The translations under genes and the position numbers were made by a program. The notes under the pieces are model-generated. The model made no database searches and was not told where the DNA came from. It saw only the letters and a list, made by a program, of their open reading frames with translations. A DNA stretch of 64,000 bases from Bacteroidota bacterium (lineage in GTDB: Bacteria > Bacteroidota > Bacteroidia > Chitinophagales > Saprospiraceae): assembly GCA_024642665.1 (NCBI GenBank), contig JAHEAR010000006.1, forward strand, positions 41,416-105,415, given 5' to 3'. The number at the start of each line of letters is the position of its first letter. Position 1 is the first letter of the stretch. Positions 1 to 64,000 of the stretch are shown here, in pieces.

Positions 1-24
1 CACCCTTTTCTCCCATTACCAACC

Positions 25-100
25 AATGCAATGTCATTCCGACCGTAGGGAGGGATCTACTTTTCGATTGCATTGTCATTTCGATTGGGGCGCCGGAACC
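25..100. repeat. Intergenic dispersed-type repeat, two imperfect copies
   Basis: A unit reading GCAATGTCATTCCGA (28-42) recurs as GCATTGTCATTTCGA (70-84), 13 of 15 bases identical at a 42-base spacing. The first copy continues into CCGTAGGGAGGGATCTAC. Sequences of the type TGTCATTTCGA...AGGGAGAAATCT are common dispersed intergenic repeats in Bacteroidota genomes (general knowledge). It lies downstream of the minus-strand gene ending at 132. No gene is visible in 1-131. Confidence 0.5.
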
Positions 101-131
101 AAAATAAATTCTACATTCTTATCCTAAGAAA

Positions 132-1253
132 TCATTCGTACAAATGCCCCCGATAGTGGTCAACGGCTTCTCCGGACGTTGTGCTATAAGACCCTATGGC
201 ATCTGCCGTAAGACAACTATGCACCGGCAGCCAAAGTGATAAATCTCCGGGTTTACATAAGCTGAATGTCTCCTTATTGCACTGGACAATCCCATGTTCC
301 TGAGAGAGCGAAACTAAAACAGGATTGGATGATACATTTTCTGTGGACCATCCGCTTTCCGTGCTATCCACCATTCTTCCAAAGATTTTTTTTCCATCGC
401 CTGCAAGCAGAAAGTCCTTTGAAAAATGAATTGCACCGCCATAAATTACCCATTGGTTTCGCTCCGGATGCACAGCAACAACAGGACATGCCATAGCCAC
501 AGCAATATCATCGAATCTGCAAGCGCCAATTTCTTCCTGCATCAGATCATAAAACACGTAGTTACCCGGTCTCAACTCATCCACTACACCAAAGTCTTCC
601 ACCATCGAAGCCCCGGGTGTATCTCCAAGAGATACTTTTATGTACGGATAACTTGACAGATATTGCGATTTTAAATTCAATAAAATGCGTAGCGATTCAT
701 CATAGACCACCTGGACCTCTGCCTGTGATCGCTTTTGATAACTATGCCCTGCATGCGCCAGAAATCCACTAAAGTGCAAGTGCGAATAATTGTCGATGCG
801 ATGGAGTATCTCATCAATGGCTTGAATATTTTGAAATCCCAGGCCGGTTCGATGGGTGCCAACATCAATCTTTATCCAGAGAGAAATTGGATGATTTGTT
901 TTTTTTCCAAGTTCATCGACCGTCATGGCATCCATCACGAGTAGTCCAAGATGTGCTTTTGAAGCCAATGCATTGATCACGTTAATCTCACGTATATTAA
1001 CAGGAAATGCGATCGTTATATCCTGCCAACCAAAATGTGAGAAATATTGTGCCATGCCTACAGAAGAGACGGTTATTTTTTCAATTCCCATTTCTCTAAA
1101 CCACTCACCAATCATACCTGATTGATGGGTTTTAAAATGTGGTCGAAGGTCAACTCCCTGTTGCTTTGCTTTTTCCTTCAGGAGGTAGATATTGCGTCGG
1201 CATATCTCGCGATCCAGTAGTAATGTTGGCTTGGATACACTTGCTAAATTCAT
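132..1253 (-). CDS. D-threonine aldolase / D-serine dehydratase-like PLP enzyme
   Basis: The 373-aa protein has the fold type III alanine-racemase-like N-terminal domain and the C-terminal D-serine dehydratase-like domain. The PLP lysine is probably Lys41 in RPHFKTH. Near the C-terminus the HSC motif (His345, Cys347) matches the zinc-binding His/Cys pair of eukaryotic-type D-serine dehydratases and metal-dependent D-threonine aldolases. The expected reaction is cleavage or dehydration of a D-hydroxy amino acid in the cytoplasm; the exact substrate cannot be read from sequence. The gene lies 41 bases downstream of the Rrf2 gene on the same strand, so the two may be co-transcribed. The start is an ATG at 1253, and the length is typical for the family. 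Confidence 0.85.
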   Translation of the reverse strand: MNLASVSKPTLLLDREICRRNIYLLKEKAKQQGVDLRPHFKTHQSGMIGEWFREMGIEKITVSSVGMAQYFSHFGWQDITIAFPVNIREINVINALASKAHLGLLVMDAMTVDELGKKTNHPISLWIKIDVGTHRTGLGFQNIQAIDEILHRIDNYSHLHFSGFLAHAGHSYQKRSQAEVQVVYDESLRILLNLKSQYLSSYPYIKVSLGDTPGASMVEDFGVVDELRPGNYVFYDLMQEEIGACRFDDIAVAMACPVVAVHPERNQWVIYGGAIHFSKDFLLAGDGKKIFGRMVDSTESGWSTENVSSNPVLVSLSQEHGIVQCNKETFSLCKPGDLSLWLPVHSCLTADAIGSYSTTSGEAVDHYRGHLYE

Positions 1254-1294
1254 GGAAAAAGAGTCATGCTGCTGATCAATGGCAAAATGTTGTG

Positions 1295-1738
1295 CTATCT
1301 GTTATTGTTATTAATAACCACTTTTGGATCATTCATTTCTCTGGCCAGAGCCTCAAGCGATTTCTGTCCGAGCATCCCTAATAATTGCACTTTGATTTTT
1401 GCATAATCAGCATGCATCGGACAAGGATTTATTTCAGAGCATTCACTTAATCCCAATATGCAACCCGAAATCATGTGCTCCGTATCCAGCAAGGTCAGTA
1501 CTTTAAGCAATGATTTCTTTTTGGCCTGATCGGTGAGATAAAATCCACCGGAAGGACCTGTCACAGAACTGATCAATTTATTTCCGTGCGTAAGTTTTTG
1601 CAAAATCTTTGCCGTAAATGATTTGGGCGAGTCAATGGCTACAGACAATTCTACAATCCCTATTTTATGGTCTTCTGAGCTATTCTGAGCAAGATAAATC
1701 AGTGCGCGTAACGCATACTCAGTTGATTTTGAAAACAT
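1295..1738 (-). CDS. Rrf2-family transcriptional regulator, NsrR/IscR-like
   Basis: A 147-aa Rrf2 protein with an N-terminal winged helix (about 1-70, starting MFSKSTEYALRAL). Three cysteines, Cys93, Cys100 and Cys106, are spaced C-x6-C-x5-C and resemble the Fe-S cluster triad of NsrR and IscR. NsrR is an NO-sensing repressor whose cluster is destroyed by NO (established for the family). The gene is divergent from the NO-reductase/dismutase-family gene at 2006 with 267 bases between them, and an inverted repeat sits in that gap. Inference: it senses NO or redox state and represses the divergent gene and possibly itself. IscR-like or other redox roles remain possible because the first Cys spacing is one or two residues longer than in characterised NsrR proteins. 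Confidence 0.87.
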   Translation of the reverse strand: MFSKSTEYALRALIYLAQNSSEDHKIGIVELSVAIDSPKSFTAKILQKLTHGNKLISSVTGPSGGFYLTDQAKKKSLLKVLTLLDTEHMISGCILGLSECSEINPCPMHADYAKIKVQLLGMLGQKSLEALAREMNDPKVVINNNNR

Positions 1739-1797
1739 AAGATTTTATTTAAGGGCAAAATAATTGAATTTTACAGAACCGCCCATAAATTATCCAT

Positions 1798-1823
1798 AAT
1801 AAAAGATATATTTGTCTTTTATT
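1798..1823. promoter_or_regulatory. Candidate NsrR-like operator (inverted repeat)
   Basis: AATAAAAGA (1798-1806) and its exact reverse complement TCTTTTATT (1815-1823) flank an 8-base centre. The segment AAGATATATTT (1803-1813) matches 9 of 11 bases of the E. coli NsrR half-site AAGATGCATTT (from memory). The site lies between the divergent Rrf2 and qNOR/Nod genes and straddles the -7 box at 1807-1814, as expected for a repressor operator. Confidence 0.6.
1807..1814 (+). promoter_or_regulatory. -7 promoter box of the qNOR/Nod gene
   Basis: TATATTTG fits the Bacteroidota -7 consensus TAnnTTTG and is exactly the spacer of the 9-bp inverted repeat. Transcription would start near 1818-1820, leaving a leader of roughly 185 bases before the ATG at 2006. 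No clear -33 TTTG was found. Confidence 0.5.
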
Positions 1824-2005
1824 GTCCGCACCGCTTATATCCACACTTTTTAGCACATTACGGGCACGTTGAATGTTTAAGTCAACATCAGGATTAAATA
1901 GAAAACCCTCCCACGTCATTTGCTAAATGAGTACACAGGTATTTGGAAATCCAAATCAACCATTTATAAGTATGAATATCCTTTTAGCAATTAAAATTCT
2001 ATTTC

Positions 2006-4396
2006 ATGGAATCTAACTCCAGGGGAAACGTAGTCAATGACAATGGCACAACAAAAAGCATGTCATATATCATGAACACCAAAAACTGGTGGGGACCGCT
2101 AACTTTCATTTTGATCATCAGTCTGGCAGGTGTGGGAATGATTGGCTTTCAAACCTACCATGATGCTCCTCCAATGACCGGATTTGTTTCACCGGACGGT
2201 AATATGATGGCCTCGAAAGAATCTATTATTGCCGGACAGATCATATTCCACAAATACGCTTTGATGGAATATGGAAGTTTTTTTGGCGATGGGGCACAAC
2301 GTGGACCTGACTTCACTGCGGAAGCACTACATCTGGTTACTACTTTCATGAATGAGTATCGCATCGAGTCATTCACCGAAGAGAATGAGCGCACCCCGAG
2401 TGATCTTGAAACCCGAATCATCGGTGAACAAGTGAAGGCCGAACTCAAAGAAAACAGATACAAAAAAGAATCAAACTCCGTAACCTTATCCCCTGATCAA
2501 GCCTATGCGCTAAACAAGCTTAATGAGTACTACCTCAATCTTTATATTGACAAAAACACGGATAGCAGCTTTCCACCGGTTGGTTACATCACAGACCGAC
2601 AGGAAGTATCCAATCTGAGTAATTTCTTCTTTTGGGGAGCCTGGATTTGTGTCACTGAAAGACCCGGAAGCCATAATAGTTACACCCATAACTGGCCGTT
2701 TGATCCGCAGGCGGGAAATACACCGACCTCACCGGTGATCGTCTGGAGTGTCCTCGGCTTACTTGGCTTTGTTTTAGCCTGTGGACTAGTACTTTATTAT
2801 ATCGGCCAGTACAATCAATTATCAAATAAATTTTTCAAGCCGCCGGTGAGGGATTTATTTACCTTGGAAAAAGTAAAAAACTTTGCCCCTACACAAACAC
2901 AAAGAGCTACATATAAATTTTTCTTTGTTGCTATTCTTCTCTTCTTTTTACAAGTTTGCAGTGGGGTTGTAACCATAAATGATTTCGTAGATTTCCTTGG
3001 TTATATCGGTATCCATATTGCCGGAGCAGTGCCTGTCACTATTTCACGCAGTTGGCATCTAATGCTATCCTTGTATTGGATTTCCACTTGCTGGATCGCC
3101 TCCTCCATATTTATTCTTCCGATTCTATCAAAAAAGGAAGTGCCGGGTCAAAAGGGATTGATCAATATTCTTTTTATCCTGCTCTTTGTGCTGGTGGGAG
3201 GATCGCTTGTCGGGATGGTCATGGGGCCACTAGGTTTAATGGGAAAGTGGCATAATTTTTTTGGTCATCAGGGCTGGGAATTTGTCGACTTTGGAAAGGC
3301 GTATCAAATATTATTGATGGGCATCTTCATGCTTTGGGGCATTGTGGTCTACAGAGGTATCAAACCATCCTTAATAAAGCATGAGCCATGGAATCTTCCC
3401 AATTGGATCATGTACTCCGTGATAGGTATCCCGCTATTGTTTATTTCCGGCTTTGTTGCCCAACCTGAAACCAATTTTGTCATTGCTGATTTCTGGCGAT
3501 GGATGGTAATTCATATGTGGGTTGAAGCCTTCTTCGAGGTTTTTATAACAGTGATTGTAAGTTACCTAATGGTATTGATGGGATTGGTCAGTCGACAAGC
3601 GGCTATACGAGTCGTCTATTTTGCAACTATTTTATTTTTAGGAACTGGTTTGCTAGGTATCTCCCACAATTTTTACTGGAATGCCAAACCTGTTGCCACC
3701 ATGGCTTTAGGTAGTGTTTTTTCAACGCTACAATTTGTTCCACTAATTCTGCTGACGGTAGAAGCCTGGCGATTTAAAAACATGCCCAGACTTGCTGTCG
3801 GAGATGTGGCTTATAAAGATCTGGGTGCATTTGGGTTTTCAGAAGTTTTCTTATTCCTTATCGCCGTTAACTTCTGGAATTTCTTTGGGGCCGGTGTTTT
3901 AGGCATAATCATCAATCTGCCAATCATGAATTATTTTGAACACGGTACTTATCTGACCATCAATCATGCACATGCAGCGCTTATGGGTGTATATGGAAAC
4001 ATCTCATTGGCTGCTTTTCTTTTTGCTTCGAAGCTGTTGCTGAAACCTGGTCAATGGAATAAGCGAATCATTAAAACTTCGTTTTGGTGTATCAATATCG
4101 GGCTTATGTTAATGGTGATTCTTGATCTTTTCCCAGCCGGTATATTTCAGTTCAAATCTGTAGTAGACAATGGACTTTGGTATGGTCGCTCAATGCTCTT
4201 TATGGAGGGAGACATATTCCATATGTTTACCTGGTTAAGAGGCATAGGTGCAAGTGTATTCTTGTTTGGAGGTGTCATGCCTCTTGTCTGGTTTGTTATC
4301 ACAAGAATTAATTCAGTCAAACCTTTCGACCCAATCGCATCAGATGTTCTTTTGGAAAATGAAAAAGAAATTCCGGTAGAAGCAGAAACCGCCTAA
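2006..4396 (+). CDS. Quinol NO reductase-family protein, putative nitric oxide dismutase (Nod)
   Basis: This 796-aa heme-copper-superfamily membrane protein has the qNOR layout: an N-terminal anchor, a soluble heme-less cytochrome c-like domain (about 50-240), then a NorB-like 12-helix core. Conserved residues include heme-ligand His351, FeB-ligand His503 with Glu507, His554, and His654/His656. Departures from canonical qNOR (Geobacillus numbering, recalled) are His560 to Asn555, Glu581 to Gln576, and quinol-site His328 to Asn325, Glu332 to Asp329, Phe336 to Tyr333 and Asp746 to about Ala749. This combination is what was described for Nod of Methylomirabilis, proposed to dismutate 2 NO to N2 and O2. 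The divergent Rrf2 gene and the operator-like repeat suggest NO-responsive control. The start is an ATG at 2006 (a later ATG is at 2060). Family certain; Nod activity inferred. Confidence 0.92.
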   Translation: MESNSRGNVVNDNGTTKSMSYIMNTKNWWGPLTFILIISLAGVGMIGFQTYHDAPPMTGFVSPDGNMMASKESIIAGQIIFHKYALMEYGSFFGDGAQRGPDFTAEALHLVTTFMNEYRIESFTEENERTPSDLETRIIGEQVKAELKENRYKKESNSVTLSPDQAYALNKLNEYYLNLYIDKNTDSSFPPVGYITDRQEVSNLSNFFFWGAWICVTERPGSHNSYTHNWPFDPQAGNTPTSPVIVWSVLGLLGFVLACGLVLYYIGQYNQLSNKFFKPPVRDLFTLEKVKNFAPTQTQRATYKFFFVAILLFFLQVCSGVVTINDFVDFLGYIGIHIAGAVPVTISRSWHLMLSLYWISTCWIASSIFILPILSKKEVPGQKGLINILFILLFVLVGGSLVGMVMGPLGLMGKWHNFFGHQGWEFVDFGKAYQILLMGIFMLWGIVVYRGIKPSLIKHEPWNLPNWIMYSVIGIPLLFISGFVAQPETNFVIADFWRWMVIHMWVEAFFEVFITVIVSYLMVLMGLVSRQAAIRVVYFATILFLGTGLLGISHNFYWNAKPVATMALGSVFSTLQFVPLILLTVEAWRFKNMPRLAVGDVAYKDLGAFGFSEVFLFLIAVNFWNFFGAGVLGIIINLPIMNYFEHGTYLTINHAHAALMGVYGNISLAAFLFASKLLLKPGQWNKRIIKTSFWCINIGLMLMVILDLFPAGIFQFKSVVDNGLWYGRSMLFMEGDIFHMFTWLRGIGASVFLFGGVMPLVWFVITRINSVKPFDPIASDVLLENEKEIPVEAETA

Positions 4397-4456
4397 TACC
4401 GCACATCCAGATGAATAATGACATTCAATACATGCCCGAGGATCATTGTATTGTTT

Positions 4457-4485
4457 TAAGTATCGGCACATTCTGCCGAGACTTA
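4457..4485 (+). terminator. Intrinsic terminator after the qNOR/Nod gene
   Basis: TAAGT-A-TCGGCA pairs with TGCCGA-G-ACTTA around a 5-base loop, giving 11 pairs with one internal A-G mismatch. It is followed by TTCTTTG and lies 60 bases after the stop codon. Confidence 0.5.
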
Positions 4486-4568
4486 TTCTTTGACCTGTAA
4501 GCTACTACCTGTATAAATTAATGAGCAGTCCCTTCCGGAATGCCTACTTTCGCGGAAAGAATTCGAAG

Positions 4569-6143
4569 ATGAATCGCAATTTGATAAAGCACAAACTTAT
4601 ACTCACATTGACCCTAATTTCTTTGGTGATATTCGCTTCTGCCCAGAATATCCTGATCACCGATCAGGGTTTCCCCAATGAGCCTTCCATTATGATGGAT
4701 CCGCAAAACCCCAATATAATCCTCGCCGGAGCTAACATCAATAAATATTATGTGAGCCTGGATACCGGTCGAACATGGACAGGCAATTCCTTGCAATCAC
4801 CCTATGGGGTCTGGGGCGATCCTGCTATTGCCGTTGACAAGCATGGCGATTTTTACTTCTTTCACCTTTCCAATCCACAGGACGGAAACTGGATCGACAG
4901 GATCGTTTGCCAGAAAACATCAGATCGAGGAAATACCTGGACAGATGGTTCGTACACCGGATTAAACGGAACAAAAGCACAGGACAAACAATGGTTTGCT
5001 TTTGATCCGGAGGATAATACCATTTATCTCACCTGGACACAATTTGATGATTACGGGAGCAGCAATACTGGTGATTCAAGCTCGATTATGTTTTCAAAAT
5101 CTTTGGATGCCGGTGATACATGGTCTCCTGCAAAACGAATTAATCGGATCAATGGAGACTGCATCGATAGTGATGACACTGTAGAAGGAGCAGTGCCCAC
5201 GGTTGGACCTAATGGTGAGATCTATGTCGCGTGGGCCGGACCGGAAGGAATTGTTTTTGATCGATCGCTGGATGGCGGAGAAACATGGCTCGAGGAAGAC
5301 ATCCAGGTAGATCCTATGCCTACCGGATGGGATTACAGAATATCAGGCATCAATCGATCAAATGGTTTGCCCATCACGATTTGTGATTTAAGCAATGGCC
5401 CGAATCGAGGGGCGATCTATATCAATTGGTCAGATCAACGAAATGGAATCAATGATACAGATATCTGGTTGGCCAAATCGGTTGATGGAGGAGATACCTG
5501 GTCTTCACCTGTTCGGGTCAATGACGATGAAACCGGTCATCAACAATTTTTCACCTGGATGGCAATTGATGAGACAACAGGGTATCTCTATTTTGTTTTT
5601 TATGACCGACGCGATGCAGGAAGTGACTCCACGCATGTCTATATGGCTGTATCGCAAGACGGAGGAAACACCTTTCTCAACCGTCGTATCAGTGAAGAAG
5701 CATTTGTGCCCAATGATGGGGTTTTCTTTGGAGACTATACCAATCTGACGGTGCATGATGGCATCATCAGGCCCATTTGGACAAGATTACATGAAGGAAA
5801 ATTGAGTCTGTGGACTCACCTGACCACGGCAGAAGAATTAATCACTTCCACTACTTCACCATCAGGATTGTCCTCAAAAGCTACCTTTGAAAATTATCCA
5901 AATCCCGCTTCAGGTCTTATATATATTTCCTATAAAATCCACAACAGATCACACGTCAGCCTTTCCATTCTAAACAGCAATGGTATGGTTATTAAAAATA
6001 TAATCTCGAATGAAATGCGAGGGTATGGAAAATATGTTGAAGAAATCAATACCGATGATTTACGCATTCCTCCGGGAGTATATTATATCCATTTAGAAGT
6101 CGATGGTAAATTGCATACGGAGAGACAAGTGGTGGTAGAGTAA
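4569..6143 (+). CDS. Secreted sialidase-like BNR-repeat protein with T9SS type A sorting domain
   Basis: About 524 aa from the ATG at 4569, which directly precedes a signal peptide (MNRNLIKHKLILTLTLISL...SAQ). An upstream in-frame ATG at 4521 would add 16 residues in front of the signal and is less likely. The body holds at least six Asp-box/BNR motifs (SLDTGRTW, SDRGNTW, SLDAGDTW, SLDGGETW, SVDGGDTW, SQDGGNTF), which indicate a sialidase-type beta-propeller. The last 80 or so residues (NYPNPASG...PPGVYYIHLE...) form a type A T9SS C-terminal sorting domain, so it is exported across the outer membrane. No full sialidase catalytic set was recognised, so glycosidase activity is uncertain. It ends 15 bases before the convergent ABC-F gene. 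Confidence 0.85.
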   Translation: MNRNLIKHKLILTLTLISLVIFASAQNILITDQGFPNEPSIMMDPQNPNIILAGANINKYYVSLDTGRTWTGNSLQSPYGVWGDPAIAVDKHGDFYFFHLSNPQDGNWIDRIVCQKTSDRGNTWTDGSYTGLNGTKAQDKQWFAFDPEDNTIYLTWTQFDDYGSSNTGDSSSIMFSKSLDAGDTWSPAKRINRINGDCIDSDDTVEGAVPTVGPNGEIYVAWAGPEGIVFDRSLDGGETWLEEDIQVDPMPTGWDYRISGINRSNGLPITICDLSNGPNRGAIYINWSDQRNGINDTDIWLAKSVDGGDTWSSPVRVNDDETGHQQFFTWMAIDETTGYLYFVFYDRRDAGSDSTHVYMAVSQDGGNTFLNRRISEEAFVPNDGVFFGDYTNLTVHDGIIRPIWTRLHEGKLSLWTHLTTAEELITSTTSPSGLSSKATFENYPNPASGLIYISYKIHNRSHVSLSILNSNGMVIKNIISNEMRGYGKYVEEINTDDLRIPPGVYYIHLEVDGKLHTERQVVVE

Positions 6144-6158
6144 AAGGATAAGAATTTT

Positions 6159-8027
6159 TCAGGAAAATTCTTCCATCTGTTCCGACAACTCCAGCCATAA
6201 GGTTTCTGCTTCCTGAAGCTTTGTAATAGTCTCTTTCAGGTCTTTATCCCATTTTTGCAAATCCTGCAGGCTTGGCTCTGGTAATAAAAAGTTTTCTTCC
6301 AGTTTGCTCTTTTTCTCTTCCAACTGCTCCATTGATTTCTCCGCACGGCGCAATGCTTTACGCACTTCGTTGCGATCAATCACCGATGGCTCTGCTTGCT
6401 TTTTAGGTTTGATTTCGACCTCAGCGACCTCCTCTTCCTCCTGACTTTCTTTCCAGATACTGTAAGCAGTGTAGCCTCCTGGGAAATCTTTAATCACCCC
6501 ATCACCTTCAAAAACAAAAATATGATCTGCTAATTTATCCAACATATACCGATCATGGGAGGCCAGAATCAGAACGCCGGGATATTCCATTAGAAAATCT
6601 TCAAGGACATTGAGGGTGATGATATCCAGATCATTGGTAGGCTCATCAAGAATCAACATGTTTGGATTGGCCATTAATATGGTCAGCAGGTATAATCGTC
6701 TTCGCTCCCCTCCACTAATTTGAGAATAGTACACCTGCTGCTGAGGCCTTGGAAACAGGAACCGCTCAAGTAATTGTTCGGCCGTTAGCTTACCCCCACC
6801 TTTTAACGGAATATAATCGGCTATATCACGAACGATATCGATGAGACGCTTATCCGCTGGTACATACAATCCATCCTGCTGCATGTGCCCTATACGCAAG
6901 GTTTCCCCATGAACAATCTTGCCCTGAGTAGGCTTTAGTGCACTAATCAATAGCGAAATAAATGTACTCTTGCCGGCGCCGTTGGGACCAATAATTCCGA
7001 CGCGATCACGGTTAGGAAATTTAAAATCGAAATTCTTTATCAGCCATTTATCCTCCTTATAATAAAATCCAAGGTTATGGCATTCCAATATTTTTGAACC
7101 AAGCCGATGCATATCGATCTGCATCTTTACGGTATCCTGGTACAATACTCTGGCAGCAGCAGCTTTGACATGTTCAAAATTATCTACTCTTGCTTTATTC
7201 TTTGTCGTCCGCGCCTTGGGCATTCTTCTGATCCAATCCAGCTCCTTTTTCATAAGCTGTTTTGCCTTTTCCTGCGAGGAGACCATATTTTCCGTCAGTA
7301 AGGCTTTTTTCTCGAGATAATCAGAATAATTTCCCTGATAGGATCTCAACTTTCCTCTATCCAATTCGATAATCTGATTACAAACTCTATCCAGAAAATA
7401 TCGATCGTGGGTGACGGTCAGAAAGGTTCGATCAGGATGCTGAAAATAAGATTCCAGCCACTCCACCATAGCCATGTCAAGGTGGTTTGTAGGTTCATCC
7501 AGCACAAGAACGTCCGGTCTGGCCAACAAAACCATCGCCATTGCCAATCTTTTTTTTTGTCCTCCGGAGAGTTGCATGATTGGTTGTTCGATATCAGGAA
7601 GATGCAATTGATGGAGCATCTGCATGATAATGGATTCGATATCCCAAGCATGATGATCATCCATACTGACCGCGGCTTTTTCTAAAGCGGAGGTGTCCCC
7701 GGAGAGTATCGCCAAGTGATGCGCTCCCCAGGCTTTTATTTGGGGCAGGTCGATACTCATGATAGCATCCCGGATGGTATCTCCTGATATGAATTCAGGC
7801 TCCTGATCCAGATACCCTATCCGTACATTAGGGGCAAGCAGAATCTTCGCATGTTCTCCTTCCGGAGCAATTTGCCCACACAGGATGCGCATAAGGGTGG
7901 TCTTCCCACTTCCATTCTGAGCGATCAGGGCTATTTTATCTCCTTGATTGATGCGCAGATCAATCTTATCTAAAAGGACTTTCTCTCCATAGGATTTGGA
8001 GACGGCCTCCAGCGTAACACAATTCAT
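6159..8027 (-). CDS. ABC-F family ATPase, Uup-like
   Basis: The 622-aa cytoplasmic protein has two ABC ATPase domains and no membrane segments. It shows Walker A QNGSGKTT (37-44) and GPNGAGKST, signatures LSGGQKKR and ISGGERRR, and Walker B VLVLDEPTNHLD and MLILDEPTNDLD. The linker (KARTTKNKARVDNF) and a charged C-terminal coiled coil (about 545-620) are typical of the Uup branch, which acts on ribosomes or on DNA branch intermediates. Function here is inferred by family only. The start codon lies 5 bases after a -7 box, implying a leaderless mRNA. The gene is convergent with the sialidase-like gene. Confidence 0.9.
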   Translation of the reverse strand: MNCVTLEAVSKSYGEKVLLDKIDLRINQGDKIALIAQNGSGKTTLMRILCGQIAPEGEHAKILLAPNVRIGYLDQEPEFISGDTIRDAIMSIDLPQIKAWGAHHLAILSGDTSALEKAAVSMDDHHAWDIESIIMQMLHQLHLPDIEQPIMQLSGGQKKRLAMAMVLLARPDVLVLDEPTNHLDMAMVEWLESYFQHPDRTFLTVTHDRYFLDRVCNQIIELDRGKLRSYQGNYSDYLEKKALLTENMVSSQEKAKQLMKKELDWIRRMPKARTTKNKARVDNFEHVKAAAARVLYQDTVKMQIDMHRLGSKILECHNLGFYYKEDKWLIKNFDFKFPNRDRVGIIGPNGAGKSTFISLLISALKPTQGKIVHGETLRIGHMQQDGLYVPADKRLIDIVRDIADYIPLKGGGKLTAEQLLERFLFPRPQQQVYYSQISGGERRRLYLLTILMANPNMLILDEPTNDLDIITLNVLEDFLMEYPGVLILASHDRYMLDKLADHIFVFEGDGVIKDFPGGYTAYSIWKESQEEEEVAEVEIKPKKQAEPSVIDRNEVRKALRRAEKSMEQLEEKKSKLEENFLLPEPSLQDLQKWDKDLKETITKLQEAETLWLELSEQMEEFS

Positions 8028-8032
8028 TGGCG

Positions 8033-8040
8033 CAAAGGTA
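8033..8040 (-). promoter_or_regulatory. -7 box of the ABC-F gene
   Basis: On the minus strand TACCTTTG ends 5 bases before the ATG at 8027. Transcription would begin at or beside the start codon. Confidence 0.55.
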
Positions 8041-8189
8041 ATGTATTGCGCATGGCATCAGAAGGAATAAAAAAAGGGGCAAGGGTGAGACTAAAAATGG
8101 GGGGATTTCGGGACTAATTTGATTTTTAGAAAATGTGCTTTGTGATCTGAAAGGGTATATATCTGAACATTAATCCGCCTTCAAATATA

Positions 8190-8327
8190 TCAGGCAGGAT
8201 TAAGAAATATCAGGAAGCCTACGAAAGCTGCCAGCATGACTAAAATCAGCCAGAACCTCATATCTGATAGAAATGACTCCTGTTGTACAAAATTCTTTTT
8301 TGCAGTGGCGCGATCTTTAACCTCCAT
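8190..8327 (-). CDS. Small single-pass membrane protein, 45 aa
   Basis: A short open frame too small for usual gene calls encodes 45 residues starting MEVKDRATAKKNF. A charged N-terminal half is followed by one strong hydrophobic helix (about 25-43, FWLILVMLAAFVGFLIFL). On the coding strand AAGGA lies 5 bases before the ATG, a rare good Shine-Dalgarno in this genome. The gene stands alone in the 562-base gap between the ABC-F gene and pyrD, all on the minus strand. Function unknown; the form suggests a small inner-membrane peptide or a subunit of a larger complex. Confidence 0.6.
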   Translation of the reverse strand: MEVKDRATAKKNFVQQESFLSDMRFWLILVMLAAFVGFLIFLNPA

Positions 8328-8589
8328 AGCTTCCTTAGTTTATCTTGGATCTTAGTTTTAGTTACTCTCCTTTGACCTAAAGACTTTCAAAAAGGATACC
8401 ATATAGATTTAGCTTAATATGATCTATTGGTGTTGTTTGGTAGCGCAATGTATAACCCATTGATAAACAAATCAAATAGGCTTTAGGGAATAATCAAATG
8501 TGTACGATTCTGATTTACCGTAAAAGAAACCGGTTTTTTACGTAGAGAGCCAATTTGACGGAAAAGAGAGGTTTATTTTGGGTGTATTC
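8328..8589. other. Intergenic region between pyrD and the small membrane gene
   Basis: No further gene is visible. The only notable structure is a 10-base palindrome AAACCGGTTT at 8527-8536 in an A/T-rich context. It has no loop or T-tract and is not a convincing terminator. Confidence 0.4.
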
Positions 8590-9606
8590 TTAACTCAACC
8601 CTCTCAATATCAATTTCACCAATGCAGGGCCGGTATAGATAAGACCTGAATACACCTGTATCAGATCCGCACCGGCAACGAGGTGTTTTTTAGCGCTGAT
8701 AACATCTTCAATTCCTCCAACACCAATAATGGAAAAGCGATCTTCGCTTTTTTGCTTAAGATATTTTACCACTGACACGGCCATATCCGCTACAGGTCTT
8801 CCACTCAGCCCCCCGGCACCAATGTGATCGATTTCCGTGGGTGACTCCTTCAGATTGTTTCGTGTAATGGTTGTATTGGTGGCAATAACTCCGGCAAGCT
8901 TTGTTTCCAAAATAATATCGACTATTTCATCGAGCTGTTGTTCTGTCAGGTCAGGAGCAATTTTTAGAAAAACCGGTTTACTTGCATGATTGTGCAACTG
9001 CAAAGTGGATAAGAGATTGGTCAATGGTTCTTTTTCCTGAAGCGACCGAAGTCCGGGTGTATTTGGTGAAGACACATTGACTGTAAAATAATCCACCAGG
9101 GTATAAAGCCGTTTGAAACTAATCAGATAATCATTTGTAGCCTCCTCCAAAGGCGTGTCTTTATTCTTCCCAATATTTGCTCCCACTACAAGTCCTTCCG
9201 GCCTCTTTTTGCTAAGACGACTGGCCAGTACTTCGACACCATCATTATTAAAGCCCATTCTATTGATTAGGGCCCTGGACTTCACAAGTCTGAACAGGCG
9301 GGGTTTGGGATTTCCCGGCTGAGGTCTGGGGGTAATGGTTCCTACTTCGATGTGACTAAATCCAAGGGTCGCCATCGCATTCAGGTACAAGCCGTTTTTA
9401 TCGAATCCTGCAGCCAGACCGACAGGGTTTGTAAAGTCTATTCCGGCTACTGAACGCTGCAGGGCTTTATTTTGATAACCATAGATAGCTTTCAATAATG
9501 ACCTGGCTCCTGGAACTTTTAAAAAAGCCATCAAACACCACATGGTGATATAATGGGCTTTTTCCGGATCGATCCGATAAAGAAAAAGGGTAAAAAACCT
9601 ATACAT
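8590..9606 (-). CDS. pyrD: Dihydroorotate dehydrogenase (quinone), class 2
   Basis: The 338-aa flavoprotein oxidises dihydroorotate to orotate in pyrimidine synthesis and passes electrons to membrane quinone. Class 2 features are the N-terminal extension that docks on the membrane (about 1-45), the FMN-site segment GLAAGFDKNG (63-72), and the catalytic serine in NVSSPNTPGLR (Ser180). Class 1 enzymes carry Cys at this place. C-terminal phosphate-binding glycines appear as GAGGLSGRP and GVGGI. Length and start (ATG at 9606) fit the family. The start is preceded only by a weak -7-like sequence. The gene is divergent from a secreted protein gene. Confidence 0.95.
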   Translation of the reverse strand: MYRFFTLFLYRIDPEKAHYITMWCLMAFLKVPGARSLLKAIYGYQNKALQRSVAGIDFTNPVGLAAGFDKNGLYLNAMATLGFSHIEVGTITPRPQPGNPKPRLFRLVKSRALINRMGFNNDGVEVLASRLSKKRPEGLVVGANIGKNKDTPLEEATNDYLISFKRLYTLVDYFTVNVSSPNTPGLRSLQEKEPLTNLLSTLQLHNHASKPVFLKIAPDLTEQQLDEIVDIILETKLAGVIATNTTITRNNLKESPTEIDHIGAGGLSGRPVADMAVSVVKYLKQKSEDRFSIIGVGGIEDVISAKKHLVAGADLIQVYSGLIYTGPALVKLILRGLS

Positions 9607-9695
9607 GGGTGCAAGATAGGAACACCCTGAGTGAATTTATCCATAAACCTCCATTCAACAGGACCAATTCCTTTTACACGACTCAGAATTAAGTA

Positions 9696-9723
9696 TTTGC
9701 AACATATTAATTGCTTAATTTTG
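9696..9723 (+). promoter_or_regulatory. -33/-7 promoter of the secreted protein gene at 9750
   Basis: TTTG (9696-9699) and TAATTTTG (9716-9723) are separated by 16 bases, close to the TTTG/TAnnTTTG arrangement of Bacteroidota. The ATG follows 26 bases after the -7 box. Confidence 0.5.
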
Positions 9724-9749
9724 AATGGTAACAATTTAAATTCATAGTT

Positions 9750-10412
9750 ATGAAAACGATTCTTTTTTTCATTGCGGCACTATTCTGTTCAAATATCCTT
9801 TTTAGCCAGGAAGGAAATCAAAATACAATGACTGTCAAGGTCAATGATAAAGAATACACAACCCAACCTCATCGTGTTAAAATCGGCCATTATGGGTATA
9901 TCACAGGCAACTCAATTAACCCCGATATTTCACTTCGGATCTGGTTTGGGTCCTGGGATGGCAAAGACCTGAATGAACCGGGAAGATATTTGGTCATCGG
10001 TGAAGATGAAAACTATACAAAAGATGACAGCATGCATGCTGCTTACCTGACCGGAAACTTTAAAGGCATTGCCTTTGTAAAATATGTTGAGGAAACAAAG
10101 TCTCCGCGCATGGAATATCATGTGGGTGAATCCCTCTACAAAGGAGAGTCCATTGAAGTGACAATGGATGAAGACGGGTTCCAGGAAATAAAATTTAATG
10201 TTACACTTCAGGGATCCGTTTGGAAAGAAAAATCATCAGCTACGGCCTTTGGCGGATTAGGTCGTCTTGAAAATAAGCTGACGAATAAAGCTGTCACCGG
10301 TGCTTCGGGATATGAACAAAATATCGATCCGGAAGGCGATGGATATAAAAAACAAAAGGAACTTGATACGATAACCCTAACGGATGGTGTCGTGCGAATT
10401 AAACTCAACTAA
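9750..10412 (+). CDS. Secreted hypothetical protein
   Basis: A 220-aa protein with a clear signal peptide (MKTILFFIAALFCSNILFSQ, cleavage near residue 20) and no further membrane segment, so periplasmic or exported. The mature part is rich in beta-strand-like, charged sequence. I do not recognise a family or catalytic motif. It has no T9SS sorting domain. It is divergent from pyrD and convergent with dnaX (25 bases between stops), so it is probably transcribed alone from its own promoter. Confidence 0.75.
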   Translation: MKTILFFIAALFCSNILFSQEGNQNTMTVKVNDKEYTTQPHRVKIGHYGYITGNSINPDISLRIWFGSWDGKDLNEPGRYLVIGEDENYTKDDSMHAAYLTGNFKGIAFVKYVEETKSPRMEYHVGESLYKGESIEVTMDEDGFQEIKFNVTLQGSVWKEKSSATAFGGLGRLENKLTNKAVTGASGYEQNIDPEGDGYKKQKELDTITLTDGVVRIKLN

Positions 10413-10437
10413 ATTTTTGGGTAAAAAAATGTGCAGT

Positions 10438-12246
10438 TTAATCTTCCTGATCAGGAATCAGGTCGAGTTTTTCTCTAAGCGTTACCATCAGCGGATTCTT
10501 TTTGGATAGCAACTCGTACTTTTCACGATCGGATAACAGTTTTTTGGGCTTTTCTAATTCTCGGCTGTTATCCAATACCGGATCTATCTCAACAAGGATT
10601 TGTAATTCTGGAATTCGCGCCAATTCTCTTAATCCATCGAACAAATCTGACTCCGCGTTGAACCTATTCTTTCCTGTTTGATGTCCTGTTCTGATAATGA
10701 TAGTCTTTGCATCCCCCAACTGAATTACAGCTTCCTTCATCGTTTGCTTAAAAGAGGGAGATGTATGGCGTTCCAGATATCCATCCCAAAAATCAAGCAG
10801 AGGGGGAAGGGTGAGCTCAGGGACTTTCTTTTTCTCTTCTGCATGAAGATCAGCTGCTTTTTGGCGTAGCATCCCTAGTCCCTTAAGTGAGGGAATTGAT
10901 GGATCTCCGGGTGTTGTAGTGATTGTTTCTGTGCGAGGAACAACAAGTACATCGCTATTGTGGCTTTTTATCCTGCTCTCCTTCTTATGTATTCCGGATT
11001 CGGTTTCTTCAGGAGAATCTGCCGTTAGACTTGGCAATTCTGCTTGTTGGTTGACAGTAGTAAAATCGGGCTCAGATTTTTTTTCTACGGTCGATTGTTG
11101 CTTAGGCTTTTTTTTTTCAATCATAGCCGGAGCCACATATTCACTTTCGACACGGCGATGCATATAGCACATTCTAACCAGGGCCATTTCAATATGCAAC
11201 CATTTGTTAAGTGCTCTGCTATAATCAATCTCGCAATGATTGGCCAAATCGAGATAGGTAATCAATGTGGATTTTTGAATGGCGGTGGCTTGCTCCAAAT
11301 ACCGGCTCTTTATCTTATCACCATGCGTAAGGATGGTAGCCGTTGCAGTATCCTTACACAGCAGAATATCTCTCAAATGTTCTGAATATCCGGAGATAAA
11401 AGCTTCTCCATCAAAACCTCGTTTCTGGATGTCTGATAAGGTCAGAAATACTTCTGTCATATCCTCGCGCATCAGAGCATCCGTCATTTTGAAAAAATAA
11501 TCGTAGTCCAGTAGTTGGAGGCTATCCAATACACCGGCATAAGTAATCTTACCTTTAGACTGACTGGCAATTCGGTCGAAGATGGACAGACTATCGCGCA
11601 ACGAACCATCGCCTTTCTGACTGATGATGACTAACGCTTCTTCTTCGGCCTGTATCGTTTCTGATGCACAGATCGACTTCAAATGCTCTACAATCGACGG
11701 CACAGGAATTCTTCTGAAATCAAAAGACTGACATCTTGAAAGAATCGTTGGAAGAATTTTATGTTTTTCTGTGGTCGCCAGAATAAACTTAACATAAGGT
11801 GGTGGCTCTTCAAGTGTCTTCAGAAAGGCATTGAACGCTGCTGAGCTGAGCATGTGTACCTCATCAATGATATAGACTTTGTAAGTACCCTGTGATGGAG
11901 GTATTCGAACCTGCTCTACCAGCGCTCGGATATTTTCTACAGAGTTGTTAGAGGCACCATCCAGCTCAAATATATTATAGGAGCTGTTGACATCAAAAGT
12001 TTTACAGGATGCACAGGCATTGCAGGATTCCCCCGTGTCTGCCAGATTTTCACAATTAATGGCTCGTGCCAGGATTCTTGCAACAGTAGTTTTCCCAACC
12101 CCTCTTGGTCCGCAGAAAAGATAGGCATGTGCCACCTGATTGGAAAGCAGGGAATGCCTCAGTGTGTCTGTGACATGTTTTTGACCTACTACACTATCAA
12201 ATGTGTTCGGTCTGTACTTCCTTGCTGATACGATATACTGGCTCAT
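10438..12246 (-). CDS. dnaX: DNA polymerase III subunit gamma/tau
   Basis: The 602-aa clamp-loader ATPase has Walker A GPRGVGKTT (46-54), a zinc module with Cys65, Cys75, Cys78 and Cys81, the DEVHML Walker B box and the sensor-1 segment ATTEKHKI. The AAA+ and collar domains occupy about 1-370. The remainder is a low-complexity, Lys/Glu-rich tau-like tail that would contact the polymerase or helicase. The E. coli programmed frameshift that makes gamma was not looked for in detail. The -7 box lies 16 bases upstream of the ATG. Confidence 0.96.
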   Translation of the reverse strand: MSQYIVSARKYRPNTFDSVVGQKHVTDTLRHSLLSNQVAHAYLFCGPRGVGKTTVARILARAINCENLADTGESCNACASCKTFDVNSSYNIFELDGASNNSVENIRALVEQVRIPPSQGTYKVYIIDEVHMLSSAAFNAFLKTLEEPPPYVKFILATTEKHKILPTILSRCQSFDFRRIPVPSIVEHLKSICASETIQAEEEALVIISQKGDGSLRDSLSIFDRIASQSKGKITYAGVLDSLQLLDYDYFFKMTDALMREDMTEVFLTLSDIQKRGFDGEAFISGYSEHLRDILLCKDTATATILTHGDKIKSRYLEQATAIQKSTLITYLDLANHCEIDYSRALNKWLHIEMALVRMCYMHRRVESEYVAPAMIEKKKPKQQSTVEKKSEPDFTTVNQQAELPSLTADSPEETESGIHKKESRIKSHNSDVLVVPRTETITTTPGDPSIPSLKGLGMLRQKAADLHAEEKKKVPELTLPPLLDFWDGYLERHTSPSFKQTMKEAVIQLGDAKTIIIRTGHQTGKNRFNAESDLFDGLRELARIPELQILVEIDPVLDNSRELEKPKKLLSDREKYELLSKKNPLMVTLREKLDLIPDQED

Positions 12247-12262
12247 ATGAATTGCGGGAAGG

Positions 12263-12270
12263 CAAAGGTA
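12263..12270 (-). promoter_or_regulatory. -7 box of dnaX
   Basis: TACCTTTG on the minus strand, 16 bases before the ATG at 12246, so the leader would be only about 10 bases. Confidence 0.45.
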
Positions 12271-12474
12271 AGAGATTCTACGCTCAATCCCAGATTATCC
12301 TAAAGTCCATTTTTCAGGGTCACCAAAGGGAAACACCAGAAAACCAGAGGATTATTAGCAATCATCTGTAAATCACAACTATTGACTGAACCATTTTATC
12401 ACAATACCAAAACGCACAAATCCATGAAGCATTGGATACCTTCCTCCAATTGAACAAATAAAGCGACAAGACAT
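12271..12474. other. Divergent intergenic region, dnaX/nadE
   Basis: No gene is visible here. It separates the dnaX promoter (minus) from the nadE promoter (plus). No inverted repeat of note was seen. Confidence 0.4.
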
Positions 12475-12482
12475 TACCTTTG
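12450..12482 (+). promoter_or_regulatory. -33/-7 promoter of nadE
   Basis: TTG (12450-12452) and TACCTTTG (12475-12482), 22 bases apart, fit the Bacteroidota pattern. The leader to the ATG at 12584 would be about 95 bases. Confidence 0.5.
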
Positions 12483-12583
12483 TGCCTGCAAAAGATTACC
12501 TATTCTTTATCATTTCGGCATTTTTACTGTTTATAGGAATAGGGAAATGAAGGATTGACCTTTATGACCATGGAAAGTATCAT

Positions 12584-14221
12584 ATGAAAATAGCGATTGC
12601 CCAGTTGAATTATCATATCGGCGATTTTGAAGGTAATCTTCAAAAAATGCTCAACACTGTCGCAAAAGCTAAGCTTGAAAACGTGGATATTGTAGTTTTT
12701 GGGGAATTATCAACGACCGGATATCCGCCAAGAGATTTCCTTGAATTCAGGGACTTCATTCGATTGGCGGAAGAATCCATCGCTCAATTGACCAAAGCCT
12801 CAAAGGACATAGGAATTATTGTTGGCAGCCCGACCATCAACCCTGTATCCGAAGGAAAAGATTTATACAACAGCGCCTACTTTTTGGTCGATCAGAAAGT
12901 TCTCCACGTGCAGCACAAAACCCTCCTTCCGACGTATGATGTTTTTGATGAATACCGATATTTTGAACCTGCCCACGTGCATAAAACGGTCCTGTTTAAA
13001 GGCAAGCGGATTGCCCTGACGATATGTGAGGATCTTTGGAATGTAGGAAATGAAAATCCATTATATACGATTTGCCCAATGGACAATATGATGGCGGATC
13101 ATCCGGATTTTATGATTAATGTATCTGCATCTCCTTTTGATTATAATCATGCCGCTGATCGATTAGAAGTTTTACGAGCCAATGTCGATCGCTATCACAT
13201 TCCACTTTTCTATTCCAATATTTGTGGAGCGCAGACGGAGATCATTTTTGATGGAGGCTCGGTGGTATTTTCCCCGGATGGCACTGTCTTTGACGAACTT
13301 CCTTATTTTATTGAAGCCTTCCGATGTTACGAACTGGATGAGGTGATTAAAGGTGGCTATCACAGAGAACAGGCTAAGGATAAAATGACATTGATTCATG
13401 ATGCTATCCTATTAGGGCTGAAGGATTATTTTGGAAAACTTGGTTTGAAGAAAGCCATTATTGGCTTAAGCGGAGGGATTGATTCTGCAGTGACAGCCGT
13501 AATGGCAACCAGAGCACTTGGCAAAGAAAATGTCCGGGTAGTTTTAATGCCCAGTTCATATAGTTCATCCCACAGCGTGGAAGATGCCAAAGCACTGGCA
13601 GAAAATCTGGGGATTCGTTATGACATCATTCCTATTGCTGCGCCATATGAAACATTTAATAATCTACTGTCAGACGTAATGGAAGGCAAGCCTTTCGATG
13701 TGACCGAAGAAAATATACAAGCGCGAAGCAGAGGCCTTATCCTGATGGCAATTGCCAATAAACATGGTTATATCCTGCTAAATACAACTAACAAAAGTGA
13801 AATGGCCGTTGGCTATGGTACGCTCTATGGAGATTTGGCTGGAGGGCTTTCAGTCATTGCGGATCTTTACAAAACAGAAGTGTATCGTTTGGCAGAATTG
13901 ATCAATAAAGATGGCGAAGTGATTCCGAAAAATTCGATCACCAAACCACCGAGTGCTGAATTGCGACCCGGACAAAAGGACAGCGATAGTCTCCCAGAAT
14001 ATGATGTGCTGGATCCAATACTCCATATGTACATTGAGGAGCATTTAGGTCCGGATGAAATCATCAAAAAAGGGTTTGATAAAAAACTTGTTCATCGTAT
14101 ACTCAAGTTGGTAAACCAAAGTGAATTTAAACGCCATCAGACAGCTCCTGTGATTCGTGTTTCGCCAAAGGCCTTTGGTGTTGGGAGAAGAGTGCCTATC
14201 GTCGGAAAGTATTTAAGTTAA
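12584..14221 (+). CDS. nadE: Glutamine-dependent NAD+ synthetase
   Basis: The 545-aa enzyme converts deamido-NAD to NAD using glutamine and ATP. The N-terminal nitrilase-type glutaminase domain (about 1-260) carries the Glu41, Lys112, Cys148 triad (FGELSTTGYPPR, HKTLLP, ICEDLW). The C-terminal synthetase domain has the ATP pyrophosphatase P-loop SGGIDSAV (296-303). Domain order and length match other two-domain bacterial NadE proteins. nadC lies about 46 kb away, so the pathway is not clustered. The next gene is 32 bases downstream on the same strand and could be co-transcribed. Confidence 0.96.
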   Translation: MKIAIAQLNYHIGDFEGNLQKMLNTVAKAKLENVDIVVFGELSTTGYPPRDFLEFRDFIRLAEESIAQLTKASKDIGIIVGSPTINPVSEGKDLYNSAYFLVDQKVLHVQHKTLLPTYDVFDEYRYFEPAHVHKTVLFKGKRIALTICEDLWNVGNENPLYTICPMDNMMADHPDFMINVSASPFDYNHAADRLEVLRANVDRYHIPLFYSNICGAQTEIIFDGGSVVFSPDGTVFDELPYFIEAFRCYELDEVIKGGYHREQAKDKMTLIHDAILLGLKDYFGKLGLKKAIIGLSGGIDSAVTAVMATRALGKENVRVVLMPSSYSSSHSVEDAKALAENLGIRYDIIPIAAPYETFNNLLSDVMEGKPFDVTEENIQARSRGLILMAIANKHGYILLNTTNKSEMAVGYGTLYGDLAGGLSVIADLYKTEVYRLAELINKDGEVIPKNSITKPPSAELRPGQKDSDSLPEYDVLDPILHMYIEEHLGPDEIIKKGFDKKLVHRILKLVNQSEFKRHQTAPVIRVSPKAFGVGRRVPIVGKYLS

Positions 14222-14253
14222 TCGAAAACAAAAATCAACTATCAATTATTAAC

Positions 14254-14919
14254 ATGAAATATTTAAAAAAAACACCCTCAATCGTTTTTCTATCCTTATT
14301 CCTGTTGATCACAATGTCTTCCGGTTGCAAAAATGAGTCAGGCGAAAATGATCAAAAGGATTATCGAATACCAACGTCGGCGACTATTATGGAACAATAT
14401 AATATGGCAAGACCTGATTGGGACAAATCGGAAAAAACAGAGGGACCGGTAGATATTGTGGTAGAAGATAATGTGATTTCGATTACGCATGATGCTTACA
14501 ATAGTGACGCCATTGTGACCTATTATTTTCAATCTGACAAAAAAGTGAAGAAGCTAAAATCTGGTCATATAGACATTGCTGAAGTGATGTTTCTGGAGCG
14601 TAACCTGATCGTAAATTCCGTAACCAACAAAAACACTTTATTCTTTTCAGTTGATGCGGATCACACGCCTGAATATCTAAGTGATCTGAAAGGAGTAAAA
14701 ACCTATATTGGATATGGTCTGGGTGCCAGAAAGATTTTCAAGGGCAAACAATCCGTGGATGCTTTTTATTGTAAATGCGTCCCTGCCGGTTATCCTGAAG
14801 GTGGTTGTCCTACAAGTAATTCATTATCGATTGACTGCAACTCATCCAATGAACATGGGAGCTGTCGTGTCTTTTGTACAGGGCAATATTTTGCTTGCTG
14901 CGGGACAAGAGGAGAGTAA
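14254..14919 (+). CDS. Lipoprotein with cysteine-rich C-terminus
   Basis: A 221-aa lipoprotein: the signal MKYLKKTPSIVFLSLFLLIT ends in lipobox MSSGC with lipidated Cys25. The middle (about 40-165) is an unrecognised mixed alpha/beta region. The last 50 residues hold eight cysteines (173, 175, 185, 195, 204, 208, 215, 216), suggesting a small disulfide-bonded or metal-binding knot outside the cytoplasm. Function unknown. It follows nadE by 32 bases and ends at a strong hairpin terminator shared with convergent mscL. Confidence 0.8.
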   Translation: MKYLKKTPSIVFLSLFLLITMSSGCKNESGENDQKDYRIPTSATIMEQYNMARPDWDKSEKTEGPVDIVVEDNVISITHDAYNSDAIVTYYFQSDKKVKKLKSGHIDIAEVMFLERNLIVNSVTNKNTLFFSVDADHTPEYLSDLKGVKTYIGYGLGARKIFKGKQSVDAFYCKCVPAGYPEGGCPTSNSLSIDCNSSNEHGSCRVFCTGQYFACCGTRGE

Positions 14920-14924
14920 AATAT

Positions 14925-14953
14925 CAGAAGGCTTGTGTGTAACAAGCCTTCTG
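14925..14953. terminator. Bidirectional intrinsic terminator
   Basis: CAGAAGGCTTGT (14925-14936) pairs perfectly with ACAAGCCTTCTG (14942-14953), a 12-bp stem with a 5-base loop. It lies between the stops of the convergent lipoprotein gene and mscL, and serves both. Confidence 0.75.
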
Positions 14954-14962
14954 AATAATCAA

Positions 14963-15331
14963 TTACTTTTTTAATAAATCACGAATCTGCATAAGCAATT
15001 CTTCCTGACTGGGCCCTGAAGGAACGGGAGCTGCTGTTTCTTCCTTCTTTTTAATGGCATTAAATCCTTTTACGATCAAAAATAATATCCAGGCAATCAG
15101 GAGAAACTTAATCGTGGCAGCAATAAATTTTCCGTATTTCACTACGCCATAGGCCAGCTCACCAATATTTTCTACGCCGGTGGCCTTCATGACAGGGGAA
15201 AGCAACAGTGGTGTAATAATATCGTCCACAAGGGAGGAAATAATGGCGCTAAATGCAGCGCCCAAAATTACGGCTACTGCCAAATCAATCACATTACCCT
15301 TCATGACGAAGGCCTTAAACTCTTTTAGCAT
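14963..15331 (-). CDS. mscL: Large-conductance mechanosensitive channel MscL
   Basis: The 122-aa inner-membrane channel opens under hypo-osmotic tension. It shows the N-terminal helix and TM1 (MLKEFKAFVMKGNVIDLAVAVILGAAFSAI), a short periplasmic loop with TM2 (FIAATIKFLLIAWILFLIV), and a charged C-terminal helical bundle (LLMQIRDLLKK). Length and layout are canonical. A TATATTTG box lies about 51 bases upstream of the ATG. Confidence 0.95.
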   Translation of the reverse strand: MLKEFKAFVMKGNVIDLAVAVILGAAFSAIISSLVDDIITPLLLSPVMKATGVENIGELAYGVVKYGKFIAATIKFLLIAWILFLIVKGFNAIKKKEETAAPVPSGPSQEELLMQIRDLLKK

Positions 15332-15382
15332 GGTGTATCTCTTTTAATGGTTAACGTGAATAAACTTGTATCACATGCATTT

Positions 15383-15390
15383 CAAATATA
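15383..15390 (-). promoter_or_regulatory. -7 box of mscL
   Basis: TATATTTG on the minus strand fits TAnnTTTG and lies 51 bases before the mscL ATG at 15331. Confidence 0.4.
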
Positions 15391-15400
15391 ACTATTCCAT

Positions 15401-17671
15401 CTAGGACTGACTGATTTCTTCCCTGATTTTATTTAAAGCAGAACCGGCTTTTACCCATTCGGCTTGTTGATCATTGTATCCATGGAGGACATCAAAAACA
15501 TCTTCCGTGCCATCTGCATGACGAAGCCTGACCTTTAGTTGAGACTTCGCATTAAAGTTTTCGAATCCAAGTATATCCACTAAATCATCTTGTCTGACCA
15601 GATCATAATCCTTCGGATTGACAAAGGTCAATCCTAACATACCCTGCTTCTTTAAATTTGTTTGATGAATTCTTGCAAATGATTTTACGACAATAGCTTT
15701 AACGCCTATGTGTCTTGGTTCCATGGCAGCATGCTCTCTGGATGAACCTTCGCCGTAGTTTTCTTCCCCAAAGACAATCGTCGAAATCCCATTTTTCTTA
15801 TATGCTCTGGCAGAATCGGGAACTCCCATGTACTTTCCTTCTACATAGTTGATTACGTTATTAGCCTCTCCATTGAAGGCACTGATCGCTCCAATAAAGC
15901 AGTTATTCGAAATATTCTCAAGATGCCCTCTGAATTTCAACCAGGGTCCGGCCATTGATATATGGTCCGTGGTACATTTCCCCTGAGCTTTTAAAAGCAC
16001 GCGCATATTTTGTACCTGATCATTTGTAATTGGGGTAAATGGTGTCAAAAGCTGGATCCGATCAGATGCGGGATCAACATCAATGTTGATGCCGGAACCA
16101 TTTGCCATCGGTGCCTGAAATCCTGCATCTTCAACATCAAAACCTTTTGGTGGTAATTCCACCCCGACCGGTGGATCAAATCGCACTTCTTCTCCGGCTT
16201 CATTCACCAGAGTATCGGTCAGTGGATTGAAAGAAAGTCTACCCGCAAAAACAAGTGCAGTCACCAATTCCGGTGAGGCTACAAAAGCATGGGTAGAGGC
16301 GTTACCATCATTGCGCTTTGCAAAATTTCTGTTGAAGGATGTAATAATAGAGTTTCTTCTTTTGGGATCATCCATATGTCGTGCCCATTGACCTATACAT
16401 GGTCCACAGGCATTGGCCAATACAAGGCCACCAACATCTTCAAATACTTCAAGCAACCCGTCCCTTTCAACGGTATACCGGATGAGTTCTGAGCCTGGAG
16501 TGACCGTAAACTCAGATTTGACTTTCAGATTTTTCTCCTTGGCCTGCTTTGCAATGGAGGCAGCCCGTGAGATATCTTCATAGGATGAATTGGTACAAGA
16601 ACCAATCAATCCAACATCAAGTTTTTCAGGGTAGTCATTGTCTGCTACAGCGGCAGCAAACTTACTGATGGGCCATGCAAGATCCGGTGTGTATGGTCCA
16701 TTGACATGTGGCTCCAATGTGCTTAAATCCACCTCGATCACCTCATCAAAATATTTCTCCGGATTGGCATAACAAGCTGCATCACCCGTGAGGTCATCTG
16801 CAATACTATCTGCCAGCCTGGCGACATCTTCTCGGCCGGTGGCTTTAAGTAAGCGGGCCATGGAATCATCATACCCAAAAGTTGATGTTGTAGCGCCTAT
16901 TTCGGCACCCATATTGCATATGGTACCTTTTCCTGTACAAGACATGGAACGCGCTCCATCTCCAAAATACTCTACAATGGCTCCGGTACCTCCCTTCACG
17001 GTAAGGATACCCGCTACTTTGAGAATGACATCTTTTGGTGATGCCCAACCACTTAATTTTCCTTTTAAATGAATGCCGATCAACTTGGGCATTTTAAGCT
17101 CCCAGGCCATGCCTGCCATTACATCAACGGCATCCGCACCACCAACACCAATTGCCAACATACCAAGACCGCCGGCATTTGGCGTATGACTGTCTGTGCC
17201 TATCATCATAGCGCCTGGAAAGGCATAATTTTCCAAAACCGTCTGATGAATAATCCCGGCCCCCGGCTTCCAGAAACCAATGCCATATTTATTGGATACG
17301 GAGGATAGAAACGAGTAAACTTCCGAGTTAACATCCACAGCTGTCTTTAGGTCAGCATTAGCCCCAGTCTGTGCAAGTATAAGATGATCACAATGCACGG
17401 TGGAAGGAACCGCTGTCTTATTCATTCCGCACATCATAAACTGGAGAAGTGCCATTTGAGCGGTAGCATCCTGCATGGCTACCCTGTCAGGGGCAAAAAA
17501 GACATAATCCTCTCCCCTTTTAAAATCTTTTATTGGTGAATCAGCATGCAGATGACTAAACAATATTTTTTCTGACAGCGTCAATGGACGTCCCAGCACT
17601 GTTCTTGCGTTTTTAACTTTCTCCGGAAGGGCAGTATATACTGCCTTAATCATTTCAAAATCAAATATCAT
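15401..17671 (-). CDS. acn: Aconitate hydratase
   Basis: The 756-aa TCA-cycle enzyme interconverts citrate and isocitrate. The [4Fe-4S] ligands are Cys359 ([10 protein letters not shown]), Cys422 and Cys425 ([11 protein letters not shown]). Active-site segments [13 protein letters not shown] (158-170) and, near the C-terminus, [16 protein letters not shown] are present. Length and sequence are close to the mitochondrial-type aconitase found in Bacteroidota rather than AcnB. The start is an ATG at 17671, about 41 bases after a TACTTTTG box. Confidence 0.95.
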
Positions 17672-17712
17672 AATCTGTAATTAGTATTGCGTAATACATT
17701 ATAACGAAAGCA

Positions 17713-17720
17713 CAAAAGTA
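17713..17720 (-). promoter_or_regulatory. -7 box of the aconitase gene
   Basis: TACTTTTG on the minus strand fits TAnnTTTG, 41 bases before the ATG at 17671. Confidence 0.45.
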
Positions 17721-17742
17721 ATGTTCTGAAATTAACTGGCCA

Positions 17743-19674
17743 TTAGTTTTCGAGGCGATCGATCAATCGACCTGAAATTTTGAGGAAATCCATCTCCGTA
17801 ATAATGCCGATCAACTCACCATTTTGAATAACAGGCAGACAGCCAATCATGTTTTTACGCATAATGCTCATCGCTTCGTGAATCGTTGCGTTTGGACCAA
17901 TCGTCAATGGATTACTATTCATAATGTCCTTAACGGTCACGACATCGCCTTCTTCACCTTTAAGTTGCCCTCGTTTTTTCAACATATGCCTTAACACAAT
18001 TCTGAGCGTAATCAGCCCTACCAGTTTTCCTGACTTATCCTCAACTGGTGTGTATCTGATCTTTCGCCAATCCATCATATCCACTACCAGGTCAATAATG
18101 TCATCCTTTTGGACCGTAAAAAGATCTGTCGTCATAAACTCACTCACTTTGAGCCCACTGGGGCGATATTCTTTAAGATCTGCGAGTTCAGGACTTTTCC
18201 ACTTATGGCCCGGGATACCTGACTTTTCATTGACAGACATCGCATAGGTAAGCACTGTCAAAGCTTCATCTTCCGTAGTTTCCTTTTTTAGTTTTGTATA
18301 GGAACGCAAAGACCAACGGGCTCCATTCATATGATCTTTTGCGCGTTCTTCGATGACATCCAGATATCTTGAGATATCATCTGGATTTATACCCTGCATT
18401 TCTAAGCCTTTTCTGGCGCGTGGGATTAATTCTTCAATCGCCAGATCCACCGCAGATATCTTCCGGTCATGCATCCAGGTAAATTTTGTGTCCACTCCAA
18501 ACTTTGCGGCCTTGCTAAAATTATCAGATACATCTTCAAAGCCTATCTTATCTCTGATATCCCCTTGATCTGCATGCATCTGAACCATACAACCTAACCA
18601 GAAAGCTGCATTCGCCATTTCATCCAGGACAGTAGGTCCTGAAGGAAGAATTCTGTTTTCAATTCGAAGGTGAGGTTTTCCATTTTCACTCACGCCATAG
18701 CAGGGCCTGTTCCATCGATAGACGGTGCTATTATGTACTTGCAGTGATCTGAGCTTGGGTACTTTTCCATCACTTATCAAAGCCAAAGCATCTTCGTGCA
18801 CATCACCACTTAGCAATACGCGAAATCTTACGATATCCTCCCTGTAGATTTCAAGAATGGACTTATCCAGCCATTGCCGGCCAAAGTTGACCCTTGGACT
18901 GCGCTCACGCATATGACTATGACTGGTTCTTGTATCCAGTGCCTGTTGGAACATGGCAATGCGGGATTCATGCCATAATCTTCGTCCGAAAACGATGGGT
19001 GAATTAGCGGCCAAAGCCATGACCGGAGCAGCCAATGCCTGCGATAAATTATACATGTTGACAAACTGAGAAGGTGCCACCTGAAGGTGCACCTGGAAAC
19101 TGGTATTTACAGCTTCGAGCAACGGTGAATCATGCGTGAGCAGCAATTCATCGATGCCCACCATATTCAGCTCATAGGTATTTCCCTCTAATTGCTGATT
19201 AATGGCTTCCATGAGCGCGTAATAACGTTGATTAGGCGTCAGGTTGCTCATTTCCATATCATACTTTCTGAGCGTTGGAAGAATACCCGTCAGGACTATA
19301 GTTGCACCCAATTTATTGACTACTCCTTCGATTTTCTTTAGCTTTTCGGAAGCCTCATCTTCCATATCCCTTAGAGCTCCTCCCTTAAATTCTCTTGGAT
19401 CAAGGTTGATCTCGAGGTTAAACTTGGCCAGTTCAGTTTCCACCCAAGGCCATTCGGGCATAAGTTTAAGTGCCTCGATATTGATGCATGCCGGTTTAAA
19501 GGTCTTTTGATCTACCAGGACCATCTCCTGCTCAGCACCTATCCGTGTAACATTGGATTCAAACCAATCATTCTCAATCATATATTCCAATGCTTTCACA
19601 TCATCGAGTAATGATTTGACGAACTGTTGCATTTCGTCTTTTGATTTGACTACTGAAACTCTTTGTTCTCCCAT
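17743..19674 (-). CDS. GCS2-type glutamate-cysteine ligase-like protein fused to two CBS domains
   Basis: The 643-aa protein joins a carboxylate-amine ligase domain of the GCS2/YbdK type (about 1-505; GAEQEMVLVD, SFQVHLQV, LRIENRILPSGPT) to a tandem CBS pair (about 506-577 and 578-643; VSEFMTTDLFTV and VKDIMNSNPLTI). GCS2 proteins ligate glutamate to an amine such as cysteine with ATP. CBS pairs bind adenine nucleotides and usually regulate the attached domain. Inference: a ligase whose activity responds to energy charge or a nucleotide signal. It lies alone between aconitase and a divergent lipoprotein gene. Substrate unknown. Confidence 0.85.
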   Translation of the reverse strand: MGEQRVSVVKSKDEMQQFVKSLLDDVKALEYMIENDWFESNVTRIGAEQEMVLVDQKTFKPACINIEALKLMPEWPWVETELAKFNLEINLDPREFKGGALRDMEDEASEKLKKIEGVVNKLGATIVLTGILPTLRKYDMEMSNLTPNQRYYALMEAINQQLEGNTYELNMVGIDELLLTHDSPLLEAVNTSFQVHLQVAPSQFVNMYNLSQALAAPVMALAANSPIVFGRRLWHESRIAMFQQALDTRTSHSHMRERSPRVNFGRQWLDKSILEIYREDIVRFRVLLSGDVHEDALALISDGKVPKLRSLQVHNSTVYRWNRPCYGVSENGKPHLRIENRILPSGPTVLDEMANAAFWLGCMVQMHADQGDIRDKIGFEDVSDNFSKAAKFGVDTKFTWMHDRKISAVDLAIEELIPRARKGLEMQGINPDDISRYLDVIEERAKDHMNGARWSLRSYTKLKKETTEDEALTVLTYAMSVNEKSGIPGHKWKSPELADLKEYRPSGLKVSEFMTTDLFTVQKDDIIDLVVDMMDWRKIRYTPVEDKSGKLVGLITLRIVLRHMLKKRGQLKGEEGDVVTVKDIMNSNPLTIGPNATIHEAMSIMRKNMIGCLPVIQNGELIGIITEMDFLKISGRLIDRLEN

Positions 19675-19868
19675 AATCCTGACTATTAGCCTGAGTAAAA
19701 ATAAGAAGTGGATCCAATGGACGATGCCATGGTTCGGTTAAATACGTGATTTATTTTTAAATAAAATAATTTCTGACCGATTTGGATCGAAATCTATGCC
19801 ATATCGATGTAATGAAAGGTCAGAATGCATCGTTACCTTCGTGGAAGTTCCGATCAATAAAAATAAAT

Positions 19869-20399
19869 ATGAGGGTATGGTATGGCCTTATGGCTATTAT
19901 AATGGTGTTGTCTTGTAAAAAAGATCAGCGGCAACAGCTGTTTACCCTATCCTATCCGCCCCCTCCCATAAATTTTCAGATTCTTCCGGGGCTGAACACC
20001 TTTGACACCCATATTTATACGCTCAGTCCGATTCCGAGCAGATATGCGACACTGTTGGCTAATTCCGGTCGCTCGGAAGGTGAGGTTATAGCAATTGAGG
20101 CAAAAGCGGGGTATTTGTCCAGTGTCTTTCAGGATATCAATTTGGATTTCGTCCACCGCGTATCTGTGTTTATTTTTGATCCTTTCGAGCCTGACAACAA
20201 GATTGAGTTTTTCTATATGGATCCGGTGCCCTTTAGGGACAAGACGGTGATCCAACTCTTCCCCGGCATCGCGGATATCAGCGAGTGGGTCAAAAAGGAC
20301 TATTTTGGACTTGAGATTAGATTGGATTTTCGGCAGAACTCCCCTACATTATTCCAGATGGACTTTCAATTTGAACTTCGGGCTATGGGGGATAAATAG
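19869..20399 (+). CDS. Small lipoprotein, unknown function
   Basis: From the ATG at 19869 the protein is 176 aa with signal MRVWYGLMAIIMVLSC and lipid-anchor Cys16. An in-frame upstream ATG at 19782 would bury the signal 29 residues inside and is unlikely. The mature region (HIYTLSPIPSRYATLL..., VSVFIFDP) looks beta-rich. No family recognised. It stands alone, convergent with the DUF5606 gene. Confidence 0.7.
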   Translation: MRVWYGLMAIIMVLSCKKDQRQQLFTLSYPPPPINFQILPGLNTFDTHIYTLSPIPSRYATLLANSGRSEGEVIAIEAKAGYLSSVFQDINLDFVHRVSVFIFDPFEPDNKIEFFYMDPVPFRDKTVIQLFPGIADISEWVKKDYFGLEIRLDFRQNSPTLFQMDFQFELRAMGDK

Positions 20400-20409
20400 C
20401 AAGCGTTAA

Positions 20410-20817
20410 TTACTCCTCTTCCTCTTTTTCGTTAATCATATCCCATGCATAAAGCTTGAGGAAACCATACCACTTGATAACCTTACGAATATCATTGATA
20501 TGCACCCGGTCTTCGTCATGGTCTGCAATAATGGCTATAAACCAGCTACGTAATTCATCCGCTTTTGCATTATGATCCGGTATTGGGTGTTCGGAGACTG
20601 CAGCATCTACTTTCTTAAAGACATCGTCAATATTGATAACATCTGTGTAGGTATAAATGCCGATGGAAACCAGTGGGGTAAATTGATGCTTCCGTATAGA
20701 AACAAACTGCCTTTTTTGTGTTTCGAAACTTTCAATCAATAAGCCATTTTGACGTGTGGCGACCAATTTGAAAAGACCTGGAAGACCGCTGACGGAGACG
20801 ATGTTTTCTAAATTCAT
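20410..20817 (-). CDS. DUF5606 domain protein
   Basis: A 135-aa cytoplasmic protein starting MNLENIVSVSGLPGLFKLV, matching the Bacteroidota-specific DUF5606 family (recognised from sequence style). It has no signal or membrane segment. An acidic tail ends the protein. Its ATG overlaps the stop of the upstream E1 gene by one base (TAATG), so translation is probably coupled. Function unknown; the coupling suggests a role tied to E1 expression or activity, but this is only context. Confidence 0.8.
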   Translation of the reverse strand: MNLENIVSVSGLPGLFKLVATRQNGLLIESFETQKRQFVSIRKHQFTPLVSIGIYTYTDVINIDDVFKKVDAAVSEHPIPDHNAKADELRSWFIAIIADHDEDRVHINDIRKVIKWYGFLKLYAWDMINEKEEEE

Positions 20818-22817
20818 TAGTAGTTTATTAATTTTTCCATTTGTTCTGATAAGCGTTGGACCGGAAGGAATTGTTTTTCTAAAACTTCAGCAAACGGCAC
20901 CGGGGTATCGAGCGAACCTACACGAATAACGGGGGCATCCAGTTCATCGAAAAGATGCTCCGCAATATACGCTGCAATATCTCCACCAATGCCCCCTGTC
21001 AGGGTGTCTTCATGCAATACAAGCACTCTGTGGGTGCGTTTTACACTATCTGCTATAGCTTCCCAATCAATAGGCATAAGCGTTCGCAAATCTACAATAT
21101 CAAGGTCCCATCCTTTCTCATCGGCTAATTTGACAGCCCACAGAACGCCCATTCCGTAGGTGATTATACTTGCCTGACGGCCGTTTCGTACTTGTCTGGC
21201 TTTTCCAATTGGAATGGTATAATAGCCCTCCGGCACTTGACCGGTGATACCCCTGTACAATGCTTTGTGTTCAAAAAACATAACCGGATTTGGATCCTCA
21301 AAAGCAGCTATTAATAATCCTTTTGCATCCTCAGGGGTTGATGGGTATACGATCTTAAGCCCGGGAACGTGATAAAACCAGGCTTCGTTGCTTTGGCTGT
21401 GAAAAGGACCCGCTCCAGTGCCAGCACCGGTTGGCATGCGAATGACTACATCAGCACTTCCACCCCAACGGTAATTTATCTTTGCGAGATTATTTACAAT
21501 TTGGTTAAAACCACTGGTGACAAAATCTGCAAATTGCATTTCCACCATAGATTTATGCCCTACCAAACTCAACCCTAATGCTGTTCCAAGAATGCCACTT
21601 TCGCAGAGCGGCGTATTGCGAACTCTATCGGCACCAAATTTTTTAACAAAACCATCTGTAATTTTAAAAACACCTCCATAATCCCCAATATCCTGACCCA
21701 TCAGTACAAGATCAGGATGCTTTTGCATAGCTTCGTCAAGACCTGCACTAATGGCATCAATCATACGAAGTTCCTTGGTTATATTGCCCGGACTTATTCC
21801 TTCTATCGATGCAGGTTTGAATACATCGTTTTCCTCCCATGCCTGATTCGCCTCCAGATCAGCTTCATCTGCCGTTATATCCAGATTATCCTGTATCAGT
21901 TTTTGATTTGCAGCTTTGAGTTTTTCTATTTCTTCGGCTACCAACAATCCTTTATCCAGGAGAAATTGCTCATAGGTAGAGAGCGGATCTTTTTTACTCC
22001 AGGCTTCAATGAGTTCAGCAGGTACATACTTTACTCCTGATGCTTCCTCATGCCCTCGCATACGAAAGGTCATGCATTCAATCAACACTGGAGCTGGCTT
22101 TTGCCGCATTTTTTTAGCATACTTTTTAATCGTGGAATATACCTCTAGGATATTATTTCCATCAATCGTAATACCTTCCATGCCATACCCATATCCTTTA
22201 TCTGCGATATACTTGCATTTAAATTGATCTTTCGTAGGGGTAGACAAACCATACCCATTATTTTCGACGATAAAGATCACCGGTAGTGACCACACGGCTG
22301 CGATATTAAGTGCTTCGTGAAAGTCTCCTTCGCTGGTACCACCTTCCCCAGTAAAGGCCACTGATACCATTGGCCGATGATCAAGCTTATAAGCCAAAGC
22401 TGCACCACAAGCAAGCGCCAATTGCGGACCAAGATGAGAGATCATCCCAACGATTCCATATTCAAGTGTTCCAAAGTGAAAGGAGCGCTCACGTCCTTTG
22501 GAGAATCCATTAAGCTTGCCCTGCCATTGGGAAAAAAGGCGATGAAGTGGTATTTGCCTGCTGGTAAAGACCCCCAAATTCCGATGCAATGGAAATACCA
22601 ACTCATCCTGATTCAAAGCAAGAGTGACCCCTACAGCAATAGCCTCCTGCCCAATACCTGAAAACCATTTGCTCACTTTACCTTGACGAAGCAGCTTAAG
22701 CATCTTCTCTTCAATCATCCTGGGAAGAAGCATACCCTTATAAAGCATTAACAACTCCTCTTCCCTGAGCTTCCCGTTTTTGAACTGAATCGGCTTCTTG
22801 ATTTTTGTCTTAGCCAT
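20817..22817 (-). CDS. 2-oxoacid dehydrogenase E1 component, fused alpha-beta subunits
   Basis: The 666-aa protein fuses E1 alpha (about 1-335) and beta (about 345-666) of a branched-chain-type 2-oxoacid dehydrogenase. The thiamine diphosphate/Mg site is the GEGGTSEGD...ENNG segment (157-188). The beta part shows MGQDIGDYGGVFKITDG and RMPTGAGTGAGPFHSQS. It decarboxylates a 2-oxoacid and passes the acyl group to a lipoyl E2. E2 and E3 are not in this window. The substrate (branched-chain 2-oxoacids or pyruvate) is inferred. DUF5606 follows with a one-base overlap. Confidence 0.9.
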   Translation of the reverse strand: MAKTKIKKPIQFKNGKLREEELLMLYKGMLLPRMIEEKMLKLLRQGKVSKWFSGIGQEAIAVGVTLALNQDELVFPLHRNLGVFTSRQIPLHRLFSQWQGKLNGFSKGRERSFHFGTLEYGIVGMISHLGPQLALACGAALAYKLDHRPMVSVAFTGEGGTSEGDFHEALNIAAVWSLPVIFIVENNGYGLSTPTKDQFKCKYIADKGYGYGMEGITIDGNNILEVYSTIKKYAKKMRQKPAPVLIECMTFRMRGHEEASGVKYVPAELIEAWSKKDPLSTYEQFLLDKGLLVAEEIEKLKAANQKLIQDNLDITADEADLEANQAWEENDVFKPASIEGISPGNITKELRMIDAISAGLDEAMQKHPDLVLMGQDIGDYGGVFKITDGFVKKFGADRVRNTPLCESGILGTALGLSLVGHKSMVEMQFADFVTSGFNQIVNNLAKINYRWGGSADVVIRMPTGAGTGAGPFHSQSNEAWFYHVPGLKIVYPSTPEDAKGLLIAAFEDPNPVMFFEHKALYRGITGQVPEGYYTIPIGKARQVRNGRQASIITYGMGVLWAVKLADEKGWDLDIVDLRTLMPIDWEAIADSVKRTHRVLVLHEDTLTGGIGGDIAAYIAEHLFDELDAPVIRVGSLDTPVPFAEVLEKQFLPVQRLSEQMEKLINY

Positions 22818-22824
22818 TAGGCTG

Positions 22825-22853
22825 CAAAAGTATTGTTTTGCACTTAAACCAAA
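22825..22853 (-). promoter_or_regulatory. -33/-7 promoter of the E1 gene
   Basis: On the minus strand TTTG (22850-22853) and TACTTTTG (22825-22832) are 17 bases apart. The -7 box ends 7 bases before the ATG at 22817, implying little or no leader. Confidence 0.55.
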
Positions 22854-23091
22854 AGAATTATTGCTATTCTTTGTCCGTCACTTTTGATGGTTGTCCACGA
22901 TACCAAAAATTCAGAATGGACCTTGAGAGACCTTTCATGGAAATAGGACAGCGAAGGGCGTGCCTAATGCCCCTTTTAATTGAATCCACTGTCATTATAA
23001 GGCATATCCATAAAAAAATTAATAACCTATTGATTTCGTAGACATTGTGGGTTAGTATGAAGGAAAGTCATTTCCGTCTGATATTCTTTAA

Positions 23092-23131
23092 AAAAAGAGT
23101 GTGCCACACCTAGGTGTGGCACACTCTTTTT
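23092..23131. terminator. 40-bp perfect palindrome, likely recO terminator
   Basis: The 20-base arm AGGTGTGGCACACTCTTTTT (23112-23131) is preceded by its exact reverse complement. As RNA it forms a very stable hairpin with A-tracts and T-tracts at its ends, so it can terminate in both directions. It lies 200 bases downstream of the recO stop and upstream of the E1 promoter. No other gene is visible in 22854-23331; 23132-23331 is A/T-rich without features. Confidence 0.6.
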
Positions 23132-23331
23132 CGGGAAAAAGGGGGTTTTTAGCATATGCTATTTTAATATATTTTAAAGATATAAAAACCTGTTATTCAA
23201 TTATTTATTTTTATTTTTATGCGTAAATACCCAATAATGTCCTGTCAAAAAAGCCTACTTGAAATTTGTGTTTTTTTCAAATTTTGGAAAAATCTGATGA
23301 AACCTATTCCTGCAAAACTGATAGTAAAATC

Positions 23332-24051
23332 CTATTGCAGTTCTCTAAGGATTTTCAAACTATGAACTTCTTTAAGCGACTCAACATGCAATTGATAGTA
23401 AAGAATTAATTGATCCACAAGACGGCGCCGCAATTCAATAGATATATCAGCTTTGCCATCCTTTCCTGCTTGAAGTATAGCCTTCAGCATAATAAGATCA
23501 GAAATAGGCATGAGGTAGTTGTGCGTTGGACGTTCATAGATAATATGTCCTTCCTGCAGATCAAAATAAGCACCTTCAACCGCCTTGTTAGGCACCTCCA
23601 ATCCAAAGCCTAAATATTGGGATAGGGAAACCAAAAAGCGTATCAAAAAATCACGATCATAATAGTCAGGATTATCATATTGTGACAAGGATTGATGTAA
23701 AAAAGTAAAAAGTTCAGGATGGGGCTCGGAAGTCTGAATGCATTTTGCACAAACCTCTGCCAAACATGTAATCACTGCTGACTTTCGCATATCAAAAGGT
23801 ATGCTCTGCCAGGTATAGTTTAGCTTAACTTCTTTAACCCTGTTGATTTTCTTATGGTCCTGATGATACGCAACAATATCAACCAGCGTGAGTAACTGAA
23901 GAAAAGCTGGTGGAGTAATGGCCTTTGCCTTGCGAACACTATTTATTATAAATGTCTGGTGACCTTTATGTTCAGTATACATATCAACAATTAAGCTGGA
24001 CTCGCCATACTTAACGGTTCGAAGGACAATTGCTCTGGAATGATAAATCAA
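23332..24051 (-). CDS. recO: DNA repair protein RecO
   Basis: The 239-aa protein helps RecR load RecA on SSB-coated single-stranded DNA in RecF-pathway repair. The N-terminal OB fold (about 1-85; SRAIVLRTVKYGESSLIVDMYTE) is typical of RecO, followed by the helical C-terminal domain. The reading frame begins with TTG (24049-24051), and no in-frame ATG exists upstream before the next stop region. The N-terminal sequence aligns with the usual RecO start, so TTG is the likely initiator. Confidence 0.9.
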   Translation of the reverse strand: MIYHSRAIVLRTVKYGESSLIVDMYTEHKGHQTFIINSVRKAKAITPPAFLQLLTLVDIVAYHQDHKKINRVKEVKLNYTWQSIPFDMRKSAVITCLAEVCAKCIQTSEPHPELFTFLHQSLSQYDNPDYYDRDFLIRFLVSLSQYLGFGLEVPNKAVEGAYFDLQEGHIIYERPTHNYLMPISDLIMLKAILQAGKDGKADISIELRRRLVDQLILYYQLHVESLKEVHSLKILRELQ

Positions 24052-24103
24052 GGTCGAAATATCGTGATTATGAATGAAACTAACATCCCTCGAAAAAATC
24101 AGG

Positions 24104-24111
24104 CAAAGTTA
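24104..24111 (-). promoter_or_regulatory. Possible -7 box of recO
   Basis: TAACTTTG on the minus strand fits TAnnTTTG, 52 bases before the recO start codon. Confidence 0.35.
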
Positions 24112-24238
24112 AAAAAGCTATATAGCGTCTTTGACTTCTAGTAATGATGCCAATCCATTACTGATCTGACTCACTTTTTCTCGAAAATAAAACCAGAAGT
24201 TTTGCTACAAACACAAAACATTACTGGCATTATGAGGT

Positions 24239-24246
24239 TATATTTG
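24239..24246 (+). promoter_or_regulatory. -7 box of osmC
   Basis: TATATTTG fits TAnnTTTG, 32 bases upstream of the osmC ATG. Confidence 0.45.
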
Positions 24247-24278
24247 GCCAATACCAATTACTCATAAAAAAAATAAAC

Positions 24279-24689
24279 ATGAAGAGATCAGCGACTGCCA
24301 CCTGGGCCGGATCAGGTAAAGAAGGAAAAGGGACCATGACCACTAAATCAGGCATCCTGAAAACAGATCAATATAGTTACCGCACTCGTTTTGAAGATGG
24401 TATTGGTACCAATCCTGAAGAGCTTATTGCTGCTGCTCACGCGGGTTGCTTTTCTATGAAATTGAGTTTTGTGCTTGGAGAGGCAGGGTTCACCCCTACC
24501 GGAATTGATACAAAGTGCTATATTACTATAGAAGCAGGAACAATTACTGAAAGCCAGCTTGAAGTAACTGCTACTGTGCCGGATATAGATGATGACACTT
24601 TTCAGCAATGTGCTGCAGAAGCGAAAGCATCCTGTCCGGTGAGCAAGGTATTAAATGCCAATATATCGCTAACTGCCAGACTGGCCTAA
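24279..24689 (+). CDS. osmC: OsmC-family peroxiredoxin
   Basis: The 136-aa cytoplasmic thiol peroxidase reduces organic hydroperoxides. The two active-site cysteines are Cys57 (HAGCFSM) and Cys119 (ASCPVSKVL), with Glu48 in NPEEL and a nearby Arg that activates the peroxidatic Cys. Length and motif order match OsmC proteins. It has its own -7 box 32 bases upstream. Distinguishing OsmC from Ohr by eye: the N-terminal MKRSATATWAGSGKEGKGT favours OsmC. Confidence 0.93.
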   Translation: MKRSATATWAGSGKEGKGTMTTKSGILKTDQYSYRTRFEDGIGTNPEELIAAAHAGCFSMKLSFVLGEAGFTPTGIDTKCYITIEAGTITESQLEVTATVPDIDDDTFQQCAAEAKASCPVSKVLNANISLTARLA

Positions 24690-24829
24690 GCATTACTCTT
24701 TTTCCGCAGTCTTCCGTCAAGAATTATTGCTGATTATACATTGAAAAGGTCTAATGATCAGTCCTTTTGTGCCATGACCAAATAATGAATCTATGACAAC
24801 GGACATTAAATTTACCCAGGTTCAGCCCT

Positions 24830-25204
24830 ATGGTTCAACATGACTATTTGCCGGGGCAGTGCAATATTGGTCCTACTGAGATAAAAGCAAGAATGCGCAT
24901 GGGCTATATTGGCCTGGGACTGATGCTTCTTTTTATTATCCTTGCGGAAGTATTTCATTTCCCCAAAAGTTGCAAGCTTCTTCTGTTTGTTCCGTCCACA
25001 TTTGCCCTTTCAGGATTTCTCCAAGCAAAGCAAAAATTCTGCTTTCTCTATGGATTTTTAGGATTATTCAGCTTCACCGGAAAACAAAATAAAATTTATC
25101 AGCACGATGCACTTAGAAAAGACAGAAAGAAGGCGGTTCTTTTGGTCCTCCAGATGTTATCGGGAAGTGCAATCCTAGGCGGCCTGTACTACGTGTTGTT
25201 TTAA
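24830..25204 (+). CDS. Small integral membrane protein, unknown
   Basis: A 124-aa protein with about three to four hydrophobic segments (near 24-42, 47-62, 66-78, 103-122) and an N-terminal soluble stretch containing CNIGPTEIKAR. No family confidently recognised. The lone Cys plus Glu/Arg arrangement just before TM1 looks conserved in style but this is not verified. It is in a run of short plus-strand genes, 140 bases after osmC. Confidence 0.6.
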   Translation: MVQHDYLPGQCNIGPTEIKARMRMGYIGLGLMLLFIILAEVFHFPKSCKLLLFVPSTFALSGFLQAKQKFCFLYGFLGLFSFTGKQNKIYQHDALRKDRKKAVLLVLQMLSGSAILGGLYYVLF

Positions 25205-25348
25205 AAATTTTACTTAACGGAAAACTCCGATTTTATTTGAAAACTATTTCGGGATAACGAGATACTATCCTTTTCTACATCTTAAGGCGGGTAATTTTCT
25301 ACCATTAATTACTGATTTATCAGTATGGATTAAGGAAATGTCCGCGAT

Positions 25349-25356
25349 TATTTTTG
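25349..25356 (+). promoter_or_regulatory. -7 box of the lipoprotein gene at 25379
   Basis: TATTTTTG fits TAnnTTTG. The implied transcription start near 25361 lies beyond the ATG at 25358, which supports the later ATG at 25379 as the real start. Confidence 0.45.
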
Positions 25357-25378
25357 AATGGTCCAACTGTTCAATATT

Positions 25379-26164
25379 ATGACTCATGTAACGCACACAT
25401 CTTTTCTCAGATTAATACCTACTTGCATAGACTGGCGCAAAATATGCTGGCTTTTTTTGCTGCTTGTTTTTGCCTCCTGCAGCCATTACTATTATGGACC
25501 AAACAGCAACAACACCCCTTTACTCAGGGATAACGAAGCCAAAATAAATTTTCAGTACGCCAGAGCTGATGAATTCAAGGCAGCAGAATTCCAATCTGCA
25601 TTCGCCATAACAAACCACATAGGGGCAATGGCAAACGGATTGTATGGCAGTGGGGTTAATAACCGAACTTATTCTTCAAGCAATTCAAGCGGTGGAAAAG
25701 GAAAATTCGCAGAGGTAGCCGCCGGGTATTTTACCACCATAAATTCACCAACAACGATCTTTGAAGTGTATGGCGGGATTGGTACCGGCGGAATAGACAA
25801 CATATATAGTTGGAGTGATCGATCTAAAGTGACTTTTACAAAGTTGTTTATTCAGCCAGACATTGGCATTAGTGTCAAAGGCTTTGAAATTGCCTTGTCA
25901 TCCAAATTCAGCAGGATTCACCATAAAGTAGTTTCTGCCAATCATGCCGACCAACATTCAGGTCTTATTGCTCTCAGGGAACACCCTGTTTCTTTTTTAT
26001 GGGAGCCCAGCATAGTCCTTCGCGCAGGCGGTAAAAATGTGTTGGTCCAAGTTCAATATACCTGGTCACACAATCTTTCTAACTCCCATTTACAGCAAGA
26101 GCCTGGAATTTTCAGTATCGGCTTATCGTTTCCTATTAAATATACTATACCGGATGGAAAATAA
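25379..26164 (+). CDS. Lipoprotein, outer-membrane barrel-like
   Basis: From the ATG at 25379 the protein is 261 aa. A long signal region ends in lipobox VFASC (Cys33). The mature protein alternates hydrophobic and polar residues (TTIFEVYGGIGTGG, LFIQPDIGISVKG, VLVQVQYTW), a pattern of outer-membrane beta-barrel or beta-rich lipoproteins. It ends in IGLSFPIKY. Function unknown. It is followed 36 bases later by the decayed leucine-rich gene on the same strand. Confidence 0.65.
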   Translation: MTHVTHTSFLRLIPTCIDWRKICWLFLLLVFASCSHYYYGPNSNNTPLLRDNEAKINFQYARADEFKAAEFQSAFAITNHIGAMANGLYGSGVNNRTYSSSNSSGGKGKFAEVAAGYFTTINSPTTIFEVYGGIGTGGIDNIYSWSDRSKVTFTKLFIQPDIGISVKGFEIALSSKFSRIHHKVVSANHADQHSGLIALREHPVSFLWEPSIVLRAGGKNVLVQVQYTWSHNLSNSHLQQEPGIFSIGLSFPIKYTIPDGK

Positions 26165-26200
26165 CAAAATCAAATTTTTTGCTTTCCAATATATACTCCA

Positions 26201-27287
26201 ATGAAAAATATATTTACGCTTATATTCCTGCTTACGGTTAATTCCTTGCTTCGTATTACTGCTCAGACATGCTTAGAGGAAGGTATTGTTTTCAGTACGC
26301 AGGAACAAATTGACAACTTCTAAGGCGATCATCCAAATTGCAGCTATATTATTGGCCATGTTATTATACGCGAAGTAAAAGATAGCAGTATAACAAATCT
26401 TGATGGCTTGCACAGCATAACAAATAAAGGGAAACTTATCGATCACGAGAAATTCTTCTTTGTCGGATTTGAGTGGTCTCAAAAATCTACAAAAGGTTTT
26501 TTCCAATGTGTATATCCGAGAAAATTCATCACTTCAAAATTTGAATGGTTTTGAAAATCTGACATTCATCGGAAAGGATCTTACGATTGAGGAAAATGAC
26601 TCCCTTAAAAATCTTTCAGGCCTTAGCCCACTAACTTCGATTGGTGGGTATATAAATGTAAAACGAAATCTCTCTATAAACAGCTTAAACGAACTTGGCA
26701 AGCTTAAATCTATTGGTGGATTTGACCTCTATGACAATCCTGCCTTAAATGATATCAGCCGCTTAGACACTATTACGCTTGGAAACATCAAATCCTTAAA
26801 AGGCGGACCATACAACACATGGGTACACTCCACCAATGACACCTTACTGATGAAAGGATACTTACAAAGTGCAGAGCAAAACAAAGTGATCCAATCCAAC
26901 TTTTCTCGCACTAAGTTTAGGAGTTTTGATGTAAACACTATCCATACCATGAAATTCAGAGAGGAAGGAAGCATTGGTAAGAGCGCTGCGATAGGGCTTC
27001 TGGCAGGTTTAGCAACAGGAGTTTTTATTGCCCGCGCGACAACTAGTTCGTGTAAGGGGCTTTGTTTTAAAGAAGAGATAGCGCTTTTTTCGGGAGCCCT
27101 TGGAGCAATTGCAGGAGGTATTTCTGGAATAATAGTTGGGTCTGCTAAGGTTAAAATACCTATTAATGGTGATCAAAATACCTATACCCACCATCGAGCT
27201 AAAATTCTACAATTTAAAATTGGCGATCAACTCTTTTCTGATTCCCTAAATGTTATGCCAATCCCAAAAGATAAGCCTGTAATATAA
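26201..27287 (+). pseudogene. Decayed secreted leucine-rich (receptor L-domain-like) protein gene
   Basis: The frame opens at ATG 26201 with a signal peptide (MKNIFTLIFLLTVNS...TAQ) and the start of an L-domain (TCLEEGIVFSTQEQIDNF). A TAA at 26321 interrupts it. The same frame then continues with matching sequence (GDHPNCSYIIGHVIIRE...NLDGLHSIT) until about 26450, where one extra base moves the reading to the frame holding NSSLSDLSGLKNL and repeated L-domain units (SLKNLSGLSPLTSIGGYI). The distal part has a glycine-rich hydrophobic segment (about 26970-27150). Two lesions within 130 bases mean it is non-functional unless they are sequencing errors. The 3' end overlaps the convergent antiporter gene by 35 bases. 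Confidence 0.7.
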
Positions 27288-28530
27288 AGGTTCCGGCCCC
27301 TGCCAAAAAACCTATTAACGCCAGCCAGGAAGCATTTTTCAGATACCAGAAGAAGTTGATTTTTTCAATCCCCATGGCGGCTACTCCTGCAGCAGAGCCA
27401 ATGATCAGAATACTTCCACCTGTTCCCGCACTATACGCCAGGAAAAGCCAGAAATAATGGTTCACAGGATATAGATCCAGACTGTACATCCCCATCGAAG
27501 CCGCTACAAGTGGAACATTGTCGACAATAGCTGAAAGTACCCCAATGATCATCACCACAAAGTTGATATCTCCTATATTTTGATCTAACCATGTGGCCAG
27601 TGAGGACAACACGCCTACATGCTGCAGGACCCCAATAGACAACAGCAAACCAAGAAAGAAAAGAATGCTTGGCATATCAATTTTCTGCAGCGCATATAGC
27701 ACAGAAACCGTGTCCTTGTCCTCTTTCTTAGAATGGAGTACCTCCGTAATAATCCACATTAACCCCAACGCACCAAGAATCCCCATATAGGGAGGCAAAT
27801 TGGTAATGGATTTAAATATAGGTACGAATATCAATGATAATACACCAACCGTAAATATAATTCGTCTTTCCTTTGGAGAGGTCTGAAGCGCAGATTCTTT
27901 GACTTTAGGTTTAGGATCCACTTTGCCCTTCATCTGGTAACTGACTACTGCAAGCGGCACAATAACCGTCACAATACTTGGCAATATAATCGTCGAGATG
28001 GTTTTTGCTGAGGTGATTTGGCCTCCAATCCATAACATCGTAGTCGTCACATCGCCAATCGGGGACCATGCTCCCCCGGCATTAGCAGCAATGACAATCA
28101 TCGATGCAAACATCAATCGTTGATTGCCCGCGGGCAAGAGTTTTCGAACTAACATAATCATGACGATGGTGGTCGCCAGGTTGTCCAAAATAGCAGAAAA
28201 GAAAAAGGTTAATCCACATAATATCCAGATCAGCTTACGCTGATTTCTGGTGGTGATCCTGTTGGTGATAATTTCAAAACCGTCATGGGCATCGATGAGC
28301 TCGACTATCGTCATGGCTCCCATCAAAAAGAATAGAATGCCCGATATTTCTCCAACATGTTCCGACAGGTCATGCGTCACTACATGATAGTCCTCTTGTG
28401 TAAACATGTAAACAGTCCAGCAAGCAACACCTGTCAAAAGGGCAATAGCAGCCTTATTGACTTTCAGACTGTGTTCAGCAGCTATGGCCAAATAGCCAAC
28501 TAAAAAAATAGTAATTATTAGTGTAATCAT
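27253..28530 (-). CDS. nhaD: NhaD-type Na+/H+ antiporter
   Basis: From the ATG at 28530 the protein is 425 aa with about 11-12 membrane segments. It matches NhaD (SGILFFLMGAMTIVELIDAHDGF, FFFSAILDNLATTIVMIML, NAGGAWSPIGDVTTTMLW). NhaD proteins exchange cytoplasmic Na+ or Li+ for H+. The ATG at 28530 is preferred over an upstream in-frame start at 28572, because AGGAGA lies 8 bases before it and it begins one base after the stop of the preceding antiporter gene. The two antiporters form an operon. Confidence 0.92.
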   Translation of the reverse strand: MITLIITIFLVGYLAIAAEHSLKVNKAAIALLTGVACWTVYMFTQEDYHVVTHDLSEHVGEISGILFFLMGAMTIVELIDAHDGFEIITNRITTRNQRKLIWILCGLTFFFSAILDNLATTIVMIMLVRKLLPAGNQRLMFASMIVIAANAGGAWSPIGDVTTTMLWIGGQITSAKTISTIILPSIVTVIVPLAVVSYQMKGKVDPKPKVKESALQTSPKERRIIFTVGVLSLIFVPIFKSITNLPPYMGILGALGLMWIITEVLHSKKEDKDTVSVLYALQKIDMPSILFFLGLLLSIGVLQHVGVLSSLATWLDQNIGDINFVVMIIGVLSAIVDNVPLVAASMGMYSLDLYPVNHYFWLFLAYSAGTGGSILIIGSAAGVAAMGIEKINFFWYLKNASWLALIGFLAGAGTFILQAYLLGLA

Positions 28531-28531
28531 T

Positions 28532-29746
28532 TTATTCGTCTCCTGATTCAGTAGGTATTTTTCCAGTGGCAATTAATCCGACAGTCATCAATATGCCCGA
28601 GGCAAGAATAATAAACAAAAGCAATCCGGACATAAAAGGACCAACCAGTTTATCCGTCGGAATAGACAAAAATAGTAAAACGCTGATTAATCCCCGCGGC
28701 GAAATGACTAACTCCGGCCAAAGATGCGCTTTGACAATTACCGCTAAATAAATCCAGCGCAATAAATAGACAACAAGTAATATAAGACTTCCAAAAAAGA
28801 AGACAGGCATTTGCATCAACTCCCCAATATCAAGTGAATATCCAAAAACGAGAAAGAAAAAAGTCCTCAATAAAAATGCACTTTCCGCTGTTAGTTGGTG
28901 AAGACCACCCAGATCAGAACGCAATGCCGGATAGATCATGATGGATTCAACCTTCTTCAGCAAGGGTAATGTTGTCAACTGTCTGGCAATGAGCTCACTA
29001 TTTTCCAAAAATAATCCAAATGCCAACACTACAATAAGCGTAGATAAGTGAAACTGCTTCCCTACTGCATATACCAATATTAATGCTGAAATAATGAGGA
29101 AAAACTTAACGTGATGCTTCATTCTTCCCATGATATATAAAAAACCGAAGCAGGATATCAGGGACAATACCGAAACAATCAATACCTGTAAGCCAAAATC
29201 CCCTATCATCCCAACATCAAAATTTTCGTTCACCAGAATCAGGTTAAACAACATAATCCCGAGAATATCAGAAAAAGAAGATTCATAAATGATAAACTCC
29301 TTCTTTCTGCCCATCAGCGAAGTCACTGAAGGAATTGCGATCGCAGAGCTAACGACACTAAACGGAATAGCATTTAACAAACACTGCTGAAAAGGCGCTT
29401 CCAAAATATAATAGAATAGTCCGGAAATACACAACGATGTAAGGCACAATAGAAATAGGGCAGCAATAAATGTACTACGGATTAGCCTGGCCTTGCTGGC
29501 CTCAAACTTCAACTCAAGAGCCCCTTCAAATACAATGAGAATTAATCCCACGGTCCCTAGTAAAGGAAGTATCGTGGTAAACTTATAAATCGGTAAGTTG
29601 AAATAAATCGATACATACCTCAATATACTCCCAAGCACCAGCAATAAAAGCACTGAAGGTATTCTCGTCCGGCGGGAAACCATATCAAAAATGTACGAGA
29701 AGATCACCAGTACACTGAGTAATATTAGGACGAAATATGGATTCAT
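28532..29746 (-). CDS. Cation:proton antiporter (CPA family)
   Basis: A 404-aa protein with about 12 hydrophobic helices matching the Na_H_Exchanger domain (SRRTRIPSVLLLLVLGSIL, LILIVFEGALELKF, SSFSDILGIMLFNL). The FEGALEL and SSFSD segments correspond to ion-site regions of CPA antiporters. There is no C-terminal TrkA-N/C regulatory domain, unlike full-length KefB-type proteins. Its stop lies one base from the nhaD start. It probably exports Na+ or K+ for H+; ion specificity is unknown. Confidence 0.85.
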   Translation of the reverse strand: MNPYFVLILLSVLVIFSYIFDMVSRRTRIPSVLLLLVLGSILRYVSIYFNLPIYKFTTILPLLGTVGLILIVFEGALELKFEASKARLIRSTFIAALFLLCLTSLCISGLFYYILEAPFQQCLLNAIPFSVVSSAIAIPSVTSLMGRKKEFIIYESSFSDILGIMLFNLILVNENFDVGMIGDFGLQVLIVSVLSLISCFGFLYIMGRMKHHVKFFLIISALILVYAVGKQFHLSTLIVVLAFGLFLENSELIARQLTTLPLLKKVESIMIYPALRSDLGGLHQLTAESAFLLRTFFFLVFGYSLDIGELMQMPVFFFGSLILLVVYLLRWIYLAVIVKAHLWPELVISPRGLISVLLFLSIPTDKLVGPFMSGLLLFIILASGILMTVGLIATGKIPTESGDE

Positions 29747-29864
29747 TCGATCAAATTATAAAATAGTACGCGCAGTGAAAAGAACCTTTCCTACAAATCG
29801 AAGTGGGGCAAATAAATATAACCTATTTATTCTTTGCCATCATTCGTTATTTTAAGTTCGTTGA

Positions 29865-30905
29865 TCAGGTAATTTTCATTACCCGCTTTCTCAACAATGC
29901 TTCTGCTTCCTGTTGACTACTAAAGGTGTTGTCAATATTAACCAGATTGTCTGCCAATCGGCTATATTGCTTTGTCATCAACCAAAAGAATATATGCAGA
30001 TAATGGATACCGTCAAAAATGAATGTTTTGTGCTTGATAAAGTTCTCCTTATTCTTTAAAAACGTCTCGGGAATCTCGGTGTAATGCAACGCAGGATTGA
30101 GGTGATGAATGGAATGATATCCATCGTTCCAGCAATTCTGATTGTACACATTGTTGATACAATTAAAAACACTGCTAAAATGTCCTTCAGGATTGTCCTT
30201 GTCAATAAAACTATGCTGTGTCCAGTTACCCATCATCATAATTAAACGTGCATAAATAACTGGCACAATGAAGATCATCAAGGTTGCCTTAAAATTGACA
30301 AAACACATCGCGACTGCAAAAACATAAAAAGAAAATTCACCGAAGGTAAATCGCATGTATACTTTCTTTCTTTTGCGACGGAAGAGGTACATGAAAGTGT
30401 CCAAAATCCCTAATAGAATAAATCTCCCGAAATACTTTAAAAAATCTATTGGGCTATCCCTGCGAAATTGAAGGGTGCTACTGGCATCATCTTCCTGGTT
30501 ATTCTCCACATGATGCATAATGATATGGTGGGCAAAATAGGTCTCCGGCGTATTACCAAAGAATGGTGCCACGACCCAAGTAATATATTTATGCAACCAC
30601 ATATATTCCTTCTTAAACATGGCTCGATGGCAAATACAATGAAACATCAAGCCAAAACGTCCTTTAAAATAAGACTGTGAAACATAGGCGTAAGGGATAA
30701 AGGATAACCACCACCAAAAACCCTGCAATAATGGGGTGAACATTAATACGGCCCATGGAATGACGATCAGGTGAATTCTGGTCAAAAGGTGAATGAACGG
30801 CAAATCCCGTTCATCATTCATGAATTTTAACCAAAAACTTTCATAATGGGTATAGGAAGATTTAGGCTGATACTGGGGGTCTGTAATCATTGTCAATAAC
30901 TTCAT
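29865..30905 (-). CDS. Membrane fatty acid desaturase
   Basis: From the ATG at 30905 the protein is 346 aa; the frame extends upstream only to a TTG at 30917. The three histidine boxes of di-iron desaturases are present: HCICH (89-93), HIIMHH (127-132) and HSIHH near residue 265, placed between hydrophobic segments. Such enzymes insert double bonds in lipid acyl chains using O2 and electrons from a redox partner. Substrate and position are unknown. It stands alone on the minus strand; no clear promoter was found. Confidence 0.88.
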   Translation of the reverse strand: MKLLTMITDPQYQPKSSYTHYESFWLKFMNDERDLPFIHLLTRIHLIVIPWAVLMFTPLLQGFWWWLSFIPYAYVSQSYFKGRFGLMFHCICHRAMFKKEYMWLHKYITWVVAPFFGNTPETYFAHHIIMHHVENNQEDDASSTLQFRRDSPIDFLKYFGRFILLGILDTFMYLFRRKRKKVYMRFTFGEFSFYVFAVAMCFVNFKATLMIFIVPVIYARLIMMMGNWTQHSFIDKDNPEGHFSSVFNCINNVYNQNCWNDGYHSIHHLNPALHYTEIPETFLKNKENFIKHKTFIFDGIHYLHIFFWLMTKQYSRLADNLVNIDNTFSSQQEAEALLRKRVMKIT

Positions 30906-31207
30906 GCTGATATTCAACCTTTTATATGGTTATAAAAAATGCCATATAACTATTGCAAGTTGAAATAAGGCAGCGGAACAGATGAATTCCGGCGTGCAAA
31001 ATACTTATAATTTCCCGGTTGGAACACAACCCATTAAACGAGTAGTAGCGCTTGGAAGCCAGATGAAATGCATTTAAGGCATAAACGCCTCCAGACGAAA
31101 TCAACTCCATTTCTATTCAATTGAGTCCTGCTTATTGGCAAAATGAAAATAACGCTGTTTATTTTGGCACTATCCCATTCCCAAAATGGCATTTTAAAAT
31201 CAAATCT
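30906..31207. other. Divergent intergenic region, desaturase / secreted protein
   Basis: No convincing gene. An 8-bp inverted repeat, TTATATGG (30922-30929) and CCATATAA (30942-30949) with a 12-base spacer, lies just upstream of the desaturase start and could be a regulator site. The rest up to the promoter at 31208 shows nothing notable. Confidence 0.35.
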
Positions 31208-31229
31208 TATATTTGGCTATATAGTTTTG
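31208..31229 (+). promoter_or_regulatory. Twin -7 boxes upstream of the gene at 31339
   Basis: TATATTTG (31208-31215) and TAGTTTTG (31222-31229) both fit TAnnTTTG, 14 bases apart, giving two possible start sites about 105 bases upstream of the ATG. Confidence 0.4.
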
Positions 31230-31338
31230 AATTTTTCCATTCCGCTTCTGATTTAGGAAGTGCCTAAAGAACAAATTGCTGAACACCCATAAATCCAACT
31301 AAAATATTTTTATTCAACATTCAAAACAATTTAACTTT

Positions 31339-32079
31339 ATGAAAAACCTTCTTTACACGTTGATTGTGTTGCTTAGCGCAGCATTTTCACTACAAGCCCA
31401 GACCGATTACAAACAGTGGGAATCCCATTACTTCAAAGCAAAACCGGGAGAGCGCGAAGCATTTGAAAAAGGATTGGCAGAGCACAACAAAAAATTTCAC
31501 AATCAGGATCCATTCAAAACGGCCATATTCAATGTTGTGACAGGCCCTCATTCAGGTCTTTATGATCTTGAAATGGGCCCTATGACTTTTACCCAAATGG
31601 AAAATCGTCCTTCCAGTGATGAACACGATGCGCATTGGAAAAAAGTCATGGAACACGGTGAGTTGGTAGGTGAGACTGTCTACTGGCGAGCAGATAAAGA
31701 CATTGAGTATAAGCCTGAGAATTCAAAAGAATTTGCAACCTATCGTTGGCGATATGTCACTCTACTCCCGGGGGGTGGTGACCGATTTGAAGCCCTTATG
31801 AAAGACGTCCTTGAAGTCATTGAAGCTAAAGGATACGATGCTTCATTTAATATGTATTGGCGTTTTGGGTCTTCGCAAGGTCCGCATGTGGTAACTGAAC
31901 TTGGCATGAAAAGCATGGCCTGGTTTGACCAACCAATGACATTTACAAAAGATTTTGACGAGATTCATGGAGAAGGTGCCTATGATCGATATGTAGAAGA
32001 TCTTGATCGCTGTGTTGATCGAAGTAAGACCTATGATGAAATTGTCAACTTTAATGCAAAACTGAGCAGTGATTATTAA
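31339..32079 (+). CDS. Secreted protein with tandem ferredoxin-fold-like halves
   Basis: A 246-aa protein with signal peptide MKNLLYTLIVLLSAAFSLQAQ. The mature part appears to be two related halves of about 100 residues. Each starts with a short strand then a Pro-Gly (YFKAKPGEREAFEKGL; YVTLLPGGGDRFEALM) and later has a Met/Phe-rich strand (MGPMTFTQM; QPMTFTKDF) before a helix. This resembles dimeric alpha/beta-barrel (ABM/NIPSNAP-like) duplications, but the family is not certain. Periplasmic. Its terminator lies just downstream at 32107. Confidence 0.75.
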   Translation: MKNLLYTLIVLLSAAFSLQAQTDYKQWESHYFKAKPGEREAFEKGLAEHNKKFHNQDPFKTAIFNVVTGPHSGLYDLEMGPMTFTQMENRPSSDEHDAHWKKVMEHGELVGETVYWRADKDIEYKPENSKEFATYRWRYVTLLPGGGDRFEALMKDVLEVIEAKGYDASFNMYWRFGSSQGPHVVTELGMKSMAWFDQPMTFTKDFDEIHGEGAYDRYVEDLDRCVDRSKTYDEIVNFNAKLSSDY

Positions 32080-32106
32080 TCAGAAAATTTGTCTTTAGAA
32101 AAAGTG

Positions 32107-32134
32107 AAGGGCCGGAGAATAATATCCGGCTCTT
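32107..32134 (+). terminator. Intrinsic terminator of the gene ending at 32079
   Basis: AAGGGCCGGA pairs with TCCGGCTCTT (one G-T pair) around an 8-base loop and is followed by TTGTTTTATT. Confidence 0.7.
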
Positions 32135-32215
32135 TTGTTTTATTGTCTGATGAAATTAAACAGGCGCAAGGTGGCACAATGTCCAATCACCCTATAAGCT
32201 TAATGTCTAAACGAA

Positions 32216-32242
32216 AAAAGGCTACTTAACCAGTAGCCTTTT
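32216..32242 (-). terminator. Intrinsic terminator of the 1921-aa gene
   Basis: AAAAGGCTAC and GTAGCCTTTT form a 10-bp perfect stem with a 7-base loop. Read on the minus strand it is followed by a T-run, 83 bases after the stop of the gene ending at 32325. Confidence 0.65.
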
Positions 32243-32324
32243 CTTGCTTAACCAAAACAGGTGTAATTAATTCCCATTTTTTATGCATAATAATTTAAGT
32301 GCAATCGAGCCATTTCATTTATGC

Positions 32325-35300
32325 TTATCGCAACAACGTAACATCTCCTGCCAATTCAATCTCTTTTCCACGCTTATTGATAGCCCCGACACGATATACA
32401 TATACGCCGGGTAACATTGGATCCCCATTTAATGTCCCATCCCAAACCGCCAGACCTTGATTTGGCGCAACATTCTTTACAGCATATATCAATTCTCCCC
32501 ATCGGCTATATATCTCAAAGTGGGTAATGGCGGTAATCGAAGGATCCCCTATCGGTGCCAATATATCATTGATTCCATCCTCATTTGGAGAGAATACATT
32601 AGCGACGTACACACTACTGGTCAGCAATACCTTTATTTTCAGATCATCCGTGTACAGACATCCATTCTCATCTATTGCAAATAACTGAAGAAGCTGATCT
32701 GTTTCCGGTTGAATCCAATTCTTTAACTGATCTTGCTGAAGTAAGTTATCCTTATCACCCAGCCAGTAAAAAGTATCCGGAACGAAACTTATAACTGGAT
32801 TTATGTAGACACTATCACCAACCAATATGGTCTGGTCAGCACCTAATGACAATGTTTCCGTACTTGCCGACTGAATCTGAACAGATGTTTCGGTTAAACA
32901 ATTCGTCGCATCAAATATTTGTAACTGATAGTTGCCTGCCCCTAATTGTTCAATGAGGTATGGAAATGCGTTGATGGTTTGTACCACTCCTCCATTCACC
33001 GAAACCGTAAAGGGACCTGTCCCACCGATGATATCCTGAATGATGATTGAACCATCCTTATCTCCCGGACACTTTACATCCAACCAACTTATACCCACCA
33101 CCATTTCTACATAATAGGCCACATCGACGGTTTGAGACGCTCTACATCCAAGGGCATCAAATGCAACAAATTGATAACTTCCCCCTTGTGTCACTTCATA
33201 GGTGTTTTGGTATAAGCTATCATTTGCAACAATCCAAAATGAAGTCACATTCCCTTTTGGATCAAGCACCGATGCCGTTAATTCAATTGTTTCGTCCGGG
33301 CATAAATTGATCTGCGACGGCAAGTTGCCTATTGCAAGCGTGCAATCACAATCCGGATTCGAAATATTTAAATTTGCACTGCATAAGCCTCCCCCATTTG
33401 AAACTGAAACAATGATGGAAGTGTTCAGGGCAATTCCTTCAACTCTAAATTGATTGGCACCAAGAGGTACAACCGTACCCAGATTACTTACAGGAACTGA
33501 TCCACCGGTGCTGATTACTGCTTCCCAGCTTTGCAGATCATCGGCGCAATCTGTCGAAAGCAGGGAGACCTTTGGTGTTTGGATCACCTCAAGATTAACT
33601 TCAGAATAATCAGGACAACCCGGCACCGGACTATTTAAAGTATACCTTATCGTATAAATTCCGAAATCAGAATTGGCCGTGATAAATTGATTCGCATTAA
33701 TAATAGCGGGTGATGAACCGACAGGCGTATTTGAAATACTCCAGGTACCTGGTTCACCGGTAAGTAATAGGGAATTCAGATTAAGCATACCCGATTCACT
33801 GCATAATCGCTGGCCAGGCGCTGCTATCGCCACTGAAGGACACATACAATTTCGGATGAGCAGATTAACACCGGTTGTATCGTTTTGACATGGTGCTACT
33901 GCATTCGTAGTCGTGTAAAATATCGTATAACTGCCCGGTTCCAGTGTTGATGGATTAATCTGACTTGAACCTATAATCGGCGCACTCACGGTATCAGGGA
34001 AAAACCATTCACCGGAAGTAGTGCCAAAAGTAATCAGCGGATCAAGATCAATCAACTGATCTACTGTATCACAATAAATTTGATTGCCCGCATTAAGAAT
34101 GTAGTATGCAGATCCATCAATAGTAATGGTTATCGTTTCTGAGACTGCAGGACATGAGCCCGTCTGATCCGTTGCAGACAATGTAAAACTTACGCTACCA
34201 CTTGTTATATCTGCCAAGGTCGGGGTGTATGATGTTACTAAAGCACCGGGATTGTTGATGACACCTGTTCCCGATGTTTGCCAGTTATAAACGACATTAT
34301 CGCCTCCGACATTTCCGGTAAGCATGATAGCATCAGGGGCACAGACGGTGGCATCCATTCCGGCATCTGCATAGGGCGACTCCTGAAGGACTAATGCAAA
34401 ACTAGCCGAATCAACACAATCATTAAGAATAACATTTCTGATAAACAGCAAATCATATGTACCGGCATCTTTTTGGAAACCAAGGAAATTATTTCCGCTG
34501 ACTGTTGCCGGATTGGAACCGGCTGGCGTCCCTACGATTTCCCAATGACCCATCACACCAGGCCCTATAAAAGGAGAAAGATCAATATTACCCTGTTCCG
34601 AGCAACCTTTATAGTTATTACTTTGAAGTAATGTCGGACAACTGCAATCAGGAGCTGCCAGCAAGAAGCTGGCAACACAACCGGTGGATAAATATTCAAG
34701 ATCAAACTGTATATCGGTATCAAACGGGATGCTTTCTAAATAAAACGTATCCGTGCCCGGCACTTGTACTAACGTACCCCCATTACTGGTGAGGACTACA
34801 TCAGCATCTGACGTAAATGAAAGCTGATACGTCAAGGCAACATCATCACAGATGATATCAAACAAATTAATATCAGGAAGTGGGTTTACCACAGCGGAAA
34901 TGGTATCCCGACTTAAACATCCGGCCGGATTGGAGGTAAACACATAGTACCACGACTGTCCGTTTTGAGGTTGTATGACGCCGGAGGCAGGTTGATTCGT
35001 TAGCAAATCAAACCATTGTCCGGCACCGATCACTCCATTCTGAACTGCCGGTACTATGGCGCTCAGATTAAACGTTTCTTCATCACATAAAACCGGATCA
35101 GCAGGATGACCTAAAATCGCTAATGGATTTACAACCAGCTTGATGGGGGTTCGAATGCTGTAGCAATTTGTTAGTGGATCGATTGCTTCAACATAATAGG
35201 TCGAATTAACCGCAATGACCGGCTGATACGTCAGACTGTTTTGCAAGAATGGCAAGCCACCACTTGGCGTTGTATACCAATCGGCCTGCAGCCCGGGATC

Positions 35301-38090
35301 AATCATCACAGTCATCACAGGAATAGCTGCTCCTTCACAAATTGAGTGAATGGGAGTTGATGTAATGGGTTGATTAATGAAGGGACAATCGCAGTTAGGT
35401 GCCGTTATGGCAAAAGTATCACTACATAATCCTGTGGGGTTGTATATTTCAATGGTGATATTAGTATTGTTCGGAATACCTGTAACAGAGTCCTGCCCAA
35501 TGACATTATTCACTACCGTACCCGCACTCGCATAAATAGAGTCAGCAGAACTTGTAAAAATAACGGAGTAGGTAAGTTGCAGCAAATCACAAGGCTGACC
35601 TTCAAGCGTAAAATCAGGGTAATCTTCAACAAATATTTGTATCGGAATCGTATCATAGCACATGCCGGCCGTAGCCAGTAAATAAATCGTCGTGGAATCT
35701 TCAGGCATATACACCTGAGGATCTAAAATATTAGTTGAATCAGGGGGAAGGCTTGAATGAAATGTGTAGGTCGCCATACTGTTTCCCAAATCAACGATCG
35801 GTATGGACTGCAGCTCCAGAATAGTACCCTCACATATTACTATGGGTGGTATGGAATCAATATCCGGTTCCGGAAAAATAATAAATGGAACCTGAATGAT
35901 ATTCTGGCAATAAAAGTCTTCCACGCGTGCCCACAATTCAAGTACATTCTCCAGATTAGCCCCGGATGGATTAAAAATTTGCTCGCCCCCAAGCCACGGG
36001 TTACCATCAAACCAGGTCACATCATAGGCGCCACTCACCTGCAGATCATATTCTGTCAGATCTATATTTAGGGCCTCCCCTCTACAGACCATAATAGATA
36101 CAGAGTCTATATCTGGCAACGGTTGGATATAGAAAGTATGCTGATCATTTATCAGGGCTCCCGTACAACCGTAGACATCATATACTTCGTCTATCGTAAA
36201 ACTGAGTTCTGAATCAACTAAATACTCCGGGATCGTCAACATGCCGGTCACCGCATTGAAAAAAGGTTGCGCTACGGTATCAACACATACCGAAAACTCA
36301 CCGGAGGATAACACATTAACCCCTGTGAAAACTAAATCCGGATATGACGGCGAAGAAATGGTAAAATCCATCGTATAGGGTGGCGTACCTCCGTTGATTT
36401 CAATTTCCATGGAGCCTGGTTCTAGGATACAGTTTTTAATACATATATTTTCATCTCCTGAAATTTCGGTCTCCATGTCCGGATCACATGGATCTGAACA
36501 GTATCCGGGTATGGGTATATCTAAAAAAAAGGAACACCAGGGAAAATTTAAAAATGTAATATGAACATTCATATACCCCGCGGTAGCAGTACCGGGAGAA
36601 AAAAGAAAAGTCTCAGGGACCCCAGCCATACCTGTAGTAGGAGTGATTGTGCCGGAGTATGGGGATATTTTATATTCTGGAGAGAGTCCCTGGCCTATCA
36701 CCGTTAAGGTCAGTTCAATCGCATCGTCAAAGATATCATACGGCGTACCACTTTGATCACACCCAACTTCAATAATCGTGGAATCAATATTAATCCAATG
36801 AACACTCACGGAAGCAGTGTCAGGGGGACATTCCGGTGGCCCGGGGTGCTGAAATACATACCTATAGATACCAGGACCCCAACTGGACAAATACATTAAT
36901 TCACCTGAAACTGGATCTGGCAATAGTGGCGGAAACCACTCACCTCCCATTTCAGGAGTCCCTTCCAAAAAATGCCATAAGGCAAAGACCCCGACATTTG
37001 GACATACCCATAATTCACCATGTTCGCCGGGATCATTGTATGGAGCAGTCATCATCACCGGCCCACCTAAATTTGAATAGACAGTACATCCACCTACTAG
37101 CTCAACAGACACCATCCAGAAGCTCGTATCATGAGAAATCGATACATTCTCACCAAATGTCCCATTAACATTTAACATTTCAAACGTGTCCACGCCATTG
37201 GTGTAGATTACATTATAATCCCCATCCCAGGGCAAATTAAATATCAAAGCATCTTGAAAAGTAGCACAACCACTACATACCCAACAGCCAAGACTCATGT
37301 TACCTTCTATTACATAGGTTGCACCGACGTGATTAGGATACCATGGTTGATTAATGAATGTACACATGGTTTCCATCGCCCAATCTGGCCACCACTTAAT
37401 ACGCTCTAACCATTCAAAATGGGTAGCCGGGGTTAAAGGTCCATTATATTTAACGGCTTGTGATGGTCCACCCGGCCCACTTACCTCTTGGGTATAACAT
37501 GGCAAAAGTGCCGGGGGAATATTTGATTCATTGTCTGTCCCATTAGCCGCCCAAGCACTTTTAGAATTAGAACCCCAAAGATATCTGCCATTGTAGGTAG
37601 CTCGATTTGCTCCACCCCCTTGATTATCCCATGTTCCACCTTGCATGAAAATAATCTGATCCCCAAAAGGATCAAGATTAAAAAAGCCTCCCGGAACATT
37701 TAAATTTGAAAAAGTCCATTGATTGTCTGGACTGATTGCTCGATAGGTCCATGCGCCTGCGATAAATTGACTTTGAAAGGTAATTACTGTGCCTTTAGGA
37801 ATTGTACCACCGGTTCTTGACATGGCCAAAGTACCTTCTGAATCTCCGAAAAAATTTGCATTGGAATGTTCCCATCCATTATCTGTAATATCAATCTGAG
37901 TCCCGTTTTCAATATCCTGAAAACACATGAAACTAATTTCATCGGAACCCGGTGGAAGACCACAAGGACCCATATCAGAAATCATAGATAATACGATAAT
38001 ATCACCGGGATAAAGCACTGTCTGGCTTCTGCCTTGCAGCACAAACAAAAGCAGAACAAATGCTATAAAAAAATGTAAAAATCGTGACAT
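32325..38090 (-). CDS. Giant secreted adhesin-like protein with T9SS type B (gliding motility-associated) domain
   Basis: A 1921-aa protein with signal peptide (MSRFLHFFIAFVLLLFVLQGRS). The C-terminal 90 residues from about 1832 (FSPNEDGIND...FEIYSRWG...WDGTLNG...GVYVYRV) are the type B sorting/CHU_C domain, so it is secreted through T9SS. The middle is a chain of Ig/PKD-like beta domains, with Cys-x-Cys-Pro-like motifs (CDCPF, CSCPT, CMCPS, CDCTL) near residues 899, 1150, 1413 and 1581 marking repeat boundaries. The N-terminal 250 residues are a separate unrecognised domain. Likely a cell-surface or secreted adhesin-type protein; no enzyme motif seen. Confidence 0.9.
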   Translation of the reverse strand: MSRFLHFFIAFVLLLFVLQGRSQTVLYPGDIIVLSMISDMGPCGLPPGSDEISFMCFQDIENGTQIDITDNGWEHSNANFFGDSEGTLAMSRTGGTIPKGTVITFQSQFIAGAWTYRAISPDNQWTFSNLNVPGGFFNLDPFGDQIIFMQGGTWDNQGGGANRATYNGRYLWGSNSKSAWAANGTDNESNIPPALLPCYTQEVSGPGGPSQAVKYNGPLTPATHFEWLERIKWWPDWAMETMCTFINQPWYPNHVGATYVIEGNMSLGCWVCSGCATFQDALIFNLPWDGDYNVIYTNGVDTFEMLNVNGTFGENVSISHDTSFWMVSVELVGGCTVYSNLGGPVMMTAPYNDPGEHGELWVCPNVGVFALWHFLEGTPEMGGEWFPPLLPDPVSGELMYLSSWGPGIYRYVFQHPGPPECPPDTASVSVHWINIDSTIIEVGCDQSGTPYDIFDDAIELTLTVIGQGLSPEYKISPYSGTITPTTGMAGVPETFLFSPGTATAGYMNVHITFLNFPWCSFFLDIPIPGYCSDPCDPDMETEISGDENICIKNCILEPGSMEIEINGGTPPYTMDFTISSPSYPDLVFTGVNVLSSGEFSVCVDTVAQPFFNAVTGMLTIPEYLVDSELSFTIDEVYDVYGCTGALINDQHTFYIQPLPDIDSVSIMVCRGEALNIDLTEYDLQVSGAYDVTWFDGNPWLGGEQIFNPSGANLENVLELWARVEDFYCQNIIQVPFIIFPEPDIDSIPPIVICEGTILELQSIPIVDLGNSMATYTFHSSLPPDSTNILDPQVYMPEDSTTIYLLATAGMCYDTIPIQIFVEDYPDFTLEGQPCDLLQLTYSVIFTSSADSIYASAGTVVNNVIGQDSVTGIPNNTNITIEIYNPTGLCSDTFAITAPNCDCPFINQPITSTPIHSICEGAAIPVMTVMIDPGLQADWYTTPSGGLPFLQNSLTYQPVIAVNSTYYVEAIDPLTNCYSIRTPIKLVVNPLAILGHPADPVLCDEETFNLSAIVPAVQNGVIGAGQWFDLLTNQPASGVIQPQNGQSWYYVFTSNPAGCLSRDTISAVVNPLPDINLFDIICDDVALTYQLSFTSDADVVLTSNGGTLVQVPGTDTFYLESIPFDTDIQFDLEYLSTGCVASFLLAAPDCSCPTLLQSNNYKGCSEQGNIDLSPFIGPGVMGHWEIVGTPAGSNPATVSGNNFLGFQKDAGTYDLLFIRNVILNDCVDSASFALVLQESPYADAGMDATVCAPDAIMLTGNVGGDNVVYNWQTSGTGVINNPGALVTSYTPTLADITSGSVSFTLSATDQTGSCPAVSETITITIDGSAYYILNAGNQIYCDTVDQLIDLDPLITFGTTSGEWFFPDTVSAPIIGSSQINPSTLEPGSYTIFYTTTNAVAPCQNDTTGVNLLIRNCMCPSVAIAAPGQRLCSESGMLNLNSLLLTGEPGTWSISNTPVGSSPAIINANQFITANSDFGIYTIRYTLNSPVPGCPDYSEVNLEVIQTPKVSLLSTDCADDLQSWEAVISTGGSVPVSNLGTVVPLGANQFRVEGIALNTSIIVSVSNGGGLCSANLNISNPDCDCTLAIGNLPSQINLCPDETIELTASVLDPKGNVTSFWIVANDSLYQNTYEVTQGGSYQFVAFDALGCRASQTVDVAYYVEMVVGISWLDVKCPGDKDGSIIIQDIIGGTGPFTVSVNGGVVQTINAFPYLIEQLGAGNYQLQIFDATNCLTETSVQIQSASTETLSLGADQTILVGDSVYINPVISFVPDTFYWLGDKDNLLQQDQLKNWIQPETDQLLQLFAIDENGCLYTDDLKIKVLLTSSVYVANVFSPNEDGINDILAPIGDPSITAITHFEIYSRWGELIYAVKNVAPNQGLAVWDGTLNGDPMLPGVYVYRVGAINKRGKEIELAGDVTLLR

Positions 38091-38549
38091 TAAAAGTGGT
38101 TAATCAATATTAATCGATGGATACTCATAAAATTACAAAAAATAAGCTCCCTTCCCTTTCAAACTTTAATCTCATAACAAATGAATTGATGAATAGGTGT
38201 AAAATTGAGCTGATTATCCCTAATTTGATGACGAGTGGAAGGTGGTCATTGGTTGGGTCGATTTGAGTGTAATTAAAAATTATTATAAAAACCTACATTC
38301 AGTACATGTCAGTAGACACTCAGACAGGGCAAAGTGCTGCCTCTGCCATAAAATCCAACTTGCCTGTAAAAAAGCTATAGACATTGTAATAATGCTCTGC
38401 AATTCAATTTATTACACAAAGGTTAAAAGGCAAATGTACTTATCGCAAATTGAATAAATTAACAAAAGAGGCATTCTCCTAGCCAGCTGCCCCAGGAAGA
38501 CTCAAAGGTGCTGTTTGAAATTACAATCACATATGTGCATTTAGGTTAT
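38091..38549. other. Divergent intergenic region, giant gene / UMF1 transporter
   Basis: About 460 bases without a supportable gene; short frames here have no family resemblance. It must hold both divergent promoters, but no good TAnnTTTG match was found. Confidence 0.4.
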
Positions 38550-39878
38550 ATGAATCAAAATAAAAACAACCATAAAATTCACCATGCCTGGAGCATGTAC
38601 GATTGGGCTAATTCGTCTTATAATCTCGTTATCACCTCCACTATTTTCCCAATCTATTTCATAGCAGTCACCAGCGACCACAATGATGCCACGAATGATC
38701 TGGTTTCTTTTCTTGGATTCGAAGCCATTAACACCTCTATATTAAATTATGCGCTTGCCTTTGCTTACTTTTTAGTAGCACTCTCTTCTCCTATTTTATC
38801 AGCTATTGCAGATTATCGTGGAACGAAGAAAAGGTTTATGAAAATCTTTACGTATATGGGAGGACTCGCATGTTGTACTATGTTTTTTTTTGATGCTAAC
38901 CATGTTACACTTGGGATCATTCTTGCGATCATTGCAGCCATCGGTTACAGTGGCAGCCTGGTATTTTATAATGCTTACCTGCCTGAAATCGCCAATGAAA
39001 AATATCACGATCAATTGAGTGCAAAGGGATTTGCCTATGGCTATGTGGGGAGTGTCATACTCCAAATGGTTTGTCTTGGATTGGTTCAAATTTCATTTGA
39101 AGATTCTACTTTCGGAGCCCGACTATCTTTTTTACTGGTTGGCCTGTGGTGGATCGGATTTGCTCAAATCCCGTTCTTTCGTCTTCCGAAGGGTACACCT
39201 ATTGAAAAACAGACCCGACATAATATATTGTACGCAGGTTTTCACGAACTACATTTAGTCTATGATCAAATTAAAAAAATACCTGTGCTTAAAATATTCC
39301 TGGTAGCTTTTTTCTTTTATAGCATGGGTGTAATGACCGTGATGCTGGCTGCCGCAGAATTCGCCGTCAAAGAAATAGAAATGGAAGTCAATGGTATACG
39401 GGTGAGTTTAGGACAAACACAACTTATTAGCATTGTCATCCTGATTCAACTGGTGGCTATTGTGGGTGCCGTATTGATGGCTCGCTTGTCAAAAAGCATT
39501 GGAAATATTAAAGTACTAATACTCACGGTATGCATTTGGATCGGTATATGTGTTTCTGCCTATTATACAAAGACTGCCAACCCATTTTACTTACTTTCAG
39601 CCATTGTGGGATTGGTTATGGGTGGCATCCAATCTATGAGTCGATCCACTTTTTCGAAAATGATGCCCAAAACAAATGATACGGCATCTTATTTCAGTTT
39701 TTATAATGTTGCCGAAAAACTAGCCATGGCTTTCGGGCTGTTCTTCTTTGGCCTTGTCGAACATTTGACAGGAAGTATGCGAAATTCAATTTTTGCCCTC
39801 GGTATTTTTTTTATTATTGGCCTATTATTTTTGATGATTACTTTGTCGAAATCAGCAATAGAGACTCATCGGATATAA
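38550..39878 (+). CDS. MFS transporter, UMF1 (Atg22-like) family
   Basis: From the ATG at 38550 the protein is 442 aa with about 12 membrane helices. The opening HHAWSMYDWANSSYNLVITSTIFPIYF is typical of the UMF1/Atg22 family, whose yeast member exports amino acids from vacuoles. The bacterial substrate is unknown. An in-frame ATG 42 bases upstream (38508) precedes non-conserved sequence. It is followed by an acyltransferase gene 85 bases downstream on the same strand. Confidence 0.88.
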   Translation: MNQNKNNHKIHHAWSMYDWANSSYNLVITSTIFPIYFIAVTSDHNDATNDLVSFLGFEAINTSILNYALAFAYFLVALSSPILSAIADYRGTKKRFMKIFTYMGGLACCTMFFFDANHVTLGIILAIIAAIGYSGSLVFYNAYLPEIANEKYHDQLSAKGFAYGYVGSVILQMVCLGLVQISFEDSTFGARLSFLLVGLWWIGFAQIPFFRLPKGTPIEKQTRHNILYAGFHELHLVYDQIKKIPVLKIFLVAFFFYSMGVMTVMLAAAEFAVKEIEMEVNGIRVSLGQTQLISIVILIQLVAIVGAVLMARLSKSIGNIKVLILTVCIWIGICVSAYYTKTANPFYLLSAIVGLVMGGIQSMSRSTFSKMMPKTNDTASYFSFYNVAEKLAMAFGLFFFGLVEHLTGSMRNSIFALGIFFIIGLLFLMITLSKSAIETHRI

Positions 39879-39963
39879 TTCATGATTTAGTTATTTCTTG
39901 TATGAAAAGGATATCTATCTTACACCCTATGCAATACAAACACCTTCGATAGAATTTGTGTCC

Positions 39964-40845
39964 ATGCGTTTCCTTAATCCCGTCATCTATTATCTCATTA
40001 TTGTACCCATTTCCCTACTTCCTTTTAGCGTGCTATATGTCTTTTCAAACTTCTTGTTTATTTTGATGTATAGTGTTTTCGGGTACAGGATCACTGTAGT
40101 GCGTAAAAATTTAAGAAATGCATTTCCCTATAAATCCAAGGAGGAATTAAAAGCGATAGAAATTCAATTTTACAGGCATTTTTGTGATCTGATTGTAGAA
40201 ATACTAAAGTCCTTCACCATATCCAATAAGGCTATTTTAAAACGGATGGTGGTCGAAAACCCTGAAGTGATAAATCAATTCCACGATGACGGCCGAAGTG
40301 TTCTTATCGCCGGTGGGCATTATAACAATTGGGAGTGGATTGCCATTACCTTGGAGCAACAAATAAAACATCTGGGCGTGGCTATCTATAAGCCATTGAA
40401 AAATAAGTTTTTTGATAAAAAAATGCTGTCCTCAAGAGGCAAATTTGGGCTTCGAATGATTAGTTATAAAGAAATCAGAAAGTACTATGCAGATCACGCG
40501 GACCAACTTACCGCTACTCTTTTTGCCATTGATCAATCGCCACGCAGTTCGACTAAGTGTTACTGGACGACTTTTTTAAATCAGGATACTGATGTCCAGT
40601 ATGGGATCGAAAAATTTGCGCATGCTTTAGATTATCCGGTGGTATTTGGGGCCATTTCGAAAATAAAAAGAGGCTATTATTCTATTCGATTTTCTGTTCT
40701 CTGCGAAAAGCCCAGAGAGACCCCATATGGTCATATTATAGAAGTTACCACCCGGTGTCTGGAGGATCAGATTATCCAAAACCCACCCTATTGGTTGTGG
40801 ACTCATCGGCGTTGGAAGCGAAAGCCACCCCCTACACATCAATAA
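39964..40845 (+). CDS. LpxL/HtrB-family lysophospholipid acyltransferase
   Basis: From the ATG at 39964 the protein is 293 aa; sequence upstream in frame begins only with TTG and lacks the family N-terminus. An N-terminal membrane anchor (about 7-38) is followed by the HX4E acyltransferase motif HYNNWE (His119, Glu124) and the typical C-terminal PPYWLWTHRRWKRKP. LpxL-type enzymes add a secondary acyl chain to lipid A precursors at the inner membrane. In Bacteroidota some homologues make other acylated lipids, so the exact acceptor is uncertain. Confidence 0.88.
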   Translation: MRFLNPVIYYLIIVPISLLPFSVLYVFSNFLFILMYSVFGYRITVVRKNLRNAFPYKSKEELKAIEIQFYRHFCDLIVEILKSFTISNKAILKRMVVENPEVINQFHDDGRSVLIAGGHYNNWEWIAITLEQQIKHLGVAIYKPLKNKFFDKKMLSSRGKFGLRMISYKEIRKYYADHADQLTATLFAIDQSPRSSTKCYWTTFLNQDTDVQYGIEKFAHALDYPVVFGAISKIKRGYYSIRFSVLCEKPRETPYGHIIEVTTRCLEDQIIQNPPYWLWTHRRWKRKPPPTHQ

Positions 40846-41073
40846 TCATCCCAAGGGAAGTCATAGATATTTAGAAATAATTGTACATATACTTCCCTAC
40901 CAGTCAATACAAAGTGAATTTTTCAAACCTGTTCGGAAAAAGGGGGTTACCCTCCAGAAGAATCACCGGATAGGTAGGTGGTCAAACAAGATTCGTTTTT
41001 AATTACAATTCATGAAAAACAATATTGACTCCTGCTTTTTACTGTATCTTTAACGCCCTAAATCATAAATAAA

Positions 41074-41301
41074 ATGACAAATTTCTTATTTCTTAGTCTT
41101 CCCGGCGGTATGGAATGGGTAATCATCCTGTTCGTTGTGCTGCTTTTATTTGGTGGCAAAAAGATACCTGAATTAATGCGAGGGCTTGGAAAAGGCATTA
41201 AAGAATTTAATAACGCCAAATCCAGTATCGAATCAGAGATTAAGGAGGGCATGCGGGAATCCGAACGCAAAGCTGTGGAAGAAAAAAAGGAGATTAATTA
41301 G
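41074..41301 (+). CDS. tatA: Sec-independent translocase subunit TatA/E
   Basis: A 75-aa protein with a short N-terminal membrane helix ([15 protein letters not shown], about 14-28), the conserved FGGKKIPEL hinge, an amphipathic helix, and a charged tail. TatA forms the pore of twin-arginine transport of folded proteins. No tatC is seen in the window. TatA versus TatE cannot be separated by eye. Confidence 0.93.
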
Positions 41302-41488
41302 TCCTTCTTTTCCAGTCCCCTTACATCTCTGACCAATTGCTCGGAATCAGGGTGAAAAACTTCTGTATTCTGTCAGCCTTTGGCTCAATATTACTTTGGA
41401 ATAAAGTGCCCAAATTTTTGTGACTACCACCCATGTGTAATAACAACAGATTATTATAATACACCAAATCATTTTCCAATTTATCATT

Positions 41489-42007
41489 ATGAAGATTAGT
41501 CATTTTGTGCTTTTTCTAGCTTTCATGTTTTGTGCCTTTACCAGTATTCACGCACAAAAATTCGGCTACGTCAATACTTCGGAATTAATTGAAGCTCATC
41601 CGCAGGTCGCTGTTTCCAATAAAACCCTTGAAATGTACAATGACAGTCTGGTGAATCCTTTTGAGGAAAAAGCAAAAGCCTTTCAAAAGAAGTATGAGTT
41701 TTTTGTTGAAGAAGTGAATGCCGGAACGCTGTCCAAAGTAAGCCAGGATGCCAGGGCACAGGATCTGCAAAAAGAACAACAGGCCCTTCAGGCAGAAGAT
41801 CAACAGATTCAAAATGCTATTGCCATGAAAAGGGATTTATTGTTGCGACCAATTCTTTCCGAGATTGACAGCATTATCCAGGCCGCAGGGAAGGCAGGCA
41901 ATTACACGATGATATTTGACGCGAGTGTCTCCGGTGCATTACTGTATGCCCAAGAAGGGGATGATCTCACGGCTGAAATAAAGGCAATAATTGTAGGAAA
42001 ATCTTAA
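41489..42007 (+). CDS. OmpH/Skp-family periplasmic chaperone
   Basis: A 172-aa protein with signal peptide MKISHFVLFLAFMFCAFTSIHA. The mature part has the Skp start KFGYVNTSELIEAHP, a long helical coiled-coil arm (about 45-120), and the C-terminal core strand (NYTMIFDASVSGALLYA). Skp trimers hold unfolded outer-membrane proteins during transit. It lies 187 bases after tatA, and is convergent with the large FG-GAP gene. Confidence 0.9.
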   Translation: MKISHFVLFLAFMFCAFTSIHAQKFGYVNTSELIEAHPQVAVSNKTLEMYNDSLVNPFEEKAKAFQKKYEFFVEEVNAGTLSKVSQDARAQDLQKEQQALQAEDQQIQNAIAMKRDLLLRPILSEIDSIIQAAGKAGNYTMIFDASVSGALLYAQEGDDLTAEIKAIIVGKS

Positions 42008-42036
42008 GGGAGTTAATCCGTTTTCTCTTTTATTTT

Positions 42037-45000
42037 CTATTGCGTCTTATTAGCTCCGTTACCATTCCATTCAATACATTGTACTGGGCCATTGTTATTG
42101 CCAATAAGAAAACGTTTTGTCGTTCCTGCTGGTCCTGATATGGGAACAATATCCTTCAAGTCACCGGTCAGATTAAGACCTGCTTTTACAAAATGTAATG
42201 GGGTGAAACTCCCAAGACCATTTCCTTTTAAGTACAACCCTCGCCCGGCATCAGCTCTTCCTGTTTCTACTTCAGACACGTAGAGGTTTCCACCCACCAA
42301 TAAATCGAGATTATGATCCCCATCAAAATCCTCCATCACAATCGCATTTATTGGAGCAATCTGCGCCATATTTGGCAAAGGGATTATCTGCATCTGACCA
42401 TTTCCCAAATTTAGTAAAACACATGAGTGAAAATTAGTGGCTTCATAATGTAGTGCATCATTCAGTTTATCGCCATAGATATCCGCAATTGAGGCATTAC
42501 CGTATTCTTCATACGAATGATACTTTTCCGATATTCCCGGACACTGTTCAGTAGAACATTGCTTTCCCCGAACAGGATATAATACATCTCCTTCCAGAAA
42601 ATATCCTAAAGCAATATCATAGGTTTTATTGTCATCAAAGTCTGCCGCGTATACATGAAATGGCTTTTCTGGAGAAGCCTTATACTTATAATTAGTCCCA
42701 AGGTTTCCAATGACATAATCCATATCACCGTCATTATCTATATCGCCCTGTGCTATCCTATTCCACCATCCAACGGTCTTTTCCAATCCAAAATCAGCCG
42801 TCCTATTTTGAAAATTACCTGCTGTCTGTGTAAAAACTGTCAGTGGCATCCATTCACCAACGATCAGTAAATCATATGTTCCATCACCATTAAAATCTGT
42901 CCAAACTGCATCTGTCACCATTCCCAGGTTTTGAAGCCCAGGGGCTTTTGTTGCTGTAACATCTTTAAAAAATCCTCTTGTATTCTCTAAGAGCACACTA
43001 CTCACAGGGGCAGGATAATGACCCGCTAATTGTCTCCCTCCAACAAATAAATCCAAGTCTCCATCCCCATCAAAATCAAATGGTTTAACACAACTTCCTG
43101 ACGTATGAATATCCGGAATTGCATTTTTTACTTTTTGAAAATTTCCATTTCCAAGATTGATATATAACCTGTCGTTGTAGAGAGGACTTTCAGGCTGAAA
43201 TTCATTACTTCCGCTAGCGACATACAAGTCAGGTTTACCATCATTATTCGCATCAAAAAAAGCAGACCCCATGTCCTCAGAATTGAGATCACTCATAAAA
43301 GATGGCACATTTGCTAATTGAAACTGACCATCTTCCATCTGTAAGTATAATGCGCCTGAAAACCCTTTAGCGCCTCCTAAATAGAAGTCTTCCAACCCAT
43401 CATTGTTAACGTCTGCCACACTCATAAAAGGTCCAAGTTGTGACATTTTATGAGGCAGTAAAACCTGTACCTTATAATCATCAAAAAAAGTCTCCTGATG
43501 CACAATAGGTGCGGCTGATTCTAGTTTTGTTTCAGTGAACAAAACAGGTTCTCTCTCAACTGTTCGCTTCACTTTTTTTGCATCCCTGTGTCTTACTGTC
43601 AATTCCTGATTAGCTGCAACATCTGTCAATATCTCCTGGTATCCATCTAACCATTCAATGACAACTTTATCTATTTTAGGGACTTGTTCAATACCAAAAT
43701 GGAGAATACCTTCCACTGAAGACTGATATCCTCGGGCATACGTAAGCTCCTGATATTGCAATTTATCTCCTGACATCAAAGATACTTTTGTCCCTAAAGG
43801 GCAAATATTATCTTCATCATCGAATCGAATTCTTAGGTAATTAAAGCCCCCATTTTCACGATCCATATTCTTATAAATAGAAGCTAGATCATTAATATTA
43901 CTAACGACCAGATCAAGATCCCCATCCTTGTCCAGATCACCATATGCAGCTCCGCTTGAAAAACCAAGAAAATTCAAACCCGATTCGGAACCTTTTTCAG
44001 AAAATGTAAGATCCCTGTTATTCACAAAAAAGTTGTTTTCCACTTTGTTCGTTGGTGCTCGTTGTACAAAGTCAGATATCAGACTTTGTTTTGATGCGCC
44101 GGATTGATTAATTTCTTCAACCGATTTCAAATATCTTTTCATATTGTCTTTGTCAAGATACTCACGCAGATAACCATTGGTCACATAGAAATCCTTCCAT
44201 CCATCATTGTTAAAATCAGCAAGCAGACAAGCCCAACTCCAATTTGTTCGGTGTACACCTGCCATTTGTCCGATTTCGCTGAAGACACCTTCTCCCGCAT
44301 TAAGATGTAACATATTACGCATGTACTGGTAGTGGTAACCAGCATCCACAAAACTCCAAAAGCGTTCAATATTCATGCTCGCCATTTTAGTTTTCTCATT
44401 GAAATTATTAGTTGCCAACATCTCAACAACCGCAAGATCGAGTAACCCATCATTATTTATATCTGCGGCATCGACACCCATACTTGAATGTGACATATGC
44501 TTCAGATGTGTATTGGAGACTTCCACGAACGTTCCATCTCTGTTGTTTATATAGTAGCGATCCGGCTCCGTGTGATCGACTGCCACAAAAAGATCCGTCC
44601 ATCCGTCATGATTTAAGTCTGAAGCGATCGCACCCAGCGTCCAACCATAACTTAATAATCCCGCTTCAGCGGTTACATTGTCAAATGTACCATCACCATT
44701 ATTATGGTATAAATTACTTGTCCATTCCTTCGTCGGATGATGCCAATAATTGAGATTCTCCCCAAATGAAAGGAATCGGTTCAGTGGGTGATTTCCAACA
44801 AATAAATCTGCCAGACCATCTCTATCATAATCAAAAAAAACAGCGGATATACTATATCCTTCATCACCAATGCCGTATTTCTCAGCTTGCTCAGTAAATG
44901 TAAGATCGCCATTATTAACAAACAATAAATTTCTTCGTTTGGACGGATCTTCATAATAAGCCCTGCATATATAAATATCCAAATAACCATCCTGGTTAAT

Positions 45001-45396
45001 GTCTATCATTGAAACACCCGTACTCCATTCTTTAATACTACTGATGCCTGACGACTCGGATATATCTTCAAATTTGAAATCCCCTTTATTTAAATACAAT
45101 TTATTGTCCCCAAGATTACTGGTAAAGCATATATCAGGTAATCCATCATTATTGATATCACCAAGTCCAACGCCACCTCCGTTATAAACATTGATATACT
45201 CAAATGGACTCTTCAGCACATTGATGTCTAATTTATTATTAAAATCTATACCCGTTTCAACGGAAGTCAGTGCTTCAAACTTAGGAACTTTTAACTCACT
45301 GATGACATCCTCAGTGGGTAGTGTTTCTTGATTGGAGGAGATACAACCCGTAAAAATAATTGCGCTAAAAGCAATTCCATAAAGAAAATTTGTCAT
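42037..45396 (-). CDS. FG-GAP/VCBS-repeat lipoprotein with ASPIC/UnbV domain
   Basis: A 1119-aa lipoprotein: signal MTNFLYGIAFSAIIFTGC, lipid anchor Cys18. More than ten FG-GAP/VCBS repeats with calcium-binding-like DxNxDGxxD cores (DINNDGLPD, DINQDGYLD, DFNNDGWKD, DKDGDLDL, DFDGDGDLD) form one or two beta-propellers. Midway an ASPIC/UnbV module (RGYQSSVEGILHFGIEQVPKIDKVVIEW...) lies near residue 560. Such proteins are common in Bacteroidota and often accompany SusC/SusD systems, but none is present here. Role unknown, surface or periplasmic. Confidence 0.88.
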   Translation of the reverse strand: MTNFLYGIAFSAIIFTGCISSNQETLPTEDVISELKVPKFEALTSVETGIDFNNKLDINVLKSPFEYINVYNGGGVGLGDINNDGLPDICFTSNLGDNKLYLNKGDFKFEDISESSGISSIKEWSTGVSMIDINQDGYLDIYICRAYYEDPSKRRNLLFVNNGDLTFTEQAEKYGIGDEGYSISAVFFDYDRDGLADLFVGNHPLNRFLSFGENLNYWHHPTKEWTSNLYHNNGDGTFDNVTAEAGLLSYGWTLGAIASDLNHDGWTDLFVAVDHTEPDRYYINNRDGTFVEVSNTHLKHMSHSSMGVDAADINNDGLLDLAVVEMLATNNFNEKTKMASMNIERFWSFVDAGYHYQYMRNMLHLNAGEGVFSEIGQMAGVHRTNWSWACLLADFNNDGWKDFYVTNGYLREYLDKDNMKRYLKSVEEINQSGASKQSLISDFVQRAPTNKVENNFFVNNRDLTFSEKGSESGLNFLGFSSGAAYGDLDKDGDLDLVVSNINDLASIYKNMDRENGGFNYLRIRFDDEDNICPLGTKVSLMSGDKLQYQELTYARGYQSSVEGILHFGIEQVPKIDKVVIEWLDGYQEILTDVAANQELTVRHRDAKKVKRTVEREPVLFTETKLESAAPIVHQETFFDDYKVQVLLPHKMSQLGPFMSVADVNNDGLEDFYLGGAKGFSGALYLQMEDGQFQLANVPSFMSDLNSEDMGSAFFDANNDGKPDLYVASGSNEFQPESPLYNDRLYINLGNGNFQKVKNAIPDIHTSGSCVKPFDFDGDGDLDLFVGGRQLAGHYPAPVSSVLLENTRGFFKDVTATKAPGLQNLGMVTDAVWTDFNGDGTYDLLIVGEWMPLTVFTQTAGNFQNRTADFGLEKTVGWWNRIAQGDIDNDGDMDYVIGNLGTNYKYKASPEKPFHVYAADFDDNKTYDIALGYFLEGDVLYPVRGKQCSTEQCPGISEKYHSYEEYGNASIADIYGDKLNDALHYEATNFHSCVLLNLGNGQMQIIPLPNMAQIAPINAIVMEDFDGDHNLDLLVGGNLYVSEVETGRADAGRGLYLKGNGLGSFTPLHFVKAGLNLTGDLKDIVPISGPAGTTKRFLIGNNNGPVQCIEWNGNGANKTQ

Positions 45397-45540
45397 AGGA
45401 GACCATTGACATTATTACATAAAAAATATTGAAACGGCATTAGGAAATTGATCCAAAAAGAACTGAGATCAATCACTTTTTGTAAAAATTCAAAATTTAA
45501 CTAAAAATATAACTTTTTAAAATCAATATAATGGAATTCA

Positions 45541-46614
45541 TCAAACCATTTTTGCAACTTTTTCCCATATTACAATGCCAAGGTAGTGAACCCTATCATA
45601 AATAAGAACCAATGGTAATTTATATTGCTGCATCACAGCATAAACCTGACCGGCTGAAAAATCAGGAGGGACAGCTATAGGAGCAGGAATAATCCAGGCA
45701 TCAATCAAATTGCTTTCCTCTAGCAAATCTAAATGCATCAGTCGGTCTCGCATTATATAACCGGCAGGAATACCCGGTCCGGACCAAACCACAAAACTCG
45801 ATTCTTTTCGCTCACTGACTATTTCTTTGGCTTCATGACGCGTCATCCCGATAAATAAATCATGTCGTATTGGATCCATGATATCAGTGGCTTTAAGTGT
45901 AGTCAGTTTATTCTGACGAACCAATGCCTGAAATTCCTGCCTGGCAGCAAAGAAAATAAAAACACCAATTAAGGTCATGGTCGGATGACCCTGATATAGG
46001 CCATAACCAAACATTAATAAAGCAATTCCCTGACCCACATAGGAAGCGATCTGAGTAGCCTTTTGACGATCTATTCTTAAAGAAAGAAGACTTCGGAGCA
46101 TACGTCCACCATCCATTGGAAAAGCGGGCAATAAATTAAAGATTCCCAAATAGCCATTCGCCATCATGAGGATGCGGAAATAAGAAGTCGCCCCATTATT
46201 CATTTCCCAAAAATCTAAGGAAAAGATAGGAAGCACCACGCCATCAAAAGCAAAGTATCCAAACCAAATCAAACCTACTATAACGAAGTTGACAATCGGA
46301 CCAGCTATGGCCACCCAAAACTCTTGCCCGCGGCCTTCCGGCATTCGTTCTAATCTTGCGATACCTCCAATCGGTGTCATTAGAATATCATGAGTCTGCA
46401 CACCGAATTTTCGCGCGGCAAACGAATGGCCAAATTCATGCAGAATCACACAAAAGAAAACACTTAAAACAATGCCAAGCGAGATTAAAACAAACCAGGG
46501 ATCAAACTTGCCTTTCCCTGTTTCGTAAACGACCCATAAAAGCAGTAATCCAAAAGTCCAATGAATCTTAACGGGAATACCTGAAACGGTAGTAAGGTGA
46601 AGAGATCCCTTCAT
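45541..46614 (-). CDS. Site-2 protease family zinc metalloprotease (M50)
   Basis: A 357-aa multi-pass membrane protease. The zinc site is HEFGH (59-63) and the third ligand is Asp168 in NLLPAFPMDGGR, both in membrane helices. The fold resembles the SpoIVFB/Rip3 group. After the protease (about 1-235) a soluble tail of about 120 residues (DIMDPIRHDLFIG...) looks like a degenerate CBS-type pair, which occurs in this group. S2P proteases cut membrane-bound anti-sigma factors or other substrates; its target is unknown. Downstream neighbour of acyl-CoA dehydrogenase, 40 bases apart. Confidence 0.88.
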   Translation of the reverse strand: MKGSLHLTTVSGIPVKIHWTFGLLLLWVVYETGKGKFDPWFVLISLGIVLSVFFCVILHEFGHSFAARKFGVQTHDILMTPIGGIARLERMPEGRGQEFWVAIAGPIVNFVIVGLIWFGYFAFDGVVLPIFSLDFWEMNNGATSYFRILMMANGYLGIFNLLPAFPMDGGRMLRSLLSLRIDRQKATQIASYVGQGIALLMFGYGLYQGHPTMTLIGVFIFFAARQEFQALVRQNKLTTLKATDIMDPIRHDLFIGMTRHEAKEIVSERKESSFVVWSGPGIPAGYIMRDRLMHLDLLEESNLIDAWIIPAPIAVPPDFSAGQVYAVMQQYKLPLVLIYDRVHYLGIVIWEKVAKMV

Positions 46615-46654
46615 AGGATTTTAATATCAGTTAGGCGGACGATTAATGGAAATA

Positions 46655-47836
46655 TCAGACTTTTTGTCCGTTGCTCATCATCGGTTGATATAACTCCCCT
46701 TTCAATATGGCACGTGAGATAACCAGCCTTTGTATTTCACTGGTCCCTTCATATATCTGAGTTATTTTTGCATCACGCATGAGACGTTCAACATGATACT
46801 CCTTCACATAGCCGTAACCGCCATGCACCTGGACAGCTTCGATTGTTGTTTTCATGGCTGTTTCTGAGGCAAAAAGCTTAGCCATGGCTGCTGCTGTACT
46901 GAAGTCCATACCCAGATCTTTCATTCGCGCAGCACGATAAACCAAAAGCCGGGCTGCCTCAATTTCCGTTGCCATGTCTGCCAACTTAAATGCAATCGCC
47001 TGATGATTCATAATGGGTTTCCCGAATGAGGTTCGTTCCTGAGCATACTTTAAGGCCAATTCATAGGCACCAGCGGCTATTCCTAAAGCTTGCGCAGCAA
47101 TTCCTATTCGCCCGCCATTTAAGGTCGTCATAGCGAATTTAAATCCAAAGCCATCATCGCCAATTCTGTTCTCTTTAGGTACTTGAACATCACTATACAT
47201 GATAGAATGGGTATCGGAAGCTCTGATACCAAGTTTATCCTCCTTAGCGCCAATAGAAACGCCTGAAAATGCCTTCTCCACGATAAGTGCATTAATACCC
47301 TTATGCTTCAGCTCTTTATTACTTTGTGCCATGACCAGGTGAATAGCCGCTTTGTTGCCATTGGTGATCCAGTTTTTGGTTCCATTGACCAGGTAGTGAC
47401 CCCCCATATCTTCTGCGATGGTTCGTTGGCTGGTAGCATCACTGCCCGCTTCAGGCTCAGAAAGACAAAAAGCACCTATCTGCTCCCCTGTCGACAATTT
47501 GGTGAGATATTTTTGTTTTTGTTCCTCTGTTCCAAATTTCTCCAAACCCCAGCAAACAAGTGAATTATTGACAGACATGATCACTGAGCAACTGGCATCA
47601 ATTTTTGAAATTTCTTCCATGGCCAATACATAGCTGAGTGTATCCATTCCTCCACCGCCATATTTCGGACTGACCATCATACCAAGGAATCCCATCTCGC
47701 CCATCATCCTGACTTGTTCTGTGGGGTACACCATATCCCTGTCCCGATCGATGACTCCGGGAAGCAGCTCATTCTGAGCAAAATCTCTCGCGGCTTCTTT
47801 TACAGCCTTCTGATCTTCTGTAAGTATAAAATCCAT
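46655..47836 (-). CDS. Short-chain acyl-CoA dehydrogenase
   Basis: The 393-aa FAD enzyme oxidises acyl-CoA to enoyl-CoA and passes electrons to ETF. Family signature LSEPEAGSDATSQ, the QVHGGYGY motif and catalytic Glu363 in IYEGTSEIQR are present. The catalytic Glu at this place marks the short/medium chain and butyryl-CoA types rather than the isovaleryl type. A TACCTTTG box lies 4 bases before the ATG, so the mRNA is probably leaderless. Confidence 0.93.
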   Translation of the reverse strand: MDFILTEDQKAVKEAARDFAQNELLPGVIDRDRDMVYPTEQVRMMGEMGFLGMMVSPKYGGGGMDTLSYVLAMEEISKIDASCSVIMSVNNSLVCWGLEKFGTEEQKQKYLTKLSTGEQIGAFCLSEPEAGSDATSQRTIAEDMGGHYLVNGTKNWITNGNKAAIHLVMAQSNKELKHKGINALIVEKAFSGVSIGAKEDKLGIRASDTHSIMYSDVQVPKENRIGDDGFGFKFAMTTLNGGRIGIAAQALGIAAGAYELALKYAQERTSFGKPIMNHQAIAFKLADMATEIEAARLLVYRAARMKDLGMDFSTAAAMAKLFASETAMKTTIEAVQVHGGYGYVKEYHVERLMRDAKITQIYEGTSEIQRLVISRAILKGELYQPMMSNGQKV

Positions 47837-47840
47837 GGTG

Positions 47841-47848
47841 CAAAGGTA
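47841..47848 (-). promoter_or_regulatory. -7 box of the acyl-CoA dehydrogenase gene
   Basis: TACCTTTG on the minus strand ends 4 bases before the ATG at 47836, the shortest spacing in this window. Confidence 0.55.
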
Positions 47849-47976
47849 TTGATTAAGAAATAATGATAGCGGTTTTTAAGTAAACCGAATTATCAGAGGC
47901 TAAAATAGGATTCTTTTGAATGCTTATAAGCACGCTGATCTCAATAATAAAACAGGAATAGCCATTCAAAAGGACC

Positions 47977-48294
47977 CTAACCCTCATCAATTATATTAAG
48001 CATCGTCCGGAAAGCAACAAATTTCCCTTCATAGAGCGCTTTATGTTTCTTCTGTAGCTCTGGGGCATGATCGCGATGATAGATATCGAGTAGTTCCTGG
48101 CTCGGGCAGGTGTATTGGATCGCATAAGTAAATCCTTCGGCATCATCGTAACCTTCCAGGTGAAGAAATCGAAAAGACTTGAAGCACGCAGACGCCATTA
48201 CCTCCGGAATGTGAACAGTGCTCATCCAAGTGACCCATTCGTCTCTTACTTCGGGTGAAATCTTGACTGTAACATTATAAACCATTGCACGCAT
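47977..48294 (-). CDS. DUF4286 family protein
   Basis: A 105-aa protein from ATG 48294 (MRAMVYNVTVKISPEVRDEWVTWM), matching the small Bacteroidota DUF4286 family, likely a dimeric alpha/beta-barrel fold. Cytoplasmic, function unknown. The frame extends upstream only to a TTG at 48303. A TATCTTTG box ends 6 bases before the ATG at 48294, consistent with that start and a leaderless mRNA. A further ATG at 48285 would match the usual family N-terminus (MVYNVTV) and cannot be excluded. Confidence 0.8.
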   Translation of the reverse strand: MRAMVYNVTVKISPEVRDEWVTWMSTVHIPEVMASACFKSFRFLHLEGYDDAEGFTYAIQYTCPSQELLDIYHRDHAPELQKKHKALYEGKFVAFRTMLNIIDEG

Positions 48295-48300
48295 AACATG

Positions 48301-48308
48301 CAAAGATA
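48301..48308 (-). promoter_or_regulatory. -7 box of the DUF4286 gene
   Basis: TATCTTTG on the minus strand ends 6 bases before the ATG at 48294. Confidence 0.45.
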
Positions 48309-48332
48309 ATCCGGAAAAGCAATCTGTCCTTA

Positions 48333-49076
48333 CTAGCGCGTATGCCCGGCTTCGAGCATAATGGTATGTTGTGCTCCATAGGCTTTAGAGATATTGTCAT
48401 TGATAAAGGTGCTTTCTGTATCACCATAGGCAATGATGCGCTGATTGAGCAATATCACCTGATCAAAATAAGCCTGAACCGAGGTAAGATCATGATGAAC
48501 AACCAAAAGTGTTTTTCCTTCATGAGATAGTTTGCGAAGGACGCGAATAATATGTTCTTCCGTAGTGATATCTACCCCGACAAAGGGCTCATCCAGCATC
48601 AGAATATCGGCTTCCTGACATAATGCTCTGGCAAGGAAAACGCGTTGCTGTTGCCCCCCGGATAAAGCCCCTATCTGTCGATCTGCAAATTCCAGAATAG
48701 AAAGTTCTTCCATGGCTTCCTTAGCTTTCTGATGATCCTTTTCATCCATGCGCTGCCAAAGCGTTTTTTCAGGAAACCTTCCCATCAATACAATATCCCT
48801 GACAGTCGCCGGAAAGGTCCAATCCACTTCATCCCGCTGTGGTACATAGGCTATTCTTTTTCTGCTTTCCCGAATATCCTTCCCAAATATCTCCACCGTA
48901 CCATTAACGTTACTAATCAGTCCAAGAATAGCTTTAAAAAGCGTTGATTTGCCGGCTCCATTGGGACCAAGTACACCAATTAGTTTTCCCTCATCGATTT
49001 TCAGATAGACCGAGCTCAGTACTCTTTTCCTATCATAGGAAACAGATAATCCTTTGACTAAAATAGGACTGCTCAT
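48333..49076 (-). CDS. Metal ABC transporter ATP-binding protein (ZnuC/MntB type)
   Basis: From the ATG at 49076 the protein is 247 aa. Motifs: Walker A GPNGAGKST, signature LSGGQQQRV, Walker B ILMLDEPFVGVD and the H-switch VVHHDL. These match the zinc/manganese uptake ATPases. The start forms a 4-base ATGA overlap with the stop of the binding-protein gene, so the two are translationally coupled. A longer frame to 49127 lacks support. The expected permease gene is absent: the next gene downstream is DUF4286. Confidence 0.9.
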   Translation of the reverse strand: MSSPILVKGLSVSYDRKRVLSSVYLKIDEGKLIGVLGPNGAGKSTLFKAILGLISNVNGTVEIFGKDIRESRKRIAYVPQRDEVDWTFPATVRDIVLMGRFPEKTLWQRMDEKDHQKAKEAMEELSILEFADRQIGALSGGQQQRVFLARALCQEADILMLDEPFVGVDITTEEHIIRVLRKLSHEGKTLLVVHHDLTSVQAYFDQVILLNQRIIAYGDTESTFINDNISKAYGAQHTIMLEAGHTR

Positions 49077-50092
49077 ACCGTGAATAATCTTTTTCTCCAT
49101 ATATAAAAAGCCAATGCAAAAAGGCAAAAACCAATTCCGAGGATCATCACCGTTCGGGAAGAAGTATCTGCTTGGTCATCGGTACTGATGGGAAATGCTA
49201 ATGTCAATCCATTCACAATGACGTCTGTATTGCTACGCACCATATTCAGATATGTATTTGCCGGACTATCCTTATCCCCTAAAGAGTCGCTATACAAACT
49301 GCCTCCGATAGAGATATGATTATCTTCCGCTACTTGCTTCAGCATTTTTGGATTGATCGTGCTTTCAATAAACACGACAGGAATTTTATTTTCTTTAATC
49401 ACCTTATTAATCCGCATGATGTCTGAGGTTCTGACATCTGCATCAGTTGAGGTACCAAGTAGAGACTCCAGCCGGATGCCATATCGCTGCCCATAATAAT
49501 GGAATGAGTCATGACTTGTAATCAATACTCTTTTGGCCGGGGGTAATGAATTAATACGCTCTCTGATGTACTGATCAAGCGCTTCCAATTCAATCATATA
49601 TTGGTTATAATTTGCCTCTATCTGGATTTGCCTATCCGGTAAAAGCGCAATTAACGCTTTCTTAATGTTAGTGGCATAAACTTTTCCGTTGACAGGTTCC
49701 ATCCAGGCATGAGGATCTGTCGCATTTTGATGTGCTTCGCTGGTGATCGGGGTGATACCCTCTGTAATAGTAACTACAGGCGCTGTAGCCCCACTGTTTT
49801 TAATCAAAGCGTACATCCATCCTTCGAAGGTGAAACCATTTTGCAGTATCAAATCAGCCTGAATCAGAATCCTTACATCTCGTGGAGTGGGTTCGTAAAT
49901 GTGTGGATCTCCCCCTATGGGAACTATACTGACAGATTCGACCAGCGTATCTGCAATGGCCGAAACCATATCAGAAAATATGGATGCCGTCGAAACGACT
50001 AATGGCTTCTGAGTCTGCGCATGTACATAAGATCCTGCGTTTAAAAGTACCAGTGTCAGAATTAGTTGAAATATAATTTTGCGTGTACGCAT
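49073..50092 (-). CDS. Zinc/manganese ABC transporter substrate-binding protein with C-terminal membrane anchor
   Basis: A 339-aa cluster A-I metal-binding protein with signal peptide MRTRKIIFQLILTLVLLNAGSYVHAQ. Predicted metal ligands are His64 (GGDPHIYEPTP), His128 (DPHAWM), His194 (TSHDSFHYY) and Asp269 (YSDSLG). The His at the third place is more like Zn/TroA-type proteins than PsaA-type Mn proteins, which use Glu. Unusually, the C-terminus has a hydrophobic helix and positive tail (VMILGIGFCLFALAFYIWRK), so it is probably held in the membrane by this helix. It follows mntR by 2 bases. Confidence 0.9.
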   Translation of the reverse strand: MRTRKIIFQLILTLVLLNAGSYVHAQTQKPLVVSTASIFSDMVSAIADTLVESVSIVPIGGDPHIYEPTPRDVRILIQADLILQNGFTFEGWMYALIKNSGATAPVVTITEGITPITSEAHQNATDPHAWMEPVNGKVYATNIKKALIALLPDRQIQIEANYNQYMIELEALDQYIRERINSLPPAKRVLITSHDSFHYYGQRYGIRLESLLGTSTDADVRTSDIMRINKVIKENKIPVVFIESTINPKMLKQVAEDNHISIGGSLYSDSLGDKDSPANTYLNMVRSNTDVIVNGLTLAFPISTDDQADTSSRTVMILGIGFCLFALAFYIWRKRLFTV

Positions 50093-50094
50093 AT

Positions 50095-50754
50095 CTACTT
50101 TAGTTTAATCATAATATTGCTGGCCACCTGACCGGACAGATTCAATTCCTTATCATCCACCACTAATCGAATGGTATGGTCATACGCATCATTGGTCAGC
50201 ATACGGATCATTTTCCCGGGGGTCAGGCCTTTTTCACTCAGATGTTTAAGAAAGGCAGTTTCATCCTCACGAACACCAATGACGATACCTTGCTGTCCTT
50301 CCGTAAGCTTGCTTAATGGAACCTGCGCACGAACGGAGTATTTTCCTTCGGCATTTGGAATCGGATCGCCATGAGGATCAAATTTGGGATATTCCAAAAA
50401 GGTATCCAGACGATCAATAAGACTGTCCGATTGAATGTGCTCGAGTTGCTCTGCAATATCATGGACTTCGTCCCAGGTCATTCCTAAGGTTTGCACCAGG
50501 AATACTTCCCATAATCTGTGCTTGCGGACCAAATGGGTGGCGATGCGCTGCCCTGCATTCGTCAGGGAAGCGCCTTTATAGCGCTGATAGGCGATCAAGT
50601 CTTTGTCAGACAGCTTCTTAAGCATATCGGTGACGGAAGCTGCGGAGGTAGATAATTGTGCAGCAATCGCATTCGTACTCACCAATCCATCGGGCACGCC
50701 GGATAGTTTGAGTATAGCTTTAAGGTAATTTTCCTCTACATAAGACAGTCCCAT
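50095..50754 (-). CDS. mntR: DtxR/MntR-family metal-dependent regulator
   Basis: A 219-aa repressor with an N-terminal winged helix (EENYLKAILKLS...STNAIAAQLSTSAASVTDMLKKL), a helical dimerisation/metal-binding domain (HRLWEVFLVQTLGMTWDEVHDIAEQLEHIQS) and a C-terminal FeoA/SH3-like domain (about 145-219). This is the three-domain DtxR/MntR layout common in Bacteroidota. It begins the operon mntR - binding protein - ATPase. A palindromic site overlaps its promoter (50796-50811), so autoregulation by Mn, Fe or Zn is likely. The metal is not decided by sequence alone. Confidence 0.9.
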   Translation of the reverse strand: MGLSYVEENYLKAILKLSGVPDGLVSTNAIAAQLSTSAASVTDMLKKLSDKDLIAYQRYKGASLTNAGQRIATHLVRKHRLWEVFLVQTLGMTWDEVHDIAEQLEHIQSDSLIDRLDTFLEYPKFDPHGDPIPNAEGKYSVRAQVPLSKLTEGQQGIVIGVREDETAFLKHLSEKGLTPGKMIRMLTNDAYDHTIRLVVDDKELNLSGQVASNIMIKLK

Positions 50755-50765
50755 CCCACAAAGAA

Positions 50766-50840
50766 AGGTGTTTTTTAGATAAAATGAAAATTAAATTTAG
50801 ACAAATCTAAAAATAATTGCTGATTACCTAAAAAACACCT
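50766..50840. promoter_or_regulatory. Operator/promoter region of the mntR operon
   Basis: A 16-base palindrome TTTAGACAAATCTAAA (50796-50811) contains, on the minus strand, the -7 box TAGATTTG. Outside it, AGGTGTTTTTTAG (50766-50778) and its exact reverse complement CTAAAAAACACCT (50828-50840) flank the promoter symmetrically. The shared TTTAG/CTAAA cores suggest several DtxR-type binding sites. Confidence 0.6.
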
Positions 50841-50909
50841 CTTTTTGTATAAGGGGTAATTCCTTTATTCCCGATTAATACAAACAGGCTTGAGTTTTCG
50901 GGAAGTCGA

Positions 50910-52820
50910 CTACAATGTCTCTTGGAGCCATCGATAGAACTCACGCTGCCAGACCAACCCATTTTGTGCACTTAAGACCCAATGATTCTCATCCGGGAAA
51001 TACAGCAATCGGGCATTGAGCCCTTTAAGTTTGGCCGCCTGAAACGCCGAAAGTCCTTGTTCGACAGGAACCCGGTAATCCAATCCCCCCTGAATAATAT
51101 AAATCGGGGTGTCCCATTTATCCACATAATTAACGGGATTGAATTTTTGATACGTTTTCTTAGCTGCTTTGTTTTTCAAATCCCAATAGGGGCCTCCCCA
51201 ATCCCAATCCACAAAAAACAATTCCTCTGTGGTGCCATACATACTTCGCATATCATAGATACCATCATGAGAAATAAACGTTTTAAAACGACCTTCATGG
51301 ATTCCGGCTAACATGAAAACCGAATAGCCACCATAGCTGGCACCAACAGCCCCGAGTCGATCCTTGTCAACATATGGTTCCTGACTTACGGCATCAATCG
51401 CAGACAGATAATCTTTCATCACCTGACCTCCATGGTCCTTGCTGATGGATTCATTCCATTCCGTTCCATGACCGGGCATGCCTCTTCTGTTTGGCGCTAC
51501 TACAATATATCCTTCCGATGCCATTAACTGAAAATTCCAGCGGAACGAATAAAATTGCGTCAAAGCTGATTGCGGACCGCCTTGACAATAAAGGAGCGTT
51601 GGATACTTCTTGTTTGGATCAAAATCAGGCGGATAGATAACCCATACCAACATATCTTTTTTATCGGTGGTTTTGACCCATCTTCTTTCTGTCTTGACCA
51701 TTGCAATGGTGCTGTAAAGCTTATCATTGACATGTGTCAATTGCCGCATTTTTCCATCTTTAATATTGACGGTATATAACTCAGTCGCATGGTTCATATC
51801 CCGTCTGGAGACGATGAGTCCTTGCCTTGATAATCCAACAACGCCATCCACATCAAAATCGCCTGATGTGATTTGACGTATCTCCTGCGTTTCTGCAGTC
51901 ATCGGATAAGGCACTGCAAACTCAAACAATTGCTTTGTTCCATTGACAGCTGCGATAACATAAATATGAGTACCATCCGCAGACCAGCTGTAACTATCGA
52001 CGTGAATATCATCTCGATGTGCGGTCATATTGTAATGCTTTCCATCAAAATACACGATCACATCCTGCTTATCTGACTCATATCCATCGCGTTTCATACT
52101 TAAGTAAGCAAGCACCTGTCGCTTACTATAGCTGGGGCTGATGTCATACCCTTTGTTATCTTCTGTAAGATTTTTTGTTTTTCTGGTGATCAGGTCATAT
52201 TCATAAATATCCGTGTTGGTACTCACCGCATAATCCAATCCAAATTTTTTCTTTGTGACATACAAAACGGTGGTACCATCAGGCCCCCATATATAATCCT
52301 CTTCACCACCAAAAGGCTTCTGCGGACAGTCATATGGTTCTCCCTCCATCAGATCCACTTCAATACGTTTAACCGCACTATTCATTGCTGAAATAAACAC
52401 ATGATCAAAATCACCATCTTCCCAGGTATCCCAGTGTCGAATCATCAGATCATCATAAATGAGCCCTTCTGTTTTTTCCAATTCCGGATACAAGTCCTTA
52501 CCCTGTATCTTAAGGACTTTCACAGATTTGCTGCTCAACATGTGGTCTCCATCCGGTGATAAATTTCTATCCGGGATTGGATTCTCAGTGATTTCGACGG
52601 GATCCCCACCGGAAGCTGCAATCTGATACATCTTAGTTTTGCTGGTATTTGCAATGAGATCCGAACTTGTGACGGTATAAATGACATTGTTACCATCTGC
52701 CGTTACGCCAAGTGCATTCACTCTTTCTACCTGCCATAACAAATCAGGCGTCATGACACCTTGTGCGAAAGAACTTCCCAGAAAAAGGGTCAATAGAGAA
52801 ATAAATAAATTTCGATTCAT
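50910..52820 (-). CDS. S9 family serine peptidase (prolyl oligopeptidase-like)
   Basis: From the ATG at 52820 the protein is 636 aa with signal peptide MNRNLFISLLTLFLGSSFAQ, so periplasmic or exported. The N-terminal 330 residues are a WD/beta-propeller-like domain, and the C-terminal alpha/beta hydrolase carries Ser495 (GASYGGYS), Asp581 (GGLDYRVP) and His613 (ENHWV). It cuts short peptides, probably acylaminoacyl- or dipeptidyl-peptidase type. A longer frame to 52910 lacks a signal at its start. It stands alone. Confidence 0.9.
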   Translation of the reverse strand: MNRNLFISLLTLFLGSSFAQGVMTPDLLWQVERVNALGVTADGNNVIYTVTSSDLIANTSKTKMYQIAASGGDPVEITENPIPDRNLSPDGDHMLSSKSVKVLKIQGKDLYPELEKTEGLIYDDLMIRHWDTWEDGDFDHVFISAMNSAVKRIEVDLMEGEPYDCPQKPFGGEEDYIWGPDGTTVLYVTKKKFGLDYAVSTNTDIYEYDLITRKTKNLTEDNKGYDISPSYSKRQVLAYLSMKRDGYESDKQDVIVYFDGKHYNMTAHRDDIHVDSYSWSADGTHIYVIAAVNGTKQLFEFAVPYPMTAETQEIRQITSGDFDVDGVVGLSRQGLIVSRRDMNHATELYTVNIKDGKMRQLTHVNDKLYSTIAMVKTERRWVKTTDKKDMLVWVIYPPDFDPNKKYPTLLYCQGGPQSALTQFYSFRWNFQLMASEGYIVVAPNRRGMPGHGTEWNESISKDHGGQVMKDYLSAIDAVSQEPYVDKDRLGAVGASYGGYSVFMLAGIHEGRFKTFISHDGIYDMRSMYGTTEELFFVDWDWGGPYWDLKNKAAKKTYQKFNPVNYVDKWDTPIYIIQGGLDYRVPVEQGLSAFQAAKLKGLNARLLYFPDENHWVLSAQNGLVWQREFYRWLQETL

Positions 52821-52988
52821 GATTACATAATTGTTGAGGGACGAAAATAGTGATAATGTGCCGAAGCAGGGCAAGTGCCATGAGCAGACACCCCCCCTAT
52901 AAGACCACAAGCATCCAGATATGGATATACTATTGAATTGGGTAGATTAAGCTATCCTTATGCAATGCTTAGCCAGATCCTTCAATAG

Positions 52989-54848
52989 TTAAATTTTAAC
53001 AATACTTCTTGTGATTACCTGCTGTTTATCTAATAAAACCTGCACCTGATATTGTCCGGCAGGCAGGGTATGCAAGGCAAAAGTCATCTTTGTTTTACCG
53101 GCATAATTGGCAGGGCCATCAAAAAGTGTTTCAATTGGTTTGCCCTGAGCATCAAACAAAAATACTGACAGATCTTTTCCCTCCGGATTTTCTATTTCAA
53201 TTTGTACATAATCATCCGAAGGATTAGGATATGCCGTCATCTTCACATCATTATTGGAAACATCCTCCGTAGCAACCATCACTTCAGTCCGAGCCACTTT
53301 GGCAATCCATGTTTCATGCACATTACCGGGACGACCATAGGAAAAAGCAGCCCAAATACTCCCCGGCTGATCATAAAATCGCTGAATGCCGGCATAATCG
53401 CCCCAACGCTCTATCGTACCGGAAAGCATGTTGACAGAACGCGTGCCTTCAATCGCTGTTACAAAATCACTATACTCTCCCAATCCATCATAATATATAG
53501 CTGAACCTCCGGGATGTCTCACCGGTGAACAATGGCTCACAATGATCAGTGCATCATTTTGCGAAGGATCACTTCCTGCCCACGCTATACCGGGATATCC
53601 AAGATAATCCGTGGGATGTGCCACGACATTGCCGATCCCGGTCAGACTCGCCTCATCGGTATATACAATACCATGATAAAAAGCTGATCTTCCTGAATTA
53701 AAATCCATGGAATTGCCCACAAACTGTATCATGCCATTTAATTCAAATCCATCCAGAATTCTGGCATCATTTGTATCCATAGAATCTTTGGTCTGCACGG
53801 CATAAGGAGGAACGCCATAAGGATGATCCATTACTCTGTAACTCATGTCAAGTGTAGCATCCGGATCGTCCTGATGACCTGTCAGATGCAATAGAAAAAC
53901 GGTGTCATTGGTGATATCAAAATTTCGATTAGAAACAAAGTAGACTGATTCCGGTAAGGTCTCATCCGCATTTCTGACGGGACAGATATTGCGCAACAAG
54001 CGACCTCCAAAAGATATGTCCGTCCAAACTTTTCGATTCAGGGTTTGACCATTATAGCCATCCATTTTATTAATCTGATGGATTTGTGTACCGAAAAAAC
54101 CAGTTTGCCACGAACTGTCTGCATTGACAGCATTGTAGGTCAAAAAAAGTTCTGTATCCGTCAATGCAATCATCGGATAATCCGCAAAGGTACCATCGTC
54201 ATTAAGGCAGCCATCAATCGCATAGAGATTCCATGCACCTCTTGGATCATTGGTCTGGCTAAAGGCAAAAGCAATTTCACTATCGGCACATTCTGATCCG
54301 TTCATGATGACCATAATAAATCTATCCTGCTCTGTATCATATATTACCCGGGGATCAAAAAATCGATTGACCGATCCACCTACGGCATCAAAAAAATCAT
54401 CCAGTTTGTATGAGCCCAACCAAAACCCGGTATTGTTGGTCACCAACATATGTGTATTAATGGTGGAGACCACTTGTTCCTGAGGTCCAATGGCAAGATG
54501 ATTGTCTAAGGGTGTACCGGTAATAATGCTATTGCCGGAAAAACTAGCCAGAATCTCCGGTGGTGCCACGGTATTGCGAGGCTGATAGGTCACTTCAGGT
54601 CGCAGGGGCGTTTGCCGTTGCGCTTCAAGTTTTCTTTGCCGTAAGAAGGCTTCCATCGCTTCATCGCCGGATGGATGAGGTGCTTCTTCGTATTCAACAA
54701 CAAAAGCATACGGATCATTGAAATCGTGCATCACAGCCTGGGCTTTAATGGGATCCTGATAGCTCCTGACACTATACTGCCCGTAAGAAATCACCTGCCC
54801 AAAAGCCAAAAGTGCAACTACACCAATACTTCTCTTTAAAACATTCAT
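52989..54848 (-). CDS. Secreted protein with T9SS type A sorting domain
   Basis: From the ATG at 54848 the protein is 619 aa (MNVLKRSIGVVALLAFGQVISYG signal). The middle is unrecognised; it contains segments such as TGTPLDNHLAIGPQEQVVSTINTHMLV and FFDPRVIYDTEQDRFIMVI, resembling propeller-like secreted proteins. The C-terminus (TAYPNPSDDYVQIEIENPEG...LPAGQYQVQVLLD) is a type A T9SS sorting domain. A longer frame to 54872 is less likely. Function unknown. Confidence 0.8.
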   Translation of the reverse strand: MNVLKRSIGVVALLAFGQVISYGQYSVRSYQDPIKAQAVMHDFNDPYAFVVEYEEAPHPSGDEAMEAFLRQRKLEAQRQTPLRPEVTYQPRNTVAPPEILASFSGNSIITGTPLDNHLAIGPQEQVVSTINTHMLVTNNTGFWLGSYKLDDFFDAVGGSVNRFFDPRVIYDTEQDRFIMVIMNGSECADSEIAFAFSQTNDPRGAWNLYAIDGCLNDDGTFADYPMIALTDTELFLTYNAVNADSSWQTGFFGTQIHQINKMDGYNGQTLNRKVWTDISFGGRLLRNICPVRNADETLPESVYFVSNRNFDITNDTVFLLHLTGHQDDPDATLDMSYRVMDHPYGVPPYAVQTKDSMDTNDARILDGFELNGMIQFVGNSMDFNSGRSAFYHGIVYTDEASLTGIGNVVAHPTDYLGYPGIAWAGSDPSQNDALIIVSHCSPVRHPGGSAIYYDGLGEYSDFVTAIEGTRSVNMLSGTIERWGDYAGIQRFYDQPGSIWAAFSYGRPGNVHETWIAKVARTEVMVATEDVSNNDVKMTAYPNPSDDYVQIEIENPEGKDLSVFLFDAQGKPIETLFDGPANYAGKTKMTFALHTLPAGQYQVQVLLDKQQVITRSIVKI

Positions 54849-55022
54849 AATCATCTGAATTCGGGTACACATAAATTTTTAAACAAAACGAATTCCATTC
54901 GACAGTCTCTGACATATTACGATTTCGCACTACAATTCAGCCTGCAGTCAATAGAATTTCTCCTGAGGGAAATAAAGGTAAGGAATCTGGCGTCGAACCG
55001 GAAGCGTTGGATAGGAATAATA

Positions 55023-56726
55023 TCACAATCTTTTTCCGGGAAGCACTTGTCCTCCCTGATATAAGGTCATCATAGTCTGGCCATTATCATCCTTACTGAA
55101 GACAATCTGTGCTTCGACCACCGTTAGATAGAAATCAGTCTCCGACTTCGCAAATAGTTCAAATGAAGGCTGATTCGTTGCTTGTCCGAACAATTGCATT
55201 CCGTCCCTTGAAATGACAATATTGAACCCGGGGGCTAGTTCGTAAGTTCCGATATACGTGTCAAGTATTGCCTCATTTACTTCCAACACATCCCTCTTAA
55301 CTTCCATGCCAAGATCGGCCAGAACTTTAATAGCATTGACATTGCCGGGGTTTATCTCAAGAGATTTTTGATAATTTTTTACAGCCTCCTCTTGTTGATC
55401 ATTTGCAAGCAATGCTTCACCATAACTATCATAGACATTAAAGGCGTTTGGAAAGGCATCAATATTTATTTCAAACAAAGTGAGTGCAGCGGATACGTTA
55501 TGATTGTTGAGATAATAATAACCCATTGCATTTAATTTCTCCTCATTGATATCATATCGGCCTTCCCTCTTTAGTTTCAGATATTCTTTGTATAAATTTT
55601 CTGAACCTTCCGAATCAATAAGTTCCTGGAACTTTATGGTAATCGATGGTTTTATCATCTGCAGCTTTGCCTTACCATCTAATAGGTAACGGCCGATATC
55701 ATCGACACCGGTATCAGAATTTGTCAGCACGACGACTCCTTTTTCACCCTTTTTTACAAAGCCTGCGTAGGACCGATAACCACCGGTAGCGCCATTGTGC
55801 ATATAAATAGTCTCATCACCTCCTTCATCGATAATCCATCCTAAACCAATACTTCTTCCATCCATTTTATTATGTCGTGGTTTGTGGGTCAGTTCCATCG
55901 CCGGATATAAATCGCTTTTGTTCAATTTCATATTCGCCGCCAGAAACAATAGCAGGTCGGCAACTGAGCTCCGAATGGCTCCGGCACCTTCAAGTGCAGG
56001 CAAATCCCAGTTTTCCACTTCCATACCCATAGCGTATCCGGAGGCCAGATTACTCTTCATTTTTCCTGAAAGAGAAATCCCTGTCTCCTGCATATTCAAC
56101 GGTGCAGTAATCTTCTCTTGCAGAAGTGCTTCATAGGTGGTCCCGGCATGGAGCGCCAGTATATGACCTAACAGACCAACCGCCAGATTGGAATATTCAA
56201 ATTTGGAACCCACTTCTCTCGGGAGGTCGTAAGCGGATAAAAAGTCATACAGCATTTCGATGGTATAGTCGGCATAAGGATTCTGCACATCCGCCGGATT
56301 CATATTGGAAGGTAATCTGGGTAAAGAAGAGGTGTGGTCCGACAAATTTCCCAATGTAATCACCGGTCCACCCCCGCTATAGACCGGCACCTTTACCGCT
56401 TTGGGCAGATAATCTGCGATGGGATCATCAGCTTTCATATGCTTATGAATAATCTGATCAGCTAAGAGCGTTGCTGTAAATACTTTTGAGATAGACCCGA
56501 TTTCATAGATCGTATGCTCATCCGCTTGCTTCCCACCTGCTTTTTTACTTCCGAATGAATAATATCGGGGACCGGCTTTATCAATCACACCAATAGTTAT
56601 GCTGGAATTAACCCCATCACTGATTCGTTGATGAATAGTCTCGATCAACTCATCCGAAAGATCATTGTGTTGAGCGCCGGAAAATAATGGAAGAACAAAA
56701 AAGATAAAAAGCAGGTGGTACTTCAT
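55023..56726 (-). CDS. Beta-lactamase-class-C-like serine hydrolase with TPR tail
   Basis: From the ATG at 56726 the protein is 567 aa with signal peptide MKYHLLFIFFVLPLFSGAQ. The serine hydrolase domain (about 20-350) has the SISK catalytic tetrad (Ser78, Lys81), YSN (178-180) and HNG (310-312) in place of the KTG box, as in esterase/D-aminopeptidase-like relatives. After it come one or two TPR-like repeats (LTLFEINIDAFPNAFNVYDSYGEALLANDQ...) and a short beta domain (YIGTYELAPGFNI). Likely a periplasmic esterase or peptidase rather than a true beta-lactamase. A -7 box lies 15 bases upstream. Confidence 0.85.
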   Translation of the reverse strand: MKYHLLFIFFVLPLFSGAQHNDLSDELIETIHQRISDGVNSSITIGVIDKAGPRYYSFGSKKAGGKQADEHTIYEIGSISKVFTATLLADQIIHKHMKADDPIADYLPKAVKVPVYSGGGPVITLGNLSDHTSSLPRLPSNMNPADVQNPYADYTIEMLYDFLSAYDLPREVGSKFEYSNLAVGLLGHILALHAGTTYEALLQEKITAPLNMQETGISLSGKMKSNLASGYAMGMEVENWDLPALEGAGAIRSSVADLLLFLAANMKLNKSDLYPAMELTHKPRHNKMDGRSIGLGWIIDEGGDETIYMHNGATGGYRSYAGFVKKGEKGVVVLTNSDTGVDDIGRYLLDGKAKLQMIKPSITIKFQELIDSEGSENLYKEYLKLKREGRYDINEEKLNAMGYYYLNNHNVSAALTLFEINIDAFPNAFNVYDSYGEALLANDQQEEAVKNYQKSLEINPGNVNAIKVLADLGMEVKRDVLEVNEAILDTYIGTYELAPGFNIVISRDGMQLFGQATNQPSFELFAKSETDFYLTVVEAQIVFSKDDNGQTMMTLYQGGQVLPGKRL

Positions 56727-56741
56727 ACAGATTGTTTTAAC

Positions 56742-56749
56742 CAAAGATA
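56742..56749 (-). promoter_or_regulatory. -7 box of the serine hydrolase gene
   Basis: TATCTTTG on the minus strand, 15 bases before the ATG at 56726. Confidence 0.45.
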
Positions 56750-56796
56750 ATTAAGGAGATATGATGAAATATTTGATCTGCCTTGTGCATGCGGGA

Positions 56797-57177
56797 TCAT
56801 TCAGGAGAGCCGCTTTGCACCCAACAAGTCAGTAATTCGATCTTATCGTTACTTAATTTGGGGGAATCTTCCGGCATCTGCGAATACCCCTTTTTATGCT
56901 GGATAGTCCCCAAAAATCGATCATTTTTACTCTCAATAGCAGCAGTTGCGTAATTACTGAGATTTATACCGCCTTGAGCTGATATGGCATTGTGGCATCC
57001 GGAGATGGCACACGAACCATCCAGAATGGGCTTGATCTCAGCCGAGTAGGTAGGCACAAATCCGGCACAATCGAACATGTCCAGATTTCCTTTCCCACAG
57101 GAAATCAGGAGGATAGCTATCAAACAAATTGTAAAAATTACTTTTACCGGGTGATTATTTGCTTTTGTGCTTGTCAT
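56797..57177 (-). CDS. Lipoprotein with cytochrome c-like domain
   Basis: A 126-aa lipoprotein with signal ending LLISC (Cys27). A C-x4-C-H sequence (Cys56, Cys61, His62; SCAISGCHN) followed by Met101-Pro102 is the pattern of a single-heme cytochrome c with His/Met ligation, but with four residues rather than two between the cysteines. Such CX4CH modules occur in Bacteroidota and in planctomycete-type cytochrome domains. Likely an envelope electron carrier or a disulfide-stabilised relative that has lost heme. Divergent from the C-terminal processing protease gene. Confidence 0.75.
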   Translation of the reverse strand: MTSTKANNHPVKVIFTICLIAILLISCGKGNLDMFDCAGFVPTYSAEIKPILDGSCAISGCHNAISAQGGINLSNYATAAIESKNDRFLGTIQHKKGYSQMPEDSPKLSNDKIELLTCWVQSGSPE

Positions 57178-57372
57178 TTGACCTTAGATTTAGTATTCGA
57201 ATAGGTAGTTAACGAATCGCAAATGCGATCTATTTGACATGCCTTCTTAAAAACAATTTACACCGCCATGTCGTTAAAAAAAGGCTAATGGTAGAGATTT
57301 GGGTGGTGACTAAATGATAAGCACGTAACTTGTCTCTCAAATTTAATAAATCCGGGCTTTGGCCCATTTCAA

Positions 57373-59499
57373 ATGAAAAAGACGACCATGAGGATATGGA
57401 TTATCGCTGCCCTGACAGGCATTTTAGCTTTTGCCGGTTATGCTTCTTTAAATAATAACACTACTGATGATGATCGGGAGAAGGTGATTCTTCAGGCTGT
57501 GCTGGCAATGATGCAACAATATCACTTTACCAATCCCCCTATTGATGACGAGTTTTCCCACCGGTTATATGACACCTACCTGACCAGACTGGATGGTATG
57601 AAGCGTTTCCTGGTGATGGGCGATCTGGATCTTCTGGATGATTATCAGGATAGTCTGGATGATCAGCTTCTGAATGATAATCTCAAATTTTTTGAGCTTT
57701 CTTATAAGATTATCAATCAGAGTATCGAAAAACCTAGGAAATGGTATCCCGAAATCTTAAGTCAGCCATTTGACTTTGCCTCTCCAGATTCAATCGAGAC
57801 GGATGGCAAAAAACGAACTTATGCGAAAGACGATGCTGAGCTCAAAGAATTATGGAAAGCTTACCTGAAATTTGAAACGCTTACTCGACTCGCTGAAAAA
57901 ATGAAAGACCAGGAGGCATTGGCGGAAGAACCGGAAGGGGGTAAAAAATCCATCGCCGAACTTGAAGCAGAATCACGTGAGGATGTAAAAGAAGTTTTTG
58001 ATGAATGGTATGAGCGCATGGACAAAGTACGCCGGTCAGATCGATTTGAAATGTATGTCAATAGCGTCACAAGCGTCTACGATCCCCATTCTGATTATTT
58101 CAACCCAAAAGAGAAAGAAGATTTTAATATTAATATGTCCGGACGTCTGGAAGGAATTGGCGCACGTCTCCAAATGGATGGCGATTTCACCAAGGTTGTG
58201 GCTGTGATTGTTGGCGGGCCTGCCTGGAAGCAAAAAGAATTGGAAGTAGATGATAAGATATTCAAGGTGCAACAGGAAACTGAAACAGAACCGGTGGATG
58301 TTACCGGCTGGCTGGTGGATGAAGTCGTCACACTGGTCAGGGGCCCCAAAGGCACCAAGGTGACCCTTACCGTGCGTAAAACAGATGGTTCCGTGCGGGA
58401 AATCACCATCCTTCGTGATGAAGTCATATTAGATGCCGGATTTGCTAAGTCGGCAACGCTTGAGCTTGAAGGTGAGGTTGGCAATATTGGTTATATCAAA
58501 CTTCCAAAATTCTATGCGGACTTCGAAAACCCGAATGGAAGAAGTTGTGCCGAGGATGTAAAAACTGAAGTTAAAAAACTGATGGCTGCAGATGTGAAAG
58601 GGATTATCCTTGATTTGCGTGACAATAGCGGAGGATCATTAAGCGATGTAGTACAAATGTCCGGCTTGTTTATTGAAAATGGTCCTATCGTTCAAGTTAA
58701 AAGTCGTGAAGCAACTCCATATGTATTAAAAGATAAAGACGAAAAAGTGATTTACACCGGTCCGCTGATTGTCATGGTCAATACACAAAGCGCGAGTGCA
58801 TCTGAAATTCTTGCTGCCGCTATGCAGGATTATGGACGAGCGGTGATTGTGGGTAGTAAGTCTACCTTCGGCAAAGGTACCGTGCAGAGGTTTTTCGATC
58901 TTGACAAATCAGTGAGCGGGCTTAGTGAATACAAACCATTGGGAGATATCAAAATTACTTTGCAAAAATTCTATCGGGTCAATGGTGGATCAACACAACT
59001 TAAAGGGGTGATTCCTGATATCAATCTTCCGGACACCTATCAATATATCGATTCCGGAGAAAAAGAAATGGACAATCCAATGCCATGGACAGAAATCAAT
59101 CCTGTTAATTACCATCAGGATATCGTTGATTTAAATCTTGATCTTCTCAGAAGTCATAGTGAAGAGCGCGTCAAGGCATCTCCTCAATTTGAAAAAGTAT
59201 TATCCAACGCTATGCGTGTCAAGGAGATTAGAGATGAGAGCATAGTTCCTTTGCAATTGGATCAGTATCGCGCGCTTGATATGGCAAGAGAAGAAGAATC
59301 AAAGAAATTTAAAGATTCGTTTGGCACCATTGAAGAATTAAAAACTGAAAATCTTGCCATTGATCTGGAAAGTATGCAAACCGATTCATCCAAGATCAGT
59401 CGCAATAGTGCCTGGCTTGAAAAATTGGGTAAGGATATTTACCTTGAAGAGACGCTGCTCATCATGAAAGATCTAATGACGATCAATCATAAGAGTTGA
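57373..59499 (+). CDS. C-terminal processing protease (tail-specific protease, S41)
   Basis: A 708-aa periplasmic protease with an N-terminal signal anchor (MRIWIIAALTGILAFAGYA), a long helical N-terminal domain (about 30-230), a PDZ domain (about 250-340), and the S41 catalytic core. The Ser/Lys dyad is in TQSASASEI (471-479) and Lys501 (FGKGTVQ). The large N-terminal domain and C-terminal extension are as in E. coli Prc, which trims and degrades envelope proteins. It stands alone with 195 bases upstream. Confidence 0.93.
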   Translation: MKKTTMRIWIIAALTGILAFAGYASLNNNTTDDDREKVILQAVLAMMQQYHFTNPPIDDEFSHRLYDTYLTRLDGMKRFLVMGDLDLLDDYQDSLDDQLLNDNLKFFELSYKIINQSIEKPRKWYPEILSQPFDFASPDSIETDGKKRTYAKDDAELKELWKAYLKFETLTRLAEKMKDQEALAEEPEGGKKSIAELEAESREDVKEVFDEWYERMDKVRRSDRFEMYVNSVTSVYDPHSDYFNPKEKEDFNINMSGRLEGIGARLQMDGDFTKVVAVIVGGPAWKQKELEVDDKIFKVQQETETEPVDVTGWLVDEVVTLVRGPKGTKVTLTVRKTDGSVREITILRDEVILDAGFAKSATLELEGEVGNIGYIKLPKFYADFENPNGRSCAEDVKTEVKKLMAADVKGIILDLRDNSGGSLSDVVQMSGLFIENGPIVQVKSREATPYVLKDKDEKVIYTGPLIVMVNTQSASASEILAAAMQDYGRAVIVGSKSTFGKGTVQRFFDLDKSVSGLSEYKPLGDIKITLQKFYRVNGGSTQLKGVIPDINLPDTYQYIDSGEKEMDNPMPWTEINPVNYHQDIVDLNLDLLRSHSEERVKASPQFEKVLSNAMRVKEIRDESIVPLQLDQYRALDMAREEESKKFKDSFGTIEELKTENLAIDLESMQTDSSKISRNSAWLEKLGKDIYLEETLLIMKDLMTINHKS

Positions 59500-59817
59500 G
59501 TGATGAGCGGTGAAGATCAATTACGAAATCCTTATTTGGGTAGACCTGAAGAAAAGTTCCTTTTCCGTTAGAGCCATAACTCCCCATAGATTGGGCTTGC
59601 ATAAGATAAAGAGTAGAACTGTGACATTTCTCCTTGCGTTGCTGCTTGCTAAACTTTATTACTCACTATAGCTCAGGTTTATAATCGGGCTTTGCAGAAG
59701 CAAGTCTAAACCCCTGAACCTATTCTTTACTAAACCTTTTTACTATACTAAACCTTCTCAACCATTGGCGCCATTCGGCGCCGAGTACTAAACCCACTCA
59801 ACACACTTGTCAATGTA
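59500..59817. other. Convergent intergenic region, protease / nadC, with REP-like repeats
   Basis: No gene is visible. The distal part from 59706 carries four CTAAACC copies and a GGCGCC-ATTC-GGCGCC hairpin; see the repeat entry. The first 200 bases show nothing notable. Confidence 0.45.
59747..59802 (-). repeat. REP-like hairpin element, copy 1
   Basis: Direct repeats ACTAAACCTTCTCAAC (59747-59762) and ACTAAACCCACTCAAC (59787-59802), 14 of 16 identical, flank a hairpin GGCGCC (59767-59772), ATTC, GGCGCC (59777-59782). The reverse complement resembles the element at 63944-63995. Confidence 0.5.
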
Positions 59818-60678
59818 TCATCCCTCTGACATAATAATCTTCAGACTCATATCCAGGGATCCGGCACTATGGGTCAGTGCTCCTGAAGATATATAATTCA
59901 CACCCGTTTCGCCATACGCTCTGACATTATGTAAGTTGATACCTCCTGATGCTTCTGTTTCAAATCGATCCCCAACCATTGCTACAGCTTCTTTAAGAAT
60001 TGGTATTTCAAAATTGTCCATCATGATTCTGGTCACACCGCCCCGATCAAGCACCGCCTGTAATTCAACAAGATTTCGAACTTCGATTGTAATGGATAGC
60101 TCTTTTTTTGTTTTCTCAAGATATTCATGGACGCGATCGATTGCCACAGGAATGGAACCGCAGGCATCCACATGATTGTCTTTGATCATAATCCAATCGT
60201 ATAAACCGACACGATAGTTATGACATCCACCAAGGCGTACAGCTTCCTTCTCAAGAAAGCGGATACCCGGCGTAGTTTTTCTGGTATCAAGAATCTTAAC
60301 CGGCAATCCCTCGACCTCCTGAGCGAAAAGGGAGGATATCGTTGATATGCCACTCATATGTTGCATAATATTCAAAGAAAGTCTTTCCGCCATCAATAGT
60401 GCTCTCGAAGGACAGGTCACATAAAAGGCAATGTCTCCCGGTTTGACAGCACTTCCATCTTTGATCAGCGCATCAAAATCTGCAGCTGGTGCTACTTCCT
60501 TAAATATTCTATGTGCTACTTCGATACCGGAGATCACGCCATCTTCCTTCACCAGCAGTTTAGCTTTGCTGATTCGTGTAGATCGAATACATGCCATCGA
60601 CGTATGATCTCCTTCACCAATATCCTCTGATAATCCCTGGCGAATAAAATCTTTCAACCTTTCCTCATCTAAACTCAT
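59818..60678 (-). CDS. nadC: Nicotinate-nucleotide pyrophosphorylase (carboxylating)
   Basis: The 286-aa enzyme converts quinolinate and PRPP to nicotinate mononucleotide with CO2 release, in de novo NAD synthesis. Conserved segments ILDTRKTTPGIRFLEKEAVRLGG and HNYRVGLYDWIMIKDNH hold the phosphoribosyl and quinolinate residues. Length is standard. nadE, a later step, is in the same window at 12.6 kb but not linked. Confidence 0.95.
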   Translation of the reverse strand: MSLDEERLKDFIRQGLSEDIGEGDHTSMACIRSTRISKAKLLVKEDGVISGIEVAHRIFKEVAPAADFDALIKDGSAVKPGDIAFYVTCPSRALLMAERLSLNIMQHMSGISTISSLFAQEVEGLPVKILDTRKTTPGIRFLEKEAVRLGGCHNYRVGLYDWIMIKDNHVDACGSIPVAIDRVHEYLEKTKKELSITIEVRNLVELQAVLDRGGVTRIMMDNFEIPILKEAVAMVGDRFETEASGGINLHNVRAYGETGVNYISSGALTHSAGSLDMSLKIIMSEG

Positions 60679-60747
60679 AAAAAAGATATTTCAAATTAAT
60701 AATGTCAAAATAGTGATCGAATTTGAGGGCAAACCCCAAGAAAATGA

Positions 60748-61518
60748 TTAAAATAGTAACCCTACAAAAACTACAAGATTACTAATCCGGACATGGGAAT
60801 CATCATGTATCCTAAGATACATCGGGGTAATATTTGGATTTTGAATAGCGCTCCATCCATTATTTTTAGTGGCATCAAACAAACCGCGCTGATAATAAAG
60901 CCCGCCTATCAGTGAATTATTGCGATTGATCGCATACTCTATTCCGACTCCAAACCCAAGAAAAAGATTCGGCACCACCAGATCTTTATAAATATTCTCC
61001 TGCGAGAAATTAAAATCTTCCGATTCTATATCTCCCCGTCCATTGATCAAAAAGGAAAAAGACAGGACAGGAGCTTCCAAAAAATAAGTCAGACTACCTT
61101 TGGATTCAGTTCTGAACTTCAACCCTACCGGAAACTCGAGATACTTTAGTTTGTATCGGATTTTTACACCATCCGGCAATGGCTTGTCGCCAGCCTGAAG
61201 TAATGGATCACTCAAATCTGAAGTCGGAAGGTAATTACCCCCAATATCATAAATCAATTCTCCTCCCTCTTTAAAGGCAAGATTGACACCTGCAGTAATT
61301 GAAACTTTTTCTTTCAAGTGGATGTCACTGATTATCCCCAGCTTCCATCCAAGGTTGCCCCCATTACTTACACTGAGATTGCCACTGCTATGAATACCGG
61401 ACAATACAGGGCTAGCCTGAAAACCAATTCTAAAGGATCTTTCCTGACCGGATATAGATGGCAAGATGCATAGCACAAACAGCATTATACACCATATCTT
61501 TGCAAAACTTCGTTTCAT
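60748..61518 (-). CDS. PorT-like outer membrane beta-barrel protein
   Basis: From the ATG at 61518 the protein is 256 aa with signal peptide MKRSFAKIWCIMLFVLCILPSISG. Alternating polar and hydrophobic strands (FRIGFQASPVLSGIH, KLGIISDIHL, VSITAGVNLAF, YLEFPVGLKF, FLGFGVGIEYAI) and a C-terminal strand ending VVFVGLLF suggest an eight-strand barrel of the PorT/OMP_b-brl_2 type. PorT itself is needed for T9SS, but this may be a paralogue. Divergent from gldB with 49 bases between start codons; the frame can also open at 61533. Confidence 0.82.
   Translation of the reverse strand: MKRSFAKIWCIMLFVLCILPSISGQERSFRIGFQASPVLSGIHSSGNLSVSNGGNLGWKLGIISDIHLKEKVSITAGVNLAFKEGGELIYDIGGNYLPTSDLSDPLLQAGDKPLPDGVKIRYKLKYLEFPVGLKFRTESKGSLTYFLEAPVLSFSFLINGRGDIESEDFNFSQENIYKDLVVPNLFLGFGVGIEYAINRNNSLIGGLYYQRGLFDATKNNGWSAIQNPNITPMYLRIHDDSHVRISNLVVFVGLLF
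61495..61502 (+). promoter_or_regulatory. -7 box of gldB, inside the divergent gene
   Basis: TATCTTTG fits TAnnTTTG and lies within the first codons of the divergent PorT-like gene, 65 bases before the gldB ATG at 61568. Confidence 0.4.
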
Positions 61519-61567
61519 TCTATTCAAAAGCACTCAATCCGTTTTTATTCCATATCACCATCCAAAA

Positions 61568-62638
61568 ATGATATTTCCAAAACTCAGCATAAAAATAGGG
61601 CTTTGCGCCCTGATTGTGGCTTCTTTTTTCTTTTCTGGCTGTCAGTCGGAAAAAACCACAAATTTACCCGACGTGTCGGGTATCAAGGTAGACCTTGATA
61701 TCACGCGATTCGAACAACTTCTTTTTGCCGATACAGCCATCAGTGCACCTGCCATTGAAAAACTGAAACAAGAGCATCCTGCTTTTGCTGAGGTATACTT
61801 CAATTATGTATTTCCGGGTGCCGAGGATATCGTCGTTGAAGATGAAGAGCAACAAATAAAAAAAATGCAGGCCATTATCCGGCATCCGCGCACCCGATGG
61901 CTTTATGATACTGTGCAGCAGATATTTCCGGACTTGTCGCAAGTGAAGCAAGGACTTACCTCTGCTTTCCAATATGGAAAATATTATTTCCCTGATAAGG
62001 AAACCCCAAAGATCTATACAACTATTTCTGATTTTGGGTATTTCCCCTTTGTGTATGCTGAAGACAGCCTGAGAGATGGGATTGGAATCAGTCTGGAAAT
62101 GTTTTTAGGCGATACTTTTCCGTATATGACCTATACCGGTATCAATAATGCTTTTTCGGACTATCTCACAAGATCCTATAATAAGGATTATGTCGTACGG
62201 CGTACGATAGAAGTATGGGTGGATGATATCGCAGGACCTCCTTCAGGAAACCGATTGCTGGATTTGATGATCCATAACGGAAAGAAGCTTTTCATTCTGG
62301 AATCCCTGATGCCGACTGCTCCGGACACCGTCATTATGGATTATTCTTCCATCGATCTGGATTGGGTCAAGACGAATGAAAAACAGATTTGGTACCATTT
62401 TACAACCAATGACATGTTGTATGAGACCTCTATGCGGAAACTTCAAAAGTTTCTGGGCCCTAGTCCTAGTTCTCCCGGAATGCCACCGGAAGCACCTGGT
62501 AATACAGCCTCATGGCTTGGCTGGCAAATTGTCAAAGCTTACATGCATAGTCACCCTGAAACGACACTTCCGCAGCTCCTTGATTTAAAAGATGCTCAGC
62601 TTATTCTTGATCAGTCGGGTTACCGGCCGCCGAGGTGA
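61568..62638 (+). CDS. gldB: Gliding motility lipoprotein GldB
   Basis: From the ATG at 61568 the protein is 356 aa with lipoprotein signal MIFPKLSIKIGLCALIVASFFFSGC (Cys25). The sequence (DVSGIKVDLDITRFEQLLFADT..., EHPAFAEVYFNYVFPGAED, GIGISLEMFLGD) matches GldB, an envelope lipoprotein required for gliding and T9SS function in Flavobacterium. An in-frame upstream ATG at 61466 precedes non-signal sequence. gldC, often nearby, is not seen. Its likely -7 box lies within the divergent gene. Confidence 0.92.
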   Translation: MIFPKLSIKIGLCALIVASFFFSGCQSEKTTNLPDVSGIKVDLDITRFEQLLFADTAISAPAIEKLKQEHPAFAEVYFNYVFPGAEDIVVEDEEQQIKKMQAIIRHPRTRWLYDTVQQIFPDLSQVKQGLTSAFQYGKYYFPDKETPKIYTTISDFGYFPFVYAEDSLRDGIGISLEMFLGDTFPYMTYTGINNAFSDYLTRSYNKDYVVRRTIEVWVDDIAGPPSGNRLLDLMIHNGKKLFILESLMPTAPDTVIMDYSSIDLDWVKTNEKQIWYHFTTNDMLYETSMRKLQKFLGPSPSSPGMPPEAPGNTASWLGWQIVKAYMHSHPETTLPQLLDLKDAQLILDQSGYRPPR

Positions 62639-62966
62639 TGGCGAAAGGCGTAGAGCGGAGGGCAAAGGGCTGAGGGCAGGGCGTGTGGCAAACTTGCAGC
62701 ATAACCAGCGGGGTGCGAGTATGCCACACTTGCAGCGAAGAGCGAAGGGTAGGAAGGAAAATTTAATCTACATCTCTGCTCCCGCTCAGCGGGATAGTGC
62801 GATAATACATTCATCCAGAAACTGAGAATTTTCACCAAAAATGGCGTGATTATTGCCTTTTTATCAGGGTTTTATGGTTGATCATCATTCCTTTACTGAC
62901 AAAACCAGTGTTGGGGATGGGAATGATCAGGCACCTTATATGGTTATTATTTAAAACAAACAGACG
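62639..62966. repeat. Heptad tandem repeat and inverted-repeat region after gldB
   Basis: Five degenerate 7-base units (aaaggcg, tagagcg, gagggca, aagggct, gagggca) run 62644-62678, in a purine/GC-rich patch unlike the AT-rich neighbours. Next, GTGTGGCA (62683-62690) and its reverse complement TGCCACAC (62722-62729), and the direct repeat ACTTGCAGC (62692-62700 and 62728-62736). No gene is visible. The rest up to 62966 holds the leader of the next gene. Confidence 0.45.
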
Positions 62967-63917
62967 ATGGCAAGAGCTATTCCACTAGTTGATCTGAAAA
63001 AATTTATTGCAGGATCAGACGCAGAAAAACAAGCCTTTGTTGACGAACTGGGACATGCCTTTCATGATTTTGGCTTTGTTGGGGTTATCAATCATGGGAT
63101 AGCAAAAGAGCTTGTCAGTCGATATTATGCGGAATCAAAAGCCTTTTTTTCCCTTCCTGTTGAGGTAAAAAGCAACTATGAAATCGAAGGGCTTGCCGGA
63201 CAGCGAGGGTATACCTCTTTTGGAAAAGAGCATGCCAAGCAAAGCAATGTGGGCGACCTGAAAGAATTCTTTCAGCTTGGTCAGGAAGTACCTGCTGATC
63301 ATTCCCAGAAAGAAGAATATCCTGACAATATCCATGTCGCTGAAGTGCCTGATTTTACCAATACGGGCATAGAATTATATAAAGCATTTGAATCTTCCGG
63401 TGCATCCCTTTTGCGAGCGATTGCAATTTATCTGAATCTCAAACCTGACTATTTTGCTGATAAAATTGAAAGCGGAAATAGTATCCTCCGAGCGATACAT
63501 TATCCACCGATCACGCAAGAACCAAAATCGGCGCTTCGCTCCGAGCAACATGAAGACATCAATCTGATCACATTATTAGTAGGTGCTTCTGCCGGTGGGC
63601 TTCAGATCCTTGATGCTAAAAATCAGTGGCTCGATATCGTACCCGGCGAGGATGAAATCGTTGTGAATGTCGGCGATATGTTGCAGCGACTGACGAACAA
63701 TTATCTGATCTCCACCACGCACCGGGTCGTCAATCCTCCGAAAGATGAATGGCACAGACCGCGACTTTCGATTCCATTTTTTCTGCATCCCAAAAGCGAT
63801 ATGGATTTGACTTGTTTGCCTGACACCGTCACTGCCGAAAGACCTTTAGCTTATGATTCGATTACTGCCGGGGAGTATCTGAATGAACGGTTAAAGGAGA
63901 TTGGGTTGAAGAAGTAA
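62967..63917 (+). CDS. 2-oxoglutarate/Fe(II) oxygenase, isopenicillin N synthase-like
   Basis: A 316-aa double-stranded beta-helix oxygenase. The iron triad is His195, Asp197 and His252 (EQHEDINLI, STTHRVVNP), and Arg266/Ser268 (RPRLSIPFF) bind the 2-oxoglutarate carboxylate. The N-terminal DIOX_N part (MARAIPLVDLKKFIAG...GFVGVINHG) is typical. Such enzymes use O2 and 2-oxoglutarate to hydroxylate or desaturate small molecules or peptides. The substrate is unknown. It is followed by the window's last intergenic bases. Confidence 0.9.
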   Translation: MARAIPLVDLKKFIAGSDAEKQAFVDELGHAFHDFGFVGVINHGIAKELVSRYYAESKAFFSLPVEVKSNYEIEGLAGQRGYTSFGKEHAKQSNVGDLKEFFQLGQEVPADHSQKEEYPDNIHVAEVPDFTNTGIELYKAFESSGASLLRAIAIYLNLKPDYFADKIESGNSILRAIHYPPITQEPKSALRSEQHEDINLITLLVGASAGGLQILDAKNQWLDIVPGEDEIVVNVGDMLQRLTNNYLISTTHRVVNPPKDEWHRPRLSIPFFLHPKSDMDLTCLPDTVTAERPLAYDSITAGEYLNERLKEIGLKK

Positions 63918-63943
63918 AATTGGATTTGTTCTACTGAAGTCGA

Positions 63944-63995
63944 ATTGTTTAGAGGATTTAGCACCATGCGCCGTGGGCGCATATTGTTTAGACTC
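63944..63995 (+). repeat. REP-like hairpin element, copy 2
   Basis: TTGTTTAGAGGATTTAGCACC is followed by a perfect 7-bp hairpin ATGCGCC-GTG-GGCGCAT (63966-63982) and a second TTGTTTAG. The flanks resemble the reverse complement of the element at 59747-59802 (TTTAG blocks around a GC-rich hairpin), with different stem bases that still pair. Confidence 0.45.
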
Positions 63996-64000
63996 TCCTT

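Follow-up and report, generated by a model that had tools for sequence, protein, structure and literature searches.

A putative nitric oxide dismutase in a Saprospiraceae genome that appears to share an operator candidate with a nitrous oxide reductase operon

The window, i.e., the whole stretch of 64,000 nucleotides that was analyzed, carries an intact open reading frame, with an ATG start and without internal stop, for a putative nitric oxide dismutase (Nod). A regulator gene is divergent from it, and a palindrome lies in the intergenic region. The features discussed here are:

132-1253, minus strand: D-serine dehydratase/alanine racemase-like enzyme, a nod neighbor with no evident NO link
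1295-1738, minus strand: Rrf2-family regulator, NsrR-like, divergent from nod, with a C-X6-C-X5-C motif (PF02082, E 9e-20)
1799-1822, no strand: 24-bp palindromic operator candidate between rrf2 and nod, the top-scoring site in the 64 kb
2006-4396, plus strand: nod, putative nitric oxide dismutase of the qNOR fold, 796 aa (open reading frame, domains, residues, tree and AlphaFold2 model)
4521-6143, plus strand: BNR-repeat protein with a Por secretion tail, a nod neighbor with no evident NO link
L142:3382-9707, beyond the window on its contig (C64), some 34 kb upstream of nod: nos operon of clade II with genes for cytochrome c, NosZ, NosL, NosD, ABC and membrane proteins, of which the ABC and membrane genes were named by eye

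The Nod protein contains the domains PF22085 (NorB cytochrome c-like) and PF00115 (COX1), and none of the NCBIfam models matches it. Its cytochrome c-like N-terminal domain is without the CXXCH heme c motif, a property that it has in common with the qNORs 3AYF, 8BGW and 6L3H, along with the fold and the remaining histidines. The top PDB match by phmmer is 3AYF, the qNOR of G. stearothermophilus (E 3e-156), and this is also the structure closest to the AlphaFold2 model (TM 0.85/0.89), which was built from a 32-sequence alignment and has a pLDDT of 83 and a pTM of 0.85.

Despite the common fold, the qNOR residues His560, Glu581, Glu332 and Asp746 are all altered in the window protein. The original prediction had read it as a qNOR-family protein with the residue pattern of Nod, in which the FeB ligand His560 is replaced by Asn555 and Glu581 by Gln576, and both replacements are confirmed by the printed phmmer alignment to 3AYF, read by hand, from which the residue equivalences were taken. 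In an alignment of 116 rows (92 Nod-side, of which 81 are distinct over residues 60-720, and 24 canonical qNOR), these two positions are Asn and Gln in 92/92 Nod-side rows and His and Glu in 24/24 canonical rows, which excludes chance or sequencing error. L066 and L082 (broken frames) and the canonical L027 (internal stop) were left out of these rows. In-frame stops in nod copies lie inside the gene in L066 and L082, and near the C-terminus in L004, which is the same gene as L102.

The alignment to 3AYF also agrees with the predicted changes at the quinol site, where N325, D329, Y333 and A749 take the positions of His328, Glu332, Phe336 and Asp746, and with the retention of H503, E507 and H554 (His508, Glu512 and His559 in 3AYF). 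Where a qNOR is recognized by its residues, the window protein thus has N325, D329 and A749 at the quinol site and N555 and Q576 at the FeB and catalytic positions. Across the family, two of the predicted quinol-site changes need refinement. The Glu332 equivalent is lost in 92/92 Nod-side rows and the Asp746 equivalent in all 90 that have a residue there, so these losses are family-wide, while the Phe336 change fails as a diagnostic because position 333 varies in both groups (F 42, Y 31, I 8 and others in Nods; F 15 and L 9 in qNORs). The 29 of 92 Nod-side rows that retain His328 almost all belong to the Chitinophagaceae/Cyclobacteriaceae type. Five other conserved histidines are present in 92/92 Nod-side rows, and the stretch 551-577 is almost invariant among Nods.

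The tree suggested as a check places the window protein with Nods and apart from qNORs, in a set of rows without the NC10 and HdN1 Nods. It was made with IQ-TREE (quick search, SH-aLRT) from 66 rows (47 Nod, 18 canonical and 1 ungrouped), and a branch with support 100 splits the 47 Nod rows from the 18 canonical qNOR rows; the root is the midpoint and some branches are long. Residues, fold (best match 3ayf) and tree together bear out the Nod-type reading, and by these comparisons the window gene is almost certainly a genuine Nod-clade member of the qNOR-derived membrane proteins.

Putative Nods were first described in Muricauda ruestringensis, a Flavobacterium of the Bacteroidota, in M. oxyfera and in HdN1 (Ettwig 2012; PMC3413370). 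The putative Nod of M. ruestringensis, from the same phylum as the window, is described there with the same two replacements (Asn for His, Gln for Glu) and with a lost quinol site; this species was not among our loci, and its congeners L073-L075 (Muricauda sp.), 70.6-72.3% identical to the window protein, stood in for it. They fall in the same tree group, which has 29 rows and includes Muricauda, Robiginitalea, Maribacter and Saprospiraceae. The Nods of M. oxyfera (DAMO_2434, DAMO_2437) and HdN1, compared by published description, have the same family-defining residues. The Chitinophagaceae/Cyclobacteriaceae-type Nods (L094-L119), with which Sediminibacterium and Algoriphagus may be compared (PMC10264387), have N555, Q576 and the Glu332 and Asp746 losses in common with the window Nod, but are only about 53-57% identical to it and, unlike it, retain His328.

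Nod-clade matches occur in 14/199 Saprospiraceae genomes, two of them fragmentary (G540, G543), and in 5/395 Bacteroidota genomes in a draw across the phylum. The one congener in the Saprospiraceae draw, 94% complete, showed no Nod. Among the best 80 of 314 relatives, the loci for which carriers were named, nod is found in Muricauda, Maribacter, Robiginitalea, Cerina, Hydrotalea, Flavihumibacter, Indibacter, Cecembia and Algoriphagus, among others, with cultured isolates in Muricauda, Robiginitalea, Hydrotalea and Cecembia; M. oxyfera and HdN1 are not named among these 80. Presence of nod in Bacteroidota agrees with previous reports of the gene in Sediminibacterium and Algoriphagus metagenome-assembled genomes (PMC10264387) and of 66 nod-bearing genomes that include a Bacteroidota clade (PMC13386854). 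Among L056, L064 and L090, Nods from bins named Thermoanaerobaculia and Chlorobiota fall within the Bacteroidota group, by transfer or misbinning, and Bacteriovoracaceae carries a more diverged Nod. At L077:10615-12957, a second Nod-type protein lies in tandem with nod; its identity to the window protein is about 40%, yet by eye it has the His-Asn and Gln pattern too, and it represents a divergent Nod-type lineage on a long branch. Plasmid matches have 31.7-35.2% identity among the matches listed (30 of 318). No Nod was found in viral contigs, scanned with peptide patterns, or in phages, and since a nod-like gene borne by a virus has been described (PMC8115048), such scans can miss these genes.

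The regulator beside nod has the Rrf2 fold (PF02082) and three cysteines that could hold an Fe-S cluster, as in NsrR. It scores 31.2 bits against a cut-off of 182 for the NCBIfam NsrR equivalog, and we therefore name it Rrf2, NsrR-like, and not NsrR. By its sequence, the protein may sense NO. Of the 51 loci with full flanks, 33 have an Rrf2 gene at most 3 kb from nod, compared with 5 such genes in 480 kb at distances above 4 kb, as counted with a profile built from the neighbors themselves, and the three-Cys motif is present in 52/52 of the nod-neighbor Rrf2 frames. Such proximity is also seen for canonical qNOR, where an Rrf2 gene lies within 1.5 kb in 8/20 cases vs 31/63 for nod. Parts of this arrangement have been described, as NsrR is reported beside nod in Cecembia, with a possible role in NO detoxification (PMC13386854), and nos clusters of clade II in a metagenome from sediment contain Rrf2 genes (PMC6264515). 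A further Rrf2 gene of the window's genome, whose cysteine motif is similar, precedes the cbb3 oxidase genes (L146:3958-9422), and no site scoring at least 16 lies directly before it.

The palindrome between rrf2 and nod has the consensus ATTTAAGATAAAATAcTCTTAAAT. When the matrix is built without the window, site 1799-1822 scores 26.0 and the next in the 64 kb scores 15.3, while none of 60 Markov shuffles of the window reaches a score of 22. The palindrome is found upstream of nod in 47/75 loci vs 2/75 downstream controls, with a threshold set on the controls, and in 44/75 vs 1/75 by leave-one-out. It does not match the known NsrR operator gATGyAT-N5-ATrCATc (PMC1274295) and is a different palindrome. 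A relaxed FNR-type pattern occurs upstream of nod in 2/75 loci vs 1/75 controls, and no box of this type stands out. Because the rrf2 gene and the site adjoin, the Rrf2 protein is the likely ligand of the palindrome.

The same palindrome recurs before other genes of nitrogen oxide metabolism. In the window's own genome, it sits 10 bp ahead of the leading gene of the nos operon (L142:9718), with another copy at L142:2413. In the sister genome G433, a norC-norB-nirS operon has it 20 bp ahead of norC; norB and nirS were identified there by sequence searches, and norC by eye. It is found within 400 bp upstream of 10/25 canonical Bacteroidota qNORs, 8 from one genus and 2 from another. For nosZ, we analyzed 41 Saprospiraceae nos regions, comprising all 14 nod-bearing genomes and 27 of the 58 with nosZ but without nod (6 cNOR-like, 21 with neither). 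Within 2.2 kb upstream, 25/41 have the palindrome with a first matrix and 29/41 with a second. With the second, it is present in 18/184 stretches of the same length that lie over 3 kb away from nod, and in 0/26 in the rest of the window. The idea that the palindrome is richer before nosZ in nod-bearing genomes was rejected, as it is not more frequent there with either matrix (first: 6/14 vs 19/27, the latter made up of 4/6 cNOR-like and 15/21 with neither; second: 8/14 vs 21/27). It thus marks a general N-oxide regulon, in which nod appears to occupy the place that an NO reductase (NOR) has elsewhere. Genes named for NO stress also follow the palindrome in relatives (ScdA/RIC, 4 matches; truncated globin, 1), as do genes for anaerobic NrdD, class II ribonucleotide reductase (RNR) and peroxidases. 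These comparisons suggest that nod and the nos operon are apparently under a common NO sensor.

The NosZ of the window's genome is well above the TIGR04246 cut-off (937 bits vs 625), and nosZ accompanies nod across the family. It is present in 14/14 nod-bearing Saprospiraceae genomes vs 58/185 others (Fisher P 2.7e-7), and by genus in 12/12 vs 40/100 (P 4.7e-5), with kinship controlled roughly. Among genomes of this family without nod, nosZ occurs in 15/15 with a cNOR-like match, i.e., 25-29% identity to the catalytic part (short in G452), and in 42/169 with neither. Of 50 genomes behind the 80 named loci (the best 80 of 314 relatives), chosen mainly outside Saprospiraceae, 42 have nosZ; the eight without it are those of L046, L056, L077, L081, L082, L084, L096 and L113. 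Some of the named genomes repeat those of the other sets (L059 = G395 and L076 = G396 by nosZ coordinates, and L102 = G383). In the phylum draw, nosZ is found with nod in 4/5, with cNOR-like matches in 8/13, with canonical qNOR in 9/33 and with none in 108/344, the weak-match genomes G135, G242 and G340 being counted as none. Some Bacteroidota qNORs share the upstream site of nod, but unlike Nod, qNOR lacks the nosZ link. Previous work noted nosZ in some nod-bearing genomes (PMC5723336).

Neither NirK, NirS, qNOR nor cNOR was found in the window's genome, which is 98% complete, and Nod is the sole NOR-family protein found there (G000). PF00115 matches three proteins of the genome: Nod itself, a CcoNO fusion of the cbb3 type, and a subunit I that is aa3-like and scores under the cut-off of its model. 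As NirK and NirS were not found, we rejected the idea that this genome encodes the whole pathway of oxygenic denitrification, although a missed gene is possible at this completeness. This differs from M. oxyfera, a methanotroph which has NirS and for which no NosZ is identified in PMC6094997 and PMC3413370, while the window's genome has NosZ. Of 12 nod-bearing Saprospiraceae genomes searched, G482 has NirK and G433 a strong NirS, with weak partial PF02239 matches in G483 and G534. A NirK-like or NirS gene is present in 17 of the 50 named genomes at E 1e-40 (NirK-like in 15, 11 of them over the cut-off, and NirS in 3). A strong nirK or nirS match is thus absent from 10/12 and 33/50, respectively. 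The regulon suggests that nod in Bacteroidota takes the place of an NO reductase, in most cases accompanied by nosZ and lacking nirK and nirS, which points to NO scavenging.

We propose that Nod is an NO-removal enzyme under an NO-responsive Rrf2 regulon, and that it probably works by dismutation, without external electrons, and supplies O2 to oxidases. As nirK and nirS were not found, the NO probably comes from outside. NO from neighbors would attack the Fe-S cluster that the Rrf2 repressor is predicted to hold, and the loss of repression would free the operator at 1799-1822 and the same site before the nos operon, so that both are switched on together. Nod would then bind two NO at heme b3 and FeB and rearrange them to N2 and O2, and the O2 would be taken up by the cbb3 or the aa3-like oxidase. 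The sensing, the repression and the use of NO as substrate are what we infer from the arrangement of genes and sites. NO removal under an NO regulon is very likely the role of this gene, while for dismutation as the chemistry the chances seem slightly better than even: the altered quinol site, FeB ligand His560 and catalytic Glu581 make rearrangement to N2 and O2 the likeliest reaction. Whole-cell studies of nod-bearing organisms have given indications of dismutation (PMC3413370, PMC13386854); PMC3413370 reviews evidence for O2 from nitrogen oxides and terms the dismutase function speculation, and PMC13386854 lists indications both for and against, with no Nod isolated and characterized by 2026. 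In PMC6094997, this characterization is likewise described as still to come.

Several of our observations speak against dismutation. A pure dismutase has no need of an N2O reductase, which here is apparently co-regulated, and the co-occurrence with nosZ (14/14; 42/50) would be expected of an enzyme that forms N2O. NrdD is an O2-sensitive enzyme, and its apparent co-regulation with nod in some relatives (6 matches in 5 loci) is awkward near an O2 source. Together with the site that nod shares with NORs, the tie to nosZ and the nearby NrdD genes favor reduction to N2O, or at least leave room for it. Nod might then be an NO reductase that forms N2O with electrons from some donor, with NosZ of the same regulon completing NO to N2O to N2, which we consider less likely than dismutation. 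Such an enzyme would fit the upstream site common to nod, norCB, qNOR and nos, the lack of another NOR-family protein in G000, and the contrast between Saprospiraceae with nod or a cNOR-like match, which all have nosZ, and those with neither. It would also fit the absence of a nosZ link for canonical qNOR in the phylum draw (9/33 vs 108/344 with none), and a similar argument was made for ocean nod-like genes from N2O profiles (Fuchsman 2017; PMC5723336). However, Glu332, Asp746, His560 and Glu581 are lost throughout and no heme c motif has been gained, which leaves no visible electron entry. In addition, nosZ is common also without NOR or nod (42/169), so a common habitat or common regulation may account for the link. 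If the enzyme did form N2O, a Bacteroidota 'Nod' would not mean dark oxygen.

Alteration of both an active-site ligand and the catalytic acid could also mean that Nod is a qNOR relic which binds or senses NO without turnover, for NO buffering or signaling. We find this improbable, as loss of catalysis is hard to square with the near-invariant stretch 551-577, five other histidines kept in 92/92 rows and the persistence of the gene in many genera. It is barely credible that the reading by eye went astray and the protein is a plain quinol-dependent NO reductase: its top PDB matches are qNORs, but the tree (support 100) and the residue counts place it outside the canonical group, and this family reading was rejected.

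Dismutation under the Rrf2 regulon remains our preferred reading. In its widest form, nitrite-reductase-less Bacteroidota would dismutate the NO of their neighbors, controlled by an Rrf2 regulon that senses NO and drives nosZ as well, with the O2 going to cbb3 or aa3-like oxidases in anoxic sediment; we put this forward tentatively, as possible and not as probable. The cell would then breathe the NO of other organisms as oxygen, and within a conserved NO regulon of Bacteroidota, Nod would serve detoxification and respiration instead of methane or alkane oxidation. Whether Nod makes O2 matters for the nitrogen cycle, as nod genes serve as signs of dark oxygen production (PMC10264387). The Nod family, its presence in Bacteroidota (since 2012) and Rrf2 genes beside nod or nos are already known, each partly. 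The shared site that would wire nod to nos and the quantified tie to nosZ are possibly new; a shared nod-nos operator was not found in the titles and abstract openings of papers listed by searches for nod or Bacteroidota with nosZ, Rrf2 or NsrR.

The surroundings of nod in relatives hold further genes that touch on NO and oxygen chemistry. At the Chitinophagaceae-type loci L099, L100, L101, L102, L103, L105 and L108, nod is divergent from genes on the minus strand, at about 5-8 kb, for a NorC-like cytochrome c and a COX1-family protein of 460-490 aa, and several of these loci have the palindrome before the cytochrome gene; the COX1-family copy of L105 scores under every NCBIfam cut-off. Oxygen-independent ribonucleotide reductases are also found near nod, as NrdD with a radical-SAM gene (L044, L052, L062, L094, L113, L114) or as class II RNR (L071, L085). 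Several of these loci carry the palindrome. The presence of the O2-sensitive NrdD is odd beside an O2-making enzyme. Genes of the PAP2 type, haloperoxidase-like by eye and just under the Pfam cut-off, lie near nod in L048 (13681-15069), L052, L053 and L085, and genes for animal haem peroxidases in L043 (6003-7913) and L070. These adjoining genes are found mostly in Saprospiraceae, some of them with the palindrome, and might indicate a link to H2O2 or O2 chemistry.
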